Shown: in pieces, positions 1 through 64,000 of the stretch
Layout: the number at the start of each line of letters is the position of its first letter
Position numbering within the stretch: position 1 is the first letter of the stretch
Source of the DNA: Acidovorax sp. A79
Lineage (GTDB): Bacteria > Pseudomonadota > Gammaproteobacteria > Burkholderiales > Burkholderiaceae_C
Reading direction: 5' to 3'
NCBI RefSeq assembly: GCF_041154505.1
Contig: NZ_AP028672.1
Location: 5,496,501-5,560,500 of the forward strand
DNA: 64,000 nucleotides
Notes under the pieces: generated by a model
The model's database searches: none
Told to the model about the DNA's origin: nothing
Seen by the model: the letters and a program-made list of their open reading frames with translations, nothing else
Position numbers and translations under genes: made by a program

Positions 1-580
1 CGGCCTGCTGGGCGCCTTCGTGCTGATCCTGGTGGGCGTGCTGGTGGTGCAGATCGATCTGGTGGCCAGCCTCAGGCAGGAGGTGGAAAAGCGCCAGCAG
101 GAAGAGCAGCGCCGCATGGCCCTGGAGAAGGCGCTGGCCATCCCCTTGGCCAGCGGCCGTGTGACGGTGAATGACGGCCGCATCGGGATCAGCGGCAGCG
201 TGCTGTTCGCCACGGGCTCCGACGAGTTGCGGCCCGAAGGCCGCCAGCTTCTCAGAAGCCTCGTGCAGCCCCTGCAGGTGTACCTGCGCGAACGCGACGA
301 GATGCTGATGGTGAGCGGGTTCACCGACAACACCACACTGCTGCGCGGCAGCCAGCAGCGCTTTGCCGACAACCTCGAGCTGTCCGCCCAGCGGGCGCTG
401 ACGGTGGCGCGGGCGCTGATCGACGAAGGCATGCCGTCGTCGCAGGTGTTCGCCGCAGCGTTCGGCGCGGAGCAGCCGGTGGCCTCCAACGCGGATGAAA
501 AAGGCCGCGCGCAGAACCGCCGCGTGGAAATGGCTCCCGTGCCCAAGGCATCGGGTGCAAAGCCTGCGCGGCATGAGTGA
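1..580 (+). CDS. OmpA/MotB C-terminal domain membrane protein (5' truncated by window edge)
   Basis: The reading frame is open from base 2 and encodes a hydrophobic stretch (about residues 1-20), so the gene starts before the window. A short coiled region rich in Glu, Gln and Arg follows, then an OmpA-like peptidoglycan-binding domain over roughly the last 130 residues. Visible family features are the LFATGSDELR segment, the GFTDN segment, the LSAQRALTVARAL helix and the closing QNRRVEM. Such proteins anchor a membrane protein to the cell wall. The stop overlaps the start of the DUF2894 gene by 8 bases, so the two are translationally coupled. In related bacteria this pairing accompanies DUF802 and DUF3348 genes, which would lie upstream, outside the window. 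The specific role is unknown. Confidence 0.85.
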   Translation, partial: GLLGAFVLILVGVLVVQIDLVASLRQEVEKRQQEEQRRMALEKALAIPLASGRVTVNDGRIGISGSVLFATGSDELRPEGRQLLRSLVQPLQVYLRERDEMLMVSGFTDNTTLLRGSQQRFADNLELSAQRALTVARALIDEGMPSSQVFAAAFGAEQPVASNADEKGRAQNRRVEMAPVPKASGAKPARHE

Positions 581-1166
581 ACCCACGCTCGAATCCCTGC
601 GCGCCGAGGGTGCGGACCGCCACGACCCCGTGCGCTACCGCTACCTGGAGGTGCTGGCCGCGCGCCTGCCCGCACAGCCCCCCGCGGTGCAGCAGATACT
701 GGAACAGCGGCTGCGGCGGGCCGTTGGGGCCTATGCGGACGGAGCCCGCGCGGCCGGCGGGCCGGCCCCCGGCGCGGTCGAGCCACCGGCGGCATCACTC
801 CTGGCCCGGCTCAACCGCGACCTGGACGCACGGGCGCAGGCCGATGCGGAACGGGTGCGCATCGAAGGCGGTGCCAGCGCGTCGGACATGAAGAGCGTGC
901 GCCAGTTCAGCGAGGTATGGTCCCGCATTGCCGCAGAGCAGCAGGTGGTGCAGGCGCTGGACCGTGGACCGGAGAACGCGGGGCCGCTCAACCCGCACAA
1001 GCTCATGCTGCGGTCGCTCAGCCTGATGCGGGGCCTCTCGCCCGACTACCTGCGGCGCTTCCTGTCTCAGATGGACTCGCTCCTGTGGCTGGAACAGGCG
1101 AATGCAGCACGCCCGAGAAACCTGGGCCCCGCAGCCCGCGGGGGGCGAAGCCGGCCCAGGGCATAA
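573..1166 (+). CDS. DUF2894 domain protein
   Basis: A 197-residue soluble protein starting at the ATG inside the end of the OmpA-domain gene (8-base overlap). The N-terminus (SLRAEGADRHDPVRYRYLE) and the Ala/Arg-rich helical body match my recollection of DUF2894, a family of unknown function found next to OmpA-domain proteins in betaproteobacteria. There is no signal peptide or membrane segment. The last 20 residues are basic and low-complexity. An in-frame ATG at 495 would extend it by 26 residues into the upstream gene, but the overlapping start at 573 fits operon coupling better. Function unknown; it probably works with the OmpA-domain protein. Confidence 0.75.
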   Translation: MSEPTLESLRAEGADRHDPVRYRYLEVLAARLPAQPPAVQQILEQRLRRAVGAYADGARAAGGPAPGAVEPPAASLLARLNRDLDARAQADAERVRIEGGASASDMKSVRQFSEVWSRIAAEQQVVQALDRGPENAGPLNPHKLMLRSLSLMRGLSPDYLRRFLSQMDSLLWLEQANAARPRNLGPAARGGRSRPRA

Positions 1167-1256
1167 GAAGTCCCTGTCGAATCCGGCGGGCCTGTCCAGG
1201 GAGGGCCTGGCGCCGCACCGGCCGCCCCAGGGTTGCCTGGCCTGCGCCCATGCCCC

Positions 1257-1532
1257 TCACTGGGGCTTGGTCGCGATGTGGCGTTGCAGCAGCGCGTTGG
1301 ACTGGTCGAGTGCCTCGGCGGTGTCGCTCAATTGCTGCTCGAGCTGATCCGTGCGCTCCACCGCCGCCTGCAGGTCGCCTTGCAGGGCGTCGGTGGGAAT
1401 TTGTGTCGTGAGCACCGCGTGCACGACATCGAGCTCGTTGGCCGTGGCCTTGATCTGCTCGGCCGTTTCCAGGTTGCGGTTCAGTACCTCATCGATCTCG
1501 GAGGGCTGGGGCTGCTTCGTTGCGCTGGGCAT
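1257..1532 (-). CDS. Small helical hypothetical protein
   Basis: A 91-residue, Gln/Leu/Ala-rich acidic protein with no Cys, no signal peptide and no membrane segment. The composition and heptad-like spacing (LEQQLSDTAEALDQSNALLQ) suggest a coiled-coil or helical hairpin. It reads toward the DUF2894 gene and is separated by 122 bases from the divergent receiver gene at 1655. The ribosome binding site is weak (CGAGAC about 9 bases upstream). I do not recognise a family; it may be a conserved small protein of this bacterial group. Codon use looks like that of its neighbours, which supports coding. Confidence 0.6.
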   Translation of the reverse strand: MPSATKQPQPSEIDEVLNRNLETAEQIKATANELDVVHAVLTTQIPTDALQGDLQAAVERTDQLEQQLSDTAEALDQSNALLQRHIATKPQ

Positions 1533-1654
1533 AGGTAAGTCTCGCTGAGTAAATCAACTTCTGCCATCGGGGACGCGGCGCCATCGCCTACAGGCCGGGA
1601 GGTCGGATCAGGCGACATTGTAGGCAGCATCACAACAGAAAACGCAGCTCCCAG

Positions 1655-2101
1655 ATGCCCCTCAACACCATCCTTGTCGAAGACAGCAAAACCATCCAGG
1701 AAACTCTGGTGCCCGCGCTGGAGGAACTGGCGGACGCGCGCGTCCTCGCCATCGCCGAAACCGCCAGCGACGCCACGGAGGCCGTCGCGCACTGGCGGGA
1801 AGACTGGCAGCTCATGGTGGTGGACCTGTTCCTGCGCGAAGGCTCCGGGATCGAGGTGCTGCAGGCCCTGCAGCGCGGGGACCGGCTGCGCGCAACGCCT
1901 GGCGCGCGGCAGGGCAGGCCCGGACAGCATGTCTACGTGTTGTCCAACTATGCGACGGCGGACATGCGCCGCCGGTGCGAGGAGTTGGGCGCCGATGGGG
2001 TGTTCGACAAGTCCACCGAGCTGGACGCTTTTTTCGAGCGTTGCAGCGAGCTGCCGCGCCGCGCAGGCACTGGCAGTTCCGCCGCAGCGGATCGCCGGTA
2101 G
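1655..2101 (+). CDS. Single-domain response regulator (receiver domain)
   Basis: A 148-residue protein consisting of one CheY-like receiver domain. The acidic pair is E9/D10, the phospho-acceptor is D57 in VVDLFLREGSG, the conserved Ser/Thr position is S97 (LSNYA) and the conserved Lys is K119 (FDKS). All phosphorylation residues are therefore present. There is no output domain. Between beta-3 and beta-4 lies an extra Arg/Gly-rich stretch (about residues 74-90) longer than in CheY. The C-terminal 20 residues are low-complexity. No histidine kinase is adjacent, so the partner kinase is encoded elsewhere. It probably acts as a phosphorelay intermediate or through protein contacts. Confidence 0.85.
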   Translation: MPLNTILVEDSKTIQETLVPALEELADARVLAIAETASDATEAVAHWREDWQLMVVDLFLREGSGIEVLQALQRGDRLRATPGARQGRPGQHVYVLSNYATADMRRRCEELGADGVFDKSTELDAFFERCSELPRRAGTGSSAAADRR

Positions 2102-2109
2102 CCCCCGGG

Positions 2110-2994
2110 CTACCGGACGGCCGGGCCGGGATCGCTGACTGTGCCATCCTCCAGCGCCCGTTCGATGAGCGCAGCCACCGCGGGGTCCGGTGCCATGGGC
2201 CGGAAGGCGCTGACGTGCGCGCGTCCGATGTTCCCGGCGGGCAGGCGGGCCAGCAGGTGGCCCAGTGGTACCAGCGCGAGCCGCGCCATCTGGCCGGCGG
2301 CCTCGTGCGAATCCCGCAGCTGCAGCGCGTAGCGCAGCATCGCGCAGTGCGATCTCCAGTGCAGGGGCAGGGAAGCCTGGCCCAGCACATGCGCTGCCTC
2401 CAACCACCGCCAGCGCACCGCCGGGGGGGCCTCCGGCTGGCCCGCAAAACCGGCGAGCAGATGCTCGAACGCTCGGCGTTTGTGTTGCGCACAGGAGGGC
2501 GCTGCATGTTCTGCCGCCCGCAGCCCCGCGTGCTGTTCCGCCAGCTTGCGCCAGCGGCGCTGGCGATGCCGGTAGAACATCTGGGCGAATGCCGTGCTCA
2601 ACGGCGTCATCAGCCAGGGCAGGTGGCGGGCCACGACCTTCACGTCGTCGGTGTACAGGGTCGTGCCGTCCGGCAGGGGCTCGAGCGTGATGCGGTGGTC
2701 CCAGCGGCGCATGAGCAGGCCGTCGCCGTTGTCACGCAGCGTGGGCCAGCCGCCAGCCTGCGGTGGCGGCTCGATGGAAATGCGCACGGTCTGGGAGCCC
2801 ATGGGCAGCACGCCCAGCAGCCGCATGTCCAGCGCGAACTCGCCCTGTTCCCAGTGCGCGGGCCATCGCGCGCCTTGCACGGGCCGGAACCGCATGAGGG
2901 GCGCGGTGATGTGGCGAAAGACGGCGGTGCTTTGCAGCTGCGTGGCCACCCACTCGGGCGGCGCGTTCAAGCGGGTGGACAGGTGCACGCGCAT
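2110..2994 (-). CDS. SRPBCC-like / DUF3703 fusion protein
   Basis: A 294-residue protein of two parts. Residues about 1-150 resemble an SRPBCC (START/polyketide cyclase-like) ligand-binding fold: beta-rich, beginning MRVHLSTRLNAPPEWV and ending in a helix around MTPLSTAFAQMFYRHR. Residues about 170-285 match DUF3703, recognised from AAHVLGQASLPLHWRSHCAMLRYALQ and from LARLPAGNIGRAHVSAFRPM. DUF3703 genes often sit next to cation diffusion facilitators. Here the gene lies 3 bases after the efflux gene and is presumably co-transcribed under the CadR-like regulator. No signal peptide is seen, so it is probably cytoplasmic. Function unknown; a role in metal or membrane stress is inferred only from context. 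Confidence 0.75.
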   Translation of the reverse strand: MRVHLSTRLNAPPEWVATQLQSTAVFRHITAPLMRFRPVQGARWPAHWEQGEFALDMRLLGVLPMGSQTVRISIEPPPQAGGWPTLRDNGDGLLMRRWDHRITLEPLPDGTTLYTDDVKVVARHLPWLMTPLSTAFAQMFYRHRQRRWRKLAEQHAGLRAAEHAAPSCAQHKRRAFEHLLAGFAGQPEAPPAVRWRWLEAAHVLGQASLPLHWRSHCAMLRYALQLRDSHEAAGQMARLALVPLGHLLARLPAGNIGRAHVSAFRPMAPDPAVAALIERALEDGTVSDPGPAVR

Positions 2995-2997
2995 GGC

Positions 2998-3657
2998 TCA
3001 GTGCCCTTGCGGCTGCGGGCGGGCCGCACCACCCGCCAGTTCCTGGCGTGCCTGGCGGATCACGCTCCAGCCCCCGGTGATGGCCAGCCATGCCATGACG
3101 GCAGCCACCGCCAGGTCCGGCCAGGCCGTGCCCGTGCCGAACACCCCCAGCGCCGCGCCCATCACCGCGAGGTTGCCCAGCACGTCATTGCGCGTGCACA
3201 GCCACACGCTGCGCATGTTGGCATCGCCTTCGCGGTAGGCGTACAGCAGCACCGCCACGCCCAGGTTCGCGGCCAGGGCCAGCAAGCCCACGCTGCCCAT
3301 CGTCAGGGGTTCGGGCGCAATTCCCTGCCAGGCGCCCCAGGCCACGCGTCCCACCACCACGAGGCCGAACACCAGCATGCTGGCCCCCTTGACCAGCGCA
3401 GCGCGTGCGCGCCATGCCAGGGCCATGGCCAGCACCCACAGCGAGAGTGCGTAGTTGGCCGCATCGCCCAGGAAGTCGATGGCGTCGGCCAGCAGCGATG
3501 CCGAACCGGACTGCAGGCCCGCTCCGATTTCGAGCAGGAACATCGCGGCATTGACGATGAGCGCCACCCAGAGGATGCGGCGGTAGCGCGGGTCCGCGCT
3601 GGTGGGGGCACCGTGGTCGTGGCCGTCGTTGGAATGGTGATGGCAATGTGCGGACAT
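2998..3657 (-). CDS. Cation diffusion facilitator family efflux protein, short form
   Basis: Predicted inner-membrane metal efflux protein of 219 residues with about six membrane helices. It starts with a His-rich tip (HCHHHSNDGHDHG) typical of metal-binding CDF N-termini. TM2 carries ADAIDFLGD, which supplies the Asp-xxx-Asp pair of the transport site. TM5 reads CTRNDVLGN, so the usual His of the His-xxx-Asp pair appears to be Cys. The large C-terminal cytoplasmic domain of YiiP-type CDFs is absent. I chose the ATG at 3657; an upstream ATG at 3690 would add 11 residues without a better ribosome site. It is transcribed from the MerR-type promoter at 3703-3733, so induction by Cd, Pb or Zn is likely. 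The exact metal cannot be read from sequence. Confidence 0.85.
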   Translation of the reverse strand: MSAHCHHHSNDGHDHGAPTSADPRYRRILWVALIVNAAMFLLEIGAGLQSGSASLLADAIDFLGDAANYALSLWVLAMALAWRARAALVKGASMLVFGLVVVGRVAWGAWQGIAPEPLTMGSVGLLALAANLGVAVLLYAYREGDANMRSVWLCTRNDVLGNLAVMGAALGVFGTGTAWPDLAVAAVMAWLAITGGWSVIRQARQELAGGAARPQPQGH

Positions 3658-3702
3658 GGCGGTTCTTCTTTCTCCCGGGAGGGTTTTCAATGTGATGGCA
3701 TC

Positions 3703-3733
3703 ATTGGAAACCTTGAAGTCACTTGAGGGTCAA
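3703..3733 (-). promoter_or_regulatory. MerR-type metal-responsive promoter and operator
   Basis: On the minus strand a -35 box TTGACC (3728-3733) and a -10-like TCCAAT (3703-3708) are separated by 19 bases, the long spacer typical of promoters untwisted by MerR proteins. Inside lies a 21-base near-palindrome (3710-3730) with half sites ACC(T/C)T(G/C)AAGT meeting at a central C. It lies between the divergent efflux gene (start 3657) and the regulator gene (start 3737). The regulator's GAGGG ribosome site overlaps the operator, so bound protein could also limit its own expression. Confidence 0.75.
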
Positions 3734-3736
3734 GCG

Positions 3737-4207
3737 ATGGCACAGCCGGTTGCACAAACTCCCCAGTACCGCATCGGCGAGGCAGCCCGGCAATCGGGCG
3801 TGTCCGCCGCGAACATCCGCTACTACGAAAAGGAAGGGCTGCTCGCGCCCGGTGTCCGGGAGGACAACAGCTATCGCCTGTACAACGCGGACGATGTGCA
3901 CCGCCTGCGCTTCATCCGCCTGTGCCGCGCGATGGACATGTCGCTGGACGAGGTGCGCACCCTGCTGGCGCTGGACTGGACCCGCAAGCAGGACTGCGAC
4001 GCCGCGCGCGACACGCTGGATGAGCACCTTCAGCATGTGCGTGGCCGCCTGGCGGAACTGCTCACGCTGGAGGCCGACCTGCTCGCGCTGCGCAACCGCT
4101 GCGACGGGTCGGACACGCACTGCCACATCATCGAGGCCCTGCATGCGCGCGCCGATGAGCAGTCTGCCGTGGCTGCCTCGGCCGGCGTGGGAAAGCGCCA
4201 TGTGTAG
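3737..4207 (+). CDS. cadR: Cd(II)/Pb(II)-responsive MerR-family regulator (CadR/PbrR type)
   Basis: A 156-residue MerR-family activator. Residues about 11-80 form the winged-helix DNA-binding region (YRIGEAARQSGVSAANIRYYEKEGLL), followed by the dimerisation helix. Metal ligands are visible as C87 (KQDCDAA), C122 and C129 (RCDGSDTHC). This is the Cys pattern of CadR (C77, C112, C119) with a constant offset of ten. A His-containing C-terminal tail (KRHV) may add a second site. The ATG at 3737 has GAGGG seven bases upstream; upstream ATGs at 3656 and 3695 would place the operator inside the coding region. It divergently controls the efflux gene. The symbol reflects family similarity; PbrR is an equal alternative. 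Confidence 0.88.
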   Translation: MAQPVAQTPQYRIGEAARQSGVSAANIRYYEKEGLLAPGVREDNSYRLYNADDVHRLRFIRLCRAMDMSLDEVRTLLALDWTRKQDCDAARDTLDEHLQHVRGRLAELLTLEADLLALRNRCDGSDTHCHIIEALHARADEQSAVAASAGVGKRHV

Positions 4208-4286
4208 GCCAGCCGGGCGGCCCGCCGGCGGCACGGCCATGCCGGGTGGCCGCGAGGATGTGAAGAGCTGTTTCCTCCGTGCAGCC

Positions 4287-4343
4287 TATTGCTCCTGAAA
4301 TGATAGCTTTTGGCGCTTATGAATGAAGCGCTGGAGGCCAAAA
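4287..4343. repeat. Dispersed intergenic hairpin repeat (copy 1)
   Basis: A non-coding segment with an ATTGCTCC..GATAGC part followed by a hairpin GCGCTT (4313-4318), 7-base loop, AAGCGC (4326-4331), then GGAGGCCAAAAAC. Similar modules occur at about 32617, 33556, 40196 and 58671, always between genes. Confidence 0.6.
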
Positions 4344-4409
4344 ACAATCGCAATGGCCCTGGCGGCTCGTGGTCGGTGCGGGCCCGGGTCACGCCGCTAT
4401 GATCCGGCC

Positions 4410-5210
4410 ATGATTTCGCGCTTGCCCGGCCTCTCCCTGCCCGAACGCGTGTGGAATACCGCGCGGCGCTGGGCGGTCGCGTGGTGGCGCATCCTGTACC
4501 TGGGCGCCGTCGTGCTCGTGCTGGTGCTGTCTCCGTCCAGTTACGGCAAGGGCACGCGCAGGGCGCTGGCGCGCCATCTGTACCTCGATACGGCACCCGT
4601 GCTGCTGGGGTTCACGGTGCTGGCGGCGCTGATCAGCCTGGTGCTGACGCGCATCGTCGTGGTCACGGCGCTCAGCTATGGCCTTTCGCGCTATGCGCTG
4701 GAGATGGTGATCCGCGTGCTGGTGCTCGAGCTGATCCCGCTCACGGCCGCGCTGTTCGTGGCGATGCGCTGCACCATTCCCAACGGCACGCAGATCACCC
4801 GCCTGCGGCAGAACGGCCGGTTCGACGCGCTGCGCGCCCAGGGCTCGGACCCGGTGCGCATCGAGCTTCTGCCGCGGGTGATCGCGGGCGTATTCGCGTG
4901 CATCACGCTCGCCGCGCTCAGCTGCGTGGTGGCACTGGTGCTGGCCTATCTGGGGGTGTATGGTTTCAACTTGGCGGGGGCGCCCAGCTACACGCGCATG
5001 TTCGGCCAGGTGTTCACGCCCAGCGTGACGATGGTGTTCGTGCTCAAGACGGTGTTCTTCAGCCTGGCCGTGGCGCTCATTCCCATGGCTGCGGGCCTGT
5101 ACGACACTGGCGACCGCACCCAGCCCGATTCGGAGCTGGGGGGCCTGGCCCGCATGTTCGCCGTCCTGCTGCTGATCGAGGTCGCCTCGCTCATGGGCAA
5201 CTACTACTGA
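4410..5210 (+). CDS. MlaE-family ABC permease
   Basis: A 266-residue inner-membrane protein with about five or six hydrophobic helices, resembling MlaE permeases of lipid (MCE) transport systems. Family-like features are the Glu/Leu-rich central helix (MVIRVLVLELIPLTAALFVAMRC) and a loop with RFDALRAQGSDPVRIELLPRVIAG, which resembles the coupling region that meets the ATPase. The start at 4410 was chosen because it opens the conserved region; an upstream ATG at 4323 lies in repeat DNA. It is followed after 57 bases by an MCE-domain gene. No MlaF-type ATPase gene lies in the cluster, which is unusual. Role in phospholipid or hydrophobic substrate transport is inferred from family. Confidence 0.8.
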   Translation: MISRLPGLSLPERVWNTARRWAVAWWRILYLGAVVLVLVLSPSSYGKGTRRALARHLYLDTAPVLLGFTVLAALISLVLTRIVVVTALSYGLSRYALEMVIRVLVLELIPLTAALFVAMRCTIPNGTQITRLRQNGRFDALRAQGSDPVRIELLPRVIAGVFACITLAALSCVVALVLAYLGVYGFNLAGAPSYTRMFGQVFTPSVTMVFVLKTVFFSLAVALIPMAAGLYDTGDRTQPDSELGGLARMFAVLLLIEVASLMGNYY

Positions 5211-5267
5211 CTCCTGCCTGCCGACATCCGCCAGACCCTTACATCCCGCGACCCACGCCCGGCATCC

Positions 5268-6305
5268 ATGAACGACGAGAACCCCCACCACCGCCCCACA
5301 CCGCCCCCCGGGCCAGCGCCAGCGCCTGCGGCCGCCGACGTGCCGCCGGTGGAAACCTTGCGCCCGGTAGCCTACCTGGAGCTCAAGGCGGCGGCGCTGC
5401 TGCTGTTCACGCTGGCGCTCATCGTGGGATCGGGCCTGTACCTGCTGTACGCGCGCGGTGCGTTCGAGCCCACGCAGACCCTGGTGCTGACCGCCGACGA
5501 CTCCGAAGGCGTGGTGGTGGGCATGGACATGACCTTCTCCGGTTTCCCCATTGGCCGCGTGCGCCGCATCGAACTGGCCGAAACCGGCAACGCCCGCATC
5601 ATCGTGGACGTGCCGCGCAAGGACGCCCACTGGCTGCGCGAATCCAGCGTGTTCACACTGGTGCGGGGCATCGTGGGGGGCACCAACATCCGCGCCTACA
5701 CGGGCATGCTGAACGACAAGCTCCTGCCCGACGGCTCCGTGCGCCCCGTACTGCGCGGTGATGCCACCGCCGAGATCCCGCAGCTCATGGCCTCGGCCCG
5801 CGAACTGCTGTCCAACCTCAATGCCCTCACCGCGCAGGACGCGGCCCTGGGCGGCAGCCTGGCCAACGTGCGGGCGCTGACCGACCGCATCAACGGCCCG
5901 GGGGGCGTGCTGGGCGTGCTGATGGGCAACGAGGCCGACGCGAAGAAGATCGTGGCCACGCTGGAACGCACCAACGCACTGCTCGCGCGCCTGGATGGCA
6001 TGGCGGCACGTGCCGACAAACAGGTGTTTGGGGCCGATGGCAGCAAGGACGCGCTGGTCCCCGAAGTGCGGGCCACGGTGGCCCAGCTGGGGGGCCTGCT
6101 GGCCGACACCCGCGCGAGCCTGCAGAAGGTGGACGCGGTGCTGGTGGAGGCGCAGGCCATCGGTGCCAATGCGCGGGAAGCCACGACCGACCTGGGCGCA
6201 TTGCGCGCCGAGGTGGAAAGCAACCTGCGCAAGGTGGAGAGCCTGGTCAATGAGATCAACCGCAAATGGCCTTTCGCGCGGGACACGGAGCTCAAGCTGC
6301 CATGA
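5268..6305 (+). CDS. MlaD/MCE-domain substrate-binding protein
   Basis: A 345-residue protein with a Pro/Ala-rich cytoplasmic N-terminus (1-33), one membrane helix (about 44-62) and a periplasmic MCE domain (about 70-150). MCE features are a SEGVVVGMDMTFSGFPIGRV segment and a VRGIVGGTNIRAYTG segment. Residues about 170-335 form a long helical tail with repeated ALTAR/LDGMA-like heptads, as in MCE proteins that form hexameric tubes. Such proteins carry lipids between membranes with an MlaE permease. It lies between the permease gene and a lipoprotein gene, whose start overlaps its stop (ATGA), so the three form one operon. Confidence 0.85.
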   Translation: MNDENPHHRPTPPPGPAPAPAAADVPPVETLRPVAYLELKAAALLLFTLALIVGSGLYLLYARGAFEPTQTLVLTADDSEGVVVGMDMTFSGFPIGRVRRIELAETGNARIIVDVPRKDAHWLRESSVFTLVRGIVGGTNIRAYTGMLNDKLLPDGSVRPVLRGDATAEIPQLMASARELLSNLNALTAQDAALGGSLANVRALTDRINGPGGVLGVLMGNEADAKKIVATLERTNALLARLDGMAARADKQVFGADGSKDALVPEVRATVAQLGGLLADTRASLQKVDAVLVEAQAIGANAREATTDLGALRAEVESNLRKVESLVNEINRKWPFARDTELKLP

Positions 6306-7003
6306 AGCGTCTTATCCCCACGCCCCCTGCTGTGCTGCGGCGGCACCTGACCCATGCCGCGCTCCTGGCGGCGGCGCTGCTGCTGTCCGCCTGCTCCGGC
6401 AAGCCCCGGGTGCCCGACTGGCAAATGAACGCCCAGGCCTCCGCGCAAAAGGCGCTGGAAGCCTATCTGTCAGGCAATGACCGTGTCGACAGGCTGGAGT
6501 GGGACCGCGCCCGCGCGGAGGTCGCCCGCACGGGCCGCCCGGATCTGCTGGCCCGCCTGGAGCTCATGCGCTGCGCGGCGCAGGTCGCCAGTCTGGTGGC
6601 TGGCCCGTGTGAACGCTTTGAGCCATTGCGCGCGGATGCGGCGGCGCCGGAGCGTGCCTATGCCGACTACCTGGCCGGCAGCTTGCCGCCGCAAGGGGCA
6701 AGCCTGCTGCCCGAAGCGCAGCGCAAGGTGGCCGTGTCGGGGGATGGGGCGGCCTTGTCCGCCATCGAGGATCCGCTCTCGCGCCTGGTGGCGGCCGGGG
6801 TGCTGTTTCAGGCAGGGCGTGCCAGCCCGGCCGTGATTGGCAACGCCATCGATGCCGCGTCCACACAGGGCTGGCGGCGGCCTTTGATGGCCTGGTTGAC
6901 GCTGCAGGCGCAGCGCGCTGACGCTGCAGGAGACGCGGAGTCGGCATCGGCGCTGCGGCGGCGCATTGCCATCGTGGAGCAGGGCGCCGCAGGCTTGCGC
7001 TAG
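6302..7003 (+). CDS. Lipoprotein of the MCE operon
   Basis: A 233-residue protein with a lipoprotein signal peptide ending in the lipobox LSAC (Cys at about residue 32). The mature part is Ala/Leu/Arg-rich and helical (KALEAYLSGNDRVDRLEW and following), possibly TPR-like. It contains two further Cys residues (RCAAQ and GPCERF) that could form a disulfide. Its start overlaps the MCE-domain gene stop by four bases. By position it could be the outer-membrane or periplasmic partner of the transport system. I do not recognise a named family. Confidence 0.7.
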   Translation: MKRLIPTPPAVLRRHLTHAALLAAALLLSACSGKPRVPDWQMNAQASAQKALEAYLSGNDRVDRLEWDRARAEVARTGRPDLLARLELMRCAAQVASLVAGPCERFEPLRADAAAPERAYADYLAGSLPPQGASLLPEAQRKVAVSGDGAALSAIEDPLSRLVAAGVLFQAGRASPAVIGNAIDAASTQGWRRPLMAWLTLQAQRADAAGDAESASALRRRIAIVEQGAAGLR

Positions 7004-7028
7004 CGGGCCGGGACTCCAGGGGCGATTC

Positions 7029-7412
7029 TCAGCGCAACCGTGCCTGCAGCTGTGTTTCGATGTGGTCCCGCTCCGAGGCAAACTGCTGGGCGCTGATTTC
7101 ATTTGCCTCGTATTTGCGCGCCGTGGAAAGCAGAAGCACGGTGTTCTCCAGCCGTGTGTCTTGCTGCAATGAAGGGGGCAGGGCCGTCAGGCGGTCGAAG
7201 CTTTGTTTGTAGAGTTCGCTCCAGCTCAGCGTCCCCGCCTGGGCCTGGGCGCGGGCGCCATCATGCCAGCGGGCGAACTCTTCGAGGGAGCTGTCGCGCG
7301 GGCTCGTGCAGCCCAGGAGGCCCGCGATCAGCGCCAGGGCGGACCAACGCCATGCGATGGCGTGAGAGGAAGAGGAATTCAGGCCTGCAGAGATTCGAAA
7401 ACGTGTGGTCAC
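7029..7412 (-). CDS. Small hypothetical lipoprotein
   Basis: A 127-residue protein with a lipoprotein signal: basic N-terminus, hydrophobic stretch WSALALIAGLLGC with lipobox LLGC at about residue 35. The mature chain is helical and charged (SLEEFARWHDGARAQAQAG). It ends 25 bases from the end of the convergent MCE-operon lipoprotein gene. No known family recognised and no catalytic motif visible. Probably sits in the outer or inner membrane on the periplasmic side. Confidence 0.65.
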   Translation of the reverse strand: MTTRFRISAGLNSSSSHAIAWRWSALALIAGLLGCTSPRDSSLEEFARWHDGARAQAQAGTLSWSELYKQSFDRLTALPPSLQQDTRLENTVLLLSTARKYEANEISAQQFASERDHIETQLQARLR

Positions 7413-7569
7413 GATCGTCCTCCATTCTTGAATGACAACGGAAATGCCGTTGTGCAGCGCCAGATGGTACTCCGATGCTATGATTTTTTCTACTTTGCCA
7501 AAAAAGTGCAGAAGCGCGCACCGGATGTGGGCAATCTACGTGCCCTGGCAACCCAGTGCCGGCAGTCCG

Positions 7570-7752
7570 CTACTGGAACAGGCTCGTGGGCAGGAGCTGG
7601 TCCAGCCCATGGGGCAAGAGCGACATGGAGTCCACCGACTGCACCGCCACATCGGGCATCAACAAGGATGCCGCTGCAAGTACCGCAAGCACGACCGTAC
7701 CGGCAAATGCTGCCAGTGCGCGGGCTCCGGGGGGCAAAGGGTGGCGTTTCAT
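7570..7752 (-). CDS. Small single-pass membrane or secreted protein
   Basis: A 60-residue protein starting MKRHPLPPGARAL with one hydrophobic helix (about 13-31) and a short C-terminal tail (SVDSMSLLPHGLDQLLPTSLF). AAAGGA about seven bases upstream of the ATG at 7752 is a good ribosome site, which is why I keep this short frame. The hydrophobic segment could be a signal anchor or a cleavable signal. I recognise no family; it stands alone with about 150 bases or more on each side. Confidence 0.5.
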   Translation of the reverse strand: MKRHPLPPGARALAAFAGTVVLAVLAAASLLMPDVAVQSVDSMSLLPHGLDQLLPTSLFQ

Positions 7753-8162
7753 GATGGTTCCTTTGTCAAAAAAGGTGGGAGTCGCAATGACCTCCCGGGC
7801 CAGCCTCAATGGCTGATAGCGGAGATTTCAGCAAAGCAACCGGTGTGCGTCTGTCAGACAACTGCGATACCGGGCGCTGGCTGAAGGCTGTTGCCTTTGG
7901 TTGCAATTGTTGGAATGAAGAGCCCCCGGGTGTCCGGGTGCTCGCAGGGGTGAATCTGTAGGACCCGGCCCATGGCGGATGGGCAAGGCTTCCGACCTGC
8001 CGGCCGGGCAAGGCACTCCCACAATCACCGCAGCCCGGCAGGGCCCTTCATGCGAGGGCTGGCGCGACCGGGCTTTCCCCTTGGCTGCTTGCAGGCCGTG
8101 CGCTGCGGATCGGCGGCGGCAGCCCCCCGGCCCTTGACCAGTCAGCGAGAAAGGAAGTCCCC
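7753..8162. other. Intergenic region with one hairpin
   Basis: No convincing gene is present. The clearest structure is a 9-of-10-pair stem with a GTGT loop at 7920-7943 (GAGCCCCCGG / CCGGGTGCTC); no T-run follows, so it is not a typical terminator. The last bases (GAAAGGAAG) are the ribosome site of the iron-permease-family gene. Confidence 0.5.
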
Positions 8163-8756
8163 ATGAAAGAGCCACTACTGCAGCAGGGCGAGGGCACGGA
8201 TGCGATGGGTGCCATGCCTTCGACCAGCAGCCCGTCTTACGCCACCCGTACCTCCGTGCAGGCGGCCTTTGACCATTTCGCATCGCATGTCACGCGGTGG
8301 GCCGGATCTCCCGGCATGTTCTGCGCCGCGCTCCTCATGGTGCTGGCCTGGGCCGTCACCGGTCCGATCTTCCACTTTTCAGAGAACTGGCAACTGGTCA
8401 TCAACACGGGAACCACCATCGTGACGTTCCTGATGGTGTTTGTCATCCAGCAAAGCCAGAACAAGGACAGCGTGGCCCTTCACCTCAAGCTCAATGAGCT
8501 GCTGGCGGCCAATCGGCATGCGAGCAACCGCATGATCGGCATCGAGGACCTGGACGAACAGGACCTGCGAGAGGTCGCGAGCTTCTATGTGCGCTTGGCC
8601 GAACGGGCCAGACAGGCCGGCAGGGACAAGTGCGCGCACTCCATTGACGAAGAAGGCATGTCCGCTTCGGCCATGGACGCGCATCGCCCCGCCCATGCGC
8701 GCCAGGCCGTTGCGGTTCTCGGCGCAGGCTGCAGTGGGCGGGAAGGGGCTTTGTGA
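8163..8756 (+). CDS. Low-affinity iron permease family protein
   Basis: A 197-residue membrane protein. Residues about 32-80 contain the FDHFASHVTRWAGSPGMF region followed by two membrane helices (ALLMVLAWAVTGPIF and WQLVINTGTTIVTFLMVFVIQ). Next comes QQSQNKDSVALHLKLNELL, which matches the low-affinity iron permease (PF04120-like) family found in many bacteria. The bacterial members have no proven iron-transport role. The last 50 residues are low-complexity and may be a poorly conserved tail. GAAAGGAAG precedes the ATG. It stands alone. Confidence 0.82.
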   Translation: MKEPLLQQGEGTDAMGAMPSTSSPSYATRTSVQAAFDHFASHVTRWAGSPGMFCAALLMVLAWAVTGPIFHFSENWQLVINTGTTIVTFLMVFVIQQSQNKDSVALHLKLNELLAANRHASNRMIGIEDLDEQDLREVASFYVRLAERARQAGRDKCAHSIDEEGMSASAMDAHRPAHARQAVAVLGAGCSGREGAL

Positions 8757-8802
8757 ATGGGGTCGTGGATCCTGCACGCCCCCTTGAAAACGTCCGCAGG
8801 TG

Positions 8803-9126
8803 CTAGGAATCCAATGTCGTCCGTGTCGCATCGCGTTCCATGCGGCAGCTGTCCAGCGAGGGCAGCCAGTCGGGAATGATGGAGCCGGAAGACAAGGTGG
8901 AGGTGAACCTGAAGGCGTGGTGGGGATAGGCTTTTGCCAATGCCGCGCGACCTTGCTGGGAAATGCCGAAGACCTCCGCCACCTGGTCGCGGGCCCCCAC
9001 ATCCGGGAGCCGCACGTCAACAAGCTGCGCGGCCGCCAGCACCCGAAGCTTGTCCACGTCGCAAGGCTTCTCGACGGTCTTGGGCAACTCGGTCTGTGCA
9101 AGGGCGAACAGTAGCTCCATGGGCAT
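8803..9126 (-). CDS. Hypothetical protein with possible winged-helix fold
   Basis: A 107-residue protein. The ATG at 9126 was chosen because GGAG lies nine bases upstream; the ATG at 9138 has no purine-rich site. The core (LRVLAAAQLVDVRLPDVGAR followed by DQVAEVFGISQQGRAALAKA) is compatible with a small winged-helix or HTH fold, where FGISQQGRAAL would be the recognition-helix region. No signal peptide. I do not recognise a family, and DNA binding is only a guess. The 276-base stretch upstream, before the gene at 9403, holds no other gene. Confidence 0.5.
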   Translation of the reverse strand: MPMELLFALAQTELPKTVEKPCDVDKLRVLAAAQLVDVRLPDVGARDQVAEVFGISQQGRAALAKAYPHHAFRFTSTLSSGSIIPDWLPSLDSCRMERDATRTTLDS

Positions 9127-9402
9127 GTTGCACTCCATAGGGGGGTGGAGTGACTTATTGTGAATAGAGCAGATTCTCATGACAACAGATCGCACTTTTT
9201 GAAACAAATTCTGCAATTTGTTGCAATTTCGGTTGTGTTGCCACGACCACGTGTCCGACTGGCGGGCAGGCATATGACTGACATCCGCGCACGAACGCGG
9301 GGCATTCAATGAATGCTTGCATGACGGGCCCGTGGGGCGATTGCCAGCGCTGGAGACAGCACCGAGAAACGGGCCCCTTGGCGATGAGAATGCGAGGTTG
9401 AA

Positions 9403-9777
9403 ATGCAAAATGACCTGTTGAATCAAGCGCATGTCCGGGAATCCATTGCCGGGGAGGAGGATCCGGGCGCCGCGCTGGACGTGGTAAGGGCCATGGTGGG
9501 CCGAAATCCTGATGAGGCGCATTCCCCGCATGGGGTCAACGCAAAAATCAATTTCAGCTGCAGTGATGGCAAGGAGAACATCGCCGTCGACGTGGTCTGG
9601 CCGCGGCACCATGCAAAGGAAGATGTCGCAAAGCTGCTGGGGCTTGTGATGGCCCACCATGGCGCCATCGCGGACACGGCCTGGTCCTTGTTTGCCGCCA
9701 CCGGAAAGAGCCCCATGGAGCTCGAGGTGGACGAGGGACAGGACGGCGTCTTCTATATCAATCGCAGAGATGCGTGA
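9403..9777 (+). CDS. Hypothetical protein
   Basis: A 124-residue acidic protein without signal peptide or membrane segment. It has alternating beta and helical segments (INFSCSDGKENIAVDVVWPR, then a helix DVAKLLGLVMAHHGAIADTAW). GAGG lies about eight bases before the ATG. It points toward the end of ligD, from which it is separated by 116 bases holding a short tandem repeat. I recognise no family and no catalytic motif. Confidence 0.5.
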   Translation: MQNDLLNQAHVRESIAGEEDPGAALDVVRAMVGRNPDEAHSPHGVNAKINFSCSDGKENIAVDVVWPRHHAKEDVAKLLGLVMAHHGAIADTAWSLFAATGKSPMELEVDEGQDGVFYINRRDA

Positions 9778-9830
9778 GGCGAAAGCAGGGGCGGTCGATG
9801 ACGTTCCTGGCGGAGTTTTCATCGATTTTT

Positions 9831-9866
9831 GAAGCGGCGTGTCTTTTTGAAGCGGCGTGTCTTCGT
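9831..9866. repeat. Two tandem copies of an 18-base unit
   Basis: GAAGCGGCGTGTCTT followed by TTT (9831-9848) is repeated directly as GAAGCGGCGTGTCTT followed by CGT (9849-9866). It lies between two convergent genes. No function is evident. Confidence 0.6.
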
Positions 9867-9893
9867 CGAATGGAGTTTTAGGGTGGCGCGGCT

Positions 9894-12383
9894 TCAGTCC
9901 AGCGCTTTCAGGGCGCTGGATATCGACACCGCAGCCTGCCCATAGCCCTCCCAGGCGCCATTGCCCACGGGCAAACGTGGACCTACGTTCTGGATATTCC
10001 AGTGCGCACCGCTGCCCAGCATGTCCAGTTCCGGCCACGATACCGGGACCGATATGCCCATCCCGGGGCGTGCGCGGGCCGTCCAGGCGCTTGCTGTCGT
10101 CGCTCCGAAACCATTGCGAAGGTAGTCCACGAAAACCTTTCCCACGCGGTTTTTGGGCCCGCTCTTGGCCACGAACCGCTGTGGAATCGTCTGTGCCAGA
10201 TGCCGCACCACCGCCTGGCTGAATCCCTTGACCGTTTCCCAGTCATGAAGCCGCTTGATCGGCACGACGATGTGCAGGCCTTTGCCTCCGCTGGTCTTGA
10301 GAAAGGCGGGCAGGCCCAGTTCGGTGAGCATCAGGCGCACCAAGGTCGCTGCTTCCTGCACGTGGGTCCAGGGCACTCCCTCGCCGGGGTCCAGGTCAAA
10401 GGTCATCCGGTCCGGTCGCCCTATCCTGTCCTTGCGGGCATTCCATGTATGCAACTCGACCGTGTTCATCTGCGCGGCCGACAGCGGCCCTTGCGGGCCC
10501 GCGATTTCAAGCAGAGCAGGGTGCCCGGGAAAAAGGCTCTCCGCGAGCTGCCGCACGCCCTCCATGCGGCCAGTCTCCAGGTGCTTCTGAAAGAACAGTT
10601 CACCGCTCACCCCGTCTGGTGCTCGGACGAGGGAAACCGGGCGGCCTTCCAGGTGGGGCATCAGCAGCGGCGCCACGGTGGCGTAGTAGCGGATGAGGTC
10701 GATCTTCGTGGTGCCGGTGGATGGGTCAATGACCCGCTCGGGATGCGATACGCGCAACGAACCGATCCCGGAGCCGGCGGTGGCCGGGTGTTTCGCCCAC
10801 TGCTTCGGCCTTTCCTGGACAATGGCCTGGGGCGGCTTGTCATCGCGCAGGCCATGAAACACGGAGTGCCGGATTCTGCCTTCCTTTGTCCATTCTCCAA
10901 ACGAGACTTCGGCGAGGAGCTTCGGCTCGACCCAGTGGGCTTTTTTCCCGAGGGCGCGCGGATTGGCGAACGGGCTCGCGCTGGTGCGCAGCGCACGGAG
11001 CCTTCGGCTCAGATCGGCCAGGACGCGTTCACTGAACCCCGTACCCACATTGCCCGCATAGCGCAGTGCGCCGGTGTCGTCGTGGACACCGAGCAGCAAG
11101 GACCCAATCCCCGTGCGAGATCCCTGCGGGGCGGTGTAGCCGCCGATCACGAACTCCTGGCGGTGGGTGCACTTGAGCTTGATCCACTCCGCGCTGCGCC
11201 GAGAAGCGTACCCGCCCGCCTTGAGTTTTCCGATGACCCCTTCAAAGCCCAGCTTGCAGGCCGAGGAAACCAGGTCGGCCGGCCGCGCTTCAAAGGCCTC
11301 GCTGAAGCGCACCCGGTCGGTGGGTGCCCCTTCCACGACCTTGCGAAGATGCTCCCGCCGCTCCACGAGAGGAAGCGCACGAAGGTCATGGCCATCCGCG
11401 TAGGGCAAGTCGAACACATAGAAAACCAGTGCTTGCGTGGACTGGCCATCGAATGCATTTTGCAGCGCCTGAAAGTCTGGGACGCCATGGGCATCGGGCA
11501 TGAGCACTTCACCGTCGATCCAGCCGGACTTCAACGCAAGCCTGGCGATGGCCGCCGCCAGGTCCGGCATCCTGGCCGTCCAGTCATTGCCGTTGCGGGT
11601 GAACAGCCGCGCCTTGCCTCGTTCCACGCGGGCCAGGAGGCGGTAGCCGTCGAACTTCAGCTCCCAGATCCAGCCCGTGGTGTCATGGGGTGGACCGTCC
11701 ACCAAGGTGGCGAGCTGGGGCGACAGCGTCTCCGGGAGCGGCGCTCTGGGCGCCGTCATCGCGCTCGCCTGGCGCTTGGCGGACGGCGCCACGCCGCCGG
11801 GCCTTGCCGGGGCCTTTCGGGGCGCGGAGACCGCGGGCGCCGCCGCGACGCTGTCGGGCATTTCATCCACCACGCTGAACTCGTGGCCGGGGCGTTCCAG
11901 CCCGTCGTGTTCCTTGATGAGCAGCCAGGGTGGCTGCTTTTCGCCTGCACCGCCGTGCATGCGCACCAGCGTCCAATGGCCCTGGAGCTTGTGCCCGTAA
12001 AGCTCGAACTTCAATTTCCCCTTGCGGTAGCCCTCGTGGGGGTCCCCGACCGGCACCCAGTAGCCGCGATCCCAGATGATGACCCGGCCGGCACCATACT
12101 GCTTTGCCGGAATCTGGCCTTCGAAGCTGTTGTAGGCGATGGGATGGTCTTCCACCTGCACGGCCATGCGCTTGTCGGCCGGATCGTAGCTCGGCCCTTT
12201 GGGCACGGCCCAGCTCTTCATCGTGCCGTCGAGTTCAAGCCGCAAGTCATAGTGCAGGCGGCTGGCCCAGTGCTTCTGGATCACATACTGCAGGGCATCG
12301 CCGCCCGGCACACCGCCTTCCGCGGGCTCCGGCGTCAGCGCAAAGTTGCGCTTCTTCCTGTACTGGGACAAGAGCTCCTTCAT
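9894..12383 (-). CDS. ligD: DNA ligase D (NHEJ ligase, polymerase and phosphoesterase)
   Basis: An 829-residue LigD, the bacterial non-homologous end-joining enzyme. Order of domains: 3'-phosphoesterase (about 1-165; HWASRLHYDLRLELDG, GGAG loop), ATP-dependent ligase (about 215-510; catalytic K243 in ELKFDGYR, then IDGEVL, EGVIGKL and WIKLK motifs) and polymerase/primase (about 535-829; DLDPGEG catalytic acid pair, TSGGKGLHIVVPI, VFVDYLRN). This PE-ligase-pol order is the Pseudomonas-type arrangement. All three catalytic regions look intact. Ku, its usual partner, is not in the window. A DUF3606 gene lies just upstream on the same strand. Repair of double-strand breaks, probably in stationary phase, is the expected role. 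Confidence 0.95.
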   Translation of the reverse strand: MKELLSQYRKKRNFALTPEPAEGGVPGGDALQYVIQKHWASRLHYDLRLELDGTMKSWAVPKGPSYDPADKRMAVQVEDHPIAYNSFEGQIPAKQYGAGRVIIWDRGYWVPVGDPHEGYRKGKLKFELYGHKLQGHWTLVRMHGGAGEKQPPWLLIKEHDGLERPGHEFSVVDEMPDSVAAAPAVSAPRKAPARPGGVAPSAKRQASAMTAPRAPLPETLSPQLATLVDGPPHDTTGWIWELKFDGYRLLARVERGKARLFTRNGNDWTARMPDLAAAIARLALKSGWIDGEVLMPDAHGVPDFQALQNAFDGQSTQALVFYVFDLPYADGHDLRALPLVERREHLRKVVEGAPTDRVRFSEAFEARPADLVSSACKLGFEGVIGKLKAGGYASRRSAEWIKLKCTHRQEFVIGGYTAPQGSRTGIGSLLLGVHDDTGALRYAGNVGTGFSERVLADLSRRLRALRTSASPFANPRALGKKAHWVEPKLLAEVSFGEWTKEGRIRHSVFHGLRDDKPPQAIVQERPKQWAKHPATAGSGIGSLRVSHPERVIDPSTGTTKIDLIRYYATVAPLLMPHLEGRPVSLVRAPDGVSGELFFQKHLETGRMEGVRQLAESLFPGHPALLEIAGPQGPLSAAQMNTVELHTWNARKDRIGRPDRMTFDLDPGEGVPWTHVQEAATLVRLMLTELGLPAFLKTSGGKGLHIVVPIKRLHDWETVKGFSQAVVRHLAQTIPQRFVAKSGPKNRVGKVFVDYLRNGFGATTASAWTARARPGMGISVPVSWPELDMLGSGAHWNIQNVGPRLPVGNGAWEGYGQAAVSISSALKALD

Positions 12384-12460
12384 GGTGGCTCGAGGCGACT
12401 ATGCCGCAGAACGGCGTCCGGGGTGGGCGCGTTGCCTTGGGGGTGCCATGGCAGGCCCCA

Positions 12461-12616
12461 CTACCGCGAAACCAGGTACTCGCGGACCTTGTCGGCGGAC
12501 GGGCCGGCCGGGGCTTCCGCGACGCCCAGGCTATGGGTCCAGTCGCGCACTTCACAGGGTTCGCTGAGGTTGATGAAACGGCGGTCCTGTACCGTCTGGC
12601 TTTTGTCATCGCTCAT
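12461..12616 (-). CDS. DUF3606 domain protein
   Basis: A 51-residue protein, MSDDKSQTVQDRRFINLSEP at its start, with AGGAG eight bases upstream of the ATG at 12616. The pattern QDRRFINLSE..EVRDWTHSLGV..ADKVREYL matches DUF3606, a family of about 60 residues of unknown function. It lies 77 bases upstream of ligD on the same strand and may be co-transcribed. No signal peptide or Zn-binding Cys cluster. Function unknown. Confidence 0.75.
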   Translation of the reverse strand: MSDDKSQTVQDRRFINLSEPCEVRDWTHSLGVAEAPAGPSADKVREYLVSR

Positions 12617-12781
12617 TGCCGGCTCCTTGAATGAACGGCCAAAGCTATCACGTGGCTAGCCTGCACGGTGTAGGACAAGACTTCTATGAAGCGGTGCGCG
12701 ACACACCCGGCCTTCTGAACGGCATCCACTGAAGAAGCGGGCCTGTCGGGTGCTTTCCACTGTCGGGTGCTTTCCAATCCG

Positions 12782-14227
12782 CTACCAAGGCAGGGTGAAC
12801 GTCTTGCAGTTGGTGAACGACTTGATCGCCTCCTGCACCCCTTCCTTGTAGCCCAGGCCCGAGTCCTTGATGCCGCCGAACGGCGTCAGCTCGATGCGGT
12901 AGCCGGGCACCTCCCAGAGGTTGACGGTGCCGACCTGCAGTTCCTTGGCAAAGCGGGTCACGTCGTCCATGCGGTTGGTGCAGATGCCCGACGACAGGCC
13001 GAAGGCCGTGCCGTTGGAGATGCGGATCGCCTCGTCGATGTCCCTGAAGGTGATGATGGGCGATACGGGGCCGAAGGTCTCTTCGCGCACCACGGTCATC
13101 TCCGGCCGCACCCGGTCCAGCACCGTGGGGGAGTACAGCGCGCCCTCGCGCACATTGCCCGCCAGCAAGCGCGCGCCCTGGGCGATGGCCTCGTTCACCA
13201 CCTTCTCGAAATGGCGGGCCGCGGCCTCATCGATCACCGTGCCCATCTCGTTCGCCCGGTCCATCGGGTCGCCATAGCGCCATGCCTTCGTCTTGGCCAC
13301 CACGCGCTCGGTGAACTCGGCCGCCACCTTCTCGTGCACCAGCATGCGCTTGACCGCCGTGCAGCGCTGGCCCGAGTTCTTGTACGAGCCCTGCACCGCC
13401 AGGTCGCTGGCCTTGTCCAGGTCGGCATCGTCCATCACGATCAGCGGGTCGTTGCCGCCCAGCTCCAGCACCATGCGCCGGTAGCCGGCCTTCGACGCAA
13501 TGTACTTGCCGATGGCAACCCCGCCCGTGAAGGTGACCAGATCCACATGGCGGTGGGTCAGCAGCTCATCGGCGATCTCGTGCGGGTCGCCGGTCACGAC
13601 CTGCAGCATCTCCACGGGCAGCCCGGCCTCGTACAGCAGGTCCGCAAAATAGTAGGCCGACAGGGGCACCTTCTCCGAAGGCTTGAGCACCATGCGGTTG
13701 TTGGTGGCCACGGCTGGCACCACCTTGTGCGCCACCTGGTTCATGGGGTGGTTGAAGGGCGTGATGGCCGTGATGACGCCCAGCAGCGGCTCGCGCGTGG
13801 TGATCACCTTGCGCTTCTTGCCGTGCGGCGTGAGGTCGCACGAGAACACCTGCCCATCGTCGCGCAGGGCTTCGTTGGCGCCGAAGTTGAGCACGTCGGC
13901 CACGCGCCCGATCTCGTAGGTGCTGTCCTTCTTGCACAGGCCCGACTCCGCGGTGATGATGTTCGACGCCTGGTCGGTGCGCTCGCGCAGCAGCGCCGCC
14001 GCACGGTTCAGGATGGCCGAACGCTCGTAGCGCGACAGCGTGGGCACATAGGCATGGGCGATGTCCATCGCCCGGCGCACGTCCTCCACGCTGGCCATGC
14101 CCACCGTGCCCACGCGCTCGCCGCTGTAGGGGTTGACGACGTCGATGCTGCGCTCCGTGCGCACCCTGGCGCCGCCGATGCGCAGGGCCTCCGCGCGGAA
14201 GTCCACGCTTTCCATGATGCAACTCAT
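12782..14227 (-). CDS. phnY: Phosphonoacetaldehyde dehydrogenase
   Basis: A 481-residue aldehyde dehydrogenase expected to oxidise phosphonoacetaldehyde to phosphonoacetate with NAD. ALDH features: TPFNHP with N159, general base E255 in VLELGGNDP, nucleophile C289 in SGQRCTAVKR, cofactor motif TFTGGVAIG and ETFGPV near residue 390. The substrate is assigned from position: last gene of an operon with phnDCE and phosphonoacetate hydrolase, the product pair expected for the PhnY-PhnA route. AAGGAGG lies four bases before the ATG at 14227, which overlaps the upstream stop (ATGA). A second ATG at 14215 is possible. Other semialdehyde substrates cannot be excluded by sequence alone. Confidence 0.85.
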   Translation of the reverse strand: MSCIMESVDFRAEALRIGGARVRTERSIDVVNPYSGERVGTVGMASVEDVRRAMDIAHAYVPTLSRYERSAILNRAAALLRERTDQASNIITAESGLCKKDSTYEIGRVADVLNFGANEALRDDGQVFSCDLTPHGKKRKVITTREPLLGVITAITPFNHPMNQVAHKVVPAVATNNRMVLKPSEKVPLSAYYFADLLYEAGLPVEMLQVVTGDPHEIADELLTHRHVDLVTFTGGVAIGKYIASKAGYRRMVLELGGNDPLIVMDDADLDKASDLAVQGSYKNSGQRCTAVKRMLVHEKVAAEFTERVVAKTKAWRYGDPMDRANEMGTVIDEAAARHFEKVVNEAIAQGARLLAGNVREGALYSPTVLDRVRPEMTVVREETFGPVSPIITFRDIDEAIRISNGTAFGLSSGICTNRMDDVTRFAKELQVGTVNLWEVPGYRIELTPFGGIKDSGLGYKEGVQEAIKSFTNCKTFTLPW

Positions 14228-15333
14228 GCTGCCTCCTTGATTGCTGCCGTGTTGGCTCCGATGAAGTTCTTGCCGCGTGCGCCGGTCAGCGCATGGGCCA
14301 CCATCTGCTGCGCCTGGGCGTCGCTCACGCCGTAGTCGGCAAAGCGCGTCTTCACGCCCAGTTCCTCGATGAAGCGGGCCAGCCGGGTCGGCGCGCCGGC
14401 AAGGTTTCCCAGCGCGCTTTCCAGCACGGCGTCGCGCTCCGGGTTCTGGCCAATGGCGCGCTCCAGCACCATGGGCAGAGGAAAGCTGCAGGCAATGCCG
14501 TGCGGCAGCCCATAGCGCAGCGTCATCTCGTAGGAGATCGAGTGCGCCAGCGCCGTGCGCGTGTTCGAGAAGGCCATGCCGGCCTTCAGGGCCGCCAGGG
14601 CCATGCGGCCGCGCAGCGCCGCGTCGTCCAGGTGCTCCATCAGCTGCGGCAGGGTCTCCAGGATCTCGTGCACCGCCGCCACCGCGAAGGTGTCGGACAC
14701 GGGGTTGGCATTCACGTTCCAGATCGACTCCAGCGCGTGCGACAGCGCGTCCAGCCCGCTTTGCAGCGTGACCGAGGCGGGCAGCGACAGCATGAGCTCG
14801 GGGTCGATCAGCGCGATGCTGGGCCAGGTCTCGGGCAGGTGCAGCGAGTACTTCTTCTGCGCACCGCGGTCCCATATCGTGGCCCAGGGCGTCACTTCGC
14901 TGCCGGTACCGGCCGTCGTCGGCACGGCGATGAGCGTCTTGGTCCGCGCTGGCGTGAAGGCCTTGCCGGATGCCAGCAGCGCCACCAGTTCAGAGAAGCG
15001 CCCGCTGGGCGTGGCCACCATCAGCGCCTTGGCGGTATCGATGGCACTGCCACCGCCCACCGCAATGATCACCTCGGCACTCGCGGCCCCACCGGACCAG
15101 AAGGCGTCGTAGACCGCCGCAAGCTCCGCGACATCCGGGTTGGGCCGCACATCGTCGATCACGCCGGCCAGCTGCTCGCCCAGCAGGCCCTCGATGCGGG
15201 CCACCAGGCCCAGCTGGCGGGCCTCCGGAAAGGTGACCAGCAGTGCCCGCCGGCCATCCAGCAGCTTTGGCAGGGACAACAGTTCCCCTGCCCCGTAGAC
15301 ACTGCGTACGGGGTTCAAGTATTCATGTGGCAT
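14224..15333 (-). CDS. Iron-containing alcohol dehydrogenase in phosphonate operon
   Basis: A 369-residue group III (Fe-dependent) alcohol dehydrogenase. NAD-binding motif GGGSAIDTAK (93-102), PTTAGTGSEVT (138-148) and metal ligands D195, H199 (SGLDALSHA), H264 (ALAHSISY) and H278 (GLPHGIA) are all present. It lies between phosphonoacetate hydrolase (10 bases upstream) and phosphonoacetaldehyde dehydrogenase (overlap ATGA). The likely substrate is therefore a two-carbon phosphonate alcohol or aldehyde, for example 2-hydroxyethylphosphonate oxidised to phosphonoacetaldehyde, or the reverse reduction as in PhpC-type reductases. The direction is inferred from the catabolic context. No phnW transaminase is present. 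Confidence 0.85.
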   Translation of the reverse strand: MPHEYLNPVRSVYGAGELLSLPKLLDGRRALLVTFPEARQLGLVARIEGLLGEQLAGVIDDVRPNPDVAELAAVYDAFWSGGAASAEVIIAVGGGSAIDTAKALMVATPSGRFSELVALLASGKAFTPARTKTLIAVPTTAGTGSEVTPWATIWDRGAQKKYSLHLPETWPSIALIDPELMLSLPASVTLQSGLDALSHALESIWNVNANPVSDTFAVAAVHEILETLPQLMEHLDDAALRGRMALAALKAGMAFSNTRTALAHSISYEMTLRYGLPHGIACSFPLPMVLERAIGQNPERDAVLESALGNLAGAPTRLARFIEELGVKTRFADYGVSDAQAQQMVAHALTGARGKNFIGANTAAIKEAA

Positions 15334-15343
15334 GGAGAGACCT

Positions 15344-18217
<2,874 letters not shown>

Positions 18218-18221
<4 letters not shown>

Positions 18222-19093
18222 TTCATGGCCCTCAGGTCGAGGTTCAGGATCTTGGCCGTCTCGCGGATGATGTCGTAGGCCTTGTCGTTCGTGGGATGAA
18301 AGCCGTTGAGCATGCCCTGGTCCGACCAGGGGATGTCCTTCACGTCCAGGAAGGCGGCCTGCACGCGCTTCTTGAGGTCCGCATCCAGGTCCTTGCGCCA
18401 GACGGTGGGCGACTCGGGGATCGGGTCCGACTTCCACACCACCACCAGGTCCTCGCGCTTGGCCAGGCCCTTGGCGATGGCCGCATCGAGGATGCGGTCG
18501 GCAATCGCCACGGCCTCGATCTTCTTGTTCTGCACCGCCACGGCATTCGAGTCGTGCGAGCCGGAGAAGATCACGCGGCCGAAATCCTTGTCGGTGTTGA
18601 AGCCTTCCTTCATCAGGCCGGCCTTGGGGAACAGGTGGCCCGAGGTGGACGTCGGGTCCACGAAGGCAAAGGTCTTGCCCTTGAGGTCGGCCACGGTCTT
18701 GATGCCGCTGTCCTTGTGGGCCACGATGAGGGAGTGGTAGAAGGCCCGGCCGGCCTTCTTGGTCTCGGCCACGGCAAAGGCCTCGATGGGCGCCACGGTG
18801 GTGCCCATCACGTACGAGAAGGGGCCGAGGTAGGCAACATCCAGCCGCTTGGAACGCAGGGCCTCGATCACGCCGTTGTAGTCCGCCGCCACGAAGGGCT
18901 TGACCGGCATGCCCAGCGACTTGGACAGCATGTCCATCATGGCCTGGCTGTTGGCGATCATGGCCCGCGAATCCTCGGAAGGAATCAGGCCTACCGTGAG
19001 GACGTTGGCTGCCCTGGCAGGGTTGAGGCCGGCAAGCGGCGGGGTTAGCAGCACGGATGCGCTGGCCAACAGAGATCGGCGCGTGAGTTTCAT
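18218..19093 (-). CDS. phnD: Phosphonate ABC transporter periplasmic binding protein
   Basis: A 291-residue binding protein with an N-terminal signal (MKLTRRSLLASASVLL, with an RR pair, ending near ARAAN). The mature chain begins VLTVGLIPSEDSR, the PhnD opening, and has the ligand-site segments AYLGPFSYV, FVDPTSTSGHLFPKAG and FSGSHDSNAVAV. The ATG at 19093 has AGGAGA upstream; a longer frame from 19195 would put extra residues before the signal. First gene of the phn operon, divergent from a LysR regulator. Confidence 0.92.
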
Positions 19094-19258
19094 CGATGTC
19101 TCCTGTCTGGTGGGTTTGAACCTCTTTTTGCACTGCCTACCAAGCACAGTGCATGGGGCAACTGTCGGTGGTGCGGGACTATCTTGCAAATTCAAGTTTT
19201 TTTACCGATCCATTCATTTAATCTATAGTTGGCCCGGGATAACACGGAGGCGACTGTC
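19094..19258. promoter_or_regulatory. Divergent phn / LysR control region
   Basis: A 165-base AT-richer gap between phnD and the LysR gene. It holds an inverted repeat CTTG-N6-CAAG at 19183-19196 and a CTATAGTTGG segment near 19223 that could be a -10/operator region. Position between divergent genes suggests the LysR protein binds here; the exact sites are uncertain. Confidence 0.35.
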
Positions 19259-20122
19259 ATGCGGTTGACGCAATTGAGGTCTTTTCATGCGGTGGCGACC
19301 GAAGGGAGCTTTACCCGCGCAGCGCAGGCCTTGCACGTGAGTCAGCCCACCGTGACCACGCAGGTTCAGCAACTCGAGGAGCTGTACAAAGTTGAACTTT
19401 TTCACCGAACGGGGCGCCGCATTCGCCCGACAGAAATCGGAGAGCGATTGCTCCAGCTTTCGCGCCAGATGTTCGACCTTGAGCAAGAAGCCGTGCAAAT
19501 TCTTCGAGACGCAGGCGAACTGCGTTCGGGGCATTTGCGTGTTGCGGCCGTGGGCCCTTCACACGTGACGAAGATGCTGGCGGCGTTTAACCAGAGATAC
19601 CCGGAGATCCAGATTTCGGTAGGAACCGGCAACTCGGAAGATGTGTTGAGCCGGCTGCTGGACTACCGGGCGGACGTCGGTGTTCTGGCGCAGGTGCTCA
19701 AAGACAAGCGTTTCGTGTCGGTTCCGTACAGCGAACACCCCATCGTGATTTTCTGCAATGCAGACCATCGGTTCGCCCGCCGCCGCAGCATCCGCACCGC
19801 AGAGCTGCAAGGCGAAAAATTGATATTGCGCGAGCAAGGGTCCACCACGCGCAAGGCCATAGAACTGGCGCTCAAGGCTGCGGATGTGCAGCCGACAGTC
19901 GTCATGGAGGTTGCCAGCCGGGAGATCATCCGGGAGGCCGTGCTCCAAGGACTGGGCGTCGCGGCGGTCTCGGAGGTGGAGTACGTGCCCGGTTCAGGTT
20001 TGCACGCGGTGCGAATCAGCGATGCGCAAATCAGGACCTATGCACACGTCGTGTGCCTGGCCGAGCGCAGGGACACGCGTCTCATCCGGGCGTTCTTCAA
20101 CATCATCGGACGTGACTCTTAG
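19259..20122 (+). CDS. LysR-family regulator of the phosphonate operon
   Basis: A 287-residue LysR-type regulator. The N-terminal winged helix (MRLTQLRSFHAVATEGSFTR, ALHVSQPTVTTQVQQLEELY) is followed by a two-lobed effector domain from about residue 88 (LRVAAVGPSHVTKMLAAFNQ). CGGAGG lies about 10 bases before the ATG at 19259. It is divergent from phnD with a 165-base gap, so control of phosphonate uptake and breakdown is likely. Phosphonate operons in this group often use a LysR regulator responding to a phosphonate rather than PhoB only; the effector here is unknown. Confidence 0.85.
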   Translation: MRLTQLRSFHAVATEGSFTRAAQALHVSQPTVTTQVQQLEELYKVELFHRTGRRIRPTEIGERLLQLSRQMFDLEQEAVQILRDAGELRSGHLRVAAVGPSHVTKMLAAFNQRYPEIQISVGTGNSEDVLSRLLDYRADVGVLAQVLKDKRFVSVPYSEHPIVIFCNADHRFARRRSIRTAELQGEKLILREQGSTTRKAIELALKAADVQPTVVMEVASREIIREAVLQGLGVAAVSEVEYVPGSGLHAVRISDAQIRTYAHVVCLAERRDTRLIRAFFNIIGRDS

Positions 20123-20221
20123 TCTCTTGGTCGCGCAGCTGCGTACGGATGGAGGGACAGGCTGCGTGTCGCTCGCCAGCGAGGCTGACATGGAGCGATT
20201 CCTGGGCCGGGTGCCTGGCTA

Positions 20222-21376
20222 CTAGCAGGCGGGGGCCTTGCGCAGCTTCTTGTCCTCGTACATCCTCATGTCGGCATTGCGCAGGATGTCCCTGGAGCTC
20301 TCACCGTCCTGGGGCCAGACGGCGCCTCCGATACTGACCTTGATTTCGATGGGCTGGCTGTGGCCCAGCAGGGCGAAGCCGTTGAGGTGCGGCTTCAGCC
20401 TGTCGACGATGAAATGCAGGTTCTTTGCATTCTCAGCATCGCGAATGATCATCACGAATTCATCGCCTCCAAGCCTGGCCACAAAATCCGTGTTCCTCGC
20501 GTGCTTCTTCAAGCGCTGCGCGAATTCCACCAGCACCTGGTCTCCCACGGAGTGTCCATGGCGATCATTGATCTGCTTGAACTCATCGAGATCAATCAAG
20601 GCCAATGCGAACCTGTGGGTCTCGCGTTTCGCACGCTCGATGGACTCATTCAGGATGACGTCAAAGGACCTGCGATTGGGCAGGCTTGTCAGTGGATCGG
20701 TATTGGCGATGCTGTCCACTTTCTTGTGGGCGCTTTCCTCGCACACGAGAATGATGCAGCAGTTCCAGGCAATCGTGAACGAGATCAGGACCAGGTATAG
20801 ATACGCGTGATACGGACTCTGGATGACCGCCGCGCGGTCTTCCGCGAAGAAAATGAAACTCCAGCGCAAGCAGAATGCGATGGAGAGCGATGTGAGATAC
20901 AGCGCGGAGAGATTCTGTGCGGAGAAGCGCACCGGCCAGTTCCAGTGAGCGATGTGGTAGGCCATGCCCAGGGTAAAGGCCACGACCACAGCGTCAAGAA
21001 TGAGGTACCTGGCGGCATCCTTGCCGTAGACAGCTGCCATGGTGACGATCATCACCACGGCAAACCACGGCATTGCCAGGAAGGTGATCCTGGCCAATTT
21101 CGTTTTGCCGCGAAAATGCAAGGTGCCATGGAGCATGAAGGCCAGCGCCATGATGCCGAAGAAGTCATTGATGAAGCGTGCCGCAGGCGCCTTCAGTTCC
21201 ACGAATATCGGGATCGAGAAGCCGATCATTGTGGATACCGACCCAGCAATCCACCAGTTGACGCCTTTGACGTCCTTGTTGCCTTTCCAGATCAAGGCAA
21301 CAATAGGAGCGAGCGTCAACTCGGCGACTGCCAGGACGACACGCAAGGTGTCTCTGTCCAGCAGGTCAAGATTCAT
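20222..21376 (-). CDS. Membrane diguanylate cyclase (GGDEF)
   Basis: A 384-residue inner-membrane protein. Residues about 1-205 contain six or seven membrane helices without a recognised sensor family; residues about 220-384 form a GGDEF domain. The signature ARLGGDEFVM is intact and an RNTD inhibitory site lies five residues before it, so cyclic di-GMP synthesis with product feedback is expected. The DPLTSLPNRRSF and DLDEFKQINDRHGHSVGD segments are also typical. The ATG at 21376 has GAGGG upstream. No EAL domain. The input signal is unknown. Confidence 0.88.
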   Translation of the reverse strand: MNLDLLDRDTLRVVLAVAELTLAPIVALIWKGNKDVKGVNWWIAGSVSTMIGFSIPIFVELKAPAARFINDFFGIMALAFMLHGTLHFRGKTKLARITFLAMPWFAVVMIVTMAAVYGKDAARYLILDAVVVAFTLGMAYHIAHWNWPVRFSAQNLSALYLTSLSIAFCLRWSFIFFAEDRAAVIQSPYHAYLYLVLISFTIAWNCCIILVCEESAHKKVDSIANTDPLTSLPNRRSFDVILNESIERAKRETHRFALALIDLDEFKQINDRHGHSVGDQVLVEFAQRLKKHARNTDFVARLGGDEFVMIIRDAENAKNLHFIVDRLKPHLNGFALLGHSQPIEIKVSIGGAVWPQDGESSRDILRNADMRMYEDKKLRKAPAC

Positions 21377-21621
21377 GATGCCCTCTAGTGACTTACCGCT
21401 CGTTTGTAACTTTATGTTCCCTGTTATATCCCTTCCCATCCGTGGGCGCCCTAGGGATAGTGCTGGGTAGCGAAGGGGTGCCCGCCGCGTCTCATGCTGG
21501 GTGCATTGAGACAGGGCGAAGGGCCGTTGGCTTGCCGCGTCCTTGCCGCCGCGCTCCTGCCCCGTCCTGACGAAGTCGATGAGCTCTTGGATGCGAAAGA
21601 ACGCGTCTTGCGGGAAGGCCT

Positions 21622-22350
21622 TCAGGCACGGGGTCCATGGGGTCGAAATTCCACCGTGGCTCCCAGCGCCTGCAAGTGGTCTTGGGAGCGGCGCAGGTGC
21701 ACAAGATAGCCCTCCGCAACGGCAATTTCGGGTTGCATCGCCAGGGCCAGCGCTTCTTGTGGCGACAAGCCAAACGTCTGCTTGAGGAATTGCACGACCT
21801 TCATTTTCTGCGGACCGATGCCGCAGATGACCAGGGTGCCGTGCTGCCAGGCCGTGGTATCGGGCGGGGACGCAGGTTCCTTTGCCGTGTCCGCGCGGTT
21901 CTGGCGGTTCTCGAGCACCTCCCGCCAGAGCCGGGTTCCCAGGCTGGCCTCGGCTTCGACCACGTGCTGTGCAGCCGTGGCGTCGTCTTCCAGCCCGCGC
22001 AGCACCGCCAGCATGTCACCCAATTGCTGCAGACTGGGTGCGGCCTGCTCCGCCTCCCACCGCCCCGCTCCATGCGGCGCATAGTAGACGGGAAAGCCTT
22101 TCGCCTCCTGGTTGAGATCGATGAAGAACGGATCGCCGAACCCATTGAGAGCGACCACGTACCAGCCCGGCTGCCATTCGCCCGGTGCGGTGCCGACCAG
22201 GCTTTCGCCGGTGATGCCGTGGTGGCGAAAGCCGCTTTGCCAACCCTCCCATTGCCCGGGCTGGGGGTAGTGGAAAGGCAAGGCCATGTCGCCCGCGACG
22301 ATGGCGGCTTCGATGAACTGGCGTGCCGCGTCCGGCAAGATGGATGTCAT
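21622..22350 (-). CDS. SUKH (SMI1/KNR4)-like protein with L7/L12-like C-terminus
   Basis: A 242-residue cytoplasmic protein. Residues about 1-125 resemble the SUKH/SMI1-KNR4 fold: ALPFHYPQPGQWEGW, PGWYVVALNGFGDPFFIDLN, then a helix ending QQLGDMLAVLRG. Residues about 172-240 (LVICGIGPQKMKVVQFLKQT, FGLSPQEALALA, LQALGATVEFRP) resemble the C-terminal domain of ribosomal protein L7/L12. SUKH proteins often act as immunity proteins against secreted toxins. No toxin gene adjoins it. The L7/L12 resemblance is by eye only. Confidence 0.6.
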   Translation of the reverse strand: MTSILPDAARQFIEAAIVAGDMALPFHYPQPGQWEGWQSGFRHHGITGESLVGTAPGEWQPGWYVVALNGFGDPFFIDLNQEAKGFPVYYAPHGAGRWEAEQAAPSLQQLGDMLAVLRGLEDDATAAQHVVEAEASLGTRLWREVLENRQNRADTAKEPASPPDTTAWQHGTLVICGIGPQKMKVVQFLKQTFGLSPQEALALAMQPEIAVAEGYLVHLRRSQDHLQALGATVEFRPHGPRA

Positions 22351-22541
22351 GGCTGCCTCCTGGACGGCGTGCGGGGCCTTTGTGCTGCCGCCAGCGCGGC
22401 CTGTGTCTGTGACAGCGCGAGCAGACCGGAATGCTCATGCTGCCCTTGCATGGGTCCGGTGATTGCGGGTGCCGGACTCCTGGCGATGGACTTGAGGTGG
22501 TAGCAGGTCATGGTCAGCGTGCAGCCAGGCTGCATGTCGTC

Positions 22542-23042
22542 ATGCAGAATAATGTACCGATCTACTTCTTGCGCTCTGCGAACGCCATGACGGTTGCCTT
22601 TGCATTGCATCACCCGGAGGGCCTGCACATCGCGTGCGGGCTGCAAGAGGCAGTCCTGGTGGACCGTCATGCGGCACTGATCGTGGTGCCGCGCGTACCC
22701 CGGGCGGTGCAGGGTTCGGACTGGACCTGGCATCGTCTCAAGGCCTGGAGTGACGGCGGTTTCATGGTGGGCATCGAGCTGGCGTTCTTCCAAGGTTCCT
22801 TGTCCGAATGCTGGCTCTTCCACGATGACGACAGCCGCTATGGCAGGGATTGGAGCGATTGGTCCGAACGCAAGGAGCGTCGGCGCGCCAAGGCTTTGCG
22901 CGACTGGCTGGGCGCGCGGGGCTGGGCTTCTGGGCACCATGCCTGGGGCGAGGTTTGGGTGGGGTACGACCCGCGCACCGGCTTTGGGGGTGGCGGGGTG
23001 CGCTACGGCAGCGCAGATTCGCCCGCGGCCATGCGGGTGTGA
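22542..23042 (+). CDS. Hypothetical protein
   Basis: About 166 residues from the ATG at 22542; an ATG at 22431 would add 37 residues that look non-coding. The ribosome site is weak, so the start is uncertain. The protein has beta-rich segments (MTVAFALHHPEGLHIACGL, AALIVVPRVPRAV), an acidic patch (WLFHDDDSRYGRDWSDW) and a Trp/Gly-rich end (WGEVWVGYDPRTGFGGGGV). No signal peptide. I recognise no family. It is the only plus-strand gene within this accessory block, divergent from the SUKH gene. Confidence 0.5.
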   Translation: MQNNVPIYFLRSANAMTVAFALHHPEGLHIACGLQEAVLVDRHAALIVVPRVPRAVQGSDWTWHRLKAWSDGGFMVGIELAFFQGSLSECWLFHDDDSRYGRDWSDWSERKERRRAKALRDWLGARGWASGHHAWGEVWVGYDPRTGFGGGGVRYGSADSPAAMRV

Positions 23043-23067
23043 AACCCCGATGTCACCGCGCCCGGCC

Positions 23068-23508
23068 TCAACGGCGTTCTGGCGCCCCGTGAAGAGGGCC
23101 CGGCTGGGCTCTGAGTTGCTGCTTGTTGCGGGCACGCGGCCGGTTTTCGCCCATGTCCCATTCCTGTACGTGGCCGCTAGGGCGGTGCAGCCCGAAATAC
23201 CCTATCAGGCTGCTGCCCGTCCAGGTGCCGGCGTACCCCTGCGGTGCGGGTGAGAGGCTGTGCACACCGACCACGGTGTAGTGCGCCGATCGCTCATGGA
23301 GCGTACAGCGCAGTTTGCCGGCCTGGCCAGGGTAGAGGGATGCCGCCACGGCGAGAATGCGGGCGCACTCGCGCTGGGGTACCTCCGGTACCTTGTCCGC
23401 CGCCGCAGCGAGAGCTGATGCAAGCGCGCAAGCCAGCGCCAGCAGGGCGTGAAGGCCCAAATCGATGGCCCGGTCTTGCGCGCCCAACTGGCTGGAATGT
23501 CCGAACAT
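23068..23508 (-). CDS. Hypothetical secreted or membrane-anchored protein
   Basis: A 146-residue protein from the ATG at 23508, which has GGAGAGGG nine bases upstream. A hydrophobic Ala/Leu segment (LHALLALACALASALAAAA, about 19-37) looks like a signal peptide or anchor. The outer part has two Cys (RECARIL, LRCTLHE) and ends in a basic, low-complexity tail. An ATG at 23640 would extend it by 44 residues but lacks a ribosome site. No family recognised. It may be the last gene of the operon running from 26752. Confidence 0.5.
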   Translation of the reverse strand: MFGHSSQLGAQDRAIDLGLHALLALACALASALAAAADKVPEVPQRECARILAVAASLYPGQAGKLRCTLHERSAHYTVVGVHSLSPAPQGYAGTWTGSSLIGYFGLHRPSGHVQEWDMGENRPRARNKQQLRAQPGPLHGAPERR

Positions 23509-23720
23509 GGCGTTTTGCCCTCTCCCATGAGGAGGGGCCAGAGAAGGTTTTTGGAGGCCGCTGAAGGCCGGTGTCATGCACTCCACATGCCCGATGCGCG
23601 AGCCGGGACGGAACAATACGATGGGATTGTCGTTTGCCATGGTGCGTGGGGTGTCGCGGCAGGGCAGTGCGTCTGCATCCGAAGCGCTGGATGCTGGCGA
23701 GGTGGAGCAGAAAGAAGAGG

Positions 23721-24398
23721 CTACGGAAGGTCCTGTGCGCGGGTGCCCAACTTGAGGCTGGCGCAGAACACCGAGAACTCGCCTTTCTCATCAATGGGTG
23801 GGTTTTGCAATTGGACGAAGAGGTCGGGTGCGAACTGCACCAGCGTGACATCGGCGCCGCCCGAGCCCGCATAGATGCCCGTGTAATTTTTGACCCGCTG
23901 ACGCGACCAGCCCATGCGCACGGTGGTTTCGCCCTTCCATGCGGGTTTGCCGCAGAAGGTGGTGGCTTCAGCAGGCTGTGCGCCGGCCTGGGCATTCGAC
24001 ACCATCCATCGGCCGTCTTCCTCGCGCATGAATGTATCCAGGAGCGGACTGCCACCAGGCCATATGCGCACCACCTGCACACTCGGTCCCGGGGTACCGA
24101 TGTTGATCACCCAATCGCACACGTTGTAGGGCGGCTGGCCGCCGTCTTCCTTGTCCTTGCATTCGCCCTTCTGCACAGGATCGGGCCGGGCCTTGACGAT
24201 ATTGATTGCGCACAAGCGCCCGTGGGGAGCGAGTTCCATCCGCTTGGGGCGGGTAGTCTTGTAGCCCACGGGTAGATCAAACTCGAGACCACAGGCGGCG
24301 ACGGGGATCGTGGTGGGTTGGCCGGCTTGAGCGCAAGGGAGCATGCCCAGGGTGGCAAGCAACGCAAAGGCAGGTACTGTTCGCAAGGAAGGCTTCAT
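23721..24398 (-). CDS. Hypothetical periplasmic protein
   Basis: A 225-residue protein with a clear signal peptide (MKPSLRTVPAFALLATLGML, cleavage near AQAGQ). The mature part contains six Cys, which could form disulfides (AACGLEF, RLCAINI, GECKDKE, NVCDWVI, TFCGKPA, VFCASLK). Segments LEFDLPVGYKTTRPKRM and WMVSNAQAG suggest a beta-rich fold. Its start overlaps the DUF4274 gene stop (ATGA). No family recognised; exported and possibly binding a secreted partner. Confidence 0.65.
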   Translation of the reverse strand: MKPSLRTVPAFALLATLGMLPCAQAGQPTTIPVAACGLEFDLPVGYKTTRPKRMELAPHGRLCAINIVKARPDPVQKGECKDKEDGGQPPYNVCDWVINIGTPGPSVQVVRIWPGGSPLLDTFMREEDGRWMVSNAQAGAQPAEATTFCGKPAWKGETTVRMGWSRQRVKNYTGIYAGSGGADVTLVQFAPDLFVQLQNPPIDEKGEFSVFCASLKLGTRAQDLP

Positions 24399-24868
24399 CG
24401 GGGACTCTCTTTTGCATCGGAGGGCGCTGGCGGCGGCTGCATGAGCGGCGACCCCTTATGCTGTGCGCGGATGCTTTCCACGTAGGCCGGGCCAAACGCC
24501 CGGGCGCAGTCTGCTATTGGGTCGCATGCGATGCCTTGCAGTCGAAAGCCGTCGGGATAGCGTTGTTCAATAGCACAGAGCAGTGCATTCGCGTTCCAGC
24601 GCGCGGGCTCACCGTCCAGGGTGGCGCGGGCCTGCGGGTCGCCCAGCAATTCATGGAACTGCCAGTAGATGAAGAGGGCCGTGCCTGCGCCGCATTCAGG
24701 ATGACCCACCACGCAACACAGAGGCTCGAAACCGTCGTTCGCGTTGTAGCTGCGACTGAAGCGGTCGAGTTGGTCGCTGGTGGTGAAGTGGGTGACGAGG
24801 GTGCACATCTCGTCATACCCGCATTCCAGGGCTTGCGCCACGCGATCGACAGTGTGTGTAGGGGTCAT
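24395..24868 (-). CDS. DUF4274-like protein
   Basis: A 157-residue cytoplasmic protein. The pattern SYNANDGFEPLCCVVGHPEC followed by GAGTALFIYWQFHELL resembles DUF4274, a family common among predicted toxin-immunity loci. GGGAGGAG precedes the ATG at 24868. It overlaps both neighbours by four bases (ATGA), so it is tightly coupled with the SUKH-like gene upstream and the periplasmic gene downstream. An earlier ATG at 24937 would lie well inside the upstream gene. An immunity role is inferred from family and context only. Confidence 0.65.
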   Translation of the reverse strand: MTPTHTVDRVAQALECGYDEMCTLVTHFTTSDQLDRFSRSYNANDGFEPLCCVVGHPECGAGTALFIYWQFHELLGDPQARATLDGEPARWNANALLCAIEQRYPDGFRLQGIACDPIADCARAFGPAYVESIRAQHKGSPLMQPPPAPSDAKESPR

Positions 24869-25857
24869 GCTCCTCCCTCGTCCCCGTTGCGCAGGCTCTG
24901 CAGCACCCTGGCGCTGAAATCCGGGCTCAAACGCCATTGGTTGTCGGCTTGCAGCAGATCACCTGCCATGGCGCGCGCCTGGAACCAGTCTTCCACGAAC
25001 CCGGGTGCCCAGGCGCCGGTGCCGAAGTGTGCGCTGCCCACCATCGCGATGACTCCTGGGTAGGACTGCATAAAGCCTTCCTTCGACCGCACCGGCCGGC
25101 TGTGGCTCAGCAGCAGGAACTGGGTGGCGTACATCAGGTGCGAATTCGCGTCCGCATGCAGCGTGAAATAGCCCCTGTCCTCCACGATGGTCTCGGCCAG
25201 GCGGCGAATATTTGCGGGCATCTCCGGATCGGGCCACTGATCGCAGAGTTTCTGCAGCCGCGTGTTGAAAGGCGCGCTGCGCACATGTGCAAGGGCATCG
25301 TGCTTCACGTCCTCAGGATCGTCTTCGTACTCGGATGCATGCACGAGACCCCGCACGAAGGTTTCGAAATCCGCCGCGAGCGGGGTGATGCGGTAGTCCG
25401 CCTCCTGGTTGACGTGCACCACGCAAGGTTCGCCAGAAGGGCCACAGGCGCGATAGTCCAGCGCGATCATGTCGTGGCCGGCCGAGGGGCAGTCGCCGAA
25501 GTACACGCCGATGTCCGGGTAGTCCCATTCCTCGATCTTGAAACGGCTGCCGAGGCTGCCGCACAGGCTCCACTGCTTGCCGAATCCGATGCCCTTGAAG
25601 GCGCTGATCGCCACATGGTCCTCGGCCCAGGAGGTGGGCTGGTCGGTGGGGAAACGGCCGTGAGCGGGAATGCCGCCGTTCTGCGTCTGCATCAGCGCGA
25701 TGTAGCTGGCCGGGAGTTTGTAGCCCAGTTCAGCCTCGACCGCCACAGTGGTTTCCGGCGAGGGCGCGGGCTCGACGTACTCCCTGCGCGCGTAGTCACT
25801 GTCTACCCAGAACCCGACAAGGTCGAAACCGGCAAAAGGCGGTTTACCTGCGTTCAT
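24865..25857 (-). CDS. SMI1/KNR4 (SUKH) family protein
   Basis: A 330-residue cytoplasmic protein. Residues about 30-175 fit the SUKH domain: VEAELGYKLPASYIALMQTQ, NGGIPAHGRFP, HVAISAFKGIGF, DIGVYFGDCPSAGHDMIALD and CVVHVNQEADYRITPLA. Residues about 180-330 are a helical and mixed region of unknown type (FEDW-like GFVEDWFQARAMAGDLLQ). SUKH proteins serve as immunity factors in bacterial contact-dependent toxin systems and in other regulatory roles. It is followed without gap by the DUF4274-like gene and preceded by a secreted unknown. No toxin is nearby. Confidence 0.78.
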   Translation of the reverse strand: MNAGKPPFAGFDLVGFWVDSDYARREYVEPAPSPETTVAVEAELGYKLPASYIALMQTQNGGIPAHGRFPTDQPTSWAEDHVAISAFKGIGFGKQWSLCGSLGSRFKIEEWDYPDIGVYFGDCPSAGHDMIALDYRACGPSGEPCVVHVNQEADYRITPLAADFETFVRGLVHASEYEDDPEDVKHDALAHVRSAPFNTRLQKLCDQWPDPEMPANIRRLAETIVEDRGYFTLHADANSHLMYATQFLLLSHSRPVRSKEGFMQSYPGVIAMVGSAHFGTGAWAPGFVEDWFQARAMAGDLLQADNQWRLSPDFSARVLQSLRNGDEGGA

Positions 25858-25942
25858 GCGTCCGTTCTCCCCTCGCTGGCTCGTTCATGGATTTGCACGT
25901 GGAATTTTCCTCGCTGGCAATCAGGATCCGCCAGACCCGGCC

Positions 25943-26752
25943 TTACTGCCACTCCACCACATAGTCGTCTTTCAGCCGCCGCCCGGTGTTCATTTCGGGT
26001 TCGGGCAGATAGCTGCCAGCATCTCGCTCCTGGCCCTGGAAGCGCACCTGGCGCTGCGCGCGCAGCACCTGCCGGCCGTCCGCGCCAGAGGCGGCCTGGC
26101 CCCACACCGCCGATTCGGCCGCGTTGTTGGCCGTCATGTTGGTGTGCAGCAGCACCCGGCCGTCGCGCTCCACCAGGATCAGCAGCCAGCCGCTGCCGTA
26201 GATGGCGGTAAGCGGTGCATCGGCATGCACCAGGCGCGCCACGCCGTTGCGGCCGGTGCCGGTGCGCGTCTTCATCAGGTTCAGGAATGCGCTGCTGGTG
26301 ATCTGCGCGCGCTCGAAGTCGCGCCGCAAGGCGGCAACATGGCGCTGGGCTAGGCAATCTGACAGGGACTCCACCTCCTGCTGCGTAAACGCCGAGGGCG
26401 GCAGGTACAGGGTGTCGCCGCGGTCGTGGCCGCTGCGCTTGCTGGCGCCGCTCGTATCCAGGTTCAGGCCCAGGTTGTAGATGCGCGGGCTTGCCTGGCG
26501 CAGCCAGGGATCGAGGTTCTTGTAGTAGGCCTCGTAGTGGATGGCGGCCAGCACGACACCCCGGTAGCGGTAGCGCAGCTCTGCGCGCGAGCCGCCGGCC
26601 TCGTTCTCGCCCCAGGGCCGGGCGTCGACGATGAAATCGCCGCCGGGACAAGCCAGGTGCGTGACGGGCTGGAAGGATTGAGCCATGGCATGCGCTCCCA
26701 TGAGGACGAGGCCGGAAAAGACTGTCATGAGGCGTTTCAATGCCAACACCAT
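25943..26752 (-). CDS. Hypothetical secreted protein
   Basis: A 269-residue protein with signal peptide (MVLALKRLMTVFSGLVLMGA, ending AMAQS). AAGGGG lies six bases before the ATG at 26752. Mature segments include THLACPGGDFIVDARPWGEN, RAELRYRYRGVVLAAIHYEA and SGWLLILVERDGRVLLHTNM, suggesting a beta-rich periplasmic domain; two Cys may pair. First gene of the minus-strand accessory operon, 85 bases before the SUKH-like gene. No family recognised. Confidence 0.65.
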   Translation of the reverse strand: MVLALKRLMTVFSGLVLMGAHAMAQSFQPVTHLACPGGDFIVDARPWGENEAGGSRAELRYRYRGVVLAAIHYEAYYKNLDPWLRQASPRIYNLGLNLDTSGASKRSGHDRGDTLYLPPSAFTQQEVESLSDCLAQRHVAALRRDFERAQITSSAFLNLMKTRTGTGRNGVARLVHADAPLTAIYGSGWLLILVERDGRVLLHTNMTANNAAESAVWGQAASGADGRQVLRAQRQVRFQGQERDAGSYLPEPEMNTGRRLKDDYVVEWQ

Positions 26753-26923
26753 AAACCCCTTGCGCTCTTCTCGCATCTGGCATGCAGGGCCTGCACAATG
26801 GCGCCTCCAACACTGGCGAGATCAGCGTTGATGCAGGGCAACGGACAGCCCCGTGGAGCCTGTTCGGCCTCCAGGAGCGAGGGGCACTATGCCTCAACGG
26901 GGTAGCGTTGAACCCGTCAGGTC

Positions 26924-26956
26924 AAAAAAAAGCCCCATCTGTGAAGAAGGGGCTTT
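26924..26956 (-). terminator. Rho-independent terminator of tRNA-Ser
   Basis: On the minus strand a perfect 8-pair stem AAAGCCCC / GGGGCTTT (26949-26956 and 26929-26936) with a 12-base loop is followed by a T-run (A-run at 26924-26931 on the plus strand). It lies 65 bases downstream of the tRNA-Ser gene. Confidence 0.85.
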
Positions 26957-27020
26957 GGATGTGCGGGACTTCATGGGACGGATTGATCAATCTGTCCAGG
27001 TCCTTGATTTTTTAGCTTAC

Positions 27021-27110
<90 letters not shown>

Positions 27111-27176
27111 GAAGCCCTCTATTGTAGCAGTGATTTTGGGTGTTTTCTGTGGTCGACTTGATTTTACTGGTGGCTC

Positions 27177-28397
27177 TTAGTGGGCTGGCGACGCTGCGAG
27201 TGGTTCTGTTTTCATGGAGGGGCTTGCTTGTACGGCATCATCGTTCCTCTCGATGCGGTTGCGTCCAGCATTCTTGCCACGGTACAGCGCTGCATCGGCT
27301 TGCTGCATGGCGCGGTCAAGTTCCTGTGGGTCGGCGAAACCTGGCGAGATGCCGATGGTCACTGTGCAGCGGATGGGGCCGCCTGGTGCCGCGGCGGTCA
27401 TCACTTCGGTGTTTTCGATGGCGGCGCGCGTGCGTTCCGCCAGGCGCATGGCGACCTCTGCATCGGTGTTCAGGCAGATGACAACGAACTCTTCTCCACC
27501 CAAGCGGCAAGCGAGGTCTCCCTGGCGGGCAGTCTCTCTCAGCACATCGGCCACATGGCACAGAACGGTATCGCCGACCTGATGGCCGTAGCTGTCGTTG
27601 ATGTGTTTGAAATGATCGATGTCCACGATCAGCAGGTGCGCAGGACCTGCAGTGCGTGAGCGGAAATGCGCCTGCAACCCTTCGAGCAGGCCGCGCCGGT
27701 TCAGCAGCCGTGTCAGTGGGTCGTGGGCCGCCATGGCGCGCAGTTCATCGGTGAGCCGGCGCAACACCAGCCAGACAATGGACGGTGCCAGCACGGTCGC
27801 CAGAAAGGACATGTACAGATAGAACACGGTCTGGAAACGGCTGTCCATGTCCAGTGCCTCCAGTCCGTTCTGGAGAACGGTCACGAACTTCACCGCATTC
27901 AGGGCGAATATGCCGCCGATCAGGGCGGCGAACAGCACCATCTCCACGCGCAGATCTCTGGCAAACGTGCGTGCGCCATGGATCACGGTGGCCATCATGG
28001 CCGCAAAGAGCAGGGCAGACGCGCCCGCCAGCATGGCATAACGGGCCGCTGTTCCCAGCGTCCACTGCGCCACCACCTGCGCTGCGGTGTAGGCCAGTGC
28101 CAGTGTGAGGAGAGGGCGCCAGAGCGGAGCCGGGCGGCCAAAGAACCGCATGGCACCGACTCCGTAGACGGCTGGTGCACACAGGGTGAGCGTATGGTTG
28201 ACCACGCTCATCGCGTTCCATCCCGGAGGGCCGCCCGCCAGTTGCAGCACGTAGGCTGAACCCAGCAGGAAGTTTCCGATGGCGAACACTTCCATGCCCA
28301 TCTTCTTGCCGTGCAGGCGCGTGCTGATCAGCAGGAACATGGCGCCAAAGCACAGCAGATGCACGCATAGCATGCCGACGATGAGGGTGGCGCCCAT
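27177..28397 (-). CDS. Membrane diguanylate cyclase (GGEEF)
   Basis: A 406-residue inner-membrane protein with six or seven N-terminal helices (about 1-205) and a C-terminal GGDEF-family domain. The signature CRLGGEEFVV is catalytically competent, and an RQGD inhibitory site lies five residues before it. DPLTRLLNRRGLL and DIDHFKHINDSYGHQVGD are intact. The ATG at 28397 opens directly into the first helix; a start at 28448 would add 17 residues and has a slightly better ribosome site, so the start is uncertain. It differs in its membrane part from the cyclase at 20222. Confidence 0.85.
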   Translation of the reverse strand: MGATLIVGMLCVHLLCFGAMFLLISTRLHGKKMGMEVFAIGNFLLGSAYVLQLAGGPPGWNAMSVVNHTLTLCAPAVYGVGAMRFFGRPAPLWRPLLTLALAYTAAQVVAQWTLGTAARYAMLAGASALLFAAMMATVIHGARTFARDLRVEMVLFAALIGGIFALNAVKFVTVLQNGLEALDMDSRFQTVFYLYMSFLATVLAPSIVWLVLRRLTDELRAMAAHDPLTRLLNRRGLLEGLQAHFRSRTAGPAHLLIVDIDHFKHINDSYGHQVGDTVLCHVADVLRETARQGDLACRLGGEEFVVICLNTDAEVAMRLAERTRAAIENTEVMTAAAPGGPIRCTVTIGISPGFADPQELDRAMQQADAALYRGKNAGRNRIERNDDAVQASPSMKTEPLAASPAH

Positions 28398-28663
28398 GGG
28401 TTCTTGTACGTGAAGGTGTCTCGGTGGGAAGGCGAAATGGCCGCTCATCCTAGCCGACGCCATGTTGGCTGCACCGTGATGCATTCACGACGCTTCCGGC
28501 TCGGTGCAGGGGTCAGGGCAACGGCTGGCGGTCTGGACGAACCTCCATGCACGGAATCGCAAGTAAAGACTGGCGCCGGACGCTGGTGGCCTGTGCCCTG
28601 CAGCGTGTGCCGTTCACCCATTGGATGCGGTCAAGGCCGACGGCATCGGCCTGTCGCGAGGTC

Positions 28664-29584
28664 TCAGTTGCGTGGCGTGCCCGTGGTTTGCACCATCTTC
28701 ATTGCCGAGCCAATCAGTGCCGACACCTCGGTCATGTTGCTGGGCACGATGAGCGTGGTGTTCGAGTCCGCAGCCACCTGGCTGTATGCCTCCACCGCCT
28801 TTTCCGCGACCTTGAGCTGGACGGCTTGCTCGCCACCCGGCTGGCGGATGGCCGATGCCACGCGTTCGATGGCCTGGGCATTGGCTTCGGCCACGGCCTT
28901 GATGGATTCGGCCTCGCCCTGGGCCTTGTTGATGACGGCCTGCTTTTCGCCCTCGGATCGCGCGATGAAGGCCTCGCGCTCGCCGGTGGCGATGTTGATC
29001 TGCTCCTGGCGGCGGCCTTCGGAGGCGGCGATGAGGGCGCGCTTTTCACGCTCGGCCGTGATCTGGGCCTGCATGGCATGCAGGATTTCCTTCGGGGGGG
29101 TCAGGTCCTTGATTTCGTAGCGCAGCACCTTCACGCCCCAGTTCAACGCGGCTTCGTCGATGGCCTGCACGACCTGGGCGTTGATGATGTCGCGCTCTTC
29201 AAAGGTCTTGTCCAGTTCCAGCTTGCCGATGACCGATCGCAGCGAGGTCTGCGCCAGCTGCGTCACCGCCATGATGTAGTTGCTGGAGCCATAGCTTGCC
29301 CGCATGGGGTCGGTGACCTGGAAGTAGAGGATGCCGTCCACCTGCAGCTGGGTGTTGTCGCGCGTGATGCAGATCTGGCTGGGAACGTCGAGCGGGATTT
29401 CCTTCAGGCTGTGCTTGTAGGCGACCTTGTCGACAAAGGGCACCAGGAAGTTCAGTCCCGGTGTGAGGGTGCCGGCATATTTGCCCAGGCGTTCCTTGAC
29501 CCAGGCGTTCTGCTGGGGGACGACCTTGACCGAGCGCGCGATGAAGATCACGGCAATGACGAGAATGACGATGGCAATTTCCAT
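28664..29584 (-). CDS. Stomatin/paraslipin SPFH-domain membrane protein (QmcA-like)
   Basis: A 306-residue protein with an N-terminal membrane anchor (MEIAIVILVIAVIFIARSVK) and an SPFH/Band 7 domain (about 20-200: VVPQQNAWVKERLGKYAGTL, ITRDNTQLQVDGILYFQVTD, IGKLELDKTFEERD). A Glu/Ala-rich coiled coil (about 170-260) and a C-terminal helix follow. Such proteins form large membrane rings and influence membrane order or protein quality control. It lies 49 bases after an NfeD gene, the usual partner of this family. Confidence 0.92.
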   Translation of the reverse strand: MEIAIVILVIAVIFIARSVKVVPQQNAWVKERLGKYAGTLTPGLNFLVPFVDKVAYKHSLKEIPLDVPSQICITRDNTQLQVDGILYFQVTDPMRASYGSSNYIMAVTQLAQTSLRSVIGKLELDKTFEERDIINAQVVQAIDEAALNWGVKVLRYEIKDLTPPKEILHAMQAQITAEREKRALIAASEGRRQEQINIATGEREAFIARSEGEKQAVINKAQGEAESIKAVAEANAQAIERVASAIRQPGGEQAVQLKVAEKAVEAYSQVAADSNTTLIVPSNMTEVSALIGSAMKMVQTTGTPRN

Positions 29585-29633
29585 GAAGGACCTCTCTTTT
29601 CTTTTCTGGGAGTGAAGCGTTGGCGGCCGCTAC

Positions 29634-30059
29634 CTACAGCGGATCGACCAGCAGGCGGTTGCCCACCAGTTCGGCCACGCGGTGCATGCCCGTGGAGGGC
29701 GTGACGCCCGGGCGGTGAATGGCTGTCCAGGTGGCGCCGCGGTATTTCACCGTGGTGGTTCCGTCCGGGTTCCAGCCTTCGATGAGGATGGTCTCGCCAA
29801 CGTCCATGTTCACGCTGCGGTCGGCGCGGGCGGACGGGTCTCCGGGACGTTTTTTCTTGAGGTAGTACCAGCCCACCACCGCCCCACCGCCCACGATGGC
29901 GGCGGCCACGATCTGCACCGTGACCGGCAGGCCCAGGTGCGCGGCCAGGGCGGCTGCCACCAGGCCCACCGCCACCATGAGCAGGTAGAAAGTGCCCGTG
30001 AGCAATTCCGCGACGACCACAGCGCCCGCGGCCAGCCACCAGATGGTGGATTCCTCCAT
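29634..30059 (-). CDS. NfeD-family membrane protein
   Basis: A 141-residue short NfeD protein: three or four membrane helices (about 4-70: WWLAAGAVVVAELLTGTFYL, then LVAAALAAHLGL and IVAAAIVGGGAVVGWYYL) followed by a C-terminal OB-fold domain (about 80-141; VGETILIEGWNPDGTTTVKY, GATWTAI). GAGGAG precedes the ATG at 30059. It is upstream of the SPFH gene and divergent from the decarboxylase gene. NfeD proteins assist stomatin-type ring proteins. Confidence 0.9.
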   Translation of the reverse strand: MEESTIWWLAAGAVVVAELLTGTFYLLMVAVGLVAAALAAHLGLPVTVQIVAAAIVGGGAVVGWYYLKKKRPGDPSARADRSVNMDVGETILIEGWNPDGTTTVKYRGATWTAIHRPGVTPSTGMHRVAELVGNRLLVDPL

Positions 30060-30203
30060 AGCCGACTCCTCGTTGTTTGTGTTTAGTGCACCACATTCTG
30101 GGTCAAAAGCATGGCAGTTCAAAGGCGCGTCAACGTTATTCCTTACACTTCGCGCCTATTTCGTTTTTTGGCCGGGCAGGGCACGGTTGCACGGAGGCTG
30201 CGC

Positions 30204-32576
30204 ATGAAGTTTCGCTTTCCCATCATCATCATCGATGAAGACTATCGTTCCGAGAACACTTCGGGCCTCGGTATCCGCGCGCTGGCGCAGGCCATCGAGT
30301 CCGAGGGTTTCGAGGTTGTGGGGGTCACCAGCTACGGCGATCTGTCGCAGTTCGCGCAGCAGCAAAGCCGTGCCAGCGCCTTCATCCTGTCCATCGACGA
30401 TGAAGAATTCACCGTGGGCGAGGGGCTCGACCCCATCGTGCTGAGCCTGCGCAACTTCATCGGCGAGGTGCGGCGCAAGAACACCGAGGTGCCGATCTAC
30501 GTGCACGGAGAGACCAAGACCAGCCGCCACCTGCCCAACGACATCCTGCGCGAGCTGCACGGCTTCATCCATATGTTCGAGGACACGCCCGAGTTCGTGG
30601 CGCGCCACATCATCCGCGAAGCCAAGAGCTACCTGGAGAGCGTGCAGCCGCCGTTCTTCAAGGCGCTGCTGGACTACGCCGAAGACGGCTCGTACAGCTG
30701 GCACTGCCCCGGCCATTCGGGCGGCGTGGCGTTCCTGAAAAGCCCCGTGGGCCAGATGTACCACCAGTTCTACGGCGAGAACATGCTGCGCGCCGATGTC
30801 TGCAACGCGGTGGAAGAGCTCGGCCAGCTGCTGGACCACAACGGCGCCATCGGCGAAAGCGAGCGCAATGCCGCGCGCATCTTCAATGCCGACCACTGCT
30901 TCTTCGTGACCAACGGCACCAGCACGTCCAACAAGATGGTGTGGCACCACACGGTGGCCCCGGGCGACGTGGTGGTGGTGGACCGCAATTGCCACAAGTC
31001 CATCCTGCACAGCATCATCATGACCGGGGCCATCCCCGTGTTCATGAAGCCCACGCGCAACCACTTCGGCATCATCGGGCCCATCCCGCAAAGCGAGTTC
31101 GAGCCCAAGGCCATCGAGGCCAAGATCAAGTCCAATCCGCTGCTCAAGGGCGTGGATGCCAAGAAGGTCAAGCCGCGCGTGCTCACGCTCACCCAGTCCA
31201 CCTACGACGGCGTGCTGTACAACACCGAGACCATCAAGGGCATGCTCGACGGCTATGTGGACAACCTGCACTTCGACGAGGCCTGGCTGCCGCACGCGGC
31301 CTTCCACCCGTTCTATGGCAGCTACCATGCCATGGGCAAGAAGCGCACGCGCCCCAAGTATTCGGTGACCTACGCCACGCAGTCCATCCACAAGCTGCTG
31401 GCGGGCATCAGCCAGGCCAGCCATGTGCTGGTGCAGGATTCGCAGACCACGAAACTCGACAGGCACCTCTTCAATGAGGCCTACCTGATGCACACCAGCA
31501 CCAGCCCGCAGTACAGCATCATCGCCAGCTGCGACGTGGCCGCCGCCATGATGGAGCCGCCCGGCGGCACGGCCCTGGTGGAAGAAAGCCTGCTCGAAGC
31601 GCTGGACTTCCGCCGCGCCATGCGCCAGGTGGAAGATGACTTCGGCAAGAACGACTGGTGGTTCAAGGTCTGGGGGCCGGACAAGCTCGTGGACGAAGGG
31701 CTGGGCCGGGCCGAGGACTGGATCATCCGCAGCGATGGCAAGGGCAAGAAGAACGGCAGCAAGTGGCACGGTTTCGGCCAGCTGGCCGACGGCTTCAACA
31801 TGCTGGACCCGATCAAGTCCACCATCGTCACGCCGGGCCTGAACCTGGACGGCAAGTTCGACAAGACCGGGATTCCCGCGTCCATCGTGACCAAGTACCT
31901 TGCCGAGCACGGCGTGGTGGTGGAGAAGACCGGCCTGTACAGCTTCTTCATCATGTTCACCATCGGCATCACCAAGGGCCGCTGGAACACGCTGCTCACG
32001 GCGCTGCAGCAGTTCAAGGACGACTACGAGAAGAACCAGCCCATGTGGCGCATCCTTCCCGAGTTCTGCCAGCAGCACAAGCGCTACGAACGCATGGGCC
32101 TCAAGGACCTGTGCCAGCACGTGCACGAGATGTATGCCAAGTACGACATCGCGCGCCTGACGACCGAGATGTACCTGTCGGACCTCACGCCCGCCATGAA
32201 GCCCTCGGACGCGTACGCGCACATCGCGCACCGCCAGACCGAGCGGGTGGAGATCGACCACCTGGAAGGCCGCATCACCGTGGGCCTGGTCACGCCGTAC
32301 CCGCCGGGCATTCCGCTCTTGATCCCCGGCGAGGTGTTCAACAAGAAGATCGTGGACTACCTCAAGTTCGCCCGCGAATTCGCCAAGCTGTGCCCGGGCT
32401 TCGAGACCGACATCCACGGCCTGGTGGAGGTGGAGGACGAGAACGGCCAGGTGCGGTACTACGCCGATTGCGTGGCCGATGCGAACAAGGCCTCCGGCAA
32501 GAACCCCAAGCCGCTGGCCACCGCCAAGAACCTGGTGCAGGTGGGGGACGACGGCCCTTACGGGCGCATTGTCTGA
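30204..32576 (+). CDS. Arginine/lysine/ornithine decarboxylase
   Basis: A 790-residue PLP enzyme of the large bacterial basic-amino-acid decarboxylase family. An N-terminal wing domain (about 1-135, FPIIIIDEDYRSENTSGLGI) is followed by the PLP core. PLP-binding K397 lies in ATQSIHKLLAG, with HFDEAWLPHAAFHPFYGSYH upstream and WHCPGHSGG at the domain start. The C-terminal domain (about 590-790) contains TPYPPGIPLLIPGE. Length and motifs fit AdiA/LdcI-type decamers. The exact substrate (Arg, Lys or Orn) cannot be settled by eye. CGGAGG precedes the ATG at 30204. No antiporter gene adjoins it, so a biosynthetic or constitutive role is plausible. Confidence 0.9.
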   Translation: MKFRFPIIIIDEDYRSENTSGLGIRALAQAIESEGFEVVGVTSYGDLSQFAQQQSRASAFILSIDDEEFTVGEGLDPIVLSLRNFIGEVRRKNTEVPIYVHGETKTSRHLPNDILRELHGFIHMFEDTPEFVARHIIREAKSYLESVQPPFFKALLDYAEDGSYSWHCPGHSGGVAFLKSPVGQMYHQFYGENMLRADVCNAVEELGQLLDHNGAIGESERNAARIFNADHCFFVTNGTSTSNKMVWHHTVAPGDVVVVDRNCHKSILHSIIMTGAIPVFMKPTRNHFGIIGPIPQSEFEPKAIEAKIKSNPLLKGVDAKKVKPRVLTLTQSTYDGVLYNTETIKGMLDGYVDNLHFDEAWLPHAAFHPFYGSYHAMGKKRTRPKYSVTYATQSIHKLLAGISQASHVLVQDSQTTKLDRHLFNEAYLMHTSTSPQYSIIASCDVAAAMMEPPGGTALVEESLLEALDFRRAMRQVEDDFGKNDWWFKVWGPDKLVDEGLGRAEDWIIRSDGKGKKNGSKWHGFGQLADGFNMLDPIKSTIVTPGLNLDGKFDKTGIPASIVTKYLAEHGVVVEKTGLYSFFIMFTIGITKGRWNTLLTALQQFKDDYEKNQPMWRILPEFCQQHKRYERMGLKDLCQHVHEMYAKYDIARLTTEMYLSDLTPAMKPSDAYAHIAHRQTERVEIDHLEGRITVGLVTPYPPGIPLLIPGEVFNKKIVDYLKFAREFAKLCPGFETDIHGLVEVEDENGQVRYYADCVADANKASGKNPKPLATAKNLVQVGDDGPYGRIV

Positions 32577-32616
32577 AGGCCCGCGCGGACTCTTGGTTAG
32601 GGCATGAAGATGGCGG

Positions 32617-32660
32617 GAGCGCTTGAATGACAAGCGCTCATTGCTATATTTTCAATAGCA
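32617..32660. repeat. Dispersed intergenic hairpin repeat (copy 2), possible terminator
   Basis: Two hairpins in tandem: AGCGCTT (32617-32623) / AAGCGCT (32631-32637), then TTGCTAT (32640-32646) / ATAGCAA (32654-32660). They lie between the convergent decarboxylase and ligE genes and could end transcription from either side. Confidence 0.6.
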
Positions 32661-32682
32661 AATGCGCGCAAGACATGCCTGC

Positions 32683-33531
32683 TCAGCGTGCGGGCATGTC
32701 CTCGCGTACGCGCACGAAGCTGGCAAACCGGGGCAGCCCGCCCCCGTGCGTGCCGCGATAGCGGTAGGTCACCCAGCTTCCCACCGGCGGTGGATGGCTG
32801 CGGTCGGCTTCGGTGAATCCTGCGCCCAGCCGGAAGCGCTGGCCCGAAGGCATCTCCACCAGCAGCGCGCCCATGCGCCCGGCATGACGGCCCTTGCCGG
32901 GCAGGTGGGCGACCACGCGGGCCTCGGTGTCTTCGTGGGTCTTGACCTTGACCAGATCGTCGCTGCGTCCTGACCGGTACAGCGAGGCGCCCCGGTGCAG
33001 CATCAGGCCTTCGCCCCCCGCACGCACCGTGCGCTGCAGCAGCGACTGCAGGGCGGCGTCGCTGGCCACGCGCTGTTGCGGCACGGCCTGCACCCAGGGC
33101 TGGCCGATGCCCGCGACCAGGGCGTTGAGCGCGGCGAGCCGTTCATCGAATGTGCCGCCGTGCCGGGGCAGGTCGAACACCATGAGCCGCATCTGGCGCC
33201 AGGCGGCGTCATCGGGCTGCTGCTGCCGCGCGGTGGACTGCGCCTGGCTGAATCGGCCACGCCCGGCCCACAGTTCACCGTCCATGGGGGTATCGGGCCA
33301 CCCGGCGGTGAACCAGGCCGGGGCGGCAATCGTCTCGCCGCCGCGTGTGCGCAAGATCTGGCCGTCCCAGTAGCCGCGCACACCGTCGTATTTTTCGCTG
33401 ACCCAGTAGTCCGCCAACGGCATGCCAGGCCGGTACACATTGGCCAGCAGCAGCGCGGGCGCATCCGCCGCACGGGCGCCGGGCAGGGCCGTGGTCCACG
33501 CCAGCCATGCCAGGCAGCTTCTGCGGCGCAT
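32683..33531 (-). CDS. ligE: Secreted minimal ATP-dependent DNA ligase (LigE)
   Basis: A 282-residue DNA ligase with an N-terminal signal peptide (about 1-21, ending GARAA), as typical of LigE, the Neisseria/betaproteobacterial periplasmic ligase. The catalytic lysine is K47 in VSEKYDGVRG; further ligase motifs are MDGELW, VFDLP, GEGLMLHR and DDLVKVKTHED. An OB domain follows (about 205-282). It lacks extra DNA-binding domains. LigE has been linked to DNA uptake or biofilm DNA. It is convergent with the decarboxylase gene. Confidence 0.88.
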   Translation of the reverse strand: MRRRSCLAWLAWTTALPGARAADAPALLLANVYRPGMPLADYWVSEKYDGVRGYWDGQILRTRGGETIAAPAWFTAGWPDTPMDGELWAGRGRFSQAQSTARQQQPDDAAWRQMRLMVFDLPRHGGTFDERLAALNALVAGIGQPWVQAVPQQRVASDAALQSLLQRTVRAGGEGLMLHRGASLYRSGRSDDLVKVKTHEDTEARVVAHLPGKGRHAGRMGALLVEMPSGQRFRLGAGFTEADRSHPPPVGSWVTYRYRGTHGGGLPRFASFVRVREDMPAR

Positions 33532-33555
33532 ATGCTATTGAATGTGTAGCGGATT

Positions 33556-33574
33556 GCGCTTTGCCATCAAGCGC
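33556..33574. repeat. Dispersed intergenic hairpin repeat (copy 3)
   Basis: GCGCTT (33556-33561), 7-base loop, AAGCGC (33569-33574), preceded by a GCTATTG...TAGC segment (33533-33550). It lies between ligE and fabI. Confidence 0.55.
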
Positions 33575-33607
33575 TGGCGCGAATTCTGGTTCGTATTTCC
33601 TGGCGGG

Positions 33608-34408
33608 TCAGACCTGGTCGGCGCTCAGCCCGGCCGTCTGGCTGAAGCCTCCGTCCACGTAGGTGATTTCGGCGGTCATGCCCGAAGCCAGGTCGGACAG
33701 CAGGAACGCCGCCACATTGCCCACGTCTTCGATCGTCACATTGCGGCGCAGCGGCGAGGCGTCGGCCACGCGGCTGAGCAGCTTGCCGAAGTCCTTGATG
33801 CCGCTGGCGGCCAGCGTCTTGATGGGGCCGGCGCTGATGCCGTTGGCGCGGATGGCGCGGCCGTCCTCGGTGCGGCCCACGGCTTCGGCCAGGTAGCGCA
33901 CGGAGGCTTCCAGGCTTGCCTTGGCCAGGCCCATGGTGTTGTAGTTGGGAATGGTGCGCAGCGCGCCCAGGTAGCTCAAGGTGAGCAGCGACGACTTGTC
34001 GTTCAGGTAGGGCAGGGCGGCCTTGGCCATGGCCGGGAAGCTGTAGGCGCTGATGTCGTGGGCGATGCGGAAGCCCTCGCGCGAGAGGCCCTCGAGGAAG
34101 TTGCCGGCGATCGCCTCGCGGGGGGCGAAGCCGATGCTGTGCACGAAACCGTCGAACTTGGGCCACACCTGGGCCAGGTCCGCGAACATGCGCTCGATCT
34201 GCTCGTCGCTGCCCACGTCGCAGTCAAAGATCAGCTTGGAGTCGAACTCGGCGGCAAAGTCGGTGATACGGTCCTTGAAGCGGTCGCCCACGTAGCTGAA
34301 GGCCAGCTCGGCGCCCTGCGCGTGGCAGGCCTTGGCGATGCCGTAGGCGATGGAACGGTTGGACAGCACACCCGTGATGAGCAGCTTCTTGCCGGTCAGA
34401 AAACCCAT
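33608..34408 (-). CDS. fabI: Enoyl-[acyl-carrier-protein] reductase (NADH)
   Basis: A 266-residue FabI that catalyses the last step of the fatty acid elongation cycle. NAD-binding start [17 protein letters not shown], substrate loop [11 protein letters not shown] and catalytic Y146, Y156 and K163 ([20 protein letters not shown]) are intact at the classical positions. AGGAG precedes the ATG at 34408. Divergent from yejA, with 114 bases between. Confidence 0.96.
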
Positions 34409-34522
34409 TGTTGTTCTCCTGTGGAATGCGGAAATTGGCGTGGGCCGTGGCGCCCTGGCGGCCTGCGGGGGAATCTCCACAGCCTGCGCGGCGGCACCTT
34501 CGGCGTAGTGCAGAATTGTCGC

Positions 34523-36331
34523 ATGCGGTTCTGGCTGACTTTTCTGCTGATGGGGTGTGCCGTCCCGGCGTGGGCCGCGCATGGGTACGCGCTGTGGGGC
34601 GACCTCAAGTACCCGGCGGGTTTTGCGCATTTCGACTATGTGAACCCCGCGGCCCCCAAGGGCGGCGAGCTGCGCATGGTGAGCAACCTGCGCTATTCCA
34701 CGTTCGACAAGTACAACCCGTTCACCATGAAGGGCTCGGTGCCCGCGTACCTGAGCGACCTGTTGTTCGAGACCTTGCTGACCGGCTCCATGGACGAGAC
34801 GGCCTCCGCCTATGGCCTGCTGGCCGAGGATGTGCAGGTGGCCGACGACCGGTTGAGCGCCACGTTCCGCCTGCGCCCCGAGGCGCGCTTTCACAACGGC
34901 GATCCCGTCGAGGCCGCGGACGTCAAGTACAGCTACGACACGCTGATCGGCCCCTACGCGTCGCCCAGCTACGCCACGCTGCTGCAGGAGGTGGCGGGCG
35001 TCGAGGTGCTGGACACGCGCACCGTGCGTTTTCGATTCAAGCAGCCCAACCGCGAACTGCCGTTGACCGCCGGGGGCATCCCGGTCTTCAGCCGCGCCTG
35101 GGGGCGCCAGCCCGATGGCAAGGCCAAGCGCTTTGACGAGATCGTGACCGACATTCCCATTGGCAGCGGCCCCTACCGCATCGGGCCGATGAAGTTCGGC
35201 CGCGACATCACCTACGAGCGCGATCCCCAGTACTGGGGCCGTAACCTCAACGTCAACCGCGGCGCCTTCAATTTCGACCGCATCACGGTCAAGATCTACA
35301 AGGACAACACCGCGCGGCTGGAGGCCATGAAGGCCGGCGAGTTCGATTTCATGACCATCTATTCGGCGGGCGACTGGGCCCGCCGCATCGATGGCAAGCT
35401 CTTCAAGCAGGGCGTGCTGGTCAAGAAGGACATGGCGCACAGGCTGCCCGCGGGGTTCCAGAGCTACGTGCTCAACACGCGCCGACCCATCCTCCAGGAC
35501 GTCCGCGTGCGCGAGGCGCTGGGCCTGGCCATCGACTACGAGTGGATGAACCGCCAGATGTTCTATGGCGGCTACCCGCGCGTGAAGGACCTGTTCGGAA
35601 ACACCAGCTGCGAAGCCACGGGTACGCCGGGGCCTGAGGAGCTGGCCCTGCTGGAGCCCTGGCGCGGCAAGGTGCCCGACGCCGTGTTCGGCCCCATGTA
35701 CACGCCGCCCGTGACGGAGGGAGACGGCCATTCGCTGCGCGACAACCTGCGCCGCGCCCGCCAGCTGCTGGCCGATGCGGGGTGGACGTACCGCGACGGC
35801 GCTCTGCGCAACGCCAAGGGCGATCCCATGGAGATCGAATACCTGGACAGCAAGGAAGCGGGGGCCCGGACCGTCACCCCCTGGATGCGCAATCTGGAAA
35901 AGCTCGGCATCACGCTGCGGTTCTCGTCGGTGGACTTTGCGCTGTACCTGCAGCGCATGGACAAGTTCGACTACGACATGGTCAGCCTGAACTACCCCGG
36001 CACCTACAACCCGGGGCAGGCCATGAAGGAGCTGTTCGGCAGCAAGGGGGCCGATGTGGAAGGCTCCAGCAACCACGCGGGCGTGAAGAGCCCTGCGGTG
36101 GATGCCCTGGTGACGGCGCTGACCCGTGCGCGCAGCCAGTCGGAGATGCTGCCCGCCTGCCGCGCGCTGGACCGCGTGATCATGCACAGCCACTACCTCA
36201 TACCGCAGTGGACGCTGGCCTCGCACCGCGTGGTGTACAACCAGCAGCGCCTGGCCTACAAGGAGCCGATGCCGCCCTATGCCAAGGCGGAGGAATGGCT
36301 CATGTACTCATGGTGGAGCCTCAAGCCATGA
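34523..36331 (+). CDS. yejA: Peptide/microcin C ABC transporter binding protein
   Basis: A 602-residue periplasmic binding protein with signal peptide ([20 protein letters not shown]). Cluster C (oligopeptide type) features are [60 protein letters not shown] and [20 protein letters not shown], close to YejA. First gene of a yejABEF operon. Takes up peptides and, in enteric bacteria, microcin C. Confidence 0.92.
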
Positions 36332-36373
36332 CCCCGAAGCCGCCGCAGCCCTGAGAGTCACCCTTTCCATCCC

Positions 36374-37405
36374 ATGCTCGCCTACATCGCTAAACGCCTG
36401 CTGCTGATGCTGCCCACCCTGCTGGGGGTGCTGCTCGTGACTTTCGCGGTGATCCAGTTCGTGCCGGGGGGGCCGGTGGAGCAGTACCTGGCCGAAGCGC
36501 GCACGGCCGCGGGCAAGAGCGGCGTGGAATCGGGCGGCATGGCCTACCGGGGCGACCAGGGCGTGGACCCCAAGCGGCTTGCGCAGATCAAGGCGCTGTA
36601 CGGCTTCGACAAGCCCGCGCACGAGCGTTTCCTGCAGATGCTGGGGCAGTTTGCGCGCTTCGACCTGGGCCAGAGCTTTTTCCAGAACAAGGCCGTCTGG
36701 GATCTGGTGAAGGAAAAGCTCCCCGTCTCCATCAGCCTGGGCCTGTGGACCTTCTTCATCAGCTACCTGGTGGCCGTGCCGCTGGGTGTGGCCAAGGCGG
36801 TGCGGGCGGGCTCGCGGTTCGACCTCGTGACCACGCTGATCATCCTGGTGGGCTATGCCATTCCGGGTTTCGTGCTGGGCGTGGCGCTGCTGGTGATCTT
36901 TGGCGGGCAGCTGCAGTGGTTCCCGCTCAGGGGCCTGACCTCGGCCAACTGGGACGAGCTTTCCTGGGGCGCGCGCATCGTGGACTACCTGTGGCACATC
37001 ACGCTGCCCGTCACGGCCATGGTGCTGGGCAGCTTCGCGGTGACGGCCATGCTCACCAAGAACGCGTTCCTGGAAGAGATCCGCAAGCAGTACGTCCTCA
37101 CGGCCCGCGCCAAGGGCCTGTCGGAGCGGCAGGTGCTGTGGAAGCACGTGTTTCGCAACGCGCTCATCCCCATCATCACCGGGTTTCCGGCCGCGTTCGT
37201 CGGTGCGTTCTTCACGGGCTCGCTCCTGATCGAGACACTGTTCTCCCTCGACGGGCTGGGCCTGCTCAGCTACGACAGCGTCATCCGCCGCGACTACCCC
37301 GTGGTGCTGGGCACGCTGTACCTGTTCACGCTGATCGGCCTGGTGACCAAGCTGGTCAGCGACCTGTGCTACGTGTGGGTGGACCCCCGCGTGAAGTTTG
37401 ACTAG
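36374..37405 (+). CDS. yejB: Peptide/microcin C ABC transporter permease
   Basis: A 343-residue permease with six helices. The N-terminus (YIAKRLLLMLPTLLGVLLVT, FVPGGPVEQYL) is typical of the DppB/OppB class, with the long YejB insertion (about 40-75, SGGMAYRGDQGVDPKRL). The ATPase-contact loop reads YVLTARAKGLSERQVLWKHV. It lies 42 bases after yejA. Works as a heterodimer with YejE. Confidence 0.93.
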   Translation: MLAYIAKRLLLMLPTLLGVLLVTFAVIQFVPGGPVEQYLAEARTAAGKSGVESGGMAYRGDQGVDPKRLAQIKALYGFDKPAHERFLQMLGQFARFDLGQSFFQNKAVWDLVKEKLPVSISLGLWTFFISYLVAVPLGVAKAVRAGSRFDLVTTLIILVGYAIPGFVLGVALLVIFGGQLQWFPLRGLTSANWDELSWGARIVDYLWHITLPVTAMVLGSFAVTAMLTKNAFLEEIRKQYVLTARAKGLSERQVLWKHVFRNALIPIITGFPAAFVGAFFTGSLLIETLFSLDGLGLLSYDSVIRRDYPVVLGTLYLFTLIGLVTKLVSDLCYVWVDPRVKFD

Positions 37406-37453
37406 CCCGCCAGCCCGCCCAGCCAGCTTGAACCAAACGAACAGCCAGCCCTG

Positions 37454-38500
37454 ATGAGCCCTGCCTCTCCATCGCCTTCGCTCTCTCCCGCGCGCCGCGC
37501 GTGGCTGCGCTTTCGGCGCAACCGCCTGGGCTACTGGAGCCTGTTGATCTTCAGTGCCCTGGTGCTGCTGAGCCTGTGCGCCGAACTGGTCAGCAACGAC
37601 AGGCCGCTCATCGTGCGCTACGAGGGGCACACCTACTTTCCGATGCTCAAGGACTACCCCGAGACCACGTTCGGCGGAGACTTCGAGACCCCCACCGACT
37701 ACCTGGACCCCTTCATCAAGAACCGGCTGAGCCAGGGCAGCAACTGGGCGCTGTACACCCTCAATCCGTACGGGCCCAACACGCTCAACTACTTCGCCAA
37801 GTCGCCCAACCCGTCGGCGCCCACCGGCGACAACTGGCTGGGCACCGACGACCGGGGGCGTGACCTGCTGGCCCAGCTGCTCTACGGCTTTCGCGTGAGC
37901 GTGCTGTTCGGCCTGGCGCTCACGGTGACGGGCGTGCTGCTGGGCGTGGTCACGGGGGCGATCCAGGGGTTCTTTGGGGGCAAGACCGATCTGGCGTTCC
38001 AGCGCTTCATGGAAATCTGGGGCTCCATGCCCGAGCTGTACCTGCTCATCATCTTCAGCGCCGTGTTCGCCCCGAGCATCTCGCTGCTGCTCATCCTTCT
38101 CTCCCTGTTTGGCTGGATGGGCCTGTCGGACTACGTGCGCGCCGAGTTCCTGCGCAACCGCCAGCTCGACTACGTGAAGGCGGCGCGGGCCCTGGGCGTG
38201 GGCAATGCGCAGATCATCTGGCGCCACATCCTGCCCAACAGCCTCACCCCGGTGGTGACCTTCCTGCCGTTTCGCATGAGCGCGGCCATCCTCGCGCTCA
38301 CTTCGCTCGACTTCCTGGGCCTGGGCGTGCCGCCCGGCACGCCGTCGCTGGGCGAGCTGCTGAGCCAGGGCAAGAACAGCATCGACGCGTGGTGGATTTC
38401 CTTGTCCACCTTCGCCGTGCTGGTCACCACCTTGCTGCTGCTGACCTTCATGGGCGATGCGCTGCGGGACGCCCTCGACCCCCGAAAGGCCGATCAATGA
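37454..38500 (+). CDS. yejE: Peptide/microcin C ABC transporter permease
   Basis: A 348-residue permease with an N-terminal cytoplasmic RRAWLRFRRNRLGYWSLLIF segment, a long periplasmic loop (about 45-140) and five further helices. LGTDDRGRDLLAQLLYGFRV and the contact loop YVKAARALGVGNAQIIWRHI are typical of the DppC class. Its stop overlaps the yejF start (ATGA). Confidence 0.93.
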   Translation: MSPASPSPSLSPARRAWLRFRRNRLGYWSLLIFSALVLLSLCAELVSNDRPLIVRYEGHTYFPMLKDYPETTFGGDFETPTDYLDPFIKNRLSQGSNWALYTLNPYGPNTLNYFAKSPNPSAPTGDNWLGTDDRGRDLLAQLLYGFRVSVLFGLALTVTGVLLGVVTGAIQGFFGGKTDLAFQRFMEIWGSMPELYLLIIFSAVFAPSISLLLILLSLFGWMGLSDYVRAEFLRNRQLDYVKAARALGVGNAQIIWRHILPNSLTPVVTFLPFRMSAAILALTSLDFLGLGVPPGTPSLGELLSQGKNSIDAWWISLSTFAVLVTTLLLLTFMGDALRDALDPRKADQ

Positions 38501-40173
38501 TCGCCCCCACGCCTGGCACCGGCATGTCCTCGCTGCCCCCCGGGGGCGCTCCCGCTGCCCCGCTGCTCGACGTGCGGGATCTGCACGTGCGCTTCGGCGC
38601 CAAGGAGGTGGTGCGCGGGGCCAGCTTCACCATCGCAGCCGGCGAAAAACTCGCGCTGGTGGGCGAGTCCGGCTCCGGCAAGACCATCACCGCGCTCAGC
38701 CTGCTGCGGCTGGCGGGCAATGCCGCCATCACCGGCCAGGCCATGCTGCGGGGGCAGCGCGATCTGCTGGCGCTCACGGAGCGCGAGATGCGGGGCGTGC
38801 GCGGCGGCGAGATCGCCATGGTCTTCCAGGAGCCGATGACCGCGCTCAACCCGCTGATGACCATTGGCACGCAGATCGCCGAGATCCTGCAGCTCAAGAA
38901 AGGCCTGACGGGCGAGCAATGCGCGCAGGCCGCCGTTGCGCTGCTGGCCAAGACCGGCATTCCCGAGCCCGCGCGCCGCGCCAACAGCTTTCCCCACCAG
39001 CTCTCGGGCGGCCAGCGCCAGCGCGCCATGATCGCCATGGCCCTGGCCAGCGAGCCGCAGCTGCTGCTGGCCGACGAACCCACCACCGCGCTCGACGTCA
39101 CGCTGCGCGGCCAGATCCTGGACCTGCTGTCCGATCTGCAGCGGCAGAACGGCATGGCGGTGCTGCTGATCACGCACGACCTCAACTTGGTGCGCCGCTT
39201 CGCGGACCGCGTGGCCGTGATGGAGCAGGGCGTGCTGGTGGAGCAGGGGCCCGTGGCCGAGGTGTTCGGCGCGCCGCAGCATGCCTACACCCGCCGCCTG
39301 ATCGCCAGCCAGCCGCGCCGTGACGTGGCACCCGCCGATTCCCCCGCGGGCACGCCGCCGGTGGTCCAGACGCGGGACCTGCGCGTGGTGTACCCCACGC
39401 CGCTCCCCGGCGTGCGGGGATGGTTCCAGAAAGGCGAGTTCGTGGCCGTGCAGGCCGCCACGCTCGCGCTGCCGCCCGGAGAGACGCTGGGCGTGGTGGG
39501 CGAATCCGGGTCGGGCAAATCCACGCTGGCGCAGGCCATCCTGGGCCTGCTGCCCTGCACCGGCCAGCTGCAGGTCGGCGGGCAGGCGTGGCAGCAGCCC
39601 GCCATGCGCAACACGCCCGCCAACCAGCAGCTGCGCCGCCGCGTGCAGGTGGTGTTCCAGGACCCGTTCTCGTCGCTCTCTCCGCGCCTGACGGTCGAAG
39701 AGATCGTGGGCGAGGGCCTCAAGGTGCATGAGCCCGCGCTGGGCGTGGCCCAGCGGCGCGCCCGGGTCGAGGCCGCGCTGGCCGAGGTGGGCCTGGCCGA
39801 GGCCCAGTACCCGCGGCTGCTCGAGCGCTACCCGCATGAATTCTCCGGTGGGCAGCGCCAGCGCCTGGCCATCGCGCGCGCCCTCATCGTGCAACCGCAG
39901 GTGCTCGTGCTCGACGAGCCCACCAGCGCGCTCGACGTCACCATCCAGCAGCAGGTGCTGGGCCTGCTGCAGCGCCTGCAGAAAGAAAAGGGCCTGAGCT
40001 ACCTGCTCATCACCCACGACGTGGACGTGATCCGGGCCATGGCGCACCAGGTGCTGGTGATGAAGGATGGCACCGTGCTGGAAAGCGGCAGCGTGGACGA
40101 GGTGCTGGACGCACCCCGGCACCCGTACACCCAGCGCCTGGTGGCCGCCGCCACCGTGCCCGGGGCGGAGTAG
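38497..40173 (+). CDS. yejF: Peptide/microcin C ABC transporter ATPase (two fused ABC domains)
   Basis: A 558-residue protein with two ATP-binding domains in tandem (about 20-275 and 290-555). Both halves carry Walker A (GESGSGKT and GESGSGKS), signature (LSGGQRQRAMIAMALA and FSGGQRQRLAIARAL) and Walker B (LLLADEPTTALD and VLVLDEPTSALD). This double arrangement is typical of YejF. The start at 38497 overlaps the yejE stop. Confidence 0.93.
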   Translation: MIAPTPGTGMSSLPPGGAPAAPLLDVRDLHVRFGAKEVVRGASFTIAAGEKLALVGESGSGKTITALSLLRLAGNAAITGQAMLRGQRDLLALTEREMRGVRGGEIAMVFQEPMTALNPLMTIGTQIAEILQLKKGLTGEQCAQAAVALLAKTGIPEPARRANSFPHQLSGGQRQRAMIAMALASEPQLLLADEPTTALDVTLRGQILDLLSDLQRQNGMAVLLITHDLNLVRRFADRVAVMEQGVLVEQGPVAEVFGAPQHAYTRRLIASQPRRDVAPADSPAGTPPVVQTRDLRVVYPTPLPGVRGWFQKGEFVAVQAATLALPPGETLGVVGESGSGKSTLAQAILGLLPCTGQLQVGGQAWQQPAMRNTPANQQLRRRVQVVFQDPFSSLSPRLTVEEIVGEGLKVHEPALGVAQRRARVEAALAEVGLAEAQYPRLLERYPHEFSGGQRQRLAIARALIVQPQVLVLDEPTSALDVTIQQQVLGLLQRLQKEKGLSYLLITHDVDVIRAMAHQVLVMKDGTVLESGSVDEVLDAPRHPYTQRLVAAATVPGAE

Positions 40174-40195
40174 TTTCTGTCCGAAATGGCCGCTG

Positions 40196-40214
40196 GCGCT
40201 TGTGGTGAAAGCGC
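40196..40214. repeat. Dispersed intergenic hairpin repeat (copy 4)
   Basis: GCGCTT (40196-40201), 7-base loop, AAGCGC (40209-40214), followed by GCTATTTAATTGGTAGC (40220-40236), another short inverted repeat. It follows yejF. Confidence 0.55.
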
Positions 40215-40352
40215 GGGGCGCTATTTAATTGGTAGCAAAAGAGGCTTGATGCCGGTTGGGTGCGGCGCACCACATCGCATCGCGGTGCTTCGCCGCGGCC
40301 AGGTGCTGGCATCCGGCGCACGGGCTCCACGCCTGCAGCGCCTGGCCTTGCC

Positions 40353-40949
40353 TCAGGTCATCACTGCGCGCCTGGCATGCTGTTCACTGGCGGGCGGCGC
40401 CCACAGGATGCGGCCCACGTCGATGCCCATGGACTGCGCACGCTCGATCAGGTGTTCGCGCACATGCCAGGGCAGGGTGGGGGTGCGCGACAGGATCCAC
40501 AGGTAGTCCTTGCTGGAGCCCACCACCATGGCCCACTGGTAGTTCTCATCCAGCGCCACCACGTTGTAGCCGCCGTAGAACGGCCCGAAGAACGACACCT
40601 TCAACGCCGCGCGCGTGGGCGCATCGACGAAGCTTGCCGTGCCCTCGGCCTCCTTCCATTCCTTGCGCACCGGGTCGTACCCCCGGTTCACCACCTTCAC
40701 GGTGTCGTCGGGGTTGCGGCTGTAGGTGGCGCTGGTCTGGGTGAGGCCGCGCTCGAACGAGTGGTCGATGCGCGCCACCTCGTGCCAGTGGCCGGTGTAG
40801 CGGTCCACATCGAAGCCGGTCACGGCCTGGATGCCTTCGGGCGTGCGTGGCGTGGAGCAGGCCGTGAGCGCCAGCAGCGCCATCAGTGCGGTGGCTCCGA
40901 TCACCAGGGACCAGGGGGAGTGGCGGCGAGGCATGGCGTGGATGCGCAT
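40353..40949 (-). CDS. blc: Outer-membrane lipocalin
   Basis: A 198-residue lipoprotein: signal peptide with lipobox LTAC (Cys at about residue 31), then a lipocalin barrel. The family GxW motif appears as YTGHWHEVARIDHSFERGL; later segments YGGYNVVALDENYQWAMVVG and YLWILSRTP match Blc. Such proteins bind lysophospholipids or fatty acids at the outer membrane. Ends in a longer tail than E. coli Blc. Single gene, convergent with yejF. Confidence 0.9.
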   Translation of the reverse strand: MRIHAMPRRHSPWSLVIGATALMALLALTACSTPRTPEGIQAVTGFDVDRYTGHWHEVARIDHSFERGLTQTSATYSRNPDDTVKVVNRGYDPVRKEWKEAEGTASFVDAPTRAALKVSFFGPFYGGYNVVALDENYQWAMVVGSSKDYLWILSRTPTLPWHVREHLIERAQSMGIDVGRILWAPPASEQHARRAVMT

Positions 40950-41240
40950 GGGATTGCTCCTGCGGTGGCGGCTTTCGAGGGTGCGTTGCAGGGCTTTGTG
41001 GGCATGCGCTGCGCGGCGGTTGTCTGTGCATTTCGACTGTAGGCACGGCGGCTGCCCCGGCGTGTAGGCGCAGGCTGGCAGCGCCTGTCGGCGCGGCGCA
41101 GGGGTTGTGTGCGGGGCTCAACGCCCGGCAGCGCGGCGTTGACGGACCGGCGGCAGTCGTCCAGGCGTAGAGTGGGGCCAGGCGCCTTCTGCCTGTTTGC
41201 TGCCTGTTGGCGAATGCGCCCCGATCGGAGAGGAACACCC

Positions 41241-41798
41241 ATGACCGCCCACCCCCACCCTGCGCACAACGCCCCACCCCTGGAAGACGGCCCGCCCCGG
41301 GTGGACCCCTTGCGCTTTCACCGGCGCCATGAGCACCTGGCCCCTACCTTCGGCACGGACCGGTTTGCGTTGCAGGCCGAGGCCTTTGCGCGGTTCTTTG
41401 GCACGCCGCTGTTTCTCGGTGCGCAGACGCTGATCGTGGCGGCGTGGATCTTGATCAACGTGCTGGGTGCCGCCAGGTTCGATCCCTATCCGTTCATCCT
41501 GCTCAACCTTGCGTTCAGCCTGCAGGCGGCCTACGCCGCGCCGCTCATCCTGCTCGCCCAGACGCGGCAGGCCGCGCGCGACAAGCACCATGCCGACGCG
41601 GATGCGCAGCACCGCGAGGCGCTGGCCATCGCCAGCGAACAACGCCAGGCCATTGCCGCGCAGAATGCCGCGCAGGTGCTGGAGCTGCTGCAGCAAAACA
41701 CCCTGTTGACCGAACAGACGCGCCAGCTCACGCTGCGCGTCGAAGCACTGACTGTGGAGATCCACCAGCGATTTGTCACGCAGGCCGCGCGGCCGTGA
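41241..41798 (+). CDS. DUF1003 membrane protein
   Basis: A 185-residue protein with two membrane helices (about 54-73, FLGAQTLIVAAWILINVLG; about 82-105, PYPFILLNLAFSLQAAYAAP) followed by LILLAQTRQAARDKHHADAD, the DUF1003 hallmark. The C-terminal 80 residues form a coiled coil. GAGAGGAA precedes the ATG. Function unknown; some relatives are annotated as cyclic-nucleotide-binding-like on weak grounds. Confidence 0.85.
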   Translation: MTAHPHPAHNAPPLEDGPPRVDPLRFHRRHEHLAPTFGTDRFALQAEAFARFFGTPLFLGAQTLIVAAWILINVLGAARFDPYPFILLNLAFSLQAAYAAPLILLAQTRQAARDKHHADADAQHREALAIASEQRQAIAAQNAAQVLELLQQNTLLTEQTRQLTLRVEALTVEIHQRFVTQAARP

Positions 41799-41880
41799 CG
41801 GGACGGATCCACGAACGACTTCCCGCCATCCACGCGGACCCGGGCCATGCCCTCCTGCTCCTTGCCCACCACACCGCGGA

Positions 41881-42516
41881 ATGTCCATGCCCCCACCATC
41901 CCCGCCATCTCCTTCGCCCCCTCCGGCCCCGCCGGTGGCTTCATCGCCGTCGCCCCAGGGGGGTGATGCGGACGTCGATATCGCGTCGCTGTACCGCCGG
42001 GTCCATGGCCTTGCCGTGCCAGGGCAGCTGGCCACCGCCCTGCACATGGGGGCGGAGCACACCGTGGTGGCGACGGGGCTGGATCCTCAGCTGCCCTCCG
42101 TCGTGCTGACCCTGGCGCTGGGCAGCCAGAAGACGGCGCGCGATTTTTTCCGCGGGGCGCTTCCCACCCCCTTCGAGCTGGAGACCGCCATTGCGCGGGT
42201 GGAGGACGAGGTCTACGCCGCCCATGTCCGCCATCGCCCCTGGGTGCCGCAGGGTGCGGTGGTCGCGCCTTGTTCCGCAGACCCGGCGCTGCACGAGATC
42301 GCCACCCTGGCGGGCATTGCGCCAGGGCCGCGGCGCATGCTCACTCTCGATGCCCTGGAGCATGTGTTCAACCGGCTTGTCTCCGTATCCCAAGGGCGTC
42401 CGGCTTCGCAGGAGGGGTTGCCCGCCCACGCTGCGTTCGCGGCCACCCTGCTGGTGCTGCGCGAGCTGATGCACCACATGCCGTTCGGGGCGCTCACGCT
42501 GATGGACGGTGCCTGA
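41881..42516 (+). CDS. Hypothetical protein
   Basis: About 211 residues, with a Pro/Ser-rich N-terminus (about 1-30) and a mixed helical body (ASLYRRVHGLAVPGQLATAL, ETAIARVEDEVYAAHVRHRP, LTLDALEHVFNRLVSVSQG). No signal peptide and no membrane segment. The start is uncertain: ATGs at 41881 and 41887 are equally possible and the ribosome site is weak. It follows the DUF1003 gene by 82 bases on the same strand. I recognise no family. Confidence 0.55.
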   Translation: MSMPPPSPPSPSPPPAPPVASSPSPQGGDADVDIASLYRRVHGLAVPGQLATALHMGAEHTVVATGLDPQLPSVVLTLALGSQKTARDFFRGALPTPFELETAIARVEDEVYAAHVRHRPWVPQGAVVAPCSADPALHEIATLAGIAPGPRRMLTLDALEHVFNRLVSVSQGRPASQEGLPAHAAFAATLLVLRELMHHMPFGALTLMDGA

Positions 42517-42730
42517 GGGGCAGCGAGCCGATGGGTGGCCCAACGCTGGACGGTGCGGGCATGTGGTGGAAAGCGGCGCGGAGAGCGTGCGCCGCTCGTC
42601 GCCAAGTCTGGGTGTTGTCCTACAGACACGCGCCGGGATGCCTCTAAGGTTGTTTGTGTGAATTTTTCACATTCTTCGGGATGCTCCCCTGGTCCCGCAG
42701 CCGCCAACATCTCACCAAAGAGGCCACCCC

Positions 42731-43891
42731 ATGAAAACACATCCTTGTCTGCGCACCGTCCTGTGTGCACTGTCCATCGCCAGCCTTGCCGCCTGCGGGG
42801 GCGGTGGTGGAGGTGGCGAAACCAGCGGAAATGGCACGTTGCGCCTGGCGATGACGGATGCCCCCAGCTGCGGCTATTCCGCCGTGAATGTCACGGTCGA
42901 GAAAGTACGCGTCCACCAGAGCAGCAATGCCTCGGACAACGATGCGGGCTGGTCCGAGATCGTGCTGAACCCGGCACGCAGGGTGGACCTGCTGACGCTG
43001 ACGAACGGTGTGCTCATGGAGCTGGGGCAGGTGCCGCTGCCCGCGGGAAAGTACACGCAGTTGCGGCTCGTGCTGGCCAGCAACACAGGGGCCCAGCCGC
43101 TGGCCAATTCGGTGGTCCCCACCGGCGCATCGGAAGTAGCGCTGAAAACGCCGAGCGGGCAGCAATCGGGCGTCAAGACGAATGTGAATATCGACGTGGG
43201 CGCCAATCAGATGGCCGACTTCGTTCTGGACTTCGATGCCTGCAAGTCGGTGGTGGCCGCTGGCGCCTCGGGCCAGTATCTTCTCAAACCCGTGGTGTCG
43301 GTGATCCCGCGCTTCGTTTCCGGTGTGCAGGGCTATGTGGAACCCGGCACGGGCACCAGCGTCTCCCTGCAGTTCAACGGTGAGCTGGTGCGCGCCACCA
43401 CCCCCGACAGCGCGGGCAGGTTCCTGCTCCAGCCGGTGGCTCCGGGCAACTACACGCTGGTCGTCGTGGGTGCGGGGCGCACCACCACGGTGGTCACGGG
43501 GGTACCGGTGGCCGCCGAGACAGTGACTTCCGTGGGCGCGGGCGCCGCGCCTTTGAGCCTGCAGCCATCTCCGGTCGCGACGGTGAAGGGCACCGCCCCG
43601 GTGGACACCATGGTGCGGGTGCTCCAGCCCTTGTCGGTAGGGGGCACGATCGAAGTGGCCGGCCGGGGCGTTGACGGGGTGACAGGGGCCTACGGCTTCA
43701 CGGTACCTACCCTCGCGCCGCGGGTCGCCCCCTATGCCGCGCCGGGCACCAGCCTGGTGTTTGCCGCGGACTCCGCGGCGGCGGGGCGCTACGCTGTTCA
43801 GGCCCGCCTGGGTGGTTTTGCCGACAAGACGCAGGCACTGCCTGTCCTGACGGAGGGTGCCGTACAAACCACGGATTTCACCTTCCCCTGA
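42731..43891 (+). CDS. DUF4382-like lipoprotein
   Basis: A 386-residue lipoprotein: signal peptide with lipobox LAAC (Cys at about residue 22) followed by a Gly run. Residues about 35-175 resemble DUF4382 (LRLAMTDAPSCGYSAVNVTV, EKVRVHQSS, MELGQVPLPAGKYTQLRLVL). Residues about 195-260 look like a carboxypeptidase-regulatory-like beta sandwich (GRFLLQPVAPGNYTLVVVGA), and another such domain ends the protein. Surface-exposed or periplasmic beta-sandwich protein of unknown ligand. Single gene. Confidence 0.78.
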   Translation: MKTHPCLRTVLCALSIASLAACGGGGGGGETSGNGTLRLAMTDAPSCGYSAVNVTVEKVRVHQSSNASDNDAGWSEIVLNPARRVDLLTLTNGVLMELGQVPLPAGKYTQLRLVLASNTGAQPLANSVVPTGASEVALKTPSGQQSGVKTNVNIDVGANQMADFVLDFDACKSVVAAGASGQYLLKPVVSVIPRFVSGVQGYVEPGTGTSVSLQFNGELVRATTPDSAGRFLLQPVAPGNYTLVVVGAGRTTTVVTGVPVAAETVTSVGAGAAPLSLQPSPVATVKGTAPVDTMVRVLQPLSVGGTIEVAGRGVDGVTGAYGFTVPTLAPRVAPYAAPGTSLVFAADSAAAGRYAVQARLGGFADKTQALPVLTEGAVQTTDFTFP

Positions 43892-43993
43892 CACCGCGGG
43901 CGGAGGGCACCGCCCCGCCTGCGATGAATGGCAGCGGGGCGGCCTTTCAGGACGGGGGGCGCGTCTCGGCGCCTGTCGGCCAGGGCGGTGATG

Positions 43994-44920
43994 TCAGGGC
44001 TCTCCGGCCGGCCGCGCCACGAGGTCTTTCCGGTCGCCGGAAAACCAGGCCGCCAGGAAATCCGCCAGCGCCCGCGTCTTGGCCGACAGGTCGCTGCGGG
44101 TGGGGTACACCAGCGTCACGTCCGCCGCGGGCAAGGCCCAGGCGGGCAGAACGCGCCGCAGGCGGCCAGCGGCCAGGTGGGCTGCCACGTCCCACTCGGA
44201 GCGCATCAGCACGCCGTGGCCTTCCAGGGCCCAGGTGGTGGCGGCCGCGCCATCGTTGGTGCTGAGCATGCCGCGCACCTTCACCGTTTCCTGCCGCCCG
44301 CCCTGGTGCAGGTGCCAGGTGCCATAGGTTTCATCGCTTTCGCGGATCACGATGCACAGGTGGGCCAGCAGGTCGGCGGGCTGGGCGGGCTCGCCCGCGT
44401 GGGCCAGGTAGGCCGGCGACGCGCACAGCACGCGCCGGTTGGCCATCAGCCTGCGGGCCGTGAGGCGCGAGTCGGGCAGGTCGCCAAAGCGCACGGCGGC
44501 ATCCAGGCCCTGTTCCACCAGGTTCACGGGCCGGTCGGTCAGGTGCAGTTGCACCTCCACTTCGGGGTAGGCGCGCGAGAAGGCCGACAGGGCCGGCGCG
44601 ATGTGAACGCGGCCAAAGCCCAGCGTGGCCGCCAGCTTGATGAGCCCGCGCGGCGAGCTGCGCGCGCCGGCCACCGTGCGCTCCAGCGCCTCCAGGTCGC
44701 CCAGGATGCGGGCACCATCCAGCAGGTAGGTCTCGCCCTCGGGCGTGAGGTGGATGCGCCGCGTGGTGCGGTGCAGAAGGCGCACGCCCAGCCGGTGCTC
44801 CAGCTGGGCCAGGCGCCGGCTGACCGCGGGCGGGGTGATGCCCATCTGCTGCGCGGCGGCGGCCAGGCTGCCTTCCTTCATGAGCAAGGCAAAGAAGCGC
44901 AGGTCCGAAAAGCCGTCCAT
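43994..44920 (-). CDS. LysR-family regulator
   Basis: A 308-residue regulator of the CrgA/AphB subgroup: N-terminal winged helix (LRFFALLMKEGSLAAAAQQM, GITPPAVSRRLAQLEHRLGV) and effector domain from about residue 90 (RGLIKLAATLGFGRVHIAPA). The ATG at 44920 has GAGG nine bases upstream; the ATG at 44935 has none and sits inside the likely operator. Divergent from the tctC-hydrolase-leuCD operon, which it probably controls. Confidence 0.85.
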   Translation of the reverse strand: MDGFSDLRFFALLMKEGSLAAAAQQMGITPPAVSRRLAQLEHRLGVRLLHRTTRRIHLTPEGETYLLDGARILGDLEALERTVAGARSSPRGLIKLAATLGFGRVHIAPALSAFSRAYPEVEVQLHLTDRPVNLVEQGLDAAVRFGDLPDSRLTARRLMANRRVLCASPAYLAHAGEPAQPADLLAHLCIVIRESDETYGTWHLHQGGRQETVKVRGMLSTNDGAAATTWALEGHGVLMRSEWDVAAHLAAGRLRRVLPAWALPAADVTLVYPTRSDLSAKTRALADFLAAWFSGDRKDLVARPAGEP

Positions 44921-44929
44921 GGGTACCTC

Positions 44930-44952
44930 ATTCATGCGTTGAATTTATGAAT
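44930..44952. promoter_or_regulatory. Putative LysR operator upstream of tctC
   Basis: ATTCAT (44930-44935) and ATGAAT (44947-44952) form an inverted repeat separated by 11 bases in an AT-rich gap between divergent genes. This fits a LysR-type binding site; it overlaps the start region of the LysR gene. Confidence 0.5.
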
Positions 44953-45032
44953 GAAATGATTTTGACGGTATTTATGGCGTTGAACATCACTCATAAGATC
45001 CAGCCACAACAAATACCCGCAGGAGACAACCC

Positions 45033-46046
45033 ATGACCGATTCCACCCCCCCGACACCGTCCCTGTTTCCCCGCCGGCTGGCTGTGGCGGCAACGGCCGC
45101 CGCCACGCTGGCACTGCTGTCGCCCGCTGCGGCCCTGGCCCAGCCAGCGGCTTATCCCAACAAGGCCATCAAGCTCGTGGTCCCCTATGCGCCGGGCGGC
45201 AGCGCCGACATCGCCGCGCGGCTCATCACCGATGAATGGGGCAAGGCGCTGGGCGGCTCGCTGTTCATCGAGAACAAGGGCGGCGCGGGCGGCAACATCG
45301 GCGTGGACATGGTGGCCAAGTCCGCACCGGACGGCTACACCGTCGGCCTGCAGACCGTGTCCCTGGCCATCAACCCCAGCCTGACGGCCAAGATGCCCTA
45401 CGACACCCTGAAGGACCTGGCGCCCATCGGCATGGTGGCCAGTTCGCAGCATGTGCTGGTGGTCAACAACGCCTTGCCCGCCAAGAACATCAAGGAACTG
45501 GTGGCGCTGCTCAAGGCGCAGCCGGGCAAGTACTCGTATGGCTCGGCCGGCGCGGGCAGCACCTTCCACATGTCGGCCGAGTTGTTCAAGGCCGTGGCGG
45601 GCACGCCCATCGTGCACATACCCTACCGCGGCGGCGGCCCGGCCATGATCGACACCATGTCGGGCCAGGTGGCGCTGAGCTTTCCGGTGCTGTCGGCCGC
45701 GCAGCCGCATGTGCAAGCGGGCAAGCTCAGGGCGCTGGGCGTCACCGGTACCAAGCGCTCGGCGCTCATGCCTGACGTGCCCACCATTGCCGAGGCGGGC
45801 CTGCCTGGCTACGCGTTTGAAACCTGGTTCATCGTGTTCGCGCCGGCCGGCACGCCCAAGCCGGTCGTCGACAAACTCAACACCACCCTGAACCAGGCGC
45901 TCAACACCCCGGCGCTCAAGGAGCGCATGGCCAAGGACGGTTTCGACCCCATTCCATCGACGCCCGAGCAGGCCCGCGCACGGCTCGAAAAAGAGATGCC
46001 GCAGTGGGCCAAATTGATCAGGGAGCGGGGCATCACCGCCGAATAG
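45033..46046 (+). CDS. Tripartite tricarboxylate transporter binding protein (Bug/TctC)
   Basis: A 337-residue periplasmic binding protein with signal peptide (about 1-37, ending ALAQP). Bug features are YPNKAIKLVVPYAPGGSADI, ENKGGAGGNIGVDMVAKSAP and KYSYGSAGAGSTFHMSAELF. The tctA and tctB membrane genes are absent here, as for many orphan Bug proteins of this bacterial group. First gene of a four-gene operon; the ligand is probably the organic acid degraded by the downstream enzymes. Confidence 0.9.
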   Translation: MTDSTPPTPSLFPRRLAVAATAAATLALLSPAAALAQPAAYPNKAIKLVVPYAPGGSADIAARLITDEWGKALGGSLFIENKGGAGGNIGVDMVAKSAPDGYTVGLQTVSLAINPSLTAKMPYDTLKDLAPIGMVASSQHVLVVNNALPAKNIKELVALLKAQPGKYSYGSAGAGSTFHMSAELFKAVAGTPIVHIPYRGGGPAMIDTMSGQVALSFPVLSAAQPHVQAGKLRALGVTGTKRSALMPDVPTIAEAGLPGYAFETWFIVFAPAGTPKPVVDKLNTTLNQALNTPALKERMAKDGFDPIPSTPEQARARLEKEMPQWAKLIRERGITAE

Positions 46047-46071
46047 GCACCGCCGCAATTTCAACGACACC

Positions 46072-46977
46072 ATGACCACGACGACTCCGCTTTTCCCCGG
46101 CTTCACCCCCCACCGTGTGCCCACGCCCGACGGCCAGCACATCCACGCGCTGGTGGGCGGCACGGGCCCGGCCCTGCTGCTGCTGCACGGCCACCCGCAG
46201 ACCTCGGCCATCTGGCACAAGGTGGCGCCGGTGCTGGCCCGGCACTTCACGCTGGTGCTGGCGGATTTGCGGGGCTATGGCGATTCCGCAAAACCTGCTG
46301 GGGATGCCGAGCATGCCCTCTACAGCAAGCGCACCATGGCCGCCGACATGCTGGCCGTGATGCAGCACCTGGGCCACCCACGCTTCACCGTGCTGGCCCA
46401 CGACCGGGGCGCCCGCGTGGCGCACCGCCTGGCGGCCGACCACCCGGCCGCCGTGTTGCGCATGGTGCTGCTGGACATCGCCCCCACGCTGACCATGTAC
46501 GAACAGACCAGCAACGCCTTTGCGCGTGCCTACTGGCACTGGTTCTTTTTGATCCAGCCCGCGCCGCTGCCCGAGCGCCTGATCGAGGCCGACCCCGCCG
46601 CCTATGTGCGCGACGTGATGGGCCGGCGCAGCGCCGGCCTGGCCCCGTTCGACCCGCGGGCCCTGGCCGAGTACGTGCGCTGCCTGGGCCTGCCCGGTAC
46701 GGCCCACGGCATCTGCGAGGACTACCGCGCCGCCGCCGGCATCGACCTGGTGCATGACCGCGCCGATCGCGACGCGGGCCGCCAGCTGGCCATGCCGCTC
46801 CTGGCCCTGTGGGGCGAGCAGGGCGTGGTGCACCAGTGCTTTGCGCCCCTGGCCGAGTGGCAGCGCGTGGCGGCCGACGTGCGCGGCCACGCACTGCCTT
46901 GCGGCCACTACATCGCCGAGGAGGCGCCGGATGCGCTGCTCGACGCGGCGCTGCCCTTCCTGCTGGCCGACCGGTAA
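46072..46977 (+). CDS. Alpha/beta hydrolase, haloacetate dehalogenase-like
   Basis: A 301-residue alpha/beta hydrolase. The nucleophile elbow is AHDRGARVAHR, with Asp as nucleophile and two Arg as in fluoroacetate dehalogenases. The oxyanion segment is HGHPQT, DLRGYGDS follows, the halide-binding pair appears in YWHWFFL, and the catalytic His is in GHYIAEE. These match haloacetate dehalogenases (DehH1/FAc-DEX type). Because it sits between a Bug binding protein and aconitase-family genes, its natural substrate may instead be an ester or lactone; dehalogenase activity is not proved. Confidence 0.8.
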   Translation: MTTTTPLFPGFTPHRVPTPDGQHIHALVGGTGPALLLLHGHPQTSAIWHKVAPVLARHFTLVLADLRGYGDSAKPAGDAEHALYSKRTMAADMLAVMQHLGHPRFTVLAHDRGARVAHRLAADHPAAVLRMVLLDIAPTLTMYEQTSNAFARAYWHWFFLIQPAPLPERLIEADPAAYVRDVMGRRSAGLAPFDPRALAEYVRCLGLPGTAHGICEDYRAAAGIDLVHDRADRDAGRQLAMPLLALWGEQGVVHQCFAPLAEWQRVAADVRGHALPCGHYIAEEAPDALLDAALPFLLADR

Positions 46978-47010
46978 GGCTGCACCCAACGACAACCCCC
47001 GACGCTGACC

Positions 47011-48429
47011 ATGACCACTCCCTCAACGCTCTACCAAAAGCTGGTGGCATCGCACACCGTGGCCGTTCTGGACGAACAGAACGTTCTGCTGTTCTGCGAC
47101 CTGCACCTGATGAACGAATACACCAGCCCCCAGGCCTTTGCCGGCCTGCACGAGGCCGGGCGCGGCGTGCCCGTGCCGGGGCAGAACGTGGCGGTGGTGA
47201 GCCACATCATCCCCACGCACCCGGTGCGCTGGCGCACCATCCAGGACCCGCCTTCGGCCCTGCAGGCCAGCAACCTCAAGGCCAACTGCGACCGCCACGG
47301 CATCCCGCTGTTCGACACCAACGACCCGCTGCAGGGCATCGAGCACGTGATCGCGCCCGAGCACGGCATGGTGCGCCCGGGCATGGTCATCATCTGCGGT
47401 GACAGCCACACCACCACGTACGGCGCGCTGGGCGCGCTGGGCTTCGGCATCGGCACGTCGGAGGTCGAGCACGTGCTGGCCACCCAGACCCTCGTCTACC
47501 GCCTCGCCAAGGACATGCGCATCCGCGTGGACGGTGTGCTGCCCACGGGGACCACGGCCAAGGACCTGATCCTCATGGTCATCAACCGCATCGGCGCGCA
47601 AGGCGCACGCGGCTACGTGGTGGAGTTCTGCGGCAGCGCCATCAGCGCGCTGTCGGTGGAGGCGCGCTTCACGCTGTGCAACATGGCGGTGGAGGCGGGT
47701 GCGCGCGGCGCGCTGATCGCGCCCGACGCCACCGCCATCGACTATGTGCTGGCCAAGGCCCCCGACATCACCGGCGAGGTCCGCACGCAGGCCCTGGCCC
47801 ACTGGGCCACGCTGGGCAGTGACGCGGGCGCCGTGTTCGACGTGGAGCATGTGTTCGACGCCAGCGCCGTGGCCCCCTTCGTCACCTGGGGCACCAGCCC
47901 CGACCAGGCCATGGCCATCCACGCCACCGTGCCCCGGCCCGAGGACATCACCGACGCCGTGCAGCGCAGCAGCGCCGAGCAGGCCCTGCGCTACACGGCC
48001 CTGGCGGCAGGGCAGCCGCTGGCGGGCGTGCCGGTGCAGCATGTGTTCATCGGCTCGTGCACCAATGCGCGCATCGAGGACCTGCGCGAGGTGGACCGCA
48101 TCGTCGGCACCCGCCACGTGGCCAGTGGCGTGCGCGCCATGGTTGTGCCCGGCTCGGGCGCCGTGAAGGCCCAGGCCGAGGCCGAGGGCATCGCCGCGCG
48201 CCTGGTGGCCGCGGGCTTCGAGTGGCGCCAGCCCGGCTGCTCCATGTGCCTGGCCATGAACGACGACGTGCTGGCCCCCGGCCAGCGCTGCGCCTCCACC
48301 ACCAACCGCAATTTCGAGGGCCGCCAGGGCCGTGGCGCCATCACCCACCTGATGAGCCCGGCCATGGCCGCCGCCGCCGCCGTCACGGGCTGCATCACCG
48401 ACGTAAGAACCCTGGAGGTGACCGCATGA
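47011..48429 (+). CDS. leuC: Aconitase-family large subunit (LeuC-like)
   Basis: A 472-residue protein resembling 3-isopropylmalate dehydratase large subunit. Three Fe-S ligand Cys occur in IGSCTNARIEDL (about residue 350) and QPGCSMCLAMN (about 410-413). Substrate loop ICGDSHTTTYGALGALGFGI is intact. Its stop overlaps the small-subunit start (ATGA). The catabolic setting (Bug protein, hydrolase, LysR) suggests a paralogue acting on another hydroxy or unsaturated dicarboxylate rather than in leucine synthesis. The symbol is by family similarity. Confidence 0.8.
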   Translation: MTTPSTLYQKLVASHTVAVLDEQNVLLFCDLHLMNEYTSPQAFAGLHEAGRGVPVPGQNVAVVSHIIPTHPVRWRTIQDPPSALQASNLKANCDRHGIPLFDTNDPLQGIEHVIAPEHGMVRPGMVIICGDSHTTTYGALGALGFGIGTSEVEHVLATQTLVYRLAKDMRIRVDGVLPTGTTAKDLILMVINRIGAQGARGYVVEFCGSAISALSVEARFTLCNMAVEAGARGALIAPDATAIDYVLAKAPDITGEVRTQALAHWATLGSDAGAVFDVEHVFDASAVAPFVTWGTSPDQAMAIHATVPRPEDITDAVQRSSAEQALRYTALAAGQPLAGVPVQHVFIGSCTNARIEDLREVDRIVGTRHVASGVRAMVVPGSGAVKAQAEAEGIAARLVAAGFEWRQPGCSMCLAMNDDVLAPGQRCASTTNRNFEGRQGRGAITHLMSPAMAAAAAVTGCITDVRTLEVTA

Positions 48430-49094
48430 GCGCCGACCACAACCACACCACCGTGCGCGGCCAGGCGGCCCTGCTCGACATCGCCAACCTCGACACCGAT
48501 CAGATCATGCCCAAGCAGTTCCTGCGCGGCATCGACAAGTCGGGCCTGGCGCCGGGCCTGCTGTACGACCTGCGCTTTGACGGCGCCGGGCAGCCGCGCG
48601 AAGACTTCGTGCTCAACCAGCCGGCGTTTGCCGGCACCGATGTGCTGCTGGCCGGCAGCAACTACGGTTGCGGCTCCAGCCGCGAGCATGCCGTGTGGGG
48701 CATGCAGCAGTACGGCTTCCAGGCCGTGGTGGCGTCGAGCTTTGGCGAGATCTTCTACTCCAACGCCATGAACAACCGCCTGCTGCTGGCCATGGTGACC
48801 GAGGCCGATGCCCAGGCCTTCATGCGCGAGGCCCGTGCCACTAACGGTCCCTTGGCCATGGAGATCGACGTGGAACAGCGCCAGGTGCGCACGGCAGGGC
48901 ACAGCGCACCGTTCACCATCTCCGAGCGGCACCGGCGCATGTTCCTCGACGGGCTGGATGTGATTGGAGCTTCGCTCACCTACCAGGCGCAGATCGATGC
49001 CTTTGCCCAGCGGCACTGGGCCGCGCAGCCCTGGGTGAAGGATGTCGCGCGGCGCACGCGCGAGCGGCTTGGGGCCGCCTCCGCGCAGGCCTGA
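48426..49094 (+). CDS. leuD: Aconitase-family small subunit (LeuD-like)
   Basis: A 222-residue small subunit. Motifs NLDTDQIMPKQFLR, GSNYGCGSSREHAVWGM and VVASSFGEIFYSNAMNNRLL are those of LeuD. The start at 48426 overlaps the large-subunit gene. The C-terminus extends about 20 residues beyond the usual end. With the upstream protein it should form a heterodimeric hydro-lyase; substrate not determined. Confidence 0.82.
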   Translation: MSADHNHTTVRGQAALLDIANLDTDQIMPKQFLRGIDKSGLAPGLLYDLRFDGAGQPREDFVLNQPAFAGTDVLLAGSNYGCGSSREHAVWGMQQYGFQAVVASSFGEIFYSNAMNNRLLLAMVTEADAQAFMREARATNGPLAMEIDVEQRQVRTAGHSAPFTISERHRRMFLDGLDVIGASLTYQAQIDAFAQRHWAAQPWVKDVARRTRERLGAASAQA

Positions 49095-49123
49095 ACCGCC
49101 AGCGCCTTGGCGCTGCGGGGCAC

Positions 49124-50125
49124 CTACTTGGCGGCGGGCTTGCCGGCCTGCGCCGCCTTCGCGGTCTTGTTGTAGACCTCCATCACCGTGGCGAAGTCGC
49201 GCTCGAAGTTGATGGGCAAGAAGGTGTCGTTGCCCGGCAGCAGCTGGCGCAGCTTGGGCGAGAAGCTGTAGCTGTACGAGCATTTCTTCACGCGCGCCTG
49301 CACCTCGGGCGACACGTCCTTGCCCAGGGTCCAGGTTTCGGTCATGAACGGCGGGCTTTCCCACAGCGTGCGGATGCTCGAACCCTTCACATCGCCCTTG
49401 ACCACCATGCGCTGGTACAGGTCGCTGGCCACGGCGGCGGCGGGGTAGAAGCCGTGCATCACACCCGTCACCGAGCGCTCGTGGCCGTTGGAGAACACCA
49501 CCTCGTAGTTCTGGTCCGGCACCAGGCCAATGGCCGGGAACAGCGCGCGCGGCGCCAGGTTGCCGGAGTTGGATGTGGGCGTGGTGTGCGCGATCTTCTT
49601 GCCCACCAGGTCCTGCGGCTTGGTGAACGGGCTGTCCACGCGCGCAATCAGGATCAGCTTGTACGAGTTGCGCTGCCCGCTGGCCTTGTTGCCCGGCACG
49701 CCAAACGGCGCGGGCTGGCCGGCGGCCACCAGCTGCGGCACCAGGCCGGGGTTCACCTGGGCCAGCTGGGCCTTGCCGGCGACCAGGCTGTCGATGAGGT
49801 CCTTCTCCCCCAGCACGTCGATGTTGGTGCTGCGTTCCAGCGACTCGCCCTGCAGGTTCTGCAGGTCGATGTTGCCGCAGCGCGCCAGATGATTGAAGTA
49901 GTCGCCCCACAGCAGCATGGTTTCGCTCTTGGCGTAGGTCTTGGGCATGGCCACCACCAGCTTCTCGCGCGTCCCGCTGAAGGCGGGGGATGGGGCCGTG
50001 GCTGCGGCGCGGACAGCGGCGGCGCGGGCCTGGGGTGTGGCGGCGGTGTCCGTCTGGGCGGCAACGGGGCCGAGCGTGAAGGTGGCGCAGAGCAAAAGCG
50101 CGCCAGAGCGTGCGTGAGAACGCAT
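49124..50125 (-). CDS. PhnD-like periplasmic binding protein, orphan
   Basis: A 333-residue protein with signal peptide (MRSHARSGALLLCATFTLGP, ending VAAQT) and a PhnD-type phosphate/phosphite/phosphonate binding fold: LVVAMPKTYAKSETMLLWGD, DLIDSLVAGKAQLAQVNPGL, DLVGKKIAHTTPTSNSGNLA and VVFSNGHERSVTGVMHGFYP. GGGAGA precedes the ATG at 50125. No ABC permease or ATPase adjoins it, so it may share another transporter or bind a different ligand. Its end faces leuD. Confidence 0.82.
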   Translation of the reverse strand: MRSHARSGALLLCATFTLGPVAAQTDTAATPQARAAAVRAAATAPSPAFSGTREKLVVAMPKTYAKSETMLLWGDYFNHLARCGNIDLQNLQGESLERSTNIDVLGEKDLIDSLVAGKAQLAQVNPGLVPQLVAAGQPAPFGVPGNKASGQRNSYKLILIARVDSPFTKPQDLVGKKIAHTTPTSNSGNLAPRALFPAIGLVPDQNYEVVFSNGHERSVTGVMHGFYPAAAVASDLYQRMVVKGDVKGSSIRTLWESPPFMTETWTLGKDVSPEVQARVKKCSYSYSFSPKLRQLLPGNDTFLPINFERDFATVMEVYNKTAKAAQAGKPAAK

Positions 50126-50484
50126 GGTGAATCTCCCTCGGGGTTTTGTGATGGTGGTGGCCCGCAGGCCAACCTGGCGGGGCCACGCACGGGTTGCGGG
50201 CCTGCCGGTGGCGTGCCGCGCGGCGCTGCCCGGCCGCGCGGCGGGCTGGCCGTCGAGTATGCATGAAGCTCCCGCGCGCCAAGGCAAGCGGCGGGTGCTG
50301 GAACCGTGGAGGCGCGCGGTGCCCACCGCATCCATCCAACGGCCGTGCTGCTGAAGGACGGTGGTTGACATGGCGTCAAGTGCCAGGGCCCGGACGATGG
50401 ACAACGCCGAGAGGGACGGTGCCCGCGAAGCCGGTAACAATTCGTGTACTTCCACCGCGAACCCACTCTCCCTACCGCCGCACC
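50126..50484. other. GC-rich intergenic region before the six-gene block
   Basis: No supported gene. A TTGACA hexamer lies at 50365-50370 but no good -10 follows at 16-18 bases. The promoter of the block at 50485-58646 should lie here or further downstream. Confidence 0.4.
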
Positions 50485-51405
50485 ATGTCGCAAAACGCAC
50501 ACACCCTGCACCTGTTCTTCGAAGACGCGATCAAGCTCAAGACCGGCCAGCTGGTCTACCAGTACCTGGCCGCCGGCAATACCGAACAGGCGCAGCGCTG
50601 GGCCCAGAAACTGGGGGGCGCGGATCTGGCGGCGCTGTGGGACGAACAGTGGTTCAACCAGGAGGTCCTGGCCCAACGCACCCACCTGCTGCTGCGCTTT
50701 GACACCGGCACGCACGACGACCTTCCCTTGCGGGCGCTCGAAACACTGTTTGCCCACGGCCTGCAGTCGGCGGTGCTGGAGGTGTTCTACGACCAGGTGG
50801 GCGAAACCGAGCGCATGCACTTCGACAAGGGCCAGTGGGTCTCGCGCAAGGCGTTCTTCGAGGCCAACCCGCAGTGGCGCGCGGTGGTGGAGCCCGTGGA
50901 CGAACCCGTGGCTGCCGGTGAGGCTGGCGAAGGGCCCGACGAGGAAGATGCCCACGCCCACTCCAAGGACCCGGGCAAGCCGGTCTCAGTGTCCAAGCTG
51001 CGCAAGCAGGAGGCCGAGCGCAGGAAGAAGGGCGAGGAAGCCGCGCAGGCCTTCATCGACATGGCCAAGGAAATGCACAAGACCGGCACCTCTCCCGTTC
51101 AGGGACTGATCGCGGTGCTGCTGCTGCGCGCCGGCTTCAAGGGGCTGCTGCAGGCCATCGCGTTCACGGTGGTCACCGTGCTGCTGTTCAAGGGCCTGTG
51201 GCTCTGGCTGGGGCTGGGCCTGGTGCTGGCCATCGTGCTGCCGCTGTACTACATGCTGAGCGAGTACAAGGACCTCCACGGGGATGGCGACGAGGACGGC
51301 GACCCGGACAAAGACGCCGACGACGACAGCGAAGATGGCGGCGAGAGCGAGGGCCGTGGTGGCGAAGCGCCGCAGGGCGGCAACGCCAGCAAGTCCAGCC
51401 ATTGA
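50485..51405 (+). CDS. Hypothetical membrane protein with acidic tail
   Basis: A 306-residue protein. Residues 1-135 form a soluble domain (LHLFFEDAIKLKTGQLVYQY, NTEQAQRWAQKLGGADLAAL), with a TPR-like feel and a FYDQVGETERMHFD segment. An acidic, then basic linker (about 137-190) leads to two membrane helices (about 208-255: LIAVLLLRAGFKGLLQAIAF, WLWLGLGLVLAIVLPLYYML). The end (about 265-306) is a strongly acidic Asp/Glu/Gly tail. The upstream ribosome site is weak. First gene of a six-gene run. No family recognised. Confidence 0.65.
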   Translation: MSQNAHTLHLFFEDAIKLKTGQLVYQYLAAGNTEQAQRWAQKLGGADLAALWDEQWFNQEVLAQRTHLLLRFDTGTHDDLPLRALETLFAHGLQSAVLEVFYDQVGETERMHFDKGQWVSRKAFFEANPQWRAVVEPVDEPVAAGEAGEGPDEEDAHAHSKDPGKPVSVSKLRKQEAERRKKGEEAAQAFIDMAKEMHKTGTSPVQGLIAVLLLRAGFKGLLQAIAFTVVTVLLFKGLWLWLGLGLVLAIVLPLYYMLSEYKDLHGDGDEDGDPDKDADDDSEDGGESEGRGGEAPQGGNASKSSH

Positions 51406-51425
51406 ATCCGAGGGAGACACACAAA

Positions 51426-51905
51426 ATGCTGACACAGATCGAATGGTGGGGCGGGCTGATCTTCGTGCTGGGCGCGATCACCTACAAGCTCGTGATGGGC
51501 GCGCTGGAAAAGAAGGACGATGGCATCCATTGGTACCGGCTTCAGATGCACGCCTTCTTCCTGCTGCCCGCCGTGGTGCTGGCCGCGTATTTCTATCCGC
51601 TGGACAGCCCGTGGCTGCGGTACGGCTACCTGGGCGTGCTGGGTGTCTCGCTGCTGGTGGTGCTGGTGATGCTGGTGCAGGAGATCACGGGCGACGCACC
51701 CGGGGACGATGCGGAGAAGGCCGCCACGCTCGACACAGTCAAGGGGGAGGGGGGAGAGGAAAAGAAAAAGCAGACCGAAAACGAGGAGGATGAAACCGGC
51801 TGGCTGACGGCGGTGCTGGGGGCCCTGGTGCTCTACAGCCCGGTGCTCGCGGCTTGTGGCCTGGGTTGCTACAAGGCCTGGCCCCTGGTGCAGGCGCTCT
51901 GGTAG
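51426..51905 (+). CDS. Hypothetical four-helix membrane protein
   Basis: A 159-residue protein with about four membrane helices (about 6-25, 40-58, 65-86 and 128-155) and a highly charged cytoplasmic loop (about 88-125, GEEKKKQTENEEDETG). GAGGGAG lies about 12 bases before the ATG. It follows the previous gene by 20 bases, so the two are co-transcribed. No family recognised; it may form a membrane complex with its neighbour. Confidence 0.65.
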   Translation: MLTQIEWWGGLIFVLGAITYKLVMGALEKKDDGIHWYRLQMHAFFLLPAVVLAAYFYPLDSPWLRYGYLGVLGVSLLVVLVMLVQEITGDAPGDDAEKAATLDTVKGEGGEEKKKQTENEEDETGWLTAVLGALVLYSPVLAACGLGCYKAWPLVQALW

Positions 51906-52059
51906 CGCGGCCTGCGCGGGCAACGCCGGAAGGTGCCGGGTGCTGGACGGCACCGGCACGCATCACAATCCGTGCCAGCCAGCCACCGACTTCTTTTCGT
52001 TTGTGTTCTTTCCAAAGCCCTCTCACCGCGCGGCGCGCAGAGTGCCCACCCCCACAGCC

Positions 52060-53298
52060 ATGGCCCACGATTCCTTTCCGGAGCTTCTCTCGCTCTACAT
52101 GCGGCGCATTCGCGCCAGCGCCTCCGGCGTGGCCACCGAGATCGGCCTGAGCCGCGAGGCCGTGAACAACTGGCGCAACGGCCTGTCGGCGCCCAACCCC
52201 CGCTCGCGAGAAAAACTGGTGGCCTGCACCCGCTACCTGCGCCTGACGGAAACCGAGGCCAACCGCCTGCTCAGCGCCGCCGGCTTCGAGCCCGAGTTTC
52301 CGCTGCAGGCCGAGTCGGCGGGCGCGGCGCAGCCCTTCGCTGCCTTCCAGGACCGGCTGTTTGCCCAGCTGGCGCAGGCCGTGCCGTATCCCATCTCGCT
52401 GCTGCTGTCGCCCGCCCACTGGGGCCAGCCGCCGTTCAGGCAAGAGCTGCTGCAGCGCGCCAAGGCGCAGTACGGCGAAGGCGCGGTGCTGCACATCCAG
52501 CCGCCCTACAGCGTGAGCACCGTGCCGGCCGAGTACTTCGCCGCCATTGGCCGCCAGTGCGGGCTTGGCGATGTGGCGTCCGACTACGAATTCGAATCCG
52601 CGCTGGAGCGCCGCCTGCTGGCGGGCGAGCGCCTGTTCTGCCTGGTCAGCCGTTTCGAGCAGGGCACCCCCGAACTGCGCGAAACCCTGGCGGGCATCCT
52701 GCGCAGCCTGAGCGAGATGCACAGCGGACGGCTGCACCTGCTGCTGTGCGGCGGCGAGGCGCTGGCCGACCTCAAATACCGCAGCGGCGACCTGTCGCTG
52801 CTCAACATCGCGCAGGTCAACCACTGGCCCGATCCGTCGCTGGAAGACCTCACCCAGCTGGCGCGCCACCGCTGGCCCGAGCAGGCCTGGCCCCAGCCGG
52901 TGCTGGCGGCCCTGCAGGAGATCAGCGGTGGACACCCCGCGCTGTTCGAGGAAGGCCTGCAGTGGCTGGTGGACCAGGGAGCGGGCGGCGGCCTGCAGGG
53001 CGCGCAGGCAGACCGCGCCGCGCTGCGCACCCACCTGGCCAGCAGCCCGCGCCTGTGGCAGACCCTGCTGCCCCTCGCGCAGGCACCGGCCACCCGGCAA
53101 CGGCTGGCGCAGCTGCTGCAGGCCGATGAGCTGGGCCGCGCGCGCCCCTACCTGCAGGACGACGAGCTGCGCCGCCTGTTCTGGGGCAACCTCATCCATG
53201 TGCGCGGCACGGGCGAGGCCGCGCGGCTGCACTGGCGCAGCCCCACCATCCGCGACGCGGGCCTCATGGTGCTGGACTCGTGTTCGTCGGCCGCATGA
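52060..53298 (+). CDS. XRE-type HTH protein with degenerate STAND/AAA-like domain
   Basis: A 412-residue protein. Residues about 8-75 form an XRE-like helix-turn-helix (GVATEIGLSREAVNNWRNGL, then NPRSREKLVACTRYL). Residues about 95-310 follow the layout of a STAND/AAA ATPase but lack its catalytic residues: the P-loop position reads LLLSPAHWGQPPFRQEL (no Gly-Lys-Ser/Thr) and the Walker B position reads RLFCLVSRFEQ (no Asp-Glu). LHLLLCGGEALADL fits sensor 1 and ISGGHPALFEEGLQWL fits the lid helix of such ATPases. Residues 310-412 form a possible winged helix. Its stop overlaps the next gene (ATGA). Probably a DNA-binding regulator coupled to the ATPase partner downstream. Confidence 0.7.
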   Translation: MAHDSFPELLSLYMRRIRASASGVATEIGLSREAVNNWRNGLSAPNPRSREKLVACTRYLRLTETEANRLLSAAGFEPEFPLQAESAGAAQPFAAFQDRLFAQLAQAVPYPISLLLSPAHWGQPPFRQELLQRAKAQYGEGAVLHIQPPYSVSTVPAEYFAAIGRQCGLGDVASDYEFESALERRLLAGERLFCLVSRFEQGTPELRETLAGILRSLSEMHSGRLHLLLCGGEALADLKYRSGDLSLLNIAQVNHWPDPSLEDLTQLARHRWPEQAWPQPVLAALQEISGGHPALFEEGLQWLVDQGAGGGLQGAQADRAALRTHLASSPRLWQTLLPLAQAPATRQRLAQLLQADELGRARPYLQDDELRRLFWGNLIHVRGTGEAARLHWRSPTIRDAGLMVLDSCSSAA

Positions 53299-55481
53299 GC
53301 CCGCTGCTGTCCAGGTCCGTGGTCCGCGCGGTGGTGATCGCGGCCATCACGCTGTTCGTGGGCAGCGCGCTGCTCACGCCCAAGCTCAACCCGGCCACGC
53401 GCGGCTCCGCGCTGGGGGCCGAGAACGCGGGCATCATCTGGGGCGAGCTGGTGCAGTGGCGCGTGGCGATGATGCAGGCGCACAACGAGCTGGACGCCTG
53501 GCCCGAGGACATCCGCACACATGCGCCGCGCATCGGCAACCCGCAGCTGCGCGTCACGTCGCCCCGGCCCTACGTGCTGCAGGCCGACATCGCCCACAAC
53601 CCCGAACTGGGGAAGCTCGCGGGCACCCAGGTGGTGGTGGAGCTCAAGCCCGGCACGACCACCTGGAGCTGCCGTCCCGGGCGCCCGCCCATTCCCCTGG
53701 GCTATCTGCCCATCAACTGCCTGGAGGGGCAGGCCGACGACTTCACGCCCGTGCCGCCGTCCGAGCGCGACCCGTTCGAAGGCCTGCGCAAGCTCATCTA
53801 CTGGTGCGCCGCCATCTTCGCCGTGGGCGCGGTGGTCTGGGTCGCGCGCCACCCCCTGCTCGGGCCTTCGCAGCTGCAGCCCGCGCGCCTTCGCCGCACC
53901 CCGCTCGCGCGGCTGCCCCGTCTGGACCGGCTGCTGGGCTGGACCGGGCGGCGGGAGTCCACGCTGCTCGCGGCCGACATCCGCCCGGTGGACTGGGGCC
54001 GCGCGGTGCTGTGCGCGCAGCCCGGCGCGGCAGAGGGTGCGGGGGGCCTCGTGCGCGCGATGGCCGAGCGGGTTTCCGCCCGCAGCCAGCCCAGCACCGA
54101 CTGGGCGCTGCCGGGGCTGGTGTTCGAGTGGCAGTTCCCGCCGGACCTGCCCGTGTCGCTGGACCGCTGCCTGGTCTTCGTGCCCACTCCCGGCGTGGAC
54201 GAGGCCGCCGTGCTGCGCCAGCTGCGCGCCGCGCAGACCGGCAGCGACGTGCTGCTGATCCTGAGCGGGCACAGCGTGGACGCGCCGATGCCCCTGCTGC
54301 AGGCCCATGCCGATGACCGCGCCAACCTGCACGTGATGGTGGACAGCGCCAGCCAGACCGAATGGCTGGTGGGCGGCGAGGCCCTGCAGGTGCTGCTGCG
54401 CCTGCTGGCCGCGCAGCTGCGCATCACCCGCATCTCGCCATACCAGACGCGCGGTGGCGTGACGCGGGAGGGCTCCTTCTTCGGCCGCGCCCAGCTGCTG
54501 GCCCGCGTGGTCAACCGCGAACCCGCCAACTACCTGGTGGTGGGCGGGCGCCAGCTGGGCAAGAGCAGCCTGCTCAAGGCCGTGCAGCGCCGCCTGCAGG
54601 GCCACCCGCACACCGTGTGCCACTACGTCTCGCTGCGCGACCACCGCCTGGCGCCGCGCATGGCGCTGCAGTTCGGCCTGCCGGCCGACACGCCGCTCGA
54701 AGCCATCGTGGACCACCTGCAGGCGCAGTACGCGGGCAAGCGCCTGTATTTGCTGATCGACGAAGCCGACCTCTTTTTCCGCGACGAGTCGAACAGCGGC
54801 TACGCCCAGTTGTCCACGCTGCGCGCGCTCAGCGAGGAGGGGCGCTGCTGGTTCATGCTGGCGGGCTTCTGGGACCTGTACGCCACCGCCGTGCTCGACT
54901 ACCAAAGCCCCCTGCGCAACTTTGGCGAGGTGCTGGCCATCGGCGGGCTGGAGCGCGCCGCCTGCCGCGAGCTGGCCACCGAGCCGCTGCGCCGCCTGCG
55001 CCTGGGTTTTGGCAGCGACACGCTGGTGGAAAAGCTCGTGGACGCCAGCGGCCAGCGCGCCAACCTCGTGGCCATCCTGTGCCAGGAATGCCTGGAGGCC
55101 CTGCAACCCGGCGAGCGCGCCATCGAGGCGCGCCACCTCGCGCAGGCCCTGGCCTCGCAGCCCGTGCAGGACGCGCTGGCCGGCTGGGGGCGCCTGAGCC
55201 AGGACGAGGCCGCCTGCCGCCTGGACCGCGTGGTGGTCTACCACACGGCCCAGGCCGGGCAGACCAGCCTGGTGGCCCTGGCCCAGCTGCTGCAAGGCCA
55301 CGGCATCACGGCCGACGCGCAGGCGCTGCGCCAGTCGCTGGCACGCCTGCAGCTGGCCTATGTGCTGCGCAAGCAGGATGCCGCGTACCGCTTTGCCATC
55401 CCGCTGCTGAAAGACCAGTTCGAGCCCACGGAGGTGGAGCTGTTGCTGCGCCAGGAGCTGGCCGTGCTGGCGCGTGGGTGA
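53295..55481 (+). CDS. Membrane STAND-type ATPase with periplasmic pilin-like domain
   Basis: A 728-residue protein with an unusual layout. TM1 (about 10-28) is followed by a periplasmic region (38-147) that resembles a type IV pilin head: a helix, AWPED at 69-73, beta strands, and a C-terminal WSC(126)..IPLGYLPINC(142) loop like the disulfide D-region of pilins. TM2 spans about 168-186. The cytoplasmic part has an unassigned domain (about 220-375) and a STAND/AAA ATPase: FFGR box at 395-398, Walker A GGRQLGKSS with K423, Walker B LYLLIDEAD with D489/E490. A winged-helix-like end (about 640-728) follows. A GTG start at 53280 is possible, but ATG 53295 overlaps the upstream stop. Confidence 0.75.
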   Translation: MSPLLSRSVVRAVVIAAITLFVGSALLTPKLNPATRGSALGAENAGIIWGELVQWRVAMMQAHNELDAWPEDIRTHAPRIGNPQLRVTSPRPYVLQADIAHNPELGKLAGTQVVVELKPGTTTWSCRPGRPPIPLGYLPINCLEGQADDFTPVPPSERDPFEGLRKLIYWCAAIFAVGAVVWVARHPLLGPSQLQPARLRRTPLARLPRLDRLLGWTGRRESTLLAADIRPVDWGRAVLCAQPGAAEGAGGLVRAMAERVSARSQPSTDWALPGLVFEWQFPPDLPVSLDRCLVFVPTPGVDEAAVLRQLRAAQTGSDVLLILSGHSVDAPMPLLQAHADDRANLHVMVDSASQTEWLVGGEALQVLLRLLAAQLRITRISPYQTRGGVTREGSFFGRAQLLARVVNREPANYLVVGGRQLGKSSLLKAVQRRLQGHPHTVCHYVSLRDHRLAPRMALQFGLPADTPLEAIVDHLQAQYAGKRLYLLIDEADLFFRDESNSGYAQLSTLRALSEEGRCWFMLAGFWDLYATAVLDYQSPLRNFGEVLAIGGLERAACRELATEPLRRLRLGFGSDTLVEKLVDASGQRANLVAILCQECLEALQPGERAIEARHLAQALASQPVQDALAGWGRLSQDEAACRLDRVVVYHTAQAGQTSLVALAQLLQGHGITADAQALRQSLARLQLAYVLRKQDAAYRFAIPLLKDQFEPTEVELLLRQELAVLARG

Positions 55482-55529
55482 CGGCCGCTTCCGCCGTGCA
55501 CATCGCCACCGCCTTTGCTACACAAGCCT

Positions 55530-56990
55530 ATGACCACCAAACTCAAGTGGACCAACCGCCTCTACGGCCCCATCCGTGTGCTGAACCATGCGGACGGCCT
55601 GCATCTGGAAAAATTCACCGACGCCGATCTCGACCAGATCGCGGGCTGTGACGATGTGCTGGAGATCGACCTGCGCAGCAACCGCACCCCGCAGCCGGTG
55701 GACCTGTCGCGCCTGGCGCATATCGCGGGGCTGCGGCGCCTGAGACTGGAGCACGTGCGGTTCAGCAACCTGCAGGCGCTGGGGGCTCTGCCACGCCTGC
55801 AGTCGCTACTCATCGCGCACTGCGACTTCCAGGACTTCGAGGCGTTGAACGGCCTGCAGATCGAAACTCTGTTCCTGTGGAACAACAAGCTCAGGGCCTT
55901 TCCAGCGGGCCTGGATCTGCCGAAGCTGGAAAGCCTGTACCTGTCGCACAACCGCATCGCCGAGGTGGGGTTTGCGGCCAGCTACGCCACGCTCAAGGAA
56001 CTGCACATCAATGGCAACCAGGTGGCCGACCTCTCGCCCCTCGCCGCCTGTACGGCGCTGGAGCGGCTGTGGGCGGACGACAACCGCCTGAGCACCCTGG
56101 CGCCGCTGGCGGGGCGCCGCTTTCAGCGCTTGCATGTGGACAATGCGCTGGCCTGCGAGTGTGAGTCACTGAAGCTGGAGCTGCCCGAGACCCCTTTCGA
56201 GCAAGACGCCGAGAGCGCCGAGTCCTGGCGTGTGGCGCGGCTGATGGAGGCCAAGGACTGGCCGCAGCTGTATGCCATCACCTCGCCAGCGCTGCTGGGC
56301 AGGGCGTTTTCGAATCTGGTTCACGGGCACGCAGATGCCGAGATGATGCGTGGCGCGCTGGAGCATCCCGCGCCGGGCGCTTTCGAGGCCATGGTGGCTC
56401 ACGGACTGAGGCCGCACTACGTGTCCGTGCGGGAGCAGTTGGTGGATGTGGTCAGCGCCCACGGCGAGCGGCTAGTGCTGCCGCTGGCCCGTGCATTTGA
56501 TGCTCTGCTGGCCCAGGGCTACGTGCACGACCCGGAGTTCTACGCTGGTAAGTTCAAGCAAGAGCACTTCACGCTGGCGCGCATCCTGCAGCAGGTGGCC
56601 AGCCCGGTATTTGCCGGCCTGTTCCAGGCCTTCTTCGCACAACGCGAGAGCTTTTCGCAACTCCACCTGGACCTGTACAAATGGCTGCTCGACGTAGTGG
56701 GCAAGACGCAGTCGCCCGCGCTGGTGGAGCCACTCATCGACCTGCTGCGCCTTGAAGAGCGCATCCTGGGTGGCGATGCGGCGTTCATGAAAAAGACCTT
56801 CAAGGCCATTGGGCAGCTGGGCACCCGGGCAGACGCGGCCCTGCTGACCAGCCGATTTGACGTCGCGGCCGAAGCGCGGCCCGATGTGGCCGAGGCCTGC
56901 TTGGCCACCTTGAAAAAGCTCGAAAAGAAAAAGGCCGAACCCGTGGCGGCGCGTGCGGCTGTGCGCTCTTGCGTCTCCTCCCAACCCTGA
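55530..56990 (+). CDS. Leucine-rich-repeat protein
   Basis: A 486-residue soluble protein. Residues about 45-215 contain about seven leucine-rich repeats (LRRLRLEHVRFSNLQAL, LPKLESLYLSHNRIAEV, LKELHINGNQVADLSPL, LERLWADDNRLSTLAPL). Residues about 230-480 are helical, HEAT-like (WRVARLMEAKDWPQLYAITS, GALEHPAPGAFEAMVAHGL, VEPLIDLLRLEERIL). No signal peptide, so it is cytoplasmic. It follows the ATPase gene by 48 bases and precedes the ankyrin gene by 9, so it belongs to the same run. Protein-protein interaction role; partner unknown. Confidence 0.75.
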   Translation: MTTKLKWTNRLYGPIRVLNHADGLHLEKFTDADLDQIAGCDDVLEIDLRSNRTPQPVDLSRLAHIAGLRRLRLEHVRFSNLQALGALPRLQSLLIAHCDFQDFEALNGLQIETLFLWNNKLRAFPAGLDLPKLESLYLSHNRIAEVGFAASYATLKELHINGNQVADLSPLAACTALERLWADDNRLSTLAPLAGRRFQRLHVDNALACECESLKLELPETPFEQDAESAESWRVARLMEAKDWPQLYAITSPALLGRAFSNLVHGHADAEMMRGALEHPAPGAFEAMVAHGLRPHYVSVREQLVDVVSAHGERLVLPLARAFDALLAQGYVHDPEFYAGKFKQEHFTLARILQQVASPVFAGLFQAFFAQRESFSQLHLDLYKWLLDVVGKTQSPALVEPLIDLLRLEERILGGDAAFMKKTFKAIGQLGTRADAALLTSRFDVAAEARPDVAEACLATLKKLEKKKAEPVAARAAVRSCVSSQP

Positions 56991-56999
56991 GGTTTCCTG

Positions 57000-58646
57000 A
57001 TGTCTGAGTCTCGTCTTCACTACACCGTTTATTTCTCATCCCGCGCCCAGGCCGCGGCCTGGGCCGCCGAAGCGCAGGCGACCGCTGATCTGCCGCTGGA
57101 GGAACAGGCCCCCGTGCTGGGCGCCATGCTGGGCCTGGGCGGCGATGCGGGTGCCTCTTTCGAGTTCGCGGGGGCTGCCGAGTTGTGTGCCGAGCTGGCC
57201 ATCCTCGGGCCGTGGAACCTGCTGGCCGCCAACGAGTGGCCACCGGGCCTGATGGAGCGGGGCGCCAAGCTGTTCAGCTGCGAATGGCACAACGGCCCCA
57301 AGGCGGAAGGCCTGTGGTTCAACGGCCCCAAATCCGTCACGCGCAAGCAGTTTGAGGCTGCTGTGCGCAAGTTGGACCCGCTGGAAGAAGTGCACCAGTG
57401 GCTCTCCAAAGAACAATATGGCGAGGTTTTGAACCTGGTGCACCACCATGGCCTGGACCCCAACACGGTGCTGTACCACCGGCCGCTCATCGTGCACTTG
57501 CTCACGCCGCAGGCAGGCAAGGCCAGCGGCGTGTTGCCCACCGACGCCATCATCGCCCTGCTGCAAGCCGGGGCGCGACCCGACCCACTGGCGCTGGTCA
57601 CTCTCATGCCCAGCTTCACCTTGCCCGTGTTTCCGCTGCATTGCGCGGCGTATGCGTTTGACATTGCACTGATGCAGGCGCTGGTGGACGCTGGCGTGGA
57701 TGTGAACGCTGTGGACGACGAGGGGCACACGCCCTTGATGCAACTGGCCGATGCCACACACTATTTGAGCAAGCCAGCCTCCATGGCCGTGCAGGCCGCG
57801 CAATGGCTGCTGGAGCGGGGCGCAGAGGTCAACGCCGTGAGCCAGCACGGGGATTCGGCCCTGGCCGGGGGCGTGCACCAGGCGCTGCGCGATCTTCTGG
57901 TGGCGCACGGTGGCCGGGTGATCTGGCCGCAACACGCGCTGGAGTACGACACCCCGGAGCAGCAACGCAGCGCGATCTGGTACCACGACCATGCGCGCCT
58001 CGATGAACTGCTGGCGCAGGCCCCACCGGACGAGGCCTACCGGCAGCAGTTGCTGAGCAGTGCAGTGGATGGAGGAAATGGCCACGCGCTGGACCGGCTG
58101 TGGCGGCCGCAAGACCATGCGCTGATGTGCATCGGCAAAATCCCACAGCCCCGTTTGCTGGCGGAATCCCTCACGAAGCACGAAGGCACGGACGTGGCCA
58201 CGATGCAATACCTGGTGCAGCGCAGCGCACCCGAGGCATTCCCCACGCGCGACGCCGCCTGGCTGGATGCCGCCAACAGCTGCATGCACGATTTCACCAG
58301 CCGCATCGTGGACCGGCCTGTGGCATTGCTGGAGATGGTGCTGGCGCTCGGCCTGCCCGCCGAGCCACCCGCCGATGCGCAGCACACCCCCCTGGAGTGG
58401 GCCATCCACGGCCTGTCTGAAGCCAAGGTCGCGCTGCTGTTGGCCCACGGTGCCAACCCCAACAGGGCGCTGTACCACGGTGGCAATGCCCTGCATGAGG
58501 CGGTGCTGTACAAGGCGACCGATTGCATCCCATTGCTGTTGCAAGCGGGGGCGGACCGTACCCAGTGCGACCGCCAGGGCCGCACACCGCTGCAACTGGC
58601 CGTGTCCAAGCGCAATAAGACGGCCCAGAAGCTGCTCGCGGCCTGA
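57000..58646 (+). CDS. Ankyrin-repeat protein
   Basis: A 548-residue soluble protein. The N-terminal domain (about 1-130) is of unknown type (YTVYFSSRAQAAAWAAEAQA; CEWHNGPKAEGLWFNGPKSV). Ankyrin repeats are seen at about 210-300 (FPLHCAAYAFDIALMQALVD, AGVDVNAVDDEGHTPLMQLA, WLLERGAEVNAVSQHGDSAL) and 455-545 (TPLEWAIHGLSEAKVALLLA, HGANPNRALYHGGNALHEAV, TPLQLAVSKRNKTAQKLL). No signal peptide. Last gene of the six-gene run. Interaction scaffold of unknown partner. Confidence 0.82.
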   Translation: MSESRLHYTVYFSSRAQAAAWAAEAQATADLPLEEQAPVLGAMLGLGGDAGASFEFAGAAELCAELAILGPWNLLAANEWPPGLMERGAKLFSCEWHNGPKAEGLWFNGPKSVTRKQFEAAVRKLDPLEEVHQWLSKEQYGEVLNLVHHHGLDPNTVLYHRPLIVHLLTPQAGKASGVLPTDAIIALLQAGARPDPLALVTLMPSFTLPVFPLHCAAYAFDIALMQALVDAGVDVNAVDDEGHTPLMQLADATHYLSKPASMAVQAAQWLLERGAEVNAVSQHGDSALAGGVHQALRDLLVAHGGRVIWPQHALEYDTPEQQRSAIWYHDHARLDELLAQAPPDEAYRQQLLSSAVDGGNGHALDRLWRPQDHALMCIGKIPQPRLLAESLTKHEGTDVATMQYLVQRSAPEAFPTRDAAWLDAANSCMHDFTSRIVDRPVALLEMVLALGLPAEPPADAQHTPLEWAIHGLSEAKVALLLAHGANPNRALYHGGNALHEAVLYKATDCIPLLLQAGADRTQCDRQGRTPLQLAVSKRNKTAQKLLAA

Positions 58647-58670
58647 TTTTGATCGAAATCCAGATTTGGG

Positions 58671-58722
58671 GCTTTACCCGTAAGCGCTGAAAGCTATCAA
58701 TAGAGTAGCAAAAATATCTGGC
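58671..58722. repeat. Dispersed intergenic hairpin repeat (copy 5, degenerate)
   Basis: GCTTTACCCGTAAGCGC followed by AGCTATCAATAGAGTAGCA. It resembles the other copies but the stem is imperfect. It lies between the ankyrin gene and a convergent LysR gene. Confidence 0.45.
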
Positions 58723-58727
58723 TTCCA

Positions 58728-59621
58728 TCACGGCCGCTGCACCATCACCAGCGCATACAGCGCCTGCGCCGCCACCGACAGGCTCTCGTCGCGCCGCCGC
58801 ACCAGGTAGATCTGCCGTGTCAGCCCGGGCAGCGACAACGGCCGCGTGACCAGCCCCGGCTGCTCGAAATGGAACAGCGTGAGCGCCGGCACCACGCTGA
58901 TGCCCAGCCCCGCGCGCACCATGCCCATCACGGTGGCCAGTTGCTCCACCTCCATCAGCGTGTGCATGGCCTGCGGGTGCAGGGCGGCCTCGAGGTACTG
59001 GCGCACGCTGCTGGTGCGCGCCAGGTGGATGAAGGGCCAGGCGGCCAGGTCCTGCGCGGTGATGGCCTTGCGCCTGCGCGCCAGCGGGTGGTCGGCGGGG
59101 CACACCAGATAGAAGTCATCGCTGCAGAACGGCTCGGCCTGCAGCGCGGGGGTGTCGGCGCGGATGGCGGCCAGTGCAAAGTCGGCATGGCCGCTGGCCA
59201 CGCGCTCGATGCAGGGTTCGGACAGTACGTCGGCAATGTCGATCTCGATGCCCGGGTGCGCCGCGCGGTACTGCGCCAGCACGCCCGGCAGCCAACCCGC
59301 GGCCAGCGAGGGCAGCAGCGCCACGGCCACGCGCCCGCGCTGCAGCGTGGCCGTGTCGCGCACGGCGGCCAGGGCGCTGGTGATTTCGGCGCGGATGCGG
59401 CGGGCCGACTCCAGGAAGTTCTGCCCCTCGGGCGTGAGGTCCACATGCCGTGTGCTGCGGTCGAACAGGCGCAGGCCCAGGTCGTCCTCCAGTGCGCGGA
59501 TGAGGGCGCTGAACGCGGGCTGCGACAAGTGGCACAACGTGGCGGCGCGGGTGAAGCTGCGCTGCTCGGCCAGCGCAAGGAAGGCGTCTAACTGGCGGCT
59601 GGAGAGGTGAGGGGCGCTCAT
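58728..59621 (-). CDS. LysR-family regulator
   Basis: A 297-residue LysR regulator: winged helix (LDAFLALAEQRSFTRAATLC, HLSQPAFSALIRALEDDLGL) and effector domain from about residue 95 (RGRVAVALLPSLAAGWLPGV). Divergent from the AtuA-family gene with a 106-base gap holding a perfect T-N11-A operator. It most likely controls the AtuA - small protein - TctC genes. Confidence 0.87.
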   Translation of the reverse strand: MSAPHLSSRQLDAFLALAEQRSFTRAATLCHLSQPAFSALIRALEDDLGLRLFDRSTRHVDLTPEGQNFLESARRIRAEITSALAAVRDTATLQRGRVAVALLPSLAAGWLPGVLAQYRAAHPGIEIDIADVLSEPCIERVASGHADFALAAIRADTPALQAEPFCSDDFYLVCPADHPLARRRKAITAQDLAAWPFIHLARTSSVRQYLEAALHPQAMHTLMEVEQLATVMGMVRAGLGISVVPALTLFHFEQPGLVTRPLSLPGLTRQIYLVRRRDESLSVAAQALYALVMVQRP

Positions 59622-59638
59622 GGTGGGGCTGAATGATT

Positions 59639-59655
59639 CATCTGCATATCAGATG
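59639..59655. promoter_or_regulatory. LysR-type operator
   Basis: Perfect inverted repeat CATCTG-CATAT-CAGATG (17 bases) containing a T-N11-A core, the LysR binding pattern. It lies in the divergent gap between the LysR gene and the AtuA-family gene. Confidence 0.7.
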
Positions 59656-59727
59656 GATTCATCAGAACAATCGATTTCACAGAATACAGCCATGTTCCTA
59701 CATTCATGGTCAGGAGACAACGGATTC

Positions 59728-61092
59728 ATGCCGAACGACCAAAAAACCAAACTGCTGGTGGGCTGCGCCGCCGGCTTCTCGGGTGACCGCACCGACGCGG
59801 CCTTGCCCGTGGTGCAGGCGCTCATCGCCAGCGGCCAGCCTGCGGTGCTCATCTTCGAGACCCTCGCCGAGCGCACACTGGCCCTGGCGCAACTGGCGCG
59901 CCGCACTGACCCGGATGCAGGTTATGAACCCCTGCTGGTGGACCTGCTGCGCCCCGTGCTGGCGCAGTGCCTGGCGCACGGCGTGCGCATCGTCAGCAAC
60001 TTTGGCGCCGCCAACCCGCACGGCGCCGCGCGCCGCATCCACGCCCTGGCGGCCGAGCTGGGCCTGGCCTCCCCGCGCATTGCCGTACTGCAGGGCGACG
60101 ACCTGAGCGGACCCGAGCACCGCGCGCTGCTGCAAGGCGCCTTGGGCAGCGCCATGCCCACGGAGCCCATCGTCAGCGCCAACGCCTACATCGGCGCACA
60201 GGCCATTGCCGATGCCCTGCGCGCCGGGGCTGACATCGTGGTTTGCGGCCGCGTGTCCGACCCGTCGCTCGTGCTGGGCCCGGCGTTGGCGCACTACGGC
60301 TGGGCCCCGGACGACTGGGACCGCCTGGCCCGCGCCACCATGGCCGGGCACCTGCTCGAATGCGGCGCGCAGGTCACGGGCGGCTACTTTGCCGACCCTG
60401 GCTACAAGGATGTACAAGGCTTGGCGCAACTGGGCTACCCCATCGCCGAGATCGACGCCGACGGCCACTGCACCATCACCAAGCCGCCCGGCACCGGCGG
60501 GCGCATCGACGAGCGCACCGTCAAGGAGCAACTGCTGTACGAGCTGCACGACCCTGCGGCGTATCTCACGCCCGACGTGGTGGCCGATATCACCCAGGCC
60601 CGCGTGCAGGCCGTGGGCACCGACGCCGTGCGGCTGGAAGGCGTGCAGGGCCATGCCCGGCCCGCCACGCTCAAGGTCAACGTGTGCTTTGAATCCGGCT
60701 GGTTCGCCGAGGGGGAAATCTCCTACGCCGGCCCGCGCGCCGAAGCCCGCGCGCGCCTGGCGGGCGAGGTGCTGCGCGAGCGATTGAGCGGCCTGGGCCC
60801 GCTGCGCATCGACCTGATCGGCGTGACCAGCATCTTCGGCGACGACACCAGCCGGTGGCTGGACGCCCCTGCAGACGCAGGTGCCCACGCCCGCGATGTG
60901 CGCCTGCGCGTGGCCCTGCAGCACCGCGACCACGCCAGCGCCCAGCGCCTTGTGCGCGAGGTGACCGCGCTCTACACCTGCGGGCCTGCGGGTGGCGGCG
61001 GGGTGCGCACCGCCATGCGGCCCCGCCTGGGCACGGTGTCGTGCCTGGTGCCGCGCGACGCGGTGGCCGTGCGTTTTGAGATGGTGGATTGA
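59728..61092 (+). CDS. AtuA-family (DUF1446) protein
   Basis: A 454-residue protein of the acyclic terpene utilisation AtuA family. Family segments: LLVGCAAGFSGDRTDAALPV, VSNFGAANPHGAARRIHALA, SANAYIGAQAIADALRAGAD, VVCGRVSDPSLVLGPALAHY and ECGAQVTGGYFADPGYKDV. AtuA is needed for citronellol/geraniol breakdown in Pseudomonas, but many relatives lie in other catabolic operons and the reaction is unknown. CAGGAG lies before the ATG at 59728. The next gene follows after 14 bases. Confidence 0.87.
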   Translation: MPNDQKTKLLVGCAAGFSGDRTDAALPVVQALIASGQPAVLIFETLAERTLALAQLARRTDPDAGYEPLLVDLLRPVLAQCLAHGVRIVSNFGAANPHGAARRIHALAAELGLASPRIAVLQGDDLSGPEHRALLQGALGSAMPTEPIVSANAYIGAQAIADALRAGADIVVCGRVSDPSLVLGPALAHYGWAPDDWDRLARATMAGHLLECGAQVTGGYFADPGYKDVQGLAQLGYPIAEIDADGHCTITKPPGTGGRIDERTVKEQLLYELHDPAAYLTPDVVADITQARVQAVGTDAVRLEGVQGHARPATLKVNVCFESGWFAEGEISYAGPRAEARARLAGEVLRERLSGLGPLRIDLIGVTSIFGDDTSRWLDAPADAGAHARDVRLRVALQHRDHASAQRLVREVTALYTCGPAGGGGVRTAMRPRLGTVSCLVPRDAVAVRFEMVD

Positions 61093-61106
61093 GGAGTACC
61101 CACACC

Positions 61107-61469
61107 ATGACAACCACCATCACCGTTCCGCTTTATCGAGTTGCTCATAGCCGCACCGGCGACAAGGGCAACCGCTCCAACATCAGCGTCATCGCCTGGC
61201 ACCCCGCGCTGTGGGATGTGCTGGTCGAACAAGTCACCGAGGCCGCCGTGGCACAGCAGTTTGCGCAGCGCCGCCCGCGCCAGGTCACGCGCTACCTGCT
61301 GCCCCAGCTGCAGGCCATGAACCTCGTGCTGGACGACGTGCTCGACGGTGGCGTGAACGACGCGCTCAACCTCGACAGCCACGGCAAGGCACTGAGCTAC
61401 CTGCTGCTCGATATGCCCGTCACCGTGCCCGCACATCTGGCACCACACTTTGGCGGTCCCACGGCCTAG
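61107..61469 (+). CDS. AtuA-associated small protein
   Basis: A 120-residue protein matching the C-terminal domain that is fused to AtuA in many bacteria: VPLYRVAHSRTGDKGNRSNI, SVIAWHPALWDVLVEQVTEA, VTRYLLPQLQAMNLVLDDVL, GGVNDALNLDSHGKALSYLL. Here it is a separate gene with its own GAGGAG ribosome site. Its stop codon TAG lies within the terminal CTAG of the adjacent 272-base inverted-repeat element, so the element inserted at or very near the end of the gene. Confidence 0.82.
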   Translation: MTTTITVPLYRVAHSRTGDKGNRSNISVIAWHPALWDVLVEQVTEAAVAQQFAQRRPRQVTRYLLPQLQAMNLVLDDVLDGGVNDALNLDSHGKALSYLLLDMPVTVPAHLAPHFGGPTA

Positions 61470-61737
61470 GGCCTGTTCACACTATTTTTGCCAGATGCGT
61501 TGCGAAGCAAACAGGCCAGGCGCTAGGCGCCAAACGAAGCTGGGGTGCGGCCCCAGCGAGGATTGGCAACACAGCGGATGGCCTGTTTGCTTCGCAACCC
61601 GAAGGGAAGGCAACCCCAGCCACGCCACTCGTCGTTGCGTTCCTAGCCAAGGCCCCGGCCTTGGCGTCGTCACGCGCCTAGATTGGCGTGGCTGGGGCTG
61701 CCTTCGCAATGGCAAAAATAGTGTGAACAGGCCCTAG
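61466..61737. mobile_element. MITE-like element 1 (272 bp, 28-bp terminal inverted repeats)
   Basis: Perfect 28-base inverted repeats occupy 61466-61493 and 61710-61737, starting CTAGGGCCTGTTCACACT and ending in the reverse. CTAG at both ends may be a palindromic target duplication. Inside, a perfect 20-base inverted repeat (61499-61518 and 61579-61598) and a pair AACCCCAGCCACGCCA / TGGCGTGGCTGGGG near 61612 and 61684 make it strongly fold-back. No open frame for a transposase. It separates the AtuA-associated gene from the tctC gene. Confidence 0.8.
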
Positions 61738-61782
61738 ACCTCCCCTTTCGCTTTTCCATCCATACCAACACCAGGAGACAAC

Positions 61783-62775
61783 ATGACCCATTCATCCCCC
61801 CGCCGCGCTCTGCTCGCCACTGCCGCCGTAATGGCGCTGTGCGCATTGCACGCCCCTGCTGCGCTGGCCCAGGCGGCCGGTGCCTACCCCGCCAAACCCA
61901 TCACCTTCGTCGTGCCATTCGCGGCCGGCAGCGCCACCGACCAGCTGGCGCGCGCGCTGGGCCAGTCCATCACCACTGACACCAAGCAGGCGGTGGTCAT
62001 CGACAACAAGGCGGGCGCCAGCGGCATGATCGCGGCGTCGGCCGTGGCCAAGGCTGCGGCGGAGGGCTACAGCGTGCTCATCACCACCAACACCACACAC
62101 GCCGCCAACGAGCACCTGTACAAAAAGCTCTCGTACGACCCGGTGAAGGACTTCGCGCCCGTGACGGGCCTGGGCAAGGGCGGGCAGGTGCTGGTGGTCA
62201 ACGCCAGCGCGCCGTACAAGAACGTGGGCGAGCTGCTGGCCTTTGCCAAGAAGAACCCCGGCAAGCTCAGCTTCGGCAGCGGCAGCTCATCGAGCCGCAT
62301 GGCGGGCGAGATGCTCAAGCAACTGGCGGCGGTGGACATCCTGCACGTGCCCTACAAGAGCAATCCGCTGGCCATCACTGACCTGCTGGGCGGCCAGATC
62401 GACCTGATGATCACCGACACCTCCACCGGCGTGCCGCAGGTCAAGGCGGGCAAGCTGCGGGCCCTGGGTTATTCCACCCAAAAGCGCAGCGCGCAACTGC
62501 CCGACGTGCCCACGCTGGACGAAGCCGGCGTGAAGGGCTACGACATGGGCTACTGGTTTGCGGCATACGTGCCGGCCAACACGCCCGCACCGGTGGTGGC
62601 GCGCCTCAACGAGCTGCTGACCGCCGCCACCAAGAGCGCCGCGGCCAAGAGCTTCTATGACAACGCCGGCTCCGAAGCCTGGACGACCACGCCGGATGAA
62701 CTCGCCAAGTTCCAGGCCGCCGAAACCCAGAAGTGGGGCAAGGTGATCAAGGCCGCCGGTATCGAGGCCGAATAA
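61783..62775 (+). CDS. Tripartite tricarboxylate transporter binding protein (Bug/TctC)
   Basis: A 330-residue periplasmic binding protein with signal peptide (about 1-30, ending ALAQA). Bug features: YPAKPITFVVPFAAGSATDQ, IDNKAGASGMIAASAVAKAA, KLSFGSGSSSSRMAGEMLKQ and ILHVPYKSNPLAITDLLGGQ. CAGGAGA precedes the ATG. It follows the AtuA genes, from which it is now separated by the inserted element. No tctA or tctB nearby. Confidence 0.9.
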   Translation: MTHSSPRRALLATAAVMALCALHAPAALAQAAGAYPAKPITFVVPFAAGSATDQLARALGQSITTDTKQAVVIDNKAGASGMIAASAVAKAAAEGYSVLITTNTTHAANEHLYKKLSYDPVKDFAPVTGLGKGGQVLVVNASAPYKNVGELLAFAKKNPGKLSFGSGSSSSRMAGEMLKQLAAVDILHVPYKSNPLAITDLLGGQIDLMITDTSTGVPQVKAGKLRALGYSTQKRSAQLPDVPTLDEAGVKGYDMGYWFAAYVPANTPAPVVARLNELLTAATKSAAAKSFYDNAGSEAWTTTPDELAKFQAAETQKWGKVIKAAGIEAE

Positions 62776-62958
62776 GCCACCGGCCCACCCACAGGCCCAC
62801 CCACCGGGCCGTTTCATTCTTTTTTTGCTTCTCGCAGCCTGCCTTTGCCGGCAGGTCTGGGCGAAGCCTTGCCCGCGCGCGGCGCAACAGACGCTGCCGT
62901 TTTGTTCCAGAGCCGTTCCAGCGGCCCGCACCACCATCCATCCAAGGAGACAGACACC

Positions 62959-64000
62959 ATGAAACCTTTTCGTGCATTCGGAAAACTCGCGCTCACGGCC
63001 GCCGCTGCAGCCGCCATCACGGCCTGCGGGGGTTCCAGCAACGATGCGCCCAAGGGCCCCGCGCTCAAGCTGGCCATCACCGCCACCGAGGCCTTTCCGG
63101 GCACCTATGGCGCCGTGGGCGAATACGAGCGCGTGACCGGCACCATCAGCGGCGAGGTAGACCCCAAGGACCCCAAGAACGCCGTCATCCAGGACCTGGC
63201 CCTGGCGCCTACCAACGCCAACGGCATGGTCGAGTACCAGGCCGACTTCGTCATGCTCAAGCCCAGGAACATGGATGGAACCTGTTCAGTGTCTTTTTGA
63301 AGTTGCACAAGTCTCTTTTCGGGATGGGATGCTAGGCGCGGCGTGCAGCCAATAGCTCGGCTATTGGCAAGCGCCGCAACGCCGCAGACCGCCCGAAAAG
63401 ACACTTGCCCGAAGGGTTGGAGTGAAATCGGGCGATTGGACGCCCCGGCTGCTTGCATGGGCATGAGCCCATGCGGCGCATCCGAAGCATCCACTCATCC
63501 CGATTGCACTCCAATGCAACCCCAAAAAGACACTGAACAGGTTCCTAGGCCAGCGGCGTGCTGCGCTACGACGCACCCAACCGGGGCAACATCCTCACGA
63601 TGCTCAACCCCACGGCCACGCCCAGCGACGCGGTGTACCTGGAGCGTGGCTACGTGATGCTGTATTCGGCCTGGCAGGGCGATGTGCCCAAAAGCACCGC
63701 CGCGCGCCTCACGGTGACGGTGCCCGTGGCCAAGAACAAGGACGGCAGCAGCATCACCGGCCCCTACCGTGCCGAGCTGGTGCCCACCGCTGCCAGCCCC
63801 GCGATGACGCTGCCCGGGGGCGTCTTCAACGGCACCATGATCCCGTACGAGCCCGCCAGCCTGGACAACACCCAGCCCGGCTACTCGCTCACCCGCCGCG
63901 CCAACGAGACCGATGCGCGCGTGTCCGTGCCCGCGAGCGACTGGAAGTTCGCCACCTGCGACACGGGCACCAACGCCTTCCCTGGCACGCCCAGCCCCAC
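62959..64000 (+). pseudogene. Alpha/beta-hydrolase-domain lipoprotein gene disrupted by MITE-like element 2
   Basis: The first part (62959-63276) encodes a lipoprotein signal (LTAAAAAAITAC lipobox region) and a domain with FPGTYGAVGEYERVTGTISG, DPKDPKNAVIQDLALAPTNA and FVMLKPRNM. After the element, from about 63546, the coding resumes in another frame with GVLRYDAPNRGNILTMLNPT and LERGYVMLYSAWQGDVPK. These together resemble the alpha/beta hydrolase domain family (PF20091-like). The element brings a stop after GTCSVSF, so the intact protein cannot be made. The 3' end is beyond the window. A promoter in the element might still express the distal part, but no start is evident. Confidence 0.8.
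63277..63545. mobile_element. MITE-like element 2 (269 bp, 23-bp terminal inverted repeats)
   Basis: Perfect 23-base inverted repeats at 63277-63299 and 63523-63545 begin GGAACCTGTTCAGTGTC. They share CCTGTTCA and TTTTTG with element 1. Internal inverted pairs are AAGTCTCTTTTCGGG / CCCGAAAAGACACTT and GGAGTGAAATCGGG / CCCGATTGCACTCC, each with one mismatch. No transposase gene. No clear target duplication is seen (GGAT at left, TAGG at right). It interrupts a hydrolase gene. Confidence 0.8.

Follow-up and report, generated by a model that had tools for sequence, protein, structure and literature searches.

The best-known role of STAND ATPases is that of a cytoplasmic sensor in cell death and immunity. 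In the portions of PMC7159879 and PMC8195603 available to us, Kaur et al. describe STAND conflict systems whose partner genes carry variable domains, some of them with transmembrane (TM) segments, and take a helix-turn-helix (HTH) domain as a pointer to a transcriptional response in some systems. The word pilin is absent from the texts of both. For Pseudomonas, the available portion of PMC6058289 describes that PilS/PilR respond to the levels of PilA in the inner membrane.

The locus described here lies in a genome of 5.87 Mb, within a window (the whole stretch of DNA that was analysed) of 64,000 nucleotides. Its central gene encodes an ATPase protein with 99% identity over its best segment to that of Acidovorax sp. 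sif1233, the closest named relative. The predicted order of parts is TM1, pilin-fold head, TM2, middle domain and STAND ATPase:

53295..55481, plus strand: STAND ATPase with predicted pilin head, 728 aa (open reading frame, motifs and head model)
53325..53378, plus strand: TM1, predicted, residues about 11-28 (model helix 7-27; without prepilin-peptidase motif)
53400..53732, plus strand: pilin-fold head, residues about 36-146, predicted extracytoplasmic (invariant C126 and C142, AlphaFold2 model)
53778..53849, plus strand: TM2, predicted, residues 162-185 (model and charge pattern)
53862..54419, plus strand: middle domain, residues 190-375, predicted alpha/beta (secondary structure in the full-length model)
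54420..55478, plus strand: STAND core, residues 376-728, with nucleotide-binding, helical and winged-helix parts
54543..54569, plus strand: Walker A, GGRQLGKSS, residues 417-425 with K423 (GGRQLGK[ST] in 142 of 143 relatives)
54750..54764, plus strand: Walker B, LLIDE, residues 486-490 with D489/E490 ([ILV]DEAD in 143 of 143 relatives)

The open reading frame, its coordinates, the FFGR box (residues 395-398), K423 and D489/E490 had all been given correctly in a preliminary description of this DNA, as a check of the frame and its translation showed; the Walker B stretch reads LLIDEAD. Among 7997 scored candidates, 340 relatives were found at E <= 0.001, 120 of which were listed; with an alignment of distant relatives the number was 255, and motif counts were taken over 143 proteins, the window protein included. 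With both Walker motifs conserved, and with helical and winged-helix domains after the nucleotide-binding domain, the C-terminal part has the composition of a STAND NTPase, and it matches the archaeal STAND ATPases PABY2304 and SSO1545, plant NLR resistosomes and CED-4. In Pfam, the window protein (P0001) is matched in its AAA part only (AAA_22, E 3.7e-8), with no nSTAND1 match at E <= 1; nSTAND1 is found at E <= 0.01 in 22 of 50 relatives and exceeds the cut-off in the relative P0114 (34.1 versus 27.1 bits). No kinase domain was found in the protein by the Pfam scan.

Both hydrophobic helices also occur in the close relatives L122, L123 and L074 according to a hydropathy scan. Since residues 184-215 contain seven K/R against one D/E, the side carrying the ATPase is predicted to be cytoplasmic; the protein is predicted to sit in the inner membrane with its head outside, in agreement with the topology proposed in the preliminary description.

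The head itself is predicted to adopt the fold of a type IV pilin. Its AlphaFold2 model has block pLDDT values of 92-98 (residues 31-140), and the best 28 rows of solved structures retrieved with it were all type IV pilins, with a best Foldseek E of only 0.021. Residues W69, P70, G110, C126 and C142 are invariant across 76 aligned relatives, and the Pilin family PF00114 exceeds its curated cut-off in three distant relatives; P0001 gave no PF00114 match at E <= 1 in the Pfam scan. Because of the invariant residues, the PF00114 matches and the head model, the pilin-like ending is more than a chance resemblance. The comparison of the head profile with a pilin profile (97.2%, E 3e-11) is partly circular, since six of the seven pilin rows either were hits of the ATPase profile itself or have such a hit next to them. 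A link of the head to solved pilins by sequence comparison alone was rejected: searched against the PDB, the head profile ranks the pilin 8p3b first at a non-significant E of 0.66. Structure prediction and fold search, along with the PF00114 matches, nevertheless bear out the pilin-like head put forward earlier, and head model and STAND core together support its connection through the membrane to a STAND ATPase.

No prepilin-peptidase motif was found in the first 60 residues of the 143 relatives (the N-terminus is missing from P0056, called partial, at the least), and hence the protein is not itself a pilin. Unlike in a type IV pilin, the chain continues past the globular domain into a second TM helix and the ATPase.

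The D-region is variable in major pilins. In the head, its mean entropy is 1.42 versus 2.43 for the long helix, making it the more conserved of the two. Across 20 members of the genus, the head has diverged by 0.27 on average, against 0.14 for the cytoplasmic part, a ratio of about two. Divergence of the head was compared with that of the host pilin in 12 genomes that have both, allowing for the ATPase distance, and gave a partial r of -0.08 (permutation p 0.75, n = 12) or, without G031, of -0.23 (p 0.94); the test is weak because one pilin per genome was used. These observations bear on the suggestion in the preliminary description that the protein might be a decoy for pilus-targeting phage. 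The predicted pilin fold would suit a surface decoy, yet a protein that has no prepilin-peptidase motif and is predicted to be anchored in the inner membrane by two TM helices would not be expected at the surface; moreover, the D-region ranks with the better conserved parts of the head, whose divergence does not track the host pilins in the weak test above. On the grounds of predicted topology, missing motif and null distance comparison the decoy was rejected as highly improbable.

A profile of the cytoplasmic part alone recovered matches in 7 of 398 genomes of the phylum; in another order of the same class, 23 of 42 genomes matched. These matches make up 35 rows, including fragments, and 21 regions of the other order and five from the phylum search were studied. 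Among 18 N-terminal parts scanned (16 and two from these sources, respectively; L110 and L112 were left out), 15 carry WD40 and three NHL propellers in place of the head. Three further regions (L105, L108 and L116) encode a TM helix and no large head, with an HTH gene nearby, and L124 begins at a contig end. By hydropathy scan, most of these proteins carry a hydrophobic helix immediately ahead of the ATPase, and several begin with one. Swaps of this kind would be expected of an input module, and the receptor-like layout suggested earlier is supported by this replacement of the head by beta-propellers. That the pilin head is instead a mere anchor or assembly module, the signal being cytoplasmic, is distinctly unlikely: the roughly twofold faster divergence of the head and the three headless relatives with an HTH gene nearby would accord with it, but neither the residues invariant in 76 relatives nor the conservation of the D-region above that of the long helix would.

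Within the genus, a full-length ATPase is present in 22 of 36 genomes (that of the window included), mostly at one chromosomal place with the same flanks; G002 has a remnant of 43 residues, with a stop, and in G001 the match is weak and partial. It was found at full length in none of 24 other genomes of the order. Seven plasmid records match 28-35% of the protein, in its AAA part, at 25-32% identity, none covering most of it, and phage records gave no match.

The ATPase gene is accompanied by the following elements:

50365..50379, plus strand: palindrome TTGACATGGCGTCAA, candidate operator, 120 bp before up2 (strict-pattern count across loci)
50399..50403, plus strand: GGACA, a second conserved element, 19 nt downstream of the palindrome (noticed by eye in an alignment of upstream regions)
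50485..51405, plus strand: up2, 306 aa, hydrophobic C-terminal part, first gene of the cluster (open reading frame)
51426..51905, plus strand: up1, 159 aa, hydrophobic, likely a membrane protein (open reading frame)
52060..53298, plus strand: HTH partner, 412 aa, XRE-type HTH and AAA-like body without P-loop (40 of 40 loci, profile match)
55530..56990, plus strand: LRR protein, 486 aa, variable downstream gene (LRR_4, E 1.4e-19, scanned from an upstream start)
57000..58646, plus strand: ankyrin-repeat protein, 548 aa, variable downstream gene (Ank_2, E 7.1e-17)

The HTH gene directly precedes the ATPase gene in all 40 homologous loci, with only its end covered in L010, and in the window its stop codon shares bases with the ATPase start ATG at 53295 (ATGA). 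Its profile matches the HTH structure 2kpj (E 4.7e-6, positions 5-67), and a helix-turn-helix of the Cro/C1 type affiliates the protein with the XRE-type regulators. At E <= 0.01, HTH_31 was found in three and HTH_3 in one of 16 partner rows, AAA_35 matches three of the 16, and the window protein alone gives an HTH match of only E 0.024. The partner likely binds DNA. No P-loop was found in the AAA-like body in the 16 proteins checked. Common ancestry of this body with the ATPase was considered and dropped, as no homology was detectable (hhalign E 0.26). In the other order, a homologue of the partner is present in 14 of 21 regions; five of the seven regions without it have less than 350 bp upstream of the ATPase, and the remaining two (L104 and L107) have several kb. 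Its position varies: the HTH gene of L073 lies 2.5 kb downstream, behind a gene on the opposite strand, and in L115 and L117 another gene stands between the HTH gene and the ATPase.

Homologues of up2 lie upstream in most Acidovorax loci and in some of Delftia and Pseudomonas, and were not found in L027, L033, L034 and L039 among the 40 loci compared; most Acidovorax loci, and also L041, have an up1 homologue. NCBIfam gave no match for up2 at E <= 1, and the sole profile match of up1, to TctB, is sub-threshold (E 0.0053). The genes downstream are variable, with LRR and ankyrin proteins in some Acidovorax. The LRR gene is absent from L024, a locus of 99% identity, homologues of the ankyrin gene were found only in L004 and L033 among the 40 loci, three Pseudomonas loci (L034, L036 and L041) have DUF4132 genes (PF13569, E 1.1e-33 to 2.9e-32), and a LysR gene directly follows the cluster in L003, L019 and L023. 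Gene order and spacing suggest that the cluster is transcribed as one unit; a promoter scan found none, and a terminator scan returned 5 candidates versus 3.8 expected. In PADLOC, the repeats of the ankyrin protein match PDC-M72A and Ankyrin; for the ATPase there is only a weak partial match, to PDC-S01 over residues 407-491 (E 0.0019), and for the HTH and LRR proteins there is none. An immune or cell-death switch, in which an attack sensed outside the cytoplasm triggers up2, up1 or the downstream genes as effectors, would be in keeping with the likeness of the STAND core to plant resistosomes and CED-4, the hydrophobic appearance of up1 and up2 and the variability downstream. Given that PADLOC yields nothing beyond PDC-S01 for the ATPase and no match for its HTH and LRR neighbours, and that the gene keeps mostly to one chromosomal place within the genus, such a switch is unlikely.

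The pattern TTGAC-N5-GTCAA has 19 exact sites in 730,662 bp (41 sequences, i.e. the 40 loci and the window). In eighteen cases the first gene of the cluster follows at a distance of 106-158 bp, and in one case the DUF4132 gene of L036 follows at 165 bp, whereas ten Markov sets contained none or one and the backward pattern none. A looser form gave 38 matches versus 6-15 in the controls, 35 of them at promoters of the cluster or of DUF4132 genes; it is present in 33 of the 41 sequences and absent from eight. As the sequences are related, these counts are not independent. The palindrome is common to Acidovorax and Pseudomonas, and its loose form occurs also in Delftia. In the genome of the window, a strict pattern is found at two places, the cluster and beside a putative AsnC/Lrp-type regulator gene, versus two in the control. 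The sole match of the composite pattern in this genome (C1:5546865-5546903; control one) lies at the cluster. Over 47 genomes of the genus the pattern is not enriched (37 places in 25 genomes versus 93 in the backward control), so that a single place tells little and the specificity of the pattern rests on position. Ten of the 30 composite-match loci examined contain up2; of the 20 without it, 19 lack the full palindrome and one (L188) has it. The preliminary description mentioned neither the HTH partner nor the palindrome nor the exchanged heads.

The idea that the same palindrome also controls pil genes was rejected, as no site before a pil gene was seen in the genome of the window. This also weighs against the idea that the head reads the cell's own pilins and so senses the pilin pool, pilus activity or pilus-bound phage, by analogy with the reported sensing of PilA by PilS (PMC6058289). 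Such a role would draw on the predicted pilin fold and pilin-like topology of the head, and PF00114 is matched in 44 of the 47 genus genomes; on the other hand, head divergence does not track pilin divergence in the weak test above, and relatives carry propellers in place of the pilin head. We consider this role unlikely.

The combination of a constant ATPase core, HTH partner and, in the pilin-headed group, palindrome with an exchangeable head and exchangeable downstream genes fits a receptor for outside signals, likely acting through the HTH partner on the palindrome before its own operon, and we rate this reading at even odds (probability about 0.5). An extracytoplasmic ligand or partner bound by the head, which may be a pilin, a phage or something else, would change how the ATPase assembles or which nucleotide state it is in, and the ATPase might then capture or release the HTH protein through the AAA-like body of the latter. 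The HTH protein, presumed to bind the palindrome, would in turn alter transcription of its own operon, comprising up2, up1 and the exchangeable downstream genes (LRR and ankyrin, or DUF4132 in some Pseudomonas). More tentatively, and at somewhat less than even odds, the locus may represent a class of bacterial transmembrane NLR-like receptors with a constant STAND ATPase, exchangeable heads (pilin, WD40 or NHL), contact to a constant HTH protein and one palindrome, in which direct contact of the ATPase to an HTH protein with a dead AAA body would switch the exchangeable output genes. The pilin head would then join pilin biology to NLR-type signalling. The STAND ATPase here resembles a membrane receptor in its layout, the head outside being exchangeable and the likely DNA-binding partner constant; if the receptor reading is true, it would constitute a route from outside the cytoplasm to genes without a kinase or sigma-factor cascade and an unexpected second use for the pilin fold. 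The palindrome makes this reading directly testable by a reporter.

Compared with type IV pilins (PilA/PilE, PF00114), the protein is alike in the predicted fold of its head and in the two-cysteine D-region; it differs by the missing prepilin-peptidase motif and by its second TM helix and ATPase. PilS/PilR of Pseudomonas aeruginosa, in the portion of PMC6058289 available, similarly couple a pilin-linked sensor in the membrane to transcriptional control and are the closest working analogy for a version that reads pilins, but PilS is a histidine kinase and the protein here a STAND ATPase without kinase domain. The systems of Kaur et al. share STAND ATPases and partner genes with variable domains, and in the available portions of both papers no STAND protein was seen that spans the membrane, carries its head outside and has an HTH protein as a separate partner; among the literature matches listed, as far as their available text goes, no description combining a pilin head, a membrane-spanning STAND ATPase and an HTH partner was found. 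In contrast to nSTAND1 proteins, PABY2304, SSO1545, NLR resistosomes and CED-4, the ATPase is predicted to span the membrane, with a variable head that is N-terminal and outside, and in the model the winged-helix part closes the chain, with no sensor repeats at the C-terminus.

In three Pseudomonas loci, a DUF4132 gene lies directly 3' of the gene for the STAND ATPase with a predicted pilin-fold head:

L036:10283-13933, DUF4132 gene
L034:10257-13952, DUF4132 gene
L041:10167-13826, DUF4132 gene

The palindrome TTGAC-N5-GTCAA precedes it in strict form in L036 and in loose form in L034. The first gene of the Pseudomonas cluster, encoding 319 aa (L036:4362-5321), starts 109 bp past a strict palindrome, and its end gave a weak TerB-like match below the cut-off (E 0.15).

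The downstream end of the cluster changes rapidly, since the nearly identical locus L024 lacks the LRR and ankyrin genes (window 55530-58646). Within the genus, G002, which is devoid of a full ATPase gene, retains a remnant that is a sign of gene loss:

G002:C570:15906-16037, 43 residues matching the end of the ATPase, interrupted by a stop

Three ATPase relatives without the large head are separated from their HTH gene by an opposite-strand gene; these genes are alike in appearance (375-495 aa):

L105:6881-8032, opposite-strand gene
L108:6970-8457, opposite-strand gene
L116:7160-8287, opposite-strand gene

A C-terminal pilin-like domain was also matched in a membrane protein that carries an RDD domain (PF06271, E 1.3e-11):

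L062:1444-2538, minus strand, membrane protein with PF06271 and PF00114 matches
C1:5313911-5314165, place listed for this protein in the Acidovorax sp. A79 genome

Its PF00114 match scored 22.5 bits in one scan and 19.9 bits in another (cut-off 22). Partial pilin matches turn up repeatedly in open frames of 299-478 aa from other genomes of the genus, so other proteins may likewise use the pilin fold as an outside module.
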